Shown piece after piece: positions 1-22,117 of a stretch of DNA of 22,117 bases; position 1 is the stretch's first letter, and the number at the start of each line of letters is the position of its first letter. The notes beneath the pieces were generated by a model. That model was not told where the DNA came from, did not search any database, and saw nothing but the letters and a program-made list of their open reading frames with translations. The position numbers and the translations under genes are program-made. The stretch is from a virus. The stretch lies in the IMG/VR virus record IMGVR_UViG_3300025910_000038, positions 1-22,117 of that record, one strand, 5' to 3'.

Positions 1-66
1 CGTGAGAGCCGAAAGTGCGTTATACTATGTTGTATCATATGCTCCCCTTTCTAAGGGTGTGTGATA

Positions 67-110
67 GGTTTCTTTGCTGTTTCTATGCTATAATAAATGA
101 CAAAGAAACC
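67..110 (+). promoter_or_regulatory. Extended -10 promoter inside a 10-bp inverted repeat
   Basis: An extended -10 element, TGCTATAAT, lies at 86-94. It sits between the arms of a perfect 10-bp inverted repeat (GGTTTCTTTG at 67-76, CAAAGAAACC at 101-110). No good -35 is visible, which is acceptable for a TGn-type promoter. Predicted transcription would start near 101 and run about 60 nt into the terminator at 117-164. The palindrome could be an operator. Inference only. Confidence 0.4.
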
Positions 111-116
111 AACAGG

Positions 117-164
117 GCCAGGGCGTTGCAGCGGCAAACTTCAAGCGCTCTGGCTTTTGCTTTT
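117..164. terminator. Bidirectional intrinsic terminator
   Basis: A nine-base stem with one A-C mismatch on the minus strand (GCCAGGGCG at 117-125, CGCTCTGGC at 146-154) is followed on the plus strand by TTTTGCTTTT. It lies just past the stop codon of the minus-strand HTH gene. It may end that gene and also a short plus-strand transcript from the extended -10 at 86-94. Confidence 0.55.
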
Positions 165-363
165 AGTCGTCTTTTTTGGGCGGTTTGTTTCTCTCGATAA
201 AGGCTTCCAGTTCGGCACGGTCAACCCGCCATTCCTTGCCGATCTTAATCCCCGGTAAGTATCCGCTTCGTAACCAGATGAACACCCGTCGCTCAGGCAC
301 ACTGAGCCGTTTAGCGACTTCCTCCGGCGTAAGCAACGGCTGCATCAGTGTTATCGTCTCCAT
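163..363 (-). CDS. Excisionase-type helix-turn-helix DNA-binding protein
   Basis: This 66-aa protein is almost entirely one winged-HTH domain of the HTH_17/excisionase family. Residues about 10-55 read LTPEEVAKRLSVPERRVFIW, then a GIKIGKEWRV wing and a closing helix DRAELEAFIE, the usual layout of these proteins. The start at 361-363 was chosen over the upstream in-frame ATG because GAAGGA sits 7 bases before it on the coding strand and family similarity begins just after. It lies on the opposite strand from the integrase and about 700 bp away. A role as recombination directionality factor (Xis) is therefore plausible, but a small repressor is equally possible. The lysine-rich tail (NKPPKKDD) is uncharacterised. 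Confidence 0.8.
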   Translation of the reverse strand: METITLMQPLLTPEEVAKRLSVPERRVFIWLRSGYLPGIKIGKEWRVDRAELEAFIERNKPPKKDD

Positions 364-483
364 GAGTATCCTTCGCTGTACCAAGATGTACTGAAATGTA
401 GTATAATACAGACAAGCACATAATACCATGCTACCCTACAAATTTCAAGAGGTTTTTATGACAGTTTTTTCATTTACGTTAAA

Positions 484-508
484 ACTCGAACATAACATTA
501 TGTCGAGT
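484..508 (+). promoter_or_regulatory. Bulged hairpin in the leader of the GIY-YIG gene
   Basis: ACTCGA (484-489), a single unpaired A (490), then CATA (491-494) pair with TATG (499-502) and TCGAGT (503-508) around a 4-nt loop. The 6-bp stem, 1-nt 5' bulge and 4-bp stem match the layout of the leader hairpins at 8962-8989 and 11933-11960, which also precede endonuclease genes. The sequence itself is different, so the relation is suggestive only. It lies just upstream of the ribosome-binding site. Confidence 0.35.
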
Positions 509-526
509 AATAATGGAGGCCAGACC

Positions 527-877
527 ATGTATCACGCCCAACCTTTTCTTTTCCCCATCTATTCCATCTATGCATTGATCGACCCTCGTGATAATTCTGT
601 TCATTACATCGGCATGAGCAAGCAGCCAGAATACCGCCTGTCTCAACATTTTTACCGTAAATTTGGCGGAGCCTATGACTGGCTACAGGAGCTCCTTCAA
701 CAGGGCTTACAGCCACTTCTTAGCATTCTTGAGACGACTGAAAATGAGCAGTATGCCTTCACCCGTGAAAGATACTGGATTGACTTCTATACAGAGCGGC
801 ACGCTCCACTTGCCAACAAATCTCCATATCATATGCGCAAACAGCTAAAGCGCCCTAAACACTCTTTGGGTTACTAG
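527..877 (+). CDS. Small GIY-YIG family endonuclease
   Basis: A 116-aa protein consisting essentially of one GIY-YIG nuclease domain. The GIY strand appears as SIYALIDPRD (residues 13-22) and the YIG strand as HYIGMS (26-31). A conserved arginine follows (EYRL, R37) and a likely metal-binding glutamate lies in RERYW (E81). The ATG at 527 is preceded by GGAGG at 515-519 with 7-base spacing, so it is preferred over the longer frame opening at 428. It is clearly related to the GIY-YIG domain of the endonuclease gene at 9017-9589 (shared YSIYALIDPRD and REKYW/RERYW). It has no separate DNA-binding domain, so it resembles stand-alone phage homing nucleases. Target and mobility are unknown. Confidence 0.82.
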   Translation: MYHAQPFLFPIYSIYALIDPRDNSVHYIGMSKQPEYRLSQHFYRKFGGAYDWLQELLQQGLQPLLSILETTENEQYAFTRERYWIDFYTERHAPLANKSPYHMRKQLKRPKHSLGY

Positions 878-1057
878 AACGTTTTTATATCCGTTGGAAC
901 GTTTGTCACTGGAAACGTTATGTAAAGTATGCTACACTTGCGATACAGGTGTTGCACCTTCCCCATAGATTGTAACCAGGTCTGTACTGCATCCCCTTAT
1001 GCAACCATGTAGGCGTGAGGCGGGAGCCTTTCCCGCCAATTCACACCTGGATACCTT
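878..1057. promoter_or_regulatory. Integrase upstream region: AACGTT repeats and hairpins
   Basis: Three AACGTT palindromes occur at 878-883, 898-903 and 914-919, spaced 20 and 16 bp. They are followed by a small hairpin (AGGTG 947-951, CACCT 955-959). A perfect 7-bp hairpin (GGCGGGA 1019-1025, TCCCGCC 1031-1037) ends 20 bp before the integrase start. The spaced repeats could be repressor or integrase arm-type sites. The hairpin could restrain integrase translation. No attP core can be identified without a host junction. Confidence 0.35.
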
Positions 1058-2044
1058 ATGTTTAATACCTGGCCTATACCCTGGCAGGAGTGCGCGTCTG
1101 CGTTCCTGCAATCGATCTATGATATCTCCGGCTCCGAGCCAAGCCGCGAGACGTATCGCTCAAACCTTGCTCGATTCTTCAAGCATTGTGGCAAGCAGCC
1201 CGACGAGGTTTCTCGTAGCGATGTCCTCGCTTTCATGCAAAGCCCAAGTATCGCACGATGTAACCCTGGCGGCGAGGCCTCGGCTAGCACGAAAAACCAA
1301 CGCCTCTGTGTCCTCACCTCGTTCTATCGCTTCGCCAGCTCCTATGAGGCCAATGGCGAACCTATCTACCAGAAGGCTATACCAACCCAAGGGATACGCT
1401 ACCTCAAGCCTGATGCGCCCTATCGCTCGATGAATACCGACGAACTCAAGCGCTTCTTTGCGGCGATCCCCGGCGATACGATCAAAGGTAAGCGCGATTA
1501 TGCTCTCTTCGCTACCTACTTCTGGACAGCCAGGCGGCGCAACGAGATTGCCGCTATCCGGTGGCGCGACATCGAACCCGCTATTATTGTCGAGCGCGAC
1601 GGAACCAGGCGAACCGGCCATGTCTATCGCTATCGCCCGAAAGGCAAGCACAGGCAAATCAAGACGAAAGAGCTACCGCCGCGTGCCTGGCAACTCATCG
1701 AGCGCTATCTTGAGTCATCCGGTAGGCTCTTCACCATCCAGCCGGACGACTTCATTTTCATTTCGACGAAACCCGGGCAAGCAGGCAAACCGTTGCACGA
1801 CGATTATATTAATACCCTTTTCAAACAGTATGCGATAGCCGCAAACCTTGATGTCAACCGGCTTAGTTTACACTCACTTCGCCACGGCGCAGCCCATGAG
1901 CGCCAGCAGGCCGGGCAAGATATCCTCCTCATCAAAGACCTGCTGGATCACGAACGCCTGGATACGACATTCCGCTATTTGCAGCGTATCGGCGGCGTTG
2001 CTGACCCAGGCGCAAAGCTGCTTGAAGCCAGGTATGGCCTCTAA
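1058..2044 (+). CDS. int: Tyrosine-family site-specific recombinase (phage integrase)
   Basis: A 328-aa tyrosine recombinase, the normal length for phage integrases. Residues about 8-110 form a SAM-like core-binding domain (YRSNLARFFKHCGKQPDEV, then STKNQRLCVLTSFYRFA). The catalytic domain spans about 120-325. The active-site set is visible: R160 in the FWTARRRNEI motif, K195/K197 in RPKGKHRQ, H272 and R275 in LHSLRH, H298 in LLDHERLDTT, and the nucleophile Y307 in FRYLQ. All expected residues are present, so it should be active. The motif normally reads TGLR; here it is TARR. The start has no strong ribosome-binding site, and a hairpin lies just upstream. It ends one base before a 36-bp repeat array and converges on the tas gene. 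Confidence 0.93.
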   Translation: MFNTWPIPWQECASAFLQSIYDISGSEPSRETYRSNLARFFKHCGKQPDEVSRSDVLAFMQSPSIARCNPGGEASASTKNQRLCVLTSFYRFASSYEANGEPIYQKAIPTQGIRYLKPDAPYRSMNTDELKRFFAAIPGDTIKGKRDYALFATYFWTARRRNEIAAIRWRDIEPAIIVERDGTRRTGHVYRYRPKGKHRQIKTKELPPRAWQLIERYLESSGRLFTIQPDDFIFISTKPGQAGKPLHDDYINTLFKQYAIAANLDVNRLSLHSLRHGAAHERQQAGQDILLIKDLLDHERLDTTFRYLQRIGGVADPGAKLLEARYGL

Positions 2045-2045
2045 A

Positions 2046-2810
2046 TGGCTCGCTCTATCTTCCTGGTACACTCCTACGGAATGGCTCGCTCATTGACTTT
2101 GGCACTCTCTCAGACGTTGGCTCGCTCTGCATCGATGGTACTCTCATGGTCATTGGCTCGCTCTAACCTCTTGGCACTCTCTTGTAACATGGCTCGCTCC
2201 GCGTCATTGGTACTCTCATCCGGAGTGGCTCGCTCGCTAACAATGGTACTCTCAGATACCTTGGCTCGCTCGCGCCTATTGGTGCTCTCTATCAAGATGG
2301 CTCGCTCGCAGATGGCGGTACTCTCTGGGCGAATGGCTCGCTCTTGCATTATGATACTCTCATTCTTCCTGGCTCGCTCTCCTTTTAAGGTGCTCTCTTG
2401 CCATGTGGCTCGCTCCGCTACGATGGTGCTCTCCCAGGGACTGGCTCGCTCTTCATCAATGGTGCTCTCGTAAACCCTGGCTCGCTCTATCATCTTGGTA
2501 CTCTCTCGACATTCGGCTCGCTCACATCCACTGGTGCTCTCCAAAGACTTGGCTCGCTCGTATGGTATGATGCTATCCAGCACATTGGCTCGCTCAATAT
2601 GTATGGTACTCTCAAGTATAATGGCTCGCTCATCTTTCATGGTACTTTCCAAGCTGTTGGCTCGCTCACACTGTCTGGACTCTCCTATAGGATAGCTCGC
2701 TCTTTTGCTGTGGCACTCTCCTTGCAAGTGGCTCGCTCGCTTTTTTTGGTACTCTCTGCTAAGATGGCTCGCTCTTCAGCCTTGGTACTCTCGACCTTTT
2801 TGGCTTAGTC
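2046..2810 (-). repeat. TIGR-type array: 21 dual-spacer 36-bp units
   Basis: The plus strand shows 21 consecutive units of TGGCTCGCTC, an 8-nt variable stretch, TGGTACTCTC (often TGGCACTCTC or TGGTGCTCTC), and a second 8-nt variable stretch. This fills 2046-2800, with a decayed block (TGGCTTAGTC) at 2801-2810. All units are 36 bp except unit 18 (35 bp, second block TGGACTCTC). The two blocks share 7 of 10 bases. By eye all 42 spacers differ. This is not CRISPR: repeats are too short and spacers are 8 nt. It matches the published TIGR architecture as I recall it, where one 36-nt guide carries two short spacers and is used by IS110/Nop-related Tas proteins. The guide strand is inferred to be minus (blocks GAGAGTACCA and GAGCGAGCCA), because the array follows the tas gene directly in that direction. 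No terminator was found before the integrase. Confidence 0.88.
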
Positions 2811-3629
2811 GTCCTCCATCGGCCAATTAGGTGGCTTCAAGAGGTCAACATGTCCCATGTGTTCAATAACGAATGGTTTGGGCGGTAATGTGCCATATTC
2901 GGTTTCGTACCACACCCAATGGAGATGTGATAAGAACATCTTGACCGCATACCGCTTAGCACGCTCGTTGATGTGCGCAGGTGGCAGCTTGCCCTGTGCA
3001 TATGCTTTATAGGCTTCGGTTTCCTTACCCACTTTCTTGACAAGCGCCGCCGCCTGCTCAGCAAATGCACCCACTTCGTTGCGTTCCTGCTCTTGCGCTT
3101 TACGCGCTACATACAGCTTGCCATACACATCACGCTCGTTATTCTGGACCTTGACAAAGCTCTCCCCGATCTTCCAGCAGATCACTTTGAGTTCTGCATT
3201 CCAGGGGCGTTTCTGGCCTTTCTCCCAGGAAGCATTCGGGTTGAGTCCGGCAAAACTCCAGATATGCCCAACGGTCGGCGCTTTCGTGATGTCGATATGG
3301 GCCAGCAGGCCAGCGGCCAGCACCGGGCCAATCCCGATAATAGACCGGGCCCATTTGCCAACAACATTCGACTTACTGTACTTATCCAGAGCAGATTGGA
3401 TATTCTTCTCTAAGCCTTCCGTATTGCTATACATCCAGCGTATGAGGTCGTGTGGTTCGCCTGACTCAGACAAGGCGCGTATCTGATTGCCAAAGCGGAT
3501 ACGGTAGCCTTGTACCTGGTAGTAAGCGTCCACCATGAATCTGGCTTCCCCCGATGAGAGGACTTGCGCGGCCGTGCGCAAGTCTTTGTCGAGCTTGACA
3601 AACGGCTCAAGTCCTACGGTGTCTAACAT
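2805..3629 (-). CDS. tasA: TasA-like protein: IS110 Transposase_20/Nop-related, no nuclease domain
   Basis: A 274-aa protein with three signatures of the IS110-family C-terminal (Transposase_20) domain. There is a helix-hairpin-helix-like stretch, SIIGIGPVLAAGLLAHI, plus GHIWSFAGLNP (residues about 97-131). Next comes KRPWNAELKVICWKIGESF (140-158), followed by YGKLYVARK. Last comes a basic helix, NERAKRYAVKMFLSHL (221-236). The N-terminal RuvC-like DEDD domain of real IS110 transposases is absent; residues 1-95 are helical and unlike it. No HNH motif is seen. The start at 3627-3629 has AAAGG upstream; the longer frame to 3683 overlaps the preceding gene. The stop codon touches the last repeat of the adjacent 36-bp array. 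A nuclease-less Tas protein (TasA) that binds DNA through guides from the array fits best. A degenerate IS110 relative is the alternative. Confidence 0.75.
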   Translation of the reverse strand: MLDTVGLEPFVKLDKDLRTAAQVLSSGEARFMVDAYYQVQGYRIRFGNQIRALSESGEPHDLIRWMYSNTEGLEKNIQSALDKYSKSNVVGKWARSIIGIGPVLAAGLLAHIDITKAPTVGHIWSFAGLNPNASWEKGQKRPWNAELKVICWKIGESFVKVQNNERDVYGKLYVARKAQEQERNEVGAFAEQAAALVKKVGKETEAYKAYAQGKLPPAHINERAKRYAVKMFLSHLHWVWYETEYGTLPPKPFVIEHMGHVDLLKPPNWPMEDD

Positions 3630-3642
3630 ACTATTGCCTTTC

Positions 3643-3909
3643 TTATTCTCGCCCGGTGAGTATCGCTCTGATGCGTTTAGCATCTTTGGCTTTCACCATG
3701 CCGACGTTGAGACGTTCTCCGCCCTGACCATGAATGATAAGCTTGTGGCGACTCATGCCGGGCAGCCACATTGCCAGCTTGCTATCCAGGGCCGTGAATG
3801 ATGAGCGTGCCATCGTCTGTGATTTGATGGAGCCGAGTTCGACGATAATATGCGTATCGGTAATAATCACTTTACCTTGCGAGCAACGAGTACGTAAGAG
3901 TTCTGCCAT
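3643..3909 (-). CDS. Small beta-rich protein of the tas operon, possibly PH-like
   Basis: An 88-aa protein of unknown function. The alternation KVIITDTHIIVELGS, then ARSSFTALDSKLAM, then HKLIIHGQGGERLNVGMV, with a closing helix (KAKDAKRIRAIL), resembles small bacterial PH-like domains. That is a fold-level impression only. The ATG at 3907-3909 is preceded by AAGGAAG on the coding strand; the frame extends 10 codons further but without a better site. It sits 13 bases upstream of the tasA-like gene and just after the HTH gene, so all three are probably co-transcribed. No catalytic motif, signal peptide or membrane segment is visible. Position suggests an accessory of the tas system, but nothing in the sequence proves it. 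Confidence 0.6.
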   Translation of the reverse strand: MAELLRTRCSQGKVIITDTHIIVELGSIKSQTMARSSFTALDSKLAMWLPGMSRHKLIIHGQGGERLNVGMVKAKDAKRIRAILTGRE

Positions 3910-3938
3910 GATGTTCTTCCTTTCTACTGTATGATGCA

Positions 3939-4211
3939 CTACGAGTTTTGCGGTTTCTGCTTCAGCGAGAGCGCGGGCGGAACGACGTTAGACCTCACCG
4001 CTGGTTGCTTGTCCGTCTGCTGTTTTCGCTCTTGTGCTTCCTGGCGAAGTTGCCAGATACGCTCGAAATCCTCAAGCTTCATGTAGGCGCGTCTATCGAG
4101 CGGAAACCGCTTTTTCTCGATCTTCAGGTGATCCAGGTAGTAACGCAAGGTGCCACGAGCGACACCAAGCCTTTCTGTTGCCTCCTTGAGCGAAATGTAT
4201 TTTTCTTTCAT
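3939..4211 (-). CDS. MerR/excisionase-like HTH regulator, first gene of the tas operon
   Basis: A 90-aa protein whose residues 4-55 form a MerR-type winged HTH. Helices YISLKEATERLGVARGTLRY are followed by a basic stretch (KIEKKRFPLDRRAY) and KLEDFERIWQL. A Gln/Lys-rich, probably disordered tail follows. GAGGTGAC precedes the ATG on the coding strand. It is the first gene after the strong minus-strand promoter at 4247-4275 and lies upstream of the PH-like and tasA-like genes. It could autoregulate the operon by binding the repeats in the divergent promoter region. Direct regulation is inference. Confidence 0.75.
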   Translation of the reverse strand: MKEKYISLKEATERLGVARGTLRYYLDHLKIEKKRFPLDRRAYMKLEDFERIWQLRQEAQERKQQTDKQPAVRSNVVPPALSLKQKPQNS

Positions 4212-4246
4212 GTCACCTCTTCATTGTGATAAATGCTGATATCCTA

Positions 4247-4275
4247 GTTATAACATACGAGTTTTGGCGTGTCAA
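4247..4275 (-). promoter_or_regulatory. Strong sigma70 promoter for the tas operon
   Basis: On the minus strand TTGACA (plus-strand 4270-4275), a 17-bp spacer and TATAAC (4247-4252) form a near-consensus sigma70 promoter. Transcription would start near 4240 and read the HTH, PH-like and tasA-like genes, then probably the repeat array. Confidence 0.8.
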
Positions 4276-4322
4276 GGCGAAAGATGCCAAATAAGTGGCT
4301 ACAAGTGTTGACATATGGCTAC
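4263..4322. promoter_or_regulatory. Possible operators between divergent promoters
   Basis: Between and within the two divergent promoters there is an inverted repeat, TTTGGCGT (4263-4270) and ATGCCAAA (4284-4291), with one mismatch. There are also two direct copies of TGGCTAC (4296-4302 and 4316-4322), 20 bp apart, the second inside the plus-strand promoter spacer. Such placement is typical of phage operators. The binding protein is unknown; the HTH encoded at 3939-4211 is a candidate. Confidence 0.4.
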
Positions 4323-4336
4323 GAATAGGCTATAAT
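4308..4336 (+). promoter_or_regulatory. Perfect-consensus sigma70 promoter for the early genes
   Basis: TTGACA (4308-4313), a 17-bp spacer and TATAAT (4331-4336) match the sigma70 consensus exactly. The predicted start near 4343 lies 30 bases before the ATG at 4373. It is divergent from the tas-operon promoter. Confidence 0.88.
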
Positions 4337-4372
4337 GTATATAGACAGTGAAACACAAAGGAGATCAAGATT

Positions 4373-4732
4373 ATGAAGACACAAGCAACCATCCAGAGCG
4401 CGGCTATCTACCGTGTCACCGATAAAGTCACCGGCGAGAAGTTCTTCCTGGTGAAGAGCGACAGTTGCCGCGACTGCTACCACGAAGTGCGCTGGGACTC
4501 GGAACGGTTGGCCTGGACCTGCAACGGCGAGCATTGCCAGTACCAGCGCGGCGGCACCACCTGCAAGCACGCTCGTGCGGCCTCAGAGGTGATGCAGGCA
4601 CGGCGCCACGCGGCAGTCCGGCTGCAAGCGGCAGAAGAGCGTGCGGTAGCCAACCTGGCATCAGCCGCTCGGCCCATCGACGAGCGCGGCAGCCTCAACC
4701 ATACCAGCCGCGGCTTTAGTCTGCTACGCTAA
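4373..4732 (+). CDS. SWIM-like zinc-finger protein
   Basis: A 119-aa protein with a cluster of putative zinc ligands: CRDCYHEV (residues about 32-39), then WTCNGEHCQY and GTTCKHARA. The final C..C...C-x-H pattern is that of SWIM-type zinc fingers, which bind DNA or protein. The C-terminal third is Ala/Arg/Glu-rich and probably helical. AAGGAG lies 9 bases before the ATG, and the gene is the first downstream of the perfect promoter at 4308-4336. It should therefore be strongly expressed early. Its stop overlaps the next start by one base (TAATG), giving translational coupling. The exact partner is unknown. Confidence 0.6.
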   Translation: MKTQATIQSAAIYRVTDKVTGEKFFLVKSDSCRDCYHEVRWDSERLAWTCNGEHCQYQRGGTTCKHARAASEVMQARRHAAVRLQAAEERAVANLASAARPIDERGSLNHTSRGFSLLR

Positions 4733-5100
4733 TGGACAGTTGGCAAAGAATGTTGGAGGATGAGCGCGAGGAATTGCGCTTCTTCCTCCGAGAAGAATTC
4801 AAGGAGAAAGAATCGATGGATCAAGAAGAGAGAGAAATGGTAAAGCGTTGGATCGAAGAGGCAATCAAGCCGCTCGTGGAGCGCATTGAAGCACTTGAGC
4901 GCGACATGGATAACCACGAGCACGATGAGTATGCCAGTATTGATCATGTCGAGCGATCTGAGGAAAGCGTCAAGAGTCAGATTTACCGATTGCGCAATGA
5001 CCTGGATAACCTGGAATACCGCGTGAATGATGTAGATCGTAAAGCAGAACGGGCGCAATCCGCAGCCGATAACGCTAGCCGCAATTCTCGTGGCTGGTAA
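4732..5100 (+). CDS. Charged coiled-coil protein, unknown function
   Basis: A 122-aa, highly charged protein dominated by Glu, Asp, Arg and Lys. Heptad-like spacing of Leu/Ile/Val runs through residues about 25-60 (VKRWIEEAIKPLVERIEALE) and 80-118 (IYRLRNDLDNLEYRVNDV), predicting two coiled-coil helices. No ribosome-binding site is visible; the start overlaps the SWIM-protein stop as TAATG, so it is probably translated by re-initiation. It lies directly upstream of a putative recombination protein. No family recognised. Confidence 0.6.
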   Translation: MDSWQRMLEDEREELRFFLREEFKEKESMDQEEREMVKRWIEEAIKPLVERIEALERDMDNHEHDEYASIDHVERSEESVKSQIYRLRNDLDNLEYRVNDVDRKAERAQSAADNASRNSRGW

Positions 5101-5111
5101 GGATCAAGGCA

Positions 5112-5885
5112 ATGCCATTCAATCCGAGCGATCACTTAATGCAAATCAAGAACAAAAACGGCTCGTCTGATTACCTACAAGTAGCGTGGCGTCTCGTCTG
5201 GTTCAGGGAGAAACACCCCCAGGGCACGGTCGATACTGAAGAAGTGGTTATCGACCTGGATCGGGAGGTACAAGAAGAGACGTATGCATGGAATCAAGAA
5301 ACGCGCCGGTCTGAAAAAGTGATGAAGCATGGTCGCGGTTATGCGCGGTTCCGAGCTACCGTTACCGATGGTAAGGGCGGGCGGGCTACTGGCACGAAAT
5401 CCGAACATGCCGCAAGTTTCCCTGACTACATCGAAAAAGCCGAAACCGGCGCGGTTGGCCGCGCTCTTGCTATGCTTGGCTTCGGCACGCAGTTCACCGG
5501 AGATGAGTTTGACGAAGGCGAGCGATTGGCGGATATGCCGCTAGATCGCGGCCAGGTATCCGATAACGGGCGTAAGGGAATAGAAGCCGATACACCTAAA
5601 GCTGCTGCTGGCACTGAACACTTGACGAACGGGGACGGTTCGCCTGCATTCCCTGAGCGCATGAAACCTTCAGACGTTGAAAAGCTCTATAGCGATTTCT
5701 GGCTCTGGACAGGGCTCGATGCAGAGGTCGATGTACGCAAGCGCTGGGAAGCCTGGAAGAGTAGCCTCTTCGGAAAAGCGTACATTGCTGACCAGGACTT
5801 GACAGTGAAGCAGGGGGAAACCCTGCATGAGCGACTTGCAGCGGCACAAAAGAAAGCCGCCGTGACGAAAGGAGGTGATCGATGA
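5112..5885 (+). CDS. Putative ssDNA-annealing recombination protein (Rad52/Erf-like)
   Basis: A 257-aa protein. The N-terminal half is a compact alpha/beta domain (YLQVAWRLVWFREKHP; VVIDLDREV; GYARFRATVTDGKG) ending in a helix, DYIEKAETGAVGRALAMLGF, then GTQFTGDEFDEGERLAD. An E-K-A-x-T-x-A-x-G-R-A-L helix followed by G-Y/F-G is a hallmark of phage single-strand annealing proteins and relatives with a Rad52-like fold. The second half has a Pro/Ala/Gly-rich linker (about 150-180) and a helical C-terminal region (ERMKPSDVEKLYSDFWLWTG). AAGG lies upstream of the ATG. Position among early genes fits a recombination role, but I do not recognise a specific family. Confidence 0.5.
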   Translation: MPFNPSDHLMQIKNKNGSSDYLQVAWRLVWFREKHPQGTVDTEEVVIDLDREVQEETYAWNQETRRSEKVMKHGRGYARFRATVTDGKGGRATGTKSEHAASFPDYIEKAETGAVGRALAMLGFGTQFTGDEFDEGERLADMPLDRGQVSDNGRKGIEADTPKAAAGTEHLTNGDGSPAFPERMKPSDVEKLYSDFWLWTGLDAEVDVRKRWEAWKSSLFGKAYIADQDLTVKQGETLHERLAAAQKKAAVTKGGDR

Positions 5886-6040
5886 CTAAGAAGATATGCC
5901 CTGCCTGCATGGAGAAATGCACGAAGCTCTACGAAATCACGATCGGCGGCGTACAACGTATTCGCGTTTGTTTCCGTTGCAAGCGGGCACATCTCGCCTA
6001 CGAGCGGGAACTAGCGCGTAAGAAGATCAAAGCCTCTTGA
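5882..6040 (+). CDS. 52-aa zinc-ribbon microprotein
   Basis: A short gene reading MTKKICPACMEKCTKLYE through ...CFRCKRAHLAYERELARKK to a TGA at 6038-6040. Two CxxC knuckles (CPAC at 6-9, CFRC at 30-33) predict a small zinc ribbon with a basic helical tail. An excellent Shine-Dalgarno site (GGAGGTGATC) lies just upstream, and the ATG overlaps the preceding stop as ATGA, so translation is well supported. Function unknown; possibly a nucleic-acid-binding accessory to the preceding recombination-like protein. Confidence 0.75.
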   Translation: MTKKICPACMEKCTKLYEITIGGVQRIRVCFRCKRAHLAYERELARKKIKAS

Positions 6041-6091
6041 TGTATGAGCGATTACTCGGTGTAAGAGATTTCTCGTAGGCAGTTCACAGAT

Positions 6092-6114
6092 TTCTCTCAT
6101 GTAGTTTGAGAGAA
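6092..6114 (+). promoter_or_regulatory. RNA hairpin upstream of the 6142 gene
   Basis: A perfect 8-bp stem (TTCTCTCA at 6092-6099, TGAGAGAA at 6107-6114) with a 7-nt loop. There is no T-tract, so it is not an ordinary terminator. It may protect or delimit the mRNA of the gene starting at 6142. Nothing else was seen in 6041-6141 apart from further TTTCTC repeats. Confidence 0.4.
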
Positions 6115-6141
6115 GGTTAGGTACACTCAGGAGAGAAGTAC

Positions 6142-6516
6142 ATGGCAGACGCGCAAGGCCCGAACATGAGCCGGGAATGGAACCTTGAAATTGGCGAAAA
6201 GTTGCTCGGTATCATCCGAGAAGAAAGGAACAAGACAATGTTACGAAAAGAGAATCAGCCGCGCGGGCATTTCCCGCTCGACGAGTACCGCAATGAGCGG
6301 GCGCGCCCGCTCATGACGTTTGTGGTTACGTTGTGGGTTGGGACGAGCGCGGAGAAAGTGCGAGCGCTCGTCGTTGAAGTCGAAAGCGACACGCAGACCA
6401 ACGCGGTGTCGCAGGCACGCCAGGATTATGCATCCGAGGCGTCTAGGGTCGTGCATGAGCCAGAAGTGCAAATCATGAAAGGGACTGCTATCTGGCTGGC
6501 AGTTCCCAAAGAGTAG
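6142..6516 (+). CDS. Conserved-looking phage protein of unknown function
   Basis: A 124-aa protein started by an ATG with AGGAGAG upstream. The N-terminus is helical (REWNLEIGEKLLGIIREE). The middle has a beta-strand-rich stretch (MTFVVTLWVGTSAEKVRALV) and a segment EVESDTQTNAVSQARQDY typical of a small alpha/beta domain. No catalytic motif, signal or membrane helix is evident. A 9-bp hairpin follows its stop (6527-6551). No function assigned. Confidence 0.6.
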   Translation: MADAQGPNMSREWNLEIGEKLLGIIREERNKTMLRKENQPRGHFPLDEYRNERARPLMTFVVTLWVGTSAEKVRALVVEVESDTQTNAVSQARQDYASEASRVVHEPEVQIMKGTAIWLAVPKE

Positions 6517-6518
6517 CT

Positions 6519-6590
6519 ATGCCTGAGGAAGCCGCCATACAAGCGGCTTCCCGTCCATTCCACAAGTATCGTGACTTGCTGAGCTACTAG
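6519..6590 (+). CDS. Possible 23-aa microprotein over a hairpin
   Basis: ATG at 6519 opens a 23-codon frame (MPEEAAIQAASRPFHKYRDL...) ending TAG at 6588-6590, directly before the ribosome-binding site of the next small gene. The first half coincides with a perfect 9-bp hairpin (GGAAGCCGC 6527-6535, GCGGCTTCC 6543-6551). A strong Shine-Dalgarno site is lacking. It may instead be only a structured intergenic region. Confidence 0.25.
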   Translation: MPEEAAIQAASRPFHKYRDLLSY

Positions 6591-6604
6591 AAAAGGAGTT
6601 CAAG

Positions 6605-6679
6605 ATGAATAGTTGGGTATGTGAATGTGGGGAACATAATCCCGATACCCGTTCAACATGTCGTAAGTGTGGAAGATAG
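6605..6679 (+). CDS. 24-aa zinc-knuckle microprotein
   Basis: ATG at 6605 with a strong AAAAGGAG site 6 bases upstream encodes MNSWVCECGEHNPDTRSTCR and then KCGR before TAG. The CxC...CxxC arrangement after a tryptophan resembles a RanBP2-type zinc ribbon reduced to its core. The ribosome-binding site and the preserved cysteines argue that it is real despite its size. Function unknown. Confidence 0.55.
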   Translation: MNSWVCECGEHNPDTRSTCRKCGR

Positions 6680-6728
6680 AACAGAAGACAGCGTAACGGA
6701 TCATACTTGTGATTAGAAAGGACAAGGT

Positions 6729-6920
6729 ATGGAAGCATCTATGGTAATCCCCGTTATTGAAGAGCAAATCGTTGTTGACAGACACCTGGCCGAAAACGGC
6801 TACGAGTGCGAAAATCCTGATTGCATTTGTCACTGGGAACGACGGACGCAAGAGCAGGACTACGAGACAGGAACCCATGCGCCCGATTGTAGGTGTTTTT
6901 GGTGTGAACCGCAAAACTAA
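6729..6920 (+). CDS. 63-aa cysteine-rich protein
   Basis: A 63-aa protein with three cysteines in CENPDCIC and a second cluster DCRCFWC near the C-terminus, plus H35 and H51 (CHWERR, HAPDC). This predicts a small zinc-binding module. GAAAGGA lies upstream of the ATG. It is the third small Cys-rich gene in 1 kb (with 5882 and 6605), so this phage early region seems enriched for tiny zinc proteins. Function unknown. Confidence 0.6.
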   Translation: MEASMVIPVIEEQIVVDRHLAENGYECENPDCICHWERRTQEQDYETGTHAPDCRCFWCEPQN

Positions 6921-6969
6921 TCGATTAGCTGGCTCGCTGGTCGGCCTATAGGCCAGCAAGGAGAACGTC

Positions 6970-7551
6970 TTGAAACTAGCGATAATTGACCTTGATGGCG
7001 TGATTTGTAATGTGGATGCTCGCTTCGCACAAGCGGAGGAAGTGAAACAAGCCTATATCAAGCAGACGGGCGGCTACCCCTATTATGATGAGCGGGAAGC
7101 AACTAATGTCTACTGGCGGGCCGTGTTTGACCCGGCGCAGGTGCCGAAGGACACGCTGATCGACGGTGTGAATGAGGCGTTGCTAAGCGTACAAGAGGCT
7201 GGCTATAAAGTTATCTTCTTGACATCACGGCCTGAGTCGATGAGAGACGCTACAGCGCATTGGCTGTTTGAGCATACCGTCTATGATAGCGACGATGAGC
7301 TGGTCATGAAACTATCAGCTTTCCAGTACGTGAAAACAACCGTCTGGAAAGCCGGTATGGTGCAAACGCTGGAGGCGCTCTATGGCGCAACTGATCTCTT
7401 GATCATCGATGACGAGCAGGTGAATATCAACGAGCATCTGAAATACTTCAGCAATGTGCAGACCCGGGAACTATGCAGGAGCCTCGCTGAAGCCGTGGCA
7501 AAGCTCAATGGCACGTGGGTCGAGCCCGATCCATTTGCGCCGGAGTTCTGA
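6970..7551 (+). CDS. HAD-superfamily phosphatase, PNKP 3'-phosphatase-like
   Basis: A 193-aa protein with the four HAD motifs. Motif I is IIDLDGVICN near the N-terminus (D7 nucleophile, D9 acid/base). Motif II is FLTSRPESMR (about 85-95). A lysine for motif III lies about residues 115-126 (KLSAFQYVKTTVWK). Motif IV is LIIDDEQVN (about 145-153). The arrangement and size match phage phosphatases related to the 3'-phosphatase domain of T4 polynucleotide kinase and to 5'-nucleotidases. No kinase P-loop is present. The start codon is TTG at 6970, supported by AAGGAG 6 bases upstream and by the DLDG motif falling at its usual distance. It could act in DNA/RNA end repair or nucleotide metabolism; substrate uncertain. 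Confidence 0.75.
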   Translation: MKLAIIDLDGVICNVDARFAQAEEVKQAYIKQTGGYPYYDEREATNVYWRAVFDPAQVPKDTLIDGVNEALLSVQEAGYKVIFLTSRPESMRDATAHWLFEHTVYDSDDELVMKLSAFQYVKTTVWKAGMVQTLEALYGATDLLIIDDEQVNINEHLKYFSNVQTRELCRSLAEAVAKLNGTWVEPDPFAPEF

Positions 7552-7580
7552 TTGACAACCTGATGCCCGGATGCTAGGAT
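7552..7580 (+). promoter_or_regulatory. Promoter right after the HAD gene
   Basis: TTGACA (7552-7557), 17 bp and an extended -10 TGCTAGGAT (7572-7580) start one base after the HAD stop codon. Transcription from about 7587 would produce a non-coding RNA ending at the terminator at 7646-7685. Confidence 0.65.
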
Positions 7581-7586
7581 GAGCAT

Positions 7587-7685
7587 GTAGCATCATGACC
7601 CCAGGCGCAGGTGGGTAGGTACCATAAGACCTAGAACAGCGTCGGCCCCGCAGAGTGTATCAACAGCACCGAAGCGGGGATTTTT
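7587..7685 (+). ncRNA. Candidate ~100-nt phage small RNA
   Basis: This stretch is bounded by a good promoter (7552-7580) and a GC-rich intrinsic terminator (7646-7685). It has no credible open reading frame with a ribosome-binding site. It may be a regulatory small RNA. Alternatively it is a leader with premature termination ahead of the gene at 7818. No known RNA family recognised. Confidence 0.4.
7646..7685 (+). terminator. Intrinsic terminator
   Basis: CCCCGC (7646-7651) pairs with GCGGGG (7674-7679), followed by ATTTTT. It ends the candidate small RNA from the 7552 promoter. Confidence 0.65.
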
Positions 7686-7746
7686 AACAGAAAGAGGGTG
7701 AGGCTCCCGGAAGAGATTGACAACCGCATAGAAGCACAGACAACCC

Positions 7747-7784
7747 AAGCCCTCTGTGTGCGGAACGTCCGGAGGGCTTTTCAT
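7747..7784 (+). terminator. Second intrinsic terminator
   Basis: AAGCCCTC (7747-7754) pairs with GAGGGCTT (7772-7779), with an inner CGGA/TCCG hairpin (7761-7771). It is followed by TTTTCATTTT. It separates the small-RNA region from the gene at 7818. No terminated gene lies between the two terminators. Confidence 0.6.
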
Positions 7785-7817
7785 TTTGTATATAATGGAA
7801 AAAAACAGGAGGTGAAG

Positions 7818-8090
7818 ATGCAAAGACAATTGTACATCCTTAAGAAACATACAGATTTACTGACCGCGCGTCACCTGGCACTACAAGAATATGAAAAGTT
7901 TTTCCAGCAGTTCCACACACATATCAGCAACTCAACGCACACTATCCTCAGAGAGCGGTATGTGCTTGAAGGCAAGATGGCCTACCTGATTCGAATAGGA
8001 TTTACCGAGGATACTTCCCTACCTGCATTCTCTGTAATGCAAGACTGGGCGGAGAAAAACATCACGAGTGATTTGACCAATGAAATATGA
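7818..8090 (+). CDS. 90-aa helical protein, unknown function
   Basis: A 90-aa protein beginning MQRQLYILKKHTDLLTARHL. The ATG at 7818 was chosen because CAGGAGGTGA lies immediately upstream and the frame before it crosses a terminator. Sequence is mostly helical with many Gln, His and Lys (ALQEYEKFFQQFHTHISN). A TATAAT at 7791-7796, without a clear -35, may be its promoter. No family recognised. Confidence 0.55.
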   Translation: MQRQLYILKKHTDLLTARHLALQEYEKFFQQFHTHISNSTHTILRERYVLEGKMAYLIRIGFTEDTSLPAFSVMQDWAEKNITSDLTNEI

Positions 8091-8096
8091 TATAAT
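8088..8096 (+). promoter_or_regulatory. Extended -10 promoter
   Basis: TGATATAAT at 8088-8096 is a perfect extended -10 element overlapping the stop of the preceding gene. No -35 is apparent. It would start transcription near 8103, just before the gene at 8129. Confidence 0.45.
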
Positions 8097-8128
8097 CGGT
8101 CATAGACTTCTAGAGGGTGCGACTTGCT

Positions 8129-8338
8129 ATGCTGAGCGACCAGGATACTGACCAAATGCCAGTGGTAAGACTGAAACACCTTTCCCCGACCTGGGTGAAA
8201 CAATTAGATGAAGAGGTCGGCAAAAGGGGCATGTTCTGTGATCTCCTGGCCGTCTTTCGTGGCTGGGGTAAGCCAGTCATCGCACGTATCACTGAGGATT
8301 GGCCCCTGCACTCACGCAAGCCCAAAACGAATGATTGA
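8129..8338 (+). CDS. 69-aa protein, unknown function
   Basis: A 69-aa protein, MLSDQDTDQMPVVRLKHLSP..., with a central helix (WVKQLDEEVGKRGMFCDLLA) and a basic, strand-like end (KPVIARITEDWP). The ATG at 8129 has GAGGG about 11 bases upstream. A GTG at 8117 in frame overlaps that site and is less likely. It is followed by a structured non-coding region. No function recognised. Confidence 0.5.
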   Translation: MLSDQDTDQMPVVRLKHLSPTWVKQLDEEVGKRGMFCDLLAVFRGWGKPVIARITEDWPLHSRKPKTND

Positions 8339-8428
8339 AGCTCGAATAATGACTCCGGTGAGAATACCACACCGCTGACATCGAAAATGTCGCGTGGGGA
8401 GAAGTCGGTTCGACTCCGATGAGGGCTA
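8339..8428 (+). ncRNA. Degenerate tRNA-like cloverleaf
   Basis: Three consecutive arms have tRNA geometry. The D-like arm is CGGTG 8356-8360 with CACCG 8370-8374 and a 9-nt loop. The anticodon-like arm is TGACA 8376-8380 with TGTCG 8388-8392 and 7-nt loop TCGAAAA. The T arm is GTCGG 8404-8408 with CCGAT 8416-8420 and 7-nt loop TTCGACT, containing the exact B-box consensus GGTTCGACTCC. Then GAGGGCT follows, whose last five bases pair with AGCTC at 8339-8343. Against a functional tRNA: the acceptor is only 5 bp with a 12-nt linker, the D loop lacks GG, and position 33 is C. If read as a tRNA the anticodon would be GAA (Phe). Probably a decayed or mimic tRNA. Confidence 0.3.
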
Positions 8429-8445
8429 TCTATCCCCAATTTTTT
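8396..8445 (+). terminator. Terminator overlapping the tRNA-like element
   Basis: GGGGA (8396-8400) can pair with TCCCC (8433-8437), enclosing an inner AGTCG/CGACT hairpin. Six T residues follow at 8440-8445. It would end transcription from the 8088 promoter. The fold competes with the cloverleaf. Confidence 0.45.
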
Positions 8446-8606
8446 AACAGTGCGTACTGGCAGGGAAGCAAGCCAGAAGCCGTGCTGGACACGGATACAA
8501 GAGCCTCTTGCAATGGCTCGGTTTCGCGGGATAGGCGATGAGGGTATACGGACTCTATCCATTTGGCCGTATGCTAGGGGAACGAGTACACTAGAGGCTC
8601 AGCTTC
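8446..8606 (+). ncRNA. Cluster of hairpins with a possible pseudoknot
   Basis: Successive hairpins: CTGGC/GCCAG (8457-8461, 8472-8476), CCGTG/CACGG (8480-8484, 8490-8494), and GAGCC/GGCTC (8501-8505, 8515-8519). Then two interleaved 6-bp helices, GGATAG/CTATCC (8529-8534, 8555-8560) and ATACGG/CCGTAT (8546-8551, 8567-8572), form an H-type pseudoknot pattern. An 8-bp closing pair GAGCCTCT/AGAGGCTC (8501-8508, 8593-8600) is an alternative to the third hairpin. No promoter was found at its left edge. A 35-codon frame (MARFRGIGDEG...) crosses it but has no ribosome-binding site. Structured RNA is the better reading. Confidence 0.35.
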
Positions 8607-8616
8607 CATTCCCTCA

Positions 8617-8645
8617 TTGACTTTTACTGAAGCCAGGGCTATACT
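8617..8645 (+). promoter_or_regulatory. Sigma70 promoter
   Basis: TTGACT (8617-8622), 17 bp, TATACT (8640-8645): one mismatch to consensus in each box. A transcript from about 8652 would reach the terminator at 8687-8724 after only about 70 nt. Confidence 0.65.
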
Positions 8646-8686
8646 ATTGCTATAGAGCGTGTCACGTAAAGTAAAAAATCTGTTTT

Positions 8687-8724
8687 CGGCGTTCTCAATC
8701 TACGGATTGAGGCGCCGTTTTTTA
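8687..8724 (+). terminator. Strong intrinsic terminator
   Basis: CTCAATC (8694-8700) and GATTGAG (8705-8711) form a perfect stem with loop TACG. The stem is extended by CGGCG/CGCCG around unpaired bases (TT and a G) and followed by six or more T residues. It ends a ~70-nt transcript from 8652 and insulates the packaging genes from upstream transcription. The rest up to 8842 holds only a weak TATAAT (8753-8758) and no clear gene. Confidence 0.8.
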
Positions 8725-8842
8725 TTGGAGTAAGCAAGCAGGCAACGTTTCCTATAATTGTTGTTAGTAGCAATGCAACAGCGTAGAATAGCGGTAGAAC
8801 AGGCTTTACAGGCTCATCGACGAGGTGAAAGGGATGTGATCC

Positions 8843-8912
8843 GTGGTCGATTGGAAAGCAATTCAATCCAAGTACGAGCAAGGGGCATCCTTGCGCGATG
8901 TTGTTGCTAAAG
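8843..8912 (+). pseudogene. Orphan terS-like HTH fragment left of the GIY-YIG insertion
   Basis: GTG at 8843 (AAGGG about 10 bases upstream) opens VDWKAIQSKYEQGASLRDVV, closely similar to the start of the terminase small subunit (IDWAKIRTEYESGLSLRQLA, from 9582). The similarity stops after about 23 residues, where the promoter/leader of the endonuclease gene begins. This looks like the 5' end of an ancestral or duplicated terS interrupted by that insertion. The frame happens to stay open into the endonuclease gene, so a 248-residue fusion is formally possible. Confidence 0.5.
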
Positions 8913-9016
8913 TTGCCCCACAAGCCGACTTATGCTATAATGAGGCATCAAATATTGTTGCGCTAGGCGGTGCTGCTAACACCCCTAGCCGGATACATCT
9001 GCAAGGAGACGTATCG
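8913..9016 (+). promoter_or_regulatory. Promoter and structured leader of the GIY-YIG gene (copy A)
   Basis: TTGCCC (8913-8918), 17 bp and extended -10 TGCTATAAT (8933-8941) precede a hairpin at 8962-8989: GCTAGG, bulged C, GGTG, 7-nt loop CTGCTAA, CACC, CCTAGC. Then come GGATACATCTG, AAGGAG and the ATG. The same arrangement precedes the HNH-AP2 gene (11883-11989) with compensatory changes in the stem, so it is a shared nucleic-acid-level module. It may time endonuclease expression or control its translation. Confidence 0.65.
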
Positions 9017-9589
9017 ATGGATATGATACCGCAAGACAACACGCCCCGCAACGCCGATTGGGAATTGATTAGACAGAGCTTTGAGCAGGGTGCCTCTTTA
9101 CGTGAAATTGCAGCGCGTTATGGCAGTTCCCCGGCAACCATTTTGCGGCGGGCTCGCCATGAGCAGTGGCAAAGGTCACTCACGACACATGATCCCGTTT
9201 GGAATAAATCCCGCGCTGAACGCAAATGGCGATTGAAACATCTTCATAAAGAACACTCCCACACGGATAAGGCCGTAGCTGTTTATTCCATCTATGCCCT
9301 CATTGATCCTAGAGATCAGTTAGTTCGCTATGTGGGTATGAGCCAAGATGTAATTAGGCGTTTTGGCTCACATCTCCGGCTAGAACATGATGAATCAAAT
9401 CCCGCTAAGACTGCTTGGATATCGGACTTAAGTTCGCATGTTTTACTCCCTATTCTTTCTGTATTAGAGACGGGTTTAACCTTCTATGATGCATCGAGAA
9501 GGGAAAAATATTGGATCACGTATTTTGCTTATGGCTTGGACATGCCTCTTGTCAATTATCGCCCATATAGTGAGATGCAGTATGATTGA
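9017..9589 (+). CDS. HTH-GIY-YIG homing endonuclease
   Basis: A 190-aa two-domain protein. Residues 14-51 form an HTH (DWELIRQSFEQGASLREIAA, then RYGSSPATILRRARHEQW) strongly resembling the N-terminal HTH of the neighbouring terminase small subunit. After a basic linker comes a GIY-YIG nuclease domain (about 88-185): YSIYALIDPRD, RYVGMS, an arginine in DVIRRF, and REKYWITYF with the likely metal-binding glutamate. The ATG at 9017 is preceded by AAGGAG with 8-base spacing and by its own promoter. Phage free-standing homing nucleases cut near conserved genes to spread themselves. Sitting upstream of terS with a terS-like HTH suggests the DNA-binding domain was captured from, or duplicated with, terS. 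Overlaps the terS start by 8 bases. Confidence 0.82.
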   Translation: MDMIPQDNTPRNADWELIRQSFEQGASLREIAARYGSSPATILRRARHEQWQRSLTTHDPVWNKSRAERKWRLKHLHKEHSHTDKAVAVYSIYALIDPRDQLVRYVGMSQDVIRRFGSHLRLEHDESNPAKTAWISDLSSHVLLPILSVLETGLTFYDASRREKYWITYFAYGLDMPLVNYRPYSEMQYD

Positions 9590-10223
9590 TTGGGCAAAGA
9601 TTAGGACAGAGTATGAAAGTGGTCTATCTTTGCGCCAACTTGCAGTAAAGTATGGTGTTGGCAAATCCACGATTGCGGAGCGCAAGTACAAAGAGCAATG
9701 GGACAGACCGGACACCGGACACCGGACACCGGACGCAAAACACGCACAAATCAACAAAAATTCGACACCTAAAAAAGACCTCAGTACCAAAGATAGACAA
9801 CGCCTTTTCCTTGAAGCCTTTTCCGAACATGCCAATGTGCTGCTTGCTGCTCGCGCTGCTGACATTGATCGTACCACTGTCTATACCTGGCTAGAGCACG
9901 ATGAAGACTTTTCTTTCGCCTATAATCAGGCGAAAGAAGACGCCAAAGACGTGCTACGCGCTGAAATCTATCGACGTGGCAAAGAGGGATGGGATGAGTC
10001 AATCTATGAATTGGGCGTGCTTACGAAGACTGTACGCAAGCATAGCGACACGCTGCTCATCTTCCACGCCAAGATGCTCATGCCTGAGTACCGCGAGAAG
10101 TCTACCGTTGATGTCAACAGTTATACGCAGGTGCAACGTGACCCAGCGTTGCAGCAACTCACCGACGAGGAGTTAGAAACGCTTGCGAGGATCGATGACC
10201 GCATCGCGCACCACGGGGAGTAA
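9582..10223 (+). CDS. terS: Terminase small subunit
   Basis: A 213-aa protein predicted to recognise phage DNA and recruit the large terminase. Residues 1-40 form an HTH (IDWAKIRTEYESGLSLRQLA, VKYGVGKSTIAERKYKEQW). A low-complexity Pro/Thr/Asp/His linker (DRPDTGHRTPDAKH, about 43-56) follows. A second HTH region lies at about 70-110 (RQRLFLEAFSEHANVLLAAR; DRTTVYTWLEHDEDF), typical of small terminases, with a C-terminal helical part (KEDAKDVLRAEIYRRGKEG). The start at 9582 is supported by similarity to the two neighbouring HTH copies; the ribosome-binding site is weak (GTGAG), so coupling with the preceding gene is likely. The linker is encoded by a 7-bp tandem repeat whose copy number would change the frame. 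Confidence 0.78.
   Translation: MIDWAKIRTEYESGLSLRQLAVKYGVGKSTIAERKYKEQWDRPDTGHRTPDAKHAQINKNSTPKKDLSTKDRQRLFLEAFSEHANVLLAARAADIDRTTVYTWLEHDEDFSFAYNQAKEDAKDVLRAEIYRRGKEGWDESIYELGVLTKTVRKHSDTLLIFHAKMLMPEYREKSTVDVNSYTQVQRDPALQQLTDEELETLARIDDRIAHHGE
9708..9735 (+). repeat. Four 7-bp tandem repeats inside terS
   Basis: CCGGACA is repeated three times (9708-9728) followed by CCGGACG (9729-9735). The unit length is not a multiple of three, so gain or loss of one unit would shift the terS frame between its two DNA-binding regions. Confidence 0.9.
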
Positions 10224-11880
10224 CGCACTGTTACATCCTCAAAAACTGAAGAAGGAGCTACAAGAACGAGGCAGAGAATCGTTCCGTTTCTTTGCACGGC
10301 AAGCCTGGCCTGTGCTTGAGCCAGGAACGGATCTTATCTGGAACTGGCACCTCGACGCGATCTGTGACCATCTGCAAGCCGTGTTCGAGCGGCGCATCAA
10401 ACGATTAGCCATCACCATCGCGCCCGGCCATGCCAAGTCCTCGTTTGTCTCGGTCCTGTTCCCGGTGTGGTGCTGGATTAGCGACCCGTATAGCCGCTGG
10501 CTGTGCGCTTCCTACTCGCTGGACATGGCGGTACGTGACAACAAGAACCGACGCGACCTGATTGAGTCCAACTGGTTTCAGGAACGCTACGGACCGCTGT
10601 TTGTTCTCTCCTCCTCGCAAAACGTCAAGGGCTTCTTTGAGAATGATAAACGCGGCTATTCGATTGCGGTAGCGGTGCGTGCATCGGGCACCGGCAAACG
10701 TGGCACACACCTCTTGATTGATGATCCGAACAATGCGATGGCTGGACTTGCTGACATCGAAGCTACCAAAGAGTGGTTCGGTAAAACCTGGATGTCCAGG
10801 CTCAACGATCAGGAAAATGGCTCCATGATCATAGTCGGTCAGAGGCTGCATGAGGAAGATTTGATCGGCCATGTGTTGAAGCTCGGCGGGTGGGAACATC
10901 TGAACCTGCCGGAAGAGTATGAGCCCGCCCGTAAAAGCTCCACCAGCATTGGGTGGGAAGATCCACGAACACAAGAGGGTGAATTGCTTTGGCCTGCGAT
11001 GTTTCCACGAGAGGCGTTAGATGCACTGAAGCGCGGTTTAGGGCCGCTGAATTATGCAGCACAGTTCCAGCAATCCCCTATTCCATCCGGTGGCTATATC
11101 TACAAGGAAAAAGACCGGCGCTGGTTTACCGTTGACCAAACGACCGAGTCCTACCTGCTTGAGACGCCGCGAGGCCGGGTCACTGTTCCTATCAAAGACT
11201 GCTGGAACCTGGCGGTGATTGATCTCGCTGTCTCCACGAAAAGCACCGCTGACTTCTTCTTGATGGAAACGTGGGCCATCACGCCCTACAAGGATGCGCT
11301 CTTGCTCCATGCCTTGCACGAGCACCTGGACTTTCCAGAGCAGCAACAACAGATACCGCTCATCTTCCAACGCTTTATGCACTCGATCATCGCTGTAGAG
11401 AAGGTTGGCTACCAGCTCGCCATGATCCAGTACCTCATCTCGCTAGGCTTGCCGATCAAGCCGTTCCAACCGAAGACCGATAAGATCATGCGTTCCACTA
11501 CTGGCTCTATCCTCTATAGCAACGGCAAAGTGTACCACAACAAGAACATGGAAGGCATCGAAGAGGCGGAGAAAGAACTGTTCAGCTTCCCCAAAGCGCC
11601 ACACGATGAGTACCCGGACTGTCATGCCATGATGGCGCTGGTGATCAGCACCTATGGCAGACCCGGCGTGCTTGATCTGGAGAACGCCGAGGTTGAACTT
11701 GACACGACACTGAGCATAGAGCAACTGATTGCCGCCGAAGCGGTGACGGAAGAGCAGAAAGAGCAGGCCGCGCAAGAGGCGCTGGCACAAGAGCAGGAGT
11801 TATTCAAAAAAGGTGGCGTACTCATAAACCCGTGGGAATGGAGCGAAACCCATGAGGAAGGTTGGGGATATGATAGCTAA
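10195..11880 (+). CDS. terL: Terminase large subunit (packaging ATPase-nuclease)
   Basis: A 561-aa large terminase. The ATPase domain has a P-loop variant IAPGHAKSS (residues about 75-83) and Walker B THLLIDDPNN (about 171-180). Coupling-type motifs include MIIVGQRLHEEDLIG. The motif NYAAQFQQSP (about 286-295) marks the ATPase-nuclease junction. The RNase-H-like nuclease has acidic residues at D343 (AVIDLAVS), E402 (IIAVEKVGYQ) and D475 (EYPDCHAMMAL). Length and order are standard for siphovirus TerL. The ATG at 10195 with GAGG upstream overlaps terS by 29 bases; a TTG at 10183 is possible. The last residues (GYDS) and TAA lie at the left edge of an inserted endonuclease element, so the native C-terminus was probably slightly different. 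Confidence 0.93.
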   Translation: MTASRTTGSNALLHPQKLKKELQERGRESFRFFARQAWPVLEPGTDLIWNWHLDAICDHLQAVFERRIKRLAITIAPGHAKSSFVSVLFPVWCWISDPYSRWLCASYSLDMAVRDNKNRRDLIESNWFQERYGPLFVLSSSQNVKGFFENDKRGYSIAVAVRASGTGKRGTHLLIDDPNNAMAGLADIEATKEWFGKTWMSRLNDQENGSMIIVGQRLHEEDLIGHVLKLGGWEHLNLPEEYEPARKSSTSIGWEDPRTQEGELLWPAMFPREALDALKRGLGPLNYAAQFQQSPIPSGGYIYKEKDRRWFTVDQTTESYLLETPRGRVTVPIKDCWNLAVIDLAVSTKSTADFFLMETWAITPYKDALLLHALHEHLDFPEQQQQIPLIFQRFMHSIIAVEKVGYQLAMIQYLISLGLPIKPFQPKTDKIMRSTTGSILYSNGKVYHNKNMEGIEEAEKELFSFPKAPHDEYPDCHAMMALVISTYGRPGVLDLENAEVELDTTLSIEQLIAAEAVTEEQKEQAAQEALAQEQELFKKGGVLINPWEWSETHEEGWGYDS

Positions 11881-11882
11881 AA

Positions 11883-11989
11883 TTGCTTCCCAGGCGGCTT
11901 TATGGTATAATGCAAGAGCTAAAAATGTTGTGTCGCGGCGGTACTGGACATACCCCGCGACCGGATACATCTGGATTGGAGATGCATCA
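11883..11989 (+). promoter_or_regulatory. Promoter and structured leader of the HNH-AP2 gene (copy B)
   Basis: TTGCTT (11883-11888), 17 bp and TATAAT (11906-11911; preceded by TATGG) are followed by a hairpin at 11933-11960: TCGCGG, bulged C, GGTA, 7-nt loop CTGGACA, TACC, CCGCGA. Then come CCGGATACATCTGG, GGAG and the ATG. The layout equals copy A at 8913-9016 with compensated stem changes. The GGATACATCTG box is read in different frames in the two copies, so conservation is not at protein level. Confidence 0.65.
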
Positions 11990-12613
11990 ATGGATACTGT
12001 ACCTCATTCTGGCCTCAACGACAATCCTCACATGATTCTTGTTCCACTTACATTAAAGGACAAGAATTTGTACGTTTCTATTAGCTTTGCTGATGCTGAA
12101 TTATCAGATAGGATTTGGCGCGCTCAGAGCAATGGAACTTCATTTTATGCTGTACGCACTGAGAGATATCCTGCTGGCGGTCCCAAGAAACAGCGTGTTG
12201 TATTTATGCATCGTGTGATATTGGAGCGTAAGTTAGGGCGTGCTATCCATCACGGCATGGTTGCAGACCATATTAATGGAAACACTTTAGATAATCGTCG
12301 TGAAAATCTACGCGAAGCAACACTGCGTCAAAATCAGCATAACAAGAGAGGACAATCACAAGCTTCTCATGGCTATAAAGGAGTAATTTGTTTACAGAAT
12401 TCTCCATCTAGAAAACAGGATACGCTTAAAAAACCTTGGGTTGCACGTATTTGGGGGGAAGGTAAACGCCATGAATATGGCGGGTTTGCCACAGTAGAGG
12501 AAGCTGCAAGGGCTTATGACCGTGCAGCAATTAGATTTAATGGAGAGTTTGTGCGTTTGAATTTCCCTAAAGAAGATTATGCGGAGCTGCACGAGGGAGG
12601 TGGTTGGGAATGA
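11990..12613 (+). CDS. HNH-AP2 homing endonuclease
   Basis: A 207-aa protein with an HNH_3-type nuclease domain (about 70-120: VFMHRVILERKLG; ADHINGNTLDNRRENLREAT; NQHNK) and an AP2/ERF DNA-binding domain (about 128-192: HGYKGVICL; KPWVARIWGEGKRHEYGGF; TVEEAARAYDRAAIRFNGEF). This is a classic phage homing-endonuclease pairing. The start at 11990 has GGAG 8 bases upstream; the longer in-frame opening at 11852 runs through the promoter/leader. It lies directly behind terL and its last residues (LHEGGGWE) resemble terL's own tail (THEEGWGYD). Its 3' end supplies the ribosome-binding site and ATGA overlap for the next gene. It is AT-richer than terL, consistent with transfer. Confidence 0.85.
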   Translation: MDTVPHSGLNDNPHMILVPLTLKDKNLYVSISFADAELSDRIWRAQSNGTSFYAVRTERYPAGGPKKQRVVFMHRVILERKLGRAIHHGMVADHINGNTLDNRRENLREATLRQNQHNKRGQSQASHGYKGVICLQNSPSRKQDTLKKPWVARIWGEGKRHEYGGFATVEEAARAYDRAAIRFNGEFVRLNFPKEDYAELHEGGGWE

Positions 12614-13071
12614 GCGAACAGGAAGTTATTTATATCTCCACGCCACAAGCTATACGAGGAACTGAACGCTATAAGAAGTATTATCGCCTGATTGGTCGCC
12701 ATTTTATTGGGGCAAAGCATATTAATGCACCGGAACTATTTCCATCAGGTCGGAGATGGCAAGAGGTTCTGAAGCTTATGACAACGCTTATATTTATTCG
12801 CGGTGAGAAAAAAAGTATTGATCGCGTGTGTCTTATGGAAATCATTTCGGCACACAATGCCGGTAAAAGGGTATTCATGGCAGGTACCGACCTTGAAGAA
12901 ACCCTTGTGCTCACACCATTCGATTACCTACATTTTTTCATGCCAAGCAACGAGCAGTTAGATAAGCGTAATTGGATCAGTGTATTGAAGCGCCGCAAGC
13001 GCCAAACCCCGCAAGTCAATGTATTTGAGTGGGCTGCATCGCACGAAGGCGGAATGGAGGGATGGGAATGA
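12610..13071 (+). CDS. Unknown protein between terL and portal, weak deoxyribosyltransferase-like pattern
   Basis: A 153-aa protein starting at the ATG that overlaps the preceding stop (ATGA), with GAGGGAGG upstream. The layout VIYISTPQAIRGTERYKKYY, then KSIDRVCLMEIISAHNAGKR and VFMAGTDLEE, recalls Rossmann-like nucleoside 2-deoxyribosyltransferase or SLOG folds, where a conserved Glu lies in such a helix before a GK-V-hydrophobic strand. This is a pattern impression, not a firm family match. Its C-terminus (FEWAASHEGGMEGWE) resembles terL's C-terminus (WEWSETHEEGW). With its AT-rich composition it may be an inserted accessory gene (moron) rather than a packaging gene. Confidence 0.45.
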   Translation: MSEQEVIYISTPQAIRGTERYKKYYRLIGRHFIGAKHINAPELFPSGRRWQEVLKLMTTLIFIRGEKKSIDRVCLMEIISAHNAGKRVFMAGTDLEETLVLTPFDYLHFFMPSNEQLDKRNWISVLKRRKRQTPQVNVFEWAASHEGGMEGWE

Positions 13072-13274
13072 AGCTGATGGAAGCTATCAACGCGGTTATG
13101 AGCTATCTGGTGCGCCAGCAGATGGTCTTTACGCTGACAAAAGCGTGGGAAGTCACAGAGGCGCATTTCAGAGTCTCCGTGCATCAATACCAGCCGGAGA
13201 ATATCACCCGTGTGTTTGATGTGCTGCCTACCGACGTAGCCGATTGCTGGAATGTCGTGGAGGTGCAAGCATGA
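13068..13274 (+). CDS. 68-aa phage protein, unknown function
   Basis: A 68-aa protein, MKLMEAINAVMSYLVRQQMV..., starting at the ATGA overlap with the preceding gene and preceded by GGAGGGA. Residues about 20-60 alternate strands and charged turns (FTLTKAWEVTEAHFRV; NITRVFDVLPTDVADCW). No motif recognised. Its 3' end provides GGAGGTG and the ATGA overlap for the portal gene, so it is co-translated with the head genes. Confidence 0.6.
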   Translation: MKLMEAINAVMSYLVRQQMVFTLTKAWEVTEAHFRVSVHQYQPENITRVFDVLPTDVADCWNVVEVQA

Positions 13275-15577
13275 GTAGACGCAGCAGGAACAGGCGCGCA
13301 TATACCTCTACGCAGCAAAAGGATAATCCTAACGTCGCCGTAGTGGTACAAAACCAGGGCGTCGGCACACCCGCGACCATGCCAAGGAATATGAGGGCAT
13401 ATATCCAGGAAGGCTATCGCGGCTCAAGAACAGTCTTTCGCGTCGTGCAATATATTGCCAGGGCGGGAGCTGGTATCAAGTGGAAGCATTATACTGATGC
13501 CACGAAGCAGAAAGAGATCACCAATCCGAATGACGAACTCATGACGCTGTGGGGTAAGCCAAATCCGAAGACATCAGGCTCACAGTTCAGAGAAGCGATG
13601 CTTGCCTATTATTGCTTAACCGGCAATTCGTATATCCTCGGCATCAATCAATGGCAACGCCCGAAGGCCAAGTTTGACGAGTTATATAACCTACGCCCTG
13701 ACCTCACCAAGATCAAAGTAGATAAGGATGGGCCAGTTTACTATGAGCTTGGGAATACCACACCTCCCACACGCTATCCTGATCCATTTGTCATGCACAA
13801 TAAACTGTTTGCGGGCAACGATGATGTATACGGCATGTCTCCCATAGAGGTAGCGGCTATGCTGGTTGACGTGCAGAAAGCCGGCCAGAAGTGGAATTTA
13901 GGCCTGCTGAACAATATGGCGCGACCAGGCGGCGCGTGGGTGACTGACGCACTACTCGGGGATCAGGAATATAAGAGCCTGAAGGATGAAATCAAGAAGA
14001 AGTTCGCGGGCCCGCGTAACGCCGGTGAAACGGCTATACTGCATGGTGGTGTGAAGTGGCAGAGTATGAGCATGAGCCCGATGGAGCTTGATTGGATCGA
14101 GTCAGATACGAAGAGCGACCGTGATATAGCGGGCATCCTTTTCAATTTCCCCCTGTTTCTCCTGGGACTTGCTGATAGCACCTACAGCAACCAGGAAGAA
14201 GCACGCTATGCGCTCTATACCGAGATCGAATTGCCGCTTCTGGATATGTTTCAAGATAGCTTGAATATGTGGCTCGTGCCGCCTTTTGGTGGGTATTTGG
14301 GTTACGATCCAAAGGATATAGAAGCTATACAGAGGCGATTGCAAGAAGCGCAAGGGCAAGCATCTGATAGGGCTCAGGCTGAATTCACTGCCGGTACTAC
14401 GACCCTCCATGAAGCTAGAGAAATACAAGGCAAGAAACCGTTGCCCGTCAAGGATTTCATGTATGTTAATCAGGTACCGGTGCATGTAGAAGACCTGGAC
14501 GAGTACATTGCAGCACAAGCCGGTAAGGTGATCAATCCGCCAAAGCCGCCGCCGATGTTGCCACAGACGATAGTAACCCCGGTAGACGATAATAACCCGG
14601 ATGATAGTAACCCGGATGACAACCAACCGCCTCAGAAAATGCTGCCTCCTGCTGTACAAATCAAGGTGCTAGACCTCCAAACCGCCGACGAGAAAGCGGC
14701 CTATATGAAATCGGTCGAGAGCCAAAGGATAAAATGGGAGAAGGTGATCGTGAGCAGGCTGCAAGACTACTTTAAGGACGAACATAAGACGATTGCCGCA
14801 GCTGTGAGTAGAGGCGATGTCTCAGATGCAGCCCCCAACGTAGCACACGCTCTGACCGTCTTAGAGCAGCAAGGGACGCTTAAGAACTTATTGGTGAGTG
14901 TTTACCAGGATGTCGGGACAGACAGCGGTGAGAGCGTTCTAAAGGACTTAAAATACAATGAGAAGCCGTTTGAGCAGAAACAACTTGCCATCGATTTTAA
15001 CCTCTATTCACCAGATGTGCTTATCTATCTTCTCTCGATGGCGGGTAAGAAAGTTACCCAAATCGATGCGACGACGCTGGCAGAGTTGCAAAGCGCGCTT
15101 GAAGAGGGCGTGCAGGCCGGAGAGTCCATCGCGCAGTTATCGAAAAGGGTCGATGATCTATACGCCTTCCAGACCGAAGAACGCATCCAAAAAATAGTCG
15201 CAACTGAAGTAGTAGCAGCTAGCAACTATGGCTCACACGAGGCGGCTAAAGCGTCTGATCTCTCGCTGAACAAGGTGTGGCTGGCAACCAACGACGGGCA
15301 CACACGACCCGATCATCGGGAAGCAGACGGGCAGACGGTAGGCATGGATGAACCTTTTGATGTAGGTGGAGAACAACTGATGTTCCCAGGCGATACGTCG
15401 CTCGGAGCTTCTGCTAAGGAAATAATTTTCTGCCGCTGTACGCAATACTACGAGCAAGCGCCGGATAGTAGCCTGGAAGATGATATCGGCAAAGCGTTGA
15501 CGCGGTTAGCCAGGAGCATCCCACAGGTGGCAGTCACCCGAGAGCAGTACCGCGAATTGTTGAGGATAAAGCGATGA
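13271..15577 (+). CDS. Portal protein fused to a MuF-like head-morphogenesis domain
   Basis: A 768-aa protein. The N-terminal half (about 1-400) is an HK97-type portal: SRTVFRVVQYIARAGAGIKW, LMTLWGKPNPKTSGSQFREA, YYCLTGNSYILG, YGMSPIEVAAMLVD, and FLLGLADSTYSNQEEARYAL. An Asp/Asn/Pro-rich linker (about 435-460) follows. The C-terminal part (about 640-725) carries a Phage_Mu_F signature: EVVAASNYGSHEAAKASD, TRPDHREADGQ, PGDTS and CRCTQ. Portals form the dodecameric packaging vertex; MuF proteins are minor head components. A single-chain fusion is known in some phages. No toxin domain follows the MuF part. GGAGGTG precedes the ATG at 13271, which overlaps the previous stop. Confidence 0.9.
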   Translation: MSRRSRNRRAYTSTQQKDNPNVAVVVQNQGVGTPATMPRNMRAYIQEGYRGSRTVFRVVQYIARAGAGIKWKHYTDATKQKEITNPNDELMTLWGKPNPKTSGSQFREAMLAYYCLTGNSYILGINQWQRPKAKFDELYNLRPDLTKIKVDKDGPVYYELGNTTPPTRYPDPFVMHNKLFAGNDDVYGMSPIEVAAMLVDVQKAGQKWNLGLLNNMARPGGAWVTDALLGDQEYKSLKDEIKKKFAGPRNAGETAILHGGVKWQSMSMSPMELDWIESDTKSDRDIAGILFNFPLFLLGLADSTYSNQEEARYALYTEIELPLLDMFQDSLNMWLVPPFGGYLGYDPKDIEAIQRRLQEAQGQASDRAQAEFTAGTTTLHEAREIQGKKPLPVKDFMYVNQVPVHVEDLDEYIAAQAGKVINPPKPPPMLPQTIVTPVDDNNPDDSNPDDNQPPQKMLPPAVQIKVLDLQTADEKAAYMKSVESQRIKWEKVIVSRLQDYFKDEHKTIAAAVSRGDVSDAAPNVAHALTVLEQQGTLKNLLVSVYQDVGTDSGESVLKDLKYNEKPFEQKQLAIDFNLYSPDVLIYLLSMAGKKVTQIDATTLAELQSALEEGVQAGESIAQLSKRVDDLYAFQTEERIQKIVATEVVAASNYGSHEAAKASDLSLNKVWLATNDGHTRPDHREADGQTVGMDEPFDVGGEQLMFPGDTSLGASAKEIIFCRCTQYYEQAPDSSLEDDIGKALTRLARSIPQVAVTREQYRELLRIKR

Positions 15578-15753
15578 AAAAGCGAGATGAGCGACGGTTT
15601 CAGGCGACCGTACGGGAAGTGTATCTTGCCTATCTGCGTAATGCACACGCACATGGCGTCAACATTGGTTGGCCGTCCTGGGCAGAAGTGCATCCCGGGT
15701 GGAAGCGCATCTTCTATGGTCAGGCAAGAGAACTATTGAGGGCTAAACGATGA
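15574..15753 (+). CDS. 59-aa basic protein, unknown function
   Basis: Starts at an ATGA overlap with the portal stop and reads MKKRDERRFQATVREVYLAY, with a Trp-containing turn (IGWPSWAEVHPGWKR) and a basic helical end (ARELLRAKR). It is one of three tiny overlapping genes between portal and protease. Its 3' end (GAGGGCTAAACGATGA) provides the next ribosome-binding site. Coding is supported by the coupling; function unknown. Confidence 0.6.
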   Translation: MKKRDERRFQATVREVYLAYLRNAHAHGVNIGWPSWAEVHPGWKRIFYGQARELLRAKR

Positions 15754-15941
15754 ATAACAAAGAAGCCCAGGTTTACAAGGAAAAGCGACAGCGGTTCTTG
15801 GCCGCGCTCAAGCGGTCTGATCCAACGATTGTCAGTGTCCTTGAGACGAGCGATGAGCGAAGCAGGCTCGACCGCGAGGAGAACAGGCGCAGACGAGTAG
15901 AAGCGTTTCGCAAGCGAGCAGAGAAGAGGGCGAAACGATGA
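15750..15941 (+). CDS. 63-aa highly charged helical protein
   Basis: An Arg/Lys/Glu-dominated single helix (YKEKRQRFLAALKRSD; SRLDREENRRRRVEAFRKRA) with start and stop both in ATGA overlaps with neighbours. It could be a scaffold- or nucleic-acid-associated head assembly factor, but no family is recognised. Confidence 0.6.
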   Translation: MNNKEAQVYKEKRQRFLAALKRSDPTIVSVLETSDERSRLDREENRRRRVEAFRKRAEKRAKR

Positions 15942-16156
15942 ACACACAAGTCGAAGAGTATATCGCTACTCTGCTGAGCCTGGGCCTTTCGCGCAGCCAG
16001 GTAAGCGAGAAAGCCTATGATTACGCGCTGGCGTTACTGCTAGAAGAGCAAGCCGAGGGCGCGTCTGTCACAGCGGCCATGATGGCGCGGGCTGCTGAAC
16101 TGGTCAGGGATGCCATACCGAAAGTAACTCGTTTCTACGAGCTAAAACAGAGGTGA
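15938..16156 (+). CDS. 72-aa helical protein, unknown function
   Basis: A 72-aa, all-helical, Ala/Leu-rich protein (EEYIATLLSLGLSRSQVSEK; YALALLLEEQAEGASVTAAM). It is started at an ATGA overlap and followed by GAGGTGAG, the ribosome-binding site of the prohead protease gene. Size and position between portal and protease suggest a head-assembly accessory. Confidence 0.6.
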   Translation: MNTQVEEYIATLLSLGLSRSQVSEKAYDYALALLLEEQAEGASVTAAMMARAAELVRDAIPKVTRFYELKQR

Positions 16157-16160
16157 GAAA

Positions 16161-17330
16161 ATGAGAGTACCAAAGATCGAACGACCGATAGAATACAAAG
16201 CCATCCTGAGCGGGGAGATCAAAGCTACCAATGATGCACAAGGAATCATTGAAGGCTATCTGAATTATATTGGGAACGTCGATTTTGGCGGTGATCGCAC
16301 GATGAAAGGCGCATTTCAGAAGACGATAAAAGTCTCGTATGCGCGCAAGTCAGAACAGAACCTAGATTATCTCTGGCCCTATCTCTGGAACCATGATTAT
16401 AGCAATCCTCGTCTTGTACCAGGGGGCATATTCGATGCTGATGAAGACCGTAAAGGGCTCTACATCAAAGTGAAACTCTTGCAAGAAATTGAGATAGGCC
16501 GGGACCTCTACGCCAGTTTCAAAGCTCGAACGATTACCAAGCAATCGATGGGATATATAGCGCAGCAAGTTGACTGGGTGAAAGAAGACGGCCGTTCTAT
16601 CCGCAATTTGCTGGAAGTAGAGGTAAAGGAGGGAAGCGCCGTTGTCTTCCCGATGAATGACCTGGCCCAGGTAGACACCGTGAAAAACGGGAGGAGGAGC
16701 TTTTTTATGACAGGTAAAACAAAGCAGGAATCGCCTGCTGTAATCACGACCAAAGACTACGCATCCGATTATGCGCAAGTGACACAACAGGACTGGGTTT
16801 CGGATCTCTGGAATCTCTGGTATCCGTTCAGGAACGCCATGACCCAGGCGTTTGTGATTGGCGATCGGCCAGCAGAGGATATCGATACAGCCCTGGATCA
16901 ATTCGGCGTGGCTGTGCGTGCGTATGTGCAGCAAGGGATCGCGCTGAACATGACCGAGTACCTGCAACCTGACGACGATGAGAGTACTACCATGCCAATG
17001 TATATGAGCGCTGACGACAACCCTGAAACGAAAGAAACGAAAGCGGGTCGGGTGATCTCAGCAGCTAACCATGCCAAGATTACTAAAGCAGTTGACGGTA
17101 TTCATGAGCATACCAAGACCATCAAGGAAGTGCTGAAGTCGGCAGCGACCCAACGGGCGGCAGACCTGCAAGGATACCCCGTCTATTCCTCATCTGAGAA
17201 TGACCCGACACCTGAGCAGAAACAGGACGAGCAGGACGATAACACGGAAACGCCTCCTGCGGATATGCATACGCTGCTGGATGATCTGGTCAACGTGCTA
17301 CACGCACAAAACTCATTCCGGGGCATTTAA
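16161..17330 (+). CDS. HK97-family prohead protease (U35)
   Basis: A 389-aa protein. Residues about 10-175 form the U35 protease domain: IIEGYLNYIGNVDFGGDRTM, PYLWNHDYSNP with catalytic H78, GLYIKVKLL, and TITKQSMGY with nucleophile S129, followed by LLEVEVKEGSAVVFPMN. It matures the capsid by removing the N-terminal delta domain of the major capsid protein. The roughly 200-residue C-terminal extension (FMTGKTKQESPAVIT; NLWYPFRNAMTQAFV; DGIHEHTKTIKEVLKS) is longer than in many proteases and ends in an acidic Glu/Asp/Pro-rich region. It may act as scaffold. GAGGTGAG precedes the ATG. Function assignment is firm; the role of the extension is inference. Confidence 0.9.
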   Translation: MRVPKIERPIEYKAILSGEIKATNDAQGIIEGYLNYIGNVDFGGDRTMKGAFQKTIKVSYARKSEQNLDYLWPYLWNHDYSNPRLVPGGIFDADEDRKGLYIKVKLLQEIEIGRDLYASFKARTITKQSMGYIAQQVDWVKEDGRSIRNLLEVEVKEGSAVVFPMNDLAQVDTVKNGRRSFFMTGKTKQESPAVITTKDYASDYAQVTQQDWVSDLWNLWYPFRNAMTQAFVIGDRPAEDIDTALDQFGVAVRAYVQQGIALNMTEYLQPDDDESTTMPMYMSADDNPETKETKAGRVISAANHAKITKAVDGIHEHTKTIKEVLKSAATQRAADLQGYPVYSSSENDPTPEQKQDEQDDNTETPPADMHTLLDDLVNVLHAQNSFRGI

Positions 17331-17335
17331 GACTG

Positions 17336-17538
17336 TGGTATACTACTACTAATACCAACGGGCGCTGATTTATCTACCCCGTTACTATAACGACCCTGGC
17401 ACAATTGAATACAAACGAAGGCGCTGCTTAGACTACCCTTCGTGATATAAAACCGAATAAACGCAGTGGGCGCTGTATATCTACCCCGCGAGCGTGGATG
17501 AAACGTACATTTCAGCCATGAACGGAGGTAGATTTTTT
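17336..17538 (+). promoter_or_regulatory. Capsid-gene leader: extended -10 and three related hairpins
   Basis: TGGTATACT at 17336-17344 is an extended -10 promoter. The following leader has three hairpins with different stems but similar loops: AACGGG/CCCGTT (17357-17362, 17378-17383), ACGAAGG/CCTTCGT (17415-17421, 17437-17443) and GTGGG/CCCGC (17466-17470, 17485-17489). Each loop is CGCTG, 5-6 variable bases, then CTAC. Changing stems with a constant loop imply a repeated RNA structure, probably a protein-binding or stability element governing the very abundant capsid mRNA. No coding sequence was found in this stretch. Confidence 0.65.
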
Positions 17539-18867
17539 ATGGCGATACAGCTTACGGAACTGAGAGAGCTGACGGATGAAATCCAGAAGCTCAATAAGCA
17601 CCTTGATGAGCGTGTCAAAACCATCGAGGAGCGGCAAGACAAGACCGAACTCAAGATCAGCCAGGGCGGGCCTATTGCGGCTGAAGCCAGGGCTGAACTC
17701 AACAAGATCAACGAGAAGATCAGCGGTGAGATCAAAGAATACAAAAAGCTGGTGTTGCAGCATAAAGAAGAGATGCTTGCCATGCAGCGCCCACCCGTTG
17801 CAGGTGGATATCCTGGCTCTACTGCTGGCTCCTACAAGCCCCCGGCAACTAAAGCGATTGAGAAGTTCCTACGCAAAGGCGGCGATGCCACAGCCCTGAC
17901 ACGCGAAGAACTTTCGTACATCTCCTTTAACCACATGGACTATGACCAGTTCACACCAGAGCAAAAAGTCATGGTGTCAGCGGCGGCAGACCTGGGCGGC
18001 TTCTTCGCAGGGACTGACCTCAGCGACAAATTCATCCAGAAACTGTTCTTGATCTCACCCCTGCGCTCACTTGCCGATACGCAGACTATTGGCGGTGAGA
18101 AGTTGCTGATCCCGTCAGAAGGTACGACCGATACAAACATCTTCTGGTCGGATGAGCAGACCGGTTTCCAGGCGTCCCCTGACCCCAACCTGGGCATGAT
18201 TGAGGTGTTTGCGCGAGAATTGAACGGTTACCTCAAACTTTCTCGCCAGAACCTCGAGGATAGCGTGTTTGACGTGGAAGCCTACATCCTCAAGCGCTTG
18301 ACGCGCCAATTCGCGCAAAAAGAGGGCACTGCTTTCATTTTGGGGAACGGAGTTGCAAGGCCAGAAGGCATCCTGACGGTAGCAGCGCAGGCTTCCTTCG
18401 GTGGCATGAACGGGTTGGTCGGCACCGACAGTACTAACCATAAAATCCTGCCAACCGATATCATCTCGCTCATGCACGTCGGCAAATCAGGCTATCGGCC
18501 TACCGCGACCTGGCTGATGTCTAATGCCACCATCGGCGCGTGCCGACTGTTTGCCGACACCACGACCCGCCCACTCTGGACGATGTTCGGTGACGAGTTC
18601 AGGGAAACCCTCTTCGGTCGGCCCATCGTGGAAATGCCGGACATGCCCAATCCAACCTCGGGCGCGAACGTCTACACTGCCGGTCAGCTGCCTGTGATCT
18701 TCGGCGATATCGGGCAAGGCTACCAGATTGTGGATAGGGTCGGCCTGACCTTCCAAACCTTAAAAGAACTGTTCGCCATTCAGAACCAGGTGGCCTACCT
18801 TGCGCGTGTGCGCGTGGGTGGTAAGGTCGTGCTTCCTGAAGCGATCTCTGTCCTGAAGATGGCCTAG
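17539..18867 (+). CDS. Major capsid protein, HK97 fold
   Basis: A 442-aa HK97-type capsid protein. Residues about 1-80 are a coiled-coil delta/scaffold domain (LRELTDEIQKLNKHLDERVK; SGEIKEYKKLVLQHKEEML). A Gly/Pro/Ser-rich region about 85-105 probably contains the protease cleavage site. The capsid domain follows: ADLGGFFAGTDLSDKFIQKL, SPLRSLADTQTIGG, DTNIFWSDEQTGFQ, the E-loop/P-domain region, ILGNGVARPEGIL, TWLMSNATIGACR, FGRPIVEMPDMPNP and a closing A-domain (VIFGDIGQGYQIVDRVG). The start at 17539 is supported by GGAGGT 10 bases upstream; a GTG at 17494 opens the frame earlier. It is processed by the preceding protease. Confidence 0.92.
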   Translation: MAIQLTELRELTDEIQKLNKHLDERVKTIEERQDKTELKISQGGPIAAEARAELNKINEKISGEIKEYKKLVLQHKEEMLAMQRPPVAGGYPGSTAGSYKPPATKAIEKFLRKGGDATALTREELSYISFNHMDYDQFTPEQKVMVSAAADLGGFFAGTDLSDKFIQKLFLISPLRSLADTQTIGGEKLLIPSEGTTDTNIFWSDEQTGFQASPDPNLGMIEVFARELNGYLKLSRQNLEDSVFDVEAYILKRLTRQFAQKEGTAFILGNGVARPEGILTVAAQASFGGMNGLVGTDSTNHKILPTDIISLMHVGKSGYRPTATWLMSNATIGACRLFADTTTRPLWTMFGDEFRETLFGRPIVEMPDMPNPTSGANVYTAGQLPVIFGDIGQGYQIVDRVGLTFQTLKELFAIQNQVAYLARVRVGGKVVLPEAISVLKMA

Positions 18868-18907
18868 TTGTCCTTTTGCCGCTTATAACAGAGCAGACAA
18901 AAGACAA
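18868..18907 (+). promoter_or_regulatory. Hairpin between capsid and cement-like genes
   Basis: TTGTCCTTTTG (18868-18878) pairs with CAAAAGACAA (18898-18907) with one bulged C. There is no T-tract downstream. It may stabilise the 3' end of the capsid mRNA or set relative expression of the next gene. Confidence 0.4.
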
Positions 18908-18921
18908 AGGAGATAGAACAC

Positions 18922-19386
18922 ATGTCTTTTCCGGGTGTCATCGGGAAAAACCCGAGTAAATACCTCTGGGCGATCCAAACGCTTCTGCCCAAAGCGTATG
19001 TGGGTACAGGCACAAGTGGAGCCGATATCAACCGCTATCGCAATGGCGGCTATAGCGGGCTTGCCCTGGTCTTCATTCCTGGACTGTGGACTGACGGCAC
19101 GCACACCTTTGTGATCGAAGAAGCCGACGATAACGGCTCCGGCGCACCTGGCACCTATACAACGGTGGTTGCGGCTGACCTGATGCCTTCGCCTGAAGTG
19201 GGTGTATATGGCACGGCTGCCACGTTCTTACCGTTTAATGCTGCTTCGACGGTTGTGCAGCGCATTGACTATATTGGGCGTAAGCAATGGGTGCGCGTGC
19301 GTTCCGTTGAAGCTGGTGTCACCACCGGCGCGGTCTACTCCGTGCTGGCTCTCCTGGCAGCGCCGAACATCTTCCCGGCTGCATAG
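18922..19386 (+). CDS. Putative capsid decoration/cement protein
   Basis: A 154-aa beta-rich protein directly behind the major capsid gene, with AAAGGAGA upstream of the ATG. The pattern of Gly-rich strands (ALVFIPGLWTDGTHTFVIEE; ADDNGSGAPGTY) and the C-terminal VVQRIDYIGRKQWVRVRSVE followed by VYSVLALLAAP resembles Bbp16-type capsid cement proteins, which share a late arginine/tyrosine strand and a small-residue tail. No other motif is seen. Position makes a decoration role likely; the family match is by impression only. Confidence 0.5.
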   Translation: MSFPGVIGKNPSKYLWAIQTLLPKAYVGTGTSGADINRYRNGGYSGLALVFIPGLWTDGTHTFVIEEADDNGSGAPGTYTTVVAADLMPSPEVGVYGTAATFLPFNAASTVVQRIDYIGRKQWVRVRSVEAGVTTGAVYSVLALLAAPNIFPAA

Positions 19387-19403
19387 GAATTGAGGCATGG
19401 CGC

Positions 19404-20069
19404 ATGGATAGCTTGAAACTTGATTGGCAAGTCACGGTACCGGTAGCAGTGGAACCTGTGCAGCTTCCCGATCTACGGTCGCTCGTCACAGGCTCTTACC
19501 TGCGCGTGGATTTTGGCGATGACGATACGCTGCTCACCGCCTTGATCTCGCAATGCAGAGCTGATGCGGAGCGCCTGACAGGCAAATCATTCGCGCCGCA
19601 GACGCTTCAAGCACAGTGGACCATGCCTCAAATCAATGCCGGGAGTCTCACCGGCCCTGGCTTGCTCTATGACCAGGATTTCTACCAGTACAACGAGTCG
19701 CTTGGAGCGAACCCGTTTAGCCCGGCGCCGTTCATTCTGCCCATGCCACAACCACCATTAGTAGCGGTGAGCCTGTTTGAGTACCGGCAAACTGCGTTCG
19801 CAGCCTGGCAGACGTGGCCTCAATCGGTCAGTGGAGTGTCGCAGTATGTCGTGGATACGCTGCCTATTCCTGGCGTGGTCTACCTGCAATATCCGCCACC
19901 GGCCTACCAGTACCGGCTGACGTATACAGCAGGCTACACGACGCTACCGCCAGAATTGAAATTACTGTTGTTACAGTACATCGCCTGGAAGTATGAAAAC
20001 CGGCTCGGTGAGGACAAGAGCGATGAGCTCAGGAACATCTTCGTGGGCAGAAAGACGTGGGTGCTCTGA
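19404..20069 (+). CDS. Head-tail connector, gp6-like
   Basis: A 221-aa protein with the N-terminal helical signature of HK97 gp6-like connectors: VTGSYLRVDFGDDDTLLTAL, ISQCRADAERLTGKSFAPQT, then QAQWTMP (about 30-75). A beta-rich middle follows (PMPQPPLVAVSLFEYR; QYVVDTLPIPGVVYL). The end is LTYTAGYTTLPPELKLLLLQ, typical of this family (hydrophobic helix after TAGY). It forms the ring below the portal. The ATG at 19404 has GAGG upstream; the earlier ATG at 19396-19398 stops after four codons. Coupled to the next gene by a 1-base overlap. Confidence 0.82.
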   Translation: MDSLKLDWQVTVPVAVEPVQLPDLRSLVTGSYLRVDFGDDDTLLTALISQCRADAERLTGKSFAPQTLQAQWTMPQINAGSLTGPGLLYDQDFYQYNESLGANPFSPAPFILPMPQPPLVAVSLFEYRQTAFAAWQTWPQSVSGVSQYVVDTLPIPGVVYLQYPPPAYQYRLTYTAGYTTLPPELKLLLLQYIAWKYENRLGEDKSDELRNIFVGRKTWVL

Positions 20070-20461
20070 TGCCATCGCTCTCAAGCCGCAAACAGGTCAG
20101 TTCGACAGCATCAGGGCGCAAGGTCTATGCCAAATTCCAGAAGCTCACCGGCACACCAGACGGGCAAGGTGGCTTCGTCGGCGGTGGCACCTGGACGGAT
20201 GTGCCGGGTCTGACTATTGTGCCTGTAACGTTGCGTACCTGGTCACCTTATGAGAAGTTCATGGCGCAACAACTCTATCCAGGCGTGCAGAGCAGGGCGT
20301 ATATGCGCTGGCGGCGCGGCGTCAACATTCTCGTGCAATGGCGCATGATGTACGGCAATCACACGTACTGGATACGCGGTGTGAGTAACTACGACGAGGC
20401 GAACACCGATATCATTCTCTACCTGGAAGAATGGCAAGCGACAGGGACGGTGCATTCATGA
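20069..20461 (+). CDS. Head-tail joining adaptor (Phage_H_T_join type)
   Basis: A 130-aa protein starting at the ATG overlapping the previous stop (TGATG). It fits the head-closure/adaptor family (SPP1 gp16-like, Phage_H_T_join): VYAKFQKLTGTPDGQGGF, WSPYEKFMAQQLYPGVQSRA, YMRWRRGVNILVQWRMMYG, NHTYWIRGVSNYDEANTDI and a final strand IILYLEEWQ. These proteins sit beneath the connector ring and link it to the tail. Order connector, adaptor, gp10-like, DUF3168 is standard. Confidence 0.78.
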   Translation: MPSLSSRKQVSSTASGRKVYAKFQKLTGTPDGQGGFVGGGTWTDVPGLTIVPVTLRTWSPYEKFMAQQLYPGVQSRAYMRWRRGVNILVQWRMMYGNHTYWIRGVSNYDEANTDIILYLEEWQATGTVHS

Positions 20462-20829
20462 GCGATGAAGTCACGATCAGCGGCATGGAAGCGGCATTCA
20501 AGAACATCGACGAGGAATATACCAGGCAGGCCGACCGGGCCAATAAGGCTGTACACAGTGCCGGGTTCACGGCTCAGAAAGTCGCTAAGATCAACTGTCC
20601 AGTAGGCACGCCTGAAAGCACAGGCATCAAAGGTTATCATGGCGGGCGGCTGCGGGCGTCGCTCCATGTGGATAACTCGAAGTACCTGGAAAGCACGGTT
20701 GGAACAAATGTTTATTATGCGCTGTGGGTGCATGAGGGGACGCGCAAGATGCAGGGCAGGCCGTTCTTGAGGAAGGGCTTCGATACAGGGTCCAAGCAAT
20801 TGCAGGCTGAGCTAGGAGTGAGCATTTGA
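20458..20829 (+). CDS. HK97 gp10-like tail/connector component
   Basis: A 123-aa protein started at an ATGA overlap (an upstream in-frame ATG at 20431 overlaps the preceding gene). It matches the HK97 gp10 family: helix ADRANKAVHSAGFTAQKVAK, then CPVGTPESTG, GGRLRASLHV, VYYALWVHEGTRKMQGRPFL and a final helix. The ALWVHEGT and RPFL motifs are the usual landmarks. It contributes to the head-tail interface or tail terminator. Confidence 0.82.
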   Translation: MSDEVTISGMEAAFKNIDEEYTRQADRANKAVHSAGFTAQKVAKINCPVGTPESTGIKGYHGGRLRASLHVDNSKYLESTVGTNVYYALWVHEGTRKMQGRPFLRKGFDTGSKQLQAELGVSI

Positions 20830-21029
20830 ACAGGCAGGAGTTGATCGAGCAATTAGCGCAACTCTCAGAGCGAGAGAAGCAATCAGATAGAGACGAAGTG
20901 GCGCATATCTTGTCCATCATCGACGAGTACATGAAACAGGCTGTGACCGCAATCAGCAATGCTCAAATGAAGCAAGGCGTGCGCTTGCATCCAGATGCGA
21001 TGCTTCGTGCGATTGAGGAAATGACATGA
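20826..21029 (+). CDS. 67-aa helical protein between connector and tail genes
   Basis: A charged helical protein (RQELIEQLAQLSEREKQSDR; EVAHILSIIDEYMKQAVTAI) with a TTG start at 20826 overlapping the previous stop and GGAG 9 bases upstream. Its stop overlaps the next ATG. No family recognised; translation is supported by coupling on both sides. Confidence 0.6.
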   Translation: MNRQELIEQLAQLSEREKQSDRDEVAHILSIIDEYMKQAVTAISNAQMKQGVRLHPDAMLRAIEEMT

Positions 21030-21463
21030 GCGCGCAAACATCCTTGGGCGAAGTGCAGGCGGCTGTCTATGCCCGTCTCACCGGCGATACGACGCTCATG
21101 GCGCTACTAGCGACTCCGCTCATGGGAACCTTTGCCGTGTTCGACTTCGCTACCGTGCCTGAAAGCCAGCCATTCCCTTATATCACGATGGGCGATGCGC
21201 ATGAGCAGCCCTTTAACGCATTTGGCCGACGGGGATATCTCACCGCATACAAACTGCACATTTGGGATAGTCAGTTCGGTGGCTTTGCGAAGTCTCAAGC
21301 GATCCTAGCCAGGATGAACTTCCTGCTCGATCAAAAACCGATGACGCTTGCAAGTCAATCCCTGGTCTACTTTCTTTACCAGGCGGCGATCCAGATGAAC
21401 GATCCAGGCGATTATAAGATACTCCATACGAGTGTGGAGTACGAGACATTTACACAAGAATAG
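21026..21463 (+). CDS. DUF3168-type tail-completion protein
   Basis: A 145-aa protein of DUF3168 type (tail completion/terminator): VQAAVYARLTGDTTLMALLA, FDFATVPESQPFPYITMGDA, YKLHIWDSQFGGFAKSQAI, LARMNFLLDQKPM and a C-terminal strand region. The PFPYITMG motif and the Trp/Asp-containing strand are characteristic. It caps the tail tube at the head-proximal end. Started at an ATGA overlap. Its last codons plus stop (ACACAAGAATAG) are repeated 46 bp downstream. Confidence 0.8.
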   Translation: MSAQTSLGEVQAAVYARLTGDTTLMALLATPLMGTFAVFDFATVPESQPFPYITMGDAHEQPFNAFGRRGYLTAYKLHIWDSQFGGFAKSQAILARMNFLLDQKPMTLASQSLVYFLYQAAIQMNDPGDYKILHTSVEYETFTQE

Positions 21464-21509
21464 ACAAATGTATGCACATGTTATGCACATTGTGTACACA
21501 CAAGAATAG
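21452..21509 (+). repeat. 12-bp direct repeat around the tail-completion stop
   Basis: ACACAAGAATAG occurs at 21452-21463 (gene end) and again at 21498-21509. Between them are two copies of TATGCACAT. This looks like a small local duplication in the spacer before the tail tube gene. Confidence 0.8.
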
Positions 21510-21520
21510 GAGATGCCATT

Positions 21521-21919
21521 ATGGCTGTAGCTGCATATCCAGCGACGCTGAAGATTGGCGCGAACGCCATTCTGGACATTCAGACCCACGATCTTCCATT
21601 CAAGATAGAGACGGACGAGACGACGGCTTTTTCAGGCTCCGGTGGCGCTGCTGTCGGTACCAAGACGTTTGTGCCAACACTCCTGGGTATGCAGTGCAAG
21701 ATATCCGGGTCATGGAACAAGGCAGACACGAATGGTCAGCTCGTGATAGAAACCGCGTTCTTTGCACGCACGCTGACGACGTTCATCTTCTCGCCCAACG
21801 GCACGAATACGTACACGTTCTCGGCCTGGATCACAGACTACAACATCAAGACTGATCCGAAGAGCCGGGTCACCGTTGATTTTGGCATTCTGATGAACGG
21901 CACCGTTACTCTCGCCTAG
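21521..21919 (+). CDS. Major tail (tube) protein
   Basis: A 132-aa beta-sandwich-type protein. KIGANAILDIQTHDLPF, then GTKTFVPTLLGMQCKISGSW, TLTTFIFSPNGTNTYTFSAW, ITDYNIKTDPKSRVTVDFGI and NGTVTLA give the usual tail-tube arrangement (a TFxPTLxG... motif followed by three or four strands and a final G-T-V/I-T strand). AATAGGAG lies upstream of the ATG. It polymerises into the siphovirus tail tube. Placed after DUF3168, as is typical. Confidence 0.75.
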   Translation: MAVAAYPATLKIGANAILDIQTHDLPFKIETDETTAFSGSGGAAVGTKTFVPTLLGMQCKISGSWNKADTNGQLVIETAFFARTLTTFIFSPNGTNTYTFSAWITDYNIKTDPKSRVTVDFGILMNGTVTLA

Positions 21920-21943
21920 TAGCGTAGAAAGGAAGGCCACGCG

Positions 21944-22117
21944 ATGGCTGTAGCCGGTTATCAGTCGCAAGTCTTGGTTGCTTCTCTGCCTAGCGTACCT
22001 GTGACGTTTGAGCCTACCACGACGGCGGATTTGATCACATTCACCATCGCGAATGCTGCTCGCCGGTACTTTGATAAATCGGTACCTACGATTGTGCAAA
22101 GAGCCCAGGATAGATCG
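21944..22117 (+). CDS. Partial gene cut by the window end: second tail-tube-like protein
   Basis: ATG at 21944 (AAAGGAAGG upstream) opens MAVAGYQSQVLVASLPSVPV and stays open to the last base (58 codons). The start resembles that of the tail tube protein just before (MAVAAYPATLKI) and the composition (FEPTTTADLITFTIANAARR) is beta-strand-like. A duplicated or alternative tail component is likely; the C-terminus is outside the window. Confidence 0.6.
   Translation, partial: MAVAGYQSQVLVASLPSVPVTFEPTTTADLITFTIANAARRYFDKSVPTIVQRAQDRS

What the first reader, a model, noticed from the sequence alone, without database searches (positions are those of the whole stretch)
2046..2810. A TIGR-type dual-spacer array
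Twenty-one 36-bp units alternate two conserved 10-bp blocks (TGGCTCGCTC, TGGTACTCTC) with two 8-nt hypervariable spacers, giving 42 spacers that all differ by eye. This is seen directly. It is not CRISPR (spacers far too short) and not a simple satellite (only the blocks are constant). From established knowledge as I recall it, TIGR-Tas systems encode 36-nt guides with two short spacers next to IS110/Nop-related proteins. The adjacent gene is such a protein. The conclusion that this is a phage-borne TIGR-Tas locus is inference but strongly supported.
Basis: partly seen in the sequence, partly recalled or inferred. Interest (0 to 1): 0.96.

Follow-up and report, generated by a model that had tools for sequence, protein, structure and literature searches.

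The report
Phage guide-RNA array aimed at rival phages
This phage carries a TIGR-TasA system, a recently described CRISPR-like guide-RNA array with a nuclease-free partner protein, and two of its 21 guides exactly match neighbouring predicted promoters in the control region of a rival phage family, which makes the unknown targets and purpose of these systems directly testable.

Summary
Window 2046-2810 holds 21 units of 36 bp: a 10-nt edge repeat, spacer A, a 10-nt loop repeat, spacer B. The 42 spacers are all different. The adjacent gene (2805-3629, minus) is a 274-aa Nop-domain protein that passes NCBI's curated TIGR-Tas model (218 bits, cut-off 100). Its predicted fold matches TasH/TasR (Z 19-20). 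It has no nuclease, so this is TIGR-TasA, a new member of a known family. 83 of 95 related loci carry the same kind of array.

The new part is the target. Read in the published geometry (spacer A, then reverse complement of spacer B), guides 6 and 18 match, without gap and 146 bp apart, a conserved intergenic region in four related phages (16/16 for guide 6 in all four; 16/16 or 15/16 for guide 18). One of the four carries an 89%-identical Tas. Both sites cover the -10 hexamer of predicted sigma-70 promoters between the replication operon and the repressor/integrase side. None of 20,000 randomised arrays did this. The likely mechanism is RNA-guided promoter blocking in phage-phage competition. 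Targets are shown by sequence only. Expression, binding and repression are untested.

The parts
2805..3629 (-). tasA: 274-aa Nop-domain TIGR-associated protein without a nuclease domain (ATG at 3629, AAAGG ribosome-binding site; the 292-aa ORF to 3683 is a longer reading)
   Evidence: NCBIfam NF052498 218 bits, cut-off 100; phmmer 9mty TasR E=3.6e-21, TasH E=1e-9; AF2 pLDDT 88.9, VIA Z 19.9 TasH, 18.7 TasR
2046..2810 (-). TIGR dual-repeat array, 21 guides, transcribed in the direction of tasA
2801..2810 (-). 5' degenerate edge repeat GACTAAGCCA that overlaps the tasA stop codon TAA
   Evidence: sequence; the same junction in the relative L007
2586..2631 (-). guide 6 with its flanking edge repeats: A=TTATACTT (2614-2621), loop repeat 2604-2613, B=TACATATT (2596-2603)
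   Evidence: exact 16/16 gap-0 target in four phages
2154..2199 (-). guide 18 with its flanking edge repeats: A=TGTTACAA (2182-2189), loop repeat 2172-2181, B=AGAGGTTA (2164-2171)
   Evidence: 16/16 target in L415, 15/16 in three further phages, 146 bp from the guide-6 target
2046..2055 (-). last, complete edge repeat; ends 1 nt from the integrase stop codon (2042-2044), so array transcription would run antisense into the integrase gene
   Evidence: sequence; no terminator-like site at the array end
1058..2044 (+). tyrosine recombinase (integrase), convergent with the array
   Evidence: Pfam PF00589 E=2.8e-19
3643..3909 (-). 88-aa ORF directly upstream of tasA, same strand, function unknown
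   Evidence: no homologue near other tas genes
3939..4211 (-). 90-aa MerR/excisionase-like DNA-binding protein, first gene of the presumed tasA operon
   Evidence: phrog_66 E=1.2e-5; MerR_1 E=6e-4, below cut-off

Best explanation
This is a phage-borne TIGR-TasA locus. The array is transcribed with tasA, cut within the edge repeats into 36-nt tigRNAs, and each is held by a TasA dimer. A guide recognises 16 bp of DNA: spacer A pairs with one strand and spacer B with the other. TasA has no nuclease, so it most likely works as a programmable roadblock or repressor that bends DNA. Guides 6 and 18 are aimed at two neighbouring sites in the regulatory region of a rival temperate phage family, each covering a predicted -10 element between the replication operon and the small RNA/repressor/integrase side. 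The likely role is competition between phages, such as superinfection control. Shown here: the array, the protein's family and fold, the hypervariable spacers, and the matching target sites in the published geometry. Inferred: expression, processing, binding and transcriptional block.
For: Family. Target: of 21 window guides tested on the 47-kb relative phage G154, guide 6 matches 16/16 and guide 18 matches 15/16, both with gap 0 and the correct A.rc(B) geometry. Control geometries give nothing at 1 mismatch or fewer. Re-pairing A and B in all 420 wrong combinations gives 1 one-mismatch hit and no exact hit. 20,000 randomised arrays never put two guides within 500 bp, and 12 had any exact hit. 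IMG/VR scans: 37 contig stretches hold the guide-6 target, 41 hold the guide-18 target (C or G at its one variable base), and four hold both, always 146 bp apart; in L415 both are exact. In L415 the only two promoter-like sites in 900 bp are the two targeted ones: TTGACA-17-TATAAT and TTGCCA-17-TACAAT with extended -10. Neighbours are a phage replication protein O, an HTH_3 regulator, an HTH_17/excisionase and an integrase. No self-target with 2 or fewer mismatches in the window. Second, weaker case: a guide of the TIGR prophage in Acidobacteriaceae KBS 96 matches another prophage of the same genome 16/16 with gap 0, at codons 9-14 of an excisionase-like gene.
Against: Only 2 of 21 guides have an identified target. 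Across all related arrays there is no general excess of matches in the correct geometry, and guides as a class are not enriched for -10-like sequence, so promoter targeting may be special to this case. G154 was one of 14 phage contigs (774 kb) searched with the window guides; it was of interest because its Tas is the closest. Promoters are consensus predictions. No expression, binding or repression data exist, and the host is unknown. No terminator follows the array.
Confidence: 0.8

Rival explanations
1. TIGR-TasA is real, but the matches to the rival phages are coincidence and the true targets are unknown.
For: One 16-nt guide has tens of chance matches in IMG/VR; most guides have no target here; no global enrichment.
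Against: Two guides hit 146 bp apart in the closest Tas-bearing phage, both in the correct geometry with gap 0; 0 of 20,000 randomised arrays do so; a diverged relative (L415, 86.6% identical across the region) matches both exactly.
Confidence: 0.08
2. The guides do target the rival region, but TasA helps rather than harms: it recruits or bends DNA to aid recombination or integration, or switches the rival's immunity module on, for example to help co-infection.
For: TasR bends DNA nearly 180 degrees and an aid-to-integrase role was proposed for TasA (PMC12045711); the array lies next to an integrase gene in the window and the target lies near one in the rivals.
Against: The sites cover -10 hexamers, not the integrase gene or a mapped att site; none of the window's own DNA is matched; no homologue of the window integrase was found near other tas genes.
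Confidence: 0.15
3. The array regulates its own phage or its host.
For: The array would be transcribed antisense into the integrase gene; some phages use small RNAs for self-regulation (general knowledge).
Against: No guide matches the window with 2 or fewer mismatches in the correct geometry; no excess of self-matches in 81 loci or in about 774 kb from 14 phage contigs.
Confidence: 0.05
4. The repeat is a decaying satellite or a coding repeat, unrelated to the gene.
For: Long open frames run through the repeat on both strands.
Against: Repeats are conserved, spacers are random and array adjacency holds in 83 of 95 loci; edge positions 3-8 pair in 123 of 128 arrays with both-side changes.
Confidence: 0.01

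Closest known systems
TIGR-TasA with dual-repeat array (Faure et al. 2025, Science, PMC12045711; for example Flavonifractor plautii FpTIGR)
   Same: Solo Nop protein; alternating edge and loop repeats; about 36-nt unit; array in line with and downstream of tas; phage context; box C motif CCA shared by edge and loop; array begins with a degenerate or truncated edge repeat
   Different: 8-nt spacers (16-nt guide, as in SpTIGR) instead of 9; 21 guides, more than the usual 5-15; box D side reads GA, not UG; last edge repeat is complete and no terminator was found; a rival-phage target is identified
TIGR-TasR and TIGR-TasH (PDB 9mty, 21kl, 9w04)
   Same: Nop domain fold (Z 19-20), 20-30% identity; tandem-spacer guide
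   Different: No N-terminal RuvC or HNH nuclease: the model aligns from residue 22 onward to TasH 64-309 and TasR 110-322
IS110-family RNA-guided transposases (IS621, ISCro4)
   Same: Related RNA-binding domain (Z about 13; Pfam PF02371 just above cut-off)
   Different: No DEDD transposase domain, far below the IS110 model cut-off (25 vs 140 bits), an array of guides instead of one bridge RNA
Nuclease-free CRISPR interference (type IV, V-M) carried by mobile elements
   Same: Works alike in principle: RNA-guided block of a competitor's DNA without cutting
   Different: Unrelated protein, split two-strand guide, no Cas genes

Membership tests
TIGR-Tas (dual-repeat, TasA type) | Two alternating repeats of 8-12 nt separated by spacers of about 8-12 nt | tested here: met
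   10-nt repeats, 8-nt spacers, 36-bp unit
TIGR-Tas (dual-repeat, TasA type) | Adjacent Nop-domain Tas protein | tested here: met
   NF052498 218 bits vs cut-off 100; fold Z 19-20 to TasH/TasR; adjacency in 83 of 95 relatives
TIGR-Tas (dual-repeat, TasA type) | TasA: solo Nop domain without HNH or RuvC | tested here: met
   274 aa; only about 22 residues precede the Nop domain
TIGR-Tas (dual-repeat, TasA type) | Box motifs covary between edge and loop repeats; extra covarying pair in the edge repeat | tested here: met
   Last base A/G agrees in 123 of 128 arrays; edge positions 3-8 are GC, AT, TA or GT in 123 of 128
TIGR-Tas (dual-repeat, TasA type) | Typically a 5' truncated edge repeat, a 3' truncated edge repeat and a rho-independent terminator | tested here: inconclusive
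   5' degenerate edge present; last edge complete; no terminator by consensus scan. The paper calls this typical, not defining
TIGR-Tas (dual-repeat, TasA type) | Array processed into 36-nt tigRNAs bound by Tas | not testable with these tools
   No RNA data
TIGR-Tas (dual-repeat, TasA type) | Tandem-spacer targeting: A on one strand, B on the other, 0-2 bp gap | tested here: inconclusive
   Two guides match real DNA in exactly this geometry; binding itself not testable
CRISPR-Cas | Single repeat of 25-36 nt with spacers of similar size, cas genes | tested here: not met
   Two 10-nt repeats, 8-nt spacers; no cas gene among the window proteins scanned
IS110 transposase | N-terminal DEDD transposase domain and score above the IS110 model cut-off | tested here: not met
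   25 bits vs cut-off 140; only residues 68-132 match

The most novel reading that the evidence does not exclude
Nuclease-free TIGR-TasA arrays are programmable repressors that temperate phages use against each other. Here the array carries paired guides for two neighbouring promoters in the lysis-lysogeny control region of a rival phage family, and arrays change guides by whole units as rivals change. This would be the first natural target known for a TIGR system.
Probability: 0.6. Interest if true: 0.93.

Novelty: new member of a known kind. Interest (0 to 1): 0.85.

Why it matters
The paper that described TIGR systems states that genuine spacer targets were hard to identify, that the function of nuclease-free TasA was unclear, and that the growth of arrays was an enigma (PMC12045711). 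This locus supplies a concrete protein, two guides and two exactly matching phage promoters, so the function can be tested with one reporter plasmid. The relatives also show how arrays change: whole guides are gained and lost inside the array, spacers are replaced quickly and repeats are kept.

Tried and rejected
Self-targeting: no excess in the window, in 81 loci or in about 774 kb from 14 phage contigs. Cross-targeting among all related loci: no excess over three control geometries and cross-edge pairs. Single-guide scans of IMG/VR (120 rows, gap-2 excess): the hits lie in many unrelated genes and reflect common codon patterns such as DKIxKY. The KBS 96 target in IMG/VR: the 33 hits belong to unrelated genes, largely one recurring gene family. 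A 2-mismatch match of a second KBS 96 guide 0.9 kb from the first was dropped, because a control geometry gave an equal match in the same region. Guides of the Halomonas NO4 and Propionivibrio prophages in five host genomes: no match at 1 mismatch or fewer. One KBS 96 guide in 150 genomes of its family: none. Promoter-like sequence in guides generally: not enriched. Rfam: no match in the window or at the target. PADLOC: no match for TasA. Box C/D snoRNP proteins did not appear in the fold comparison, which does not exclude the relation.

Full report
Observation. The window is itself an IMG/VR virus record of 22,117 bases. At 2046-2810 two 10-nt blocks alternate with 8-nt spacers in a 36-bp unit. 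There are 43 blocks and 42 spacers, all different. The lag-36 match is 0.60, against at most 0.33 in shuffles or elsewhere, and spacers are no more alike than chance. On the minus strand the repeats read GAGCGAGCCA (edge) and GAGAGYRCCA (loop). The array begins inside the tasA stop codon (GACTAAGCCA) and its last edge repeat ends one base from the stop codon of a convergent integrase.

Protein. The gene 2805-3629 encodes 274 aa. Pfam finds only a weak IS110 C-terminal match and PHROGs calls the family 'transposase'. NCBI's curated TIGR-Tas model scores 218 bits against a cut-off of 100, while the IS110 model reaches 25 of 140. phmmer finds TasR and TasH structures first. An AlphaFold2 model built from 44 relatives (pLDDT 88.9) aligns to TasH and TasR at Z 19-20 and to IS110 recombinases at about 13. 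Nothing precedes the Nop domain except about 22 residues, so this is the nuclease-free TasA type.

Relatives. Profile scans found 196 relatives in IMG/VR (80 kept) and 12 in bacterial and archaeal genomes. A simple motif chain found a dual-repeat array beside tas in 83 of 95 loci, nearly always on the same strand. The edge repeat is strongly conserved. Its positions 3 and 8 pair in 123 of 128 arrays through GC, AT, TA and GT, and the last base (A or G) agrees between edge and loop in 123 of 128. Both are features that Faure et al. describe (PMC12045711).

Array evolution. Between the window and L007 the tas genes are 82% identical, the repeats 92% and the spacers 34%, which is chance level. 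L076 and L077 have tas genes 98% identical, yet their arrays differ by many whole guides gained or lost throughout, plus half-unit replacements. This is not end-wise growth as in CRISPR. The TasA cassette also moves between unrelated phages: the L007 phage (G154) has no homologue of the window's terminase.

Target geometry. The paper reports that A and B pair with opposite strands, that the target is contiguous with tolerance for 1-2 bp gaps, and that cutting leaves 8-nt 3' overhangs. From this I derived that the target strand must read A, gap 0-2, reverse complement of B, and used three other arrangements and cross-edge pairs as controls. Self-targeting and bulk cross-targeting show no excess.

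The hit. Guides are counted 1-21 from the tasA side; number these two 5 and 17, because the unit with the 7-nt spacer was left out there. Guide 6 (TTATACTT/TACATATT) matches G154 at 27,572 with 16/16 and gap 0. Guide 18 (TGTTACAA/AGAGGTTA) matches 146 bp away with 15/16 and gap 0. For 21 guides on this genome about 0.001 exact and 0.05 one-mismatch matches are expected. Of 20,000 arrays with shuffled spacers or re-paired A and B, none had two guides within 500 bp. Scans of all IMG/VR contigs found 37 stretches with the guide-6 site and 41 with the guide-18 site (C or G at the one variable base). Exactly four hold both, always 146 bp apart: L416 (= G154), L402, L415 and L427. They are diverged relatives sharing a conserved non-coding region. 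In L415 both sites are exact. No other array has a match with 1 mismatch or fewer in these regions.

What is targeted. In G154 and L415 the guide-6 site covers the spacer and -10 of a perfect TTGACA-17-TATAAT promoter. The guide-18 site covers the extended -10 of TTGCCA-17-TACAAT on the same strand. In L415 these are the only two promoter-like sites in 900 bp. Downstream of the first lies about 125 nt ending in an invariant stem with a variable loop and TTCTTTTT, probably a small RNA with an intrinsic terminator (no Rfam match). On one side lies an operon of small early genes leading, in L402, to a replication protein O. On the other side lie an HTH_3 regulator (L415), an excisionase-like HTH_17 protein and an integrase. 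This looks like a lysis-lysogeny control region. It remains possible that the guide-18 site also overlaps a leftward promoter of the opposite operon.

A second case. In Acidobacteriaceae KBS 96 the TIGR prophage carries five clear guides. One matches the host chromosome 16/16 with gap 0 (chance about 0.05 for the five), at codons 9-14 of an HTH_17 excisionase-like gene of another prophage, with integrase next to tRNA-Glu, repressor, replication-like gene, small terminase, capsid and protease. It is suggestive only. Guides from two further hosts found nothing.

Mechanism. TasA binds 36-nt guide RNAs and TasR bends its target sharply (PMC12045711). With no nuclease, occupancy of a -10 element would block promoter opening. 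I therefore favour RNA-guided repression of a rival's control region. Activation or help to recombination are rivals. Membership in TIGR-TasA is firm (about 0.98), the targets are very likely real (about 0.92), and repression as the outcome is a reasoned inference (about 0.65). In the held open-access library, searches with TIGR-Tas, tigRNA and related terms found no report of natural TIGR targets; subscription papers and preprints were not searchable.

Noticed in passing
L086 array (G001:C1 ~136 kb) and L220:9962-9977: A guide of the TIGR-TasA prophage in Acidobacteriaceae KBS 96 matches 16/16, gap 0, the start of an excisionase-like gene in a second prophage or capsid-encoding satellite of the same genome.
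   Followed up: partly
L076/L077, L039/L051, L070/L080, L059/L061: Sister TIGR arrays differ by whole guides gained or lost anywhere in the array, by half-unit replacements and by point changes in spacers, while tas genes and repeats stay nearly identical.
   Followed up: partly
L353:7589-7718 and the same place in L402, L415, L427: A probable phage small RNA: perfect promoter, about 125 nt, invariant terminator stem with a variable loop, no Rfam match.
   Followed up: partly
L008, L010, L011, L025, L087: Spacer A GAAAGTCG is shared by five loci with two different B partners; the window and L007 share only spacer B AGATGATA. Single spacers seem to be re-paired.
   Followed up: no
L032 and L060: Otherwise different arrays share one guide with a single change (GCACTTGG or GTACTTGG with GACAAGAT), which suggests a shared target; a database scan was swamped by chance matches.
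   Followed up: partly
window 4308-4336 (+): Perfect sigma-70 consensus promoter TTGACA-17-TATAAT in the divergent intergenic region upstream of the tasA operon.
   Followed up: no
window 428-877 and 8843-9589: Two GIY-YIG-like endonuclease genes (the first by Pfam, the second by visible sequence similarity only); the L007 phage carries a relative of the first about 2.4 kb upstream of its tas gene.
   Followed up: no
window 3939-4211: MerR/excisionase-like gene heading the presumed tasA operon also matches the PADLOC model mad1 (E=1.8e-7), probably only as a generic HTH.
   Followed up: no
L083:5829-6678 and 15542-16666: One phage carries TIGR arrays at two distant places, the second on the opposite strand.
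   Followed up: no
phrog_4285; NCBIfam NF052498: Database labels mislead: PHROGs calls this family 'transposase' and NCBIfam calls it 'endonuclease', but the TasA members here show no room for a nuclease domain.
   Followed up: yes

What the first reader, a model, noticed from the sequence alone, without database searches (positions are those of the whole stretch)
2805..3629. Nuclease-less Nop/IS110-like Tas protein
The protein keeps Transposase_20 landmarks (IIGIGPVLAAGLL, SFAGLNP, KRPWNAELKVICWK, the final basic helix) but lacks the N-terminal DEDD/RuvC-like catalytic domain and any HNH. This points to TasA-type guided DNA binding rather than cutting: either silencing, or recruiting another effector.
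Basis: partly seen in the sequence, partly recalled or inferred. Interest (0 to 1): 0.8.

Follow-up and report, generated by a model that had tools for sequence, protein, structure and literature searches.

The report
Phage RNA-guided silencer, nuclease-free TIGR-TasA
This phage carries a small RNA-guided DNA-binding system (TIGR-TasA) that cannot cut DNA, and two of its 21 guides match the early control region of its closest relative phages, which suggests that it works by switching rival phages off.

Summary
Window 2805-3629 (minus strand) encodes a 274-aa solo Nop-domain protein, TasA: NCBIfam TIGR-Tas 218 bits (cut-off 100), IS110 only 25 (cut-off 140); fold matches TasH and TasR (Z 20.2, 18.7); no RuvC/DEDD or HNH. 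At its stop codon begins a 21-unit TIGR array (edge GAGCGAGCCA, loop GAGAGTACCA, 8-nt spacers, 36-nt period). Most of 80 viral relatives have such arrays. It is a new member of a known kind (Faure 2025, PMC12045711).

The new part is targets, which that paper found hard to identify. Guide 6 matches exactly, and guide 18 with 0-1 mismatch, two sites 146 bp apart in the early regulatory region of four related phages. Guide 6 covers a consensus sigma-70 promoter; guide 18 lies just upstream of the first early gene. None of 6000 randomised guide sets gave such a pair. Separately, one of six guides of a TIGR-TasA prophage in Acidobacteriaceae KBS 96 exactly matches the early operon of another integrated phage-like element of that chromosome. 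Self-targeting and a general promoter bias were not found. Best reading: RNA-guided, non-cleaving silencing of competing phages. Membership is near certain; the mechanism is probable and untested at the bench.

The parts
2805..3629 (-). tasA: 274-aa solo Nop-domain TIGR-associated protein, no nuclease domain (stop codon 2805-2807)
   Evidence: NCBIfam NF052498 218 bits; fold Z 18.7-20.2 to TasR/TasH; start supported by L002
2046..2810 (-). TIGR array, 21 units of edge GAGCGAGCCA - 8-nt spacer A - loop GAGAGTACCA - 8-nt spacer B; first edge truncated and fused to the tasA stop codon, last edge complete
2596..2631 (-). tigRNA unit 6 (A TTATACTT, B TACATATT): exact target over a consensus sigma-70 promoter of four related phages
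2164..2199 (-). tigRNA unit 18 (A TGTTACAA, B AGAGGTTA): exact target in one and one-mismatch target in three related phages, 146 bp from the unit 6 site
2488..2523 (-). tigRNA unit 9: shares spacer B (AGATGATA) with arrays L002 and L035, with a different spacer A each time
3643..3939 (-). 98-aa ORF of unknown function upstream of tasA, same direction (likely start at 3909); not conserved beside tasA elsewhere
3939..4211 (-). 90-aa MerR/excisionase-like HTH regulator, first gene of the leftward cluster
4247..4275 (-). promoter-like TTGACA-17-TATAAC upstream of the HTH-tasA-array cluster
   Evidence: read directly from the sequence; consensus match only
4308..4336 (+). divergent promoter-like TTGACA-17-TATAAT (12/12) before the rightward early genes
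   Evidence: consensus match only
1058..2044 (+). tyrosine integrase, convergent with the array; its stop codon is 1 nt from the last edge repeat
   Evidence: Pfam PF00589 E 2.8e-19

Best explanation
This is a phage-borne TIGR-TasA system. The array is transcribed with tasA and processed to 36-nt tigRNAs. A TasA dimer holds one tigRNA by its edge and loop repeats, and spacers A and B pair with opposite strands of a contiguous 16-bp DNA site (A followed by the reverse complement of B). TasA has no nuclease, so the complex occupies and probably bends the site without cutting. When the site lies in the early regulatory region of a competing temperate phage, transcription there is blocked: a programmable form of superinfection immunity. 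Shown here by sequence: family, fold, absence of a nuclease, array anatomy, and target matches of guides 6 and 18 in related phages and of one guide in Acidobacteriaceae KBS 96. Inferred from the TasR/TasH literature: processing, dimer, strand-split pairing, bending. Inferred from target position: silencing and its benefit.
For: Family model 218 bits against cut-off 100; fold; array. Guide 6 exact in four related phage contigs, one of them the nearest TasA relative found beforehand. Guide 18 at 146 bp from it, 0-1 mismatch. Other arrangements and mispaired neighbours: no hit at one mismatch or less. In 3000 re-paired and 3000 letter-shuffled sets, none had two guides within 300 bp. In 2.2 Mb of relatives these were the only exact hits in this arrangement among 730 guide pairs. 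The guide 6 site covers a 12/12 promoter match; guide 18 covers a weaker one just upstream of the first early gene. Independent case: one of six KBS 96 guides exact in the early operon of another integrated phage-like element, about 0.02 exact hits expected. No conserved partner gene.
Against: Only 2 of 21 guides have a known target. The array of the nearest relative shows no target in the window or the others. No general excess of promoter hexamers in 734 guide pairs. The guide 18 promoter match alone is within chance for the region, and three of four phages carry a mismatch at position 5 of spacer B. Conserved regions are easier to recognise as targets, so clustering in one region is partly expected. 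The KBS 96 target lies in a gene start, not a promoter. No bench data.
Confidence: 0.6

Rival explanations
1. TasA is an RNA-guided aid to integration: it bends DNA at chosen sites to help the adjacent integrase, as Faure et al. speculated for TasA.
For: The array abuts the integrase gene; TasR bends its target by nearly 180 degrees.
Against: In L002 the array lies beside structural and lysis genes, far from its integrase, and no integrase is recurrent beside tasA. The targets found are early regulatory DNA, not attachment sites.
Confidence: 0.08
2. TasA recruits another effector (nuclease, methylase or ParB-like protein) to the guided site.
Against: No gene family is conserved near tasA in 59 loci tested; the few recurrent true neighbours reach at most about 7 loci. 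The upstream 98-aa ORF is not conserved there.
Confidence: 0.1
3. TasA regulates host genes, like the phage-encoded TldR proteins that repress a flagellin promoter.
For: TldR shows that phages use nuclease-dead RNA-guided proteins for host control (PMC13418256). Most guides here have no known target, and the host of this phage is unknown.
Against: The targets found lie in phage or phage-like DNA. Of six KBS 96 guides tried on the whole chromosome, the only exact hit is in another integrated element.
Confidence: 0.15
4. The target matches are chance and the system's function remains unknown.
For: A 16-mer matches about 25-37 stretches in IMG/VR, most of them unrelated.
Against: Two guides fall 146 bp apart in the nearest relative, identified before the scan; 0 of 6000 randomised sets do so. 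The KBS 96 case is independent.
Confidence: 0.05

Closest known systems
TIGR-TasA, e.g. Flavonifractor plautii TasA (Faure et al. 2025, PMC12045711)
   Same: Solo Nop-domain protein, dual-repeat array of 36-nt units, truncated first edge, phage-borne
   Different: 8-nt rather than 9-nt spacers, other repeat sequences, no terminator found behind the array; here two guides have candidate natural targets
TIGR-TasH and TIGR-TasR (PDB 9w04 and 21kl; 9mty)
   Same: Nop fold with coiled coil, Z 18.7-20.2; tandem-spacer rule; Salicola TasH also has 16 nt of spacer in all
   Different: No HNH or RuvC domain, so no cutting expected
IS110-family RNA-guided transposases (IS621, ISCro4)
   Same: RNA-binding Nop-like domain (Z 13.4), Transposase_20 motif
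   Different: No DEDD catalytic domain; 25 bits against a family cut-off of 140; guides in an array instead of one bridge RNA
TldR, phage-encoded nuclease-dead TnpB-like repressors (PMC13418256)
   Same: Works alike: phage-encoded, RNA-guided, nuclease-free transcription control
   Different: Unrelated protein; described as controlling a host flagellin gene rather than other phages
Type IV and V-M CRISPR systems on mobile elements (named in PMC12045711)
   Same: Works alike: array-stored guides, interference between mobile elements without DNA cleavage
   Different: Unrelated protein, one long spacer with a PAM versus two short spacers

Membership tests
TIGR-TasA | Protein belongs to the Tas family by sequence | tested here: met
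   NCBIfam NF052498 218 bits, cut-off 100; PDB 9mty E 2.1e-24
TIGR-TasA | Nop-domain fold with coiled coil as in TasR/TasH | tested here: met
   Z 20.2 (TasH, 217 residues, 3.1 A) and 18.7 (TasR, 195 residues, 2.4 A)
TIGR-TasA | Solo Nop protein, no RuvC or HNH domain | tested here: met
   Protein starts where the Nop part of TasR, TasH and IS621 starts; no nuclease family hit
TIGR-TasA | Adjacent array of two alternating 8-12-nt repeats with 8-12-nt spacers | tested here: met
   21 units, 10-nt repeats, 8-nt spacers, 36-nt period
TIGR-TasA | Box ends of edge and loop repeats change together between loci | tested here: met
   Both end CCG in L017/L019/L039, CCC in L050/L053, CCA here; exceptions such as GATCGAGACA with GAGAGAACCA exist
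TIGR-TasA | Array ends: truncated edges, terminator behind (typical, not defining) | tested here: inconclusive
   First edge truncated; last edge complete, integrase abuts, no terminator in a simple scan
TIGR-TasA | 36-nt tigRNAs bound to the protein | not testable with these tools
   Needs RNA pull-down
TIGR-TasA | Tandem-spacer targeting of opposite DNA strands | tested here: met
   In silico only: guides 6 and 18 match as A plus reverse complement of B, other arrangements do not
IS110 transposase | N-terminal DEDD/RuvC-like catalytic domain | tested here: not met
   Absent
IS110 transposase | Score above the family cut-off | tested here: not met
   25 bits, cut-off 140
Box C/D snoRNP Nop5/Nop56 | Fold match to Nop5 and recruitment of fibrillarin | tested here: inconclusive
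   No Nop5/Nop56 entry among the listed matches, which does not exclude it; recruitment not testable

The most novel reading that the evidence does not exclude
TIGR-TasA is a phage-encoded, guide-programmable immunity repressor: its array stores 16-bp addresses of early regulatory regions of competing temperate phages and satellites, and TasA keeps them silent without cutting. Window guides 6 and 18 and the KBS 96 prophage guide would be the first natural TasA targets that I know of.
Probability: 0.45. Interest if true: 0.9.

Novelty: new member of a known kind. Interest (0 to 1): 0.74.

Why it matters
TasA is the commonest Tas protein, yet the founding paper says that its function is unclear and that genuine spacer targets are hard to find. 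The sites located here give exact DNA sequences, a promoter and a sequenced isolate (KBS 96) with which to test whether TasA silences rival phages. If it does, phages carry their own array-based, non-cleaving immunity, parallel to but unrelated to CRISPR interference, and TasA would be a very small programmable repressor.

Tried and rejected
Self-targets in the window and all held relatives: no excess over controls. Cross-targets among about 1 Mb and then 2.2 Mb of relatives: nothing above controls except guides 6 and 18. Reciprocal targeting by the array of the nearest relative (L002): none. General promoter-motif bias in 734 guide pairs: none. Guide 9, which shares spacer B with the L002 array: 25 IMG/VR hits, none in this phage group. 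Two guides of Halomonas NO4 against its own genome: none. Rfam on the target region and window: none. The putative short RNA behind the guide 6 promoter does not fold better than shuffles overall (z -0.6), though it ends in a terminator-like stem. A guide shared by unrelated arrays (TTGACAGATCTCGACT) has one IMG/VR match, apparently inside a gene. Plasmid collection: no TasA relative. Nop5/Nop56 did not appear in the structure lists, which is no evidence of absence. Host of the window phage: not identified. A 205-aa ORF across the array (2110-2727, minus) was rejected as a by-product of a period divisible by three.

Full report
WHAT IS THERE. The window is a 22,117-base virus record with portal, capsid, terminase and integrase genes, so a temperate tailed phage. 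A longer start at 3683 exists, but the 89% identical relative L002 starts at the same Met as 3629. Pfam sees only a short Transposase_20 stretch. The dedicated NCBIfam model TIGR_Tas_endo scores 218 bits against a cut-off of 100, and IS110 25 against 140. By sequence the nearest solved structures are TasR 9mty (E 3.6e-21; 2.1e-24 with a profile) and TasH.

FOLD. The AlphaFold model, built from 35 sequences of these loci, has pLDDT 90 and is helical throughout. Foldseek and VIA-align put TasH and TasR first (Z 20.2 and 18.7), then IS621 and ISCro4 (Z 13.4); the next rows are at about 8 and look like generic helix matches. The aligned part runs from TasA residue 23 to 271 and begins at residue 110 in TasR, 64 in TasH and 125 in IS621.

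ARRAY. Directly after the stop codon comes a dual-repeat array on the same strand: edge GAGCGAGCCA, 8-nt spacer A, loop GAGAGTACCA, 8-nt spacer B, 36 nt per unit (one unit of 35), 21 units. It opens with a truncated edge fused to the stop codon (TAAGCCA) and closes with a full edge 1 nt from the integrase stop codon. tasA and the array are in one leftward cluster with an HTH gene and a 98-aa ORF, behind a promoter-like TTGACA-17-TATAAC (4275-4247, read), divergent from TTGACA-17-TATAAT. One scan of IMG/VR returned 80 related loci, most with such arrays beside tas; repeat sequences differ between loci, while edge and loop mostly keep the same box ends. In 26 of 56 loci tested the array begins at the tas stop codon. 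This meets the published description of TIGR-TasA.

TARGETS IN CLOSE RELATIVES. From the published geometry (8-nt 3' overhangs, spacers on opposite strands) I infer that a target reads A followed by the reverse complement of B. The scan of IMG/VR with guide 6 (TTATACTTAATATGTA) returned 37 stretches. Four are homologous to one another, and one is the contig already found as the nearest TasA relative, 3300005445_000003. Fetching these contigs showed guide 18 at 146 bp from guide 6 in all four, exact in 3300005471_000027 and with one mismatch in the others. Three other arrangements and neighbour-mispaired spacers gave no hit at one mismatch or less. In 3000 re-pairings and 3000 letter shuffles, no set placed two guides within 300 bp. 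Over 2.2 Mb of relatives and 730 guide pairs, these two guides gave the only exact hits in this arrangement; the controls gave a few scattered chance hits. Every IMG/VR contig found of this group that contains the region is hit; the remaining one, 3300005518_000042, is a fragment without it. TasA was found in only one of the five contigs. The window itself lacks the region in the part that is known.

WHAT THE TARGETS ARE. In 3300005445_000003 the sites lie in a gene-poor stretch between an excisionase-like regulator group and the first gene of a leftward operon that includes replication genes. A consensus scan finds two promoter-like sites there: TTGACA-17-TATAAT (12/12) under guide 6, and TTGCCA-17-TACAAT with TG before it under guide 18. 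The second is within chance for the region. Both read away from the operon, but a complex bound to double-stranded DNA could block either direction (inference). Guide 18 also sits just upstream of the first early start codon. Behind the guide 6 promoter is a stretch of about 120 nt ending in a strong terminator-like stem.

A SECOND, INDEPENDENT CASE. The genome scan found TasA in Acidobacteriaceae bacterium KBS 96. Six of its guides were tried on its own 6.69-Mb chromosome. One (TAAAAGCAGAATCGAA) is exact at 6,329,962; about 0.02 such hits are expected for six guides. It lies more than ten codons into an HTH gene of 86 codons, in an operon divergent from an XRE regulator, in an element of roughly 8 kb with integrase, major capsid and prohead protease genes. 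That resembles a capsid-encoding satellite or a reduced prophage. One further guide has a one-mismatch hit elsewhere, which is at the chance rate.

LIMITS. Most guides have no known target. There is no self-targeting, no reciprocal targeting by the relative, and no excess of promoter hexamers over 734 guide pairs, so 'promoters only' is not the rule. The early region is conserved among these phages, which makes matches there easier to find. Nothing was tested at the bench. In this literature library no paper reports natural TIGR targets; most subscription papers and preprints are not held.

VERDICT. Membership in TIGR-TasA is near certain. The most likely working is RNA-guided occupancy of early control DNA of competing temperate elements. 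It works like the phage-encoded repressor TldR without being related to it. Effector recruitment has no support from gene neighbourhoods.

Noticed in passing
L015 versus L026/L040/L048 arrays: The same spacer pair occurs with A and B swapped in unrelated arrays (TTGACAGA/AGTCGAGA), i.e. the same 16-bp DNA site read from the other strand; this suggests independent acquisition of one target.
   Followed up: partly
L044 and L047 arrays: Two guides of related arrays describe nearly the same DNA site in a register shifted by 2 bp (13 of 14 matching) only when read as A plus reverse complement of B; about the number expected by chance over all pairs.
   Followed up: no
window 2044-2055: The last edge repeat of the array lies 1 nt from the integrase stop codon, with no terminator found between the convergent units.
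   Followed up: partly
L002, L005, L009, L041, L082 and others, end of tas: In 26 of 56 TasA loci the stop codon is fused to the box C end of the truncated first edge repeat (TAAGCCA, TAGCCA, TAACCA).
   Followed up: yes
L258/L259, KB906767.1 about 6.324-6.332 Mb: Small integrated element with integrase, XRE regulator, replication, capsid and prohead protease genes in KBS 96, like a capsid-encoding satellite.
   Followed up: partly
L129 about 7590-7720 plus strand (3300005445_000003): Possible short phage RNA between a 12/12 promoter match and a 13-bp terminator-like stem; the promoter part is conserved in four phages.
   Followed up: partly
window 428-877 and 8843-9589: Two GIY-YIG-like genes share a 60-nt stretch at 72% identity; possible mobile endonuclease paralogs.
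   Followed up: no
window 11852-12613: A 253-aa ORF between terminase and portal genes reads like an HNH/AP2-type homing endonuclease (from the residues DHINGNTLDNRRENL).
   Followed up: no
L023, L036, L038 arrays: Arrays with a 34-nt period and an 8-nt loop repeat (GAACATCA) instead of 36 nt.
   Followed up: no
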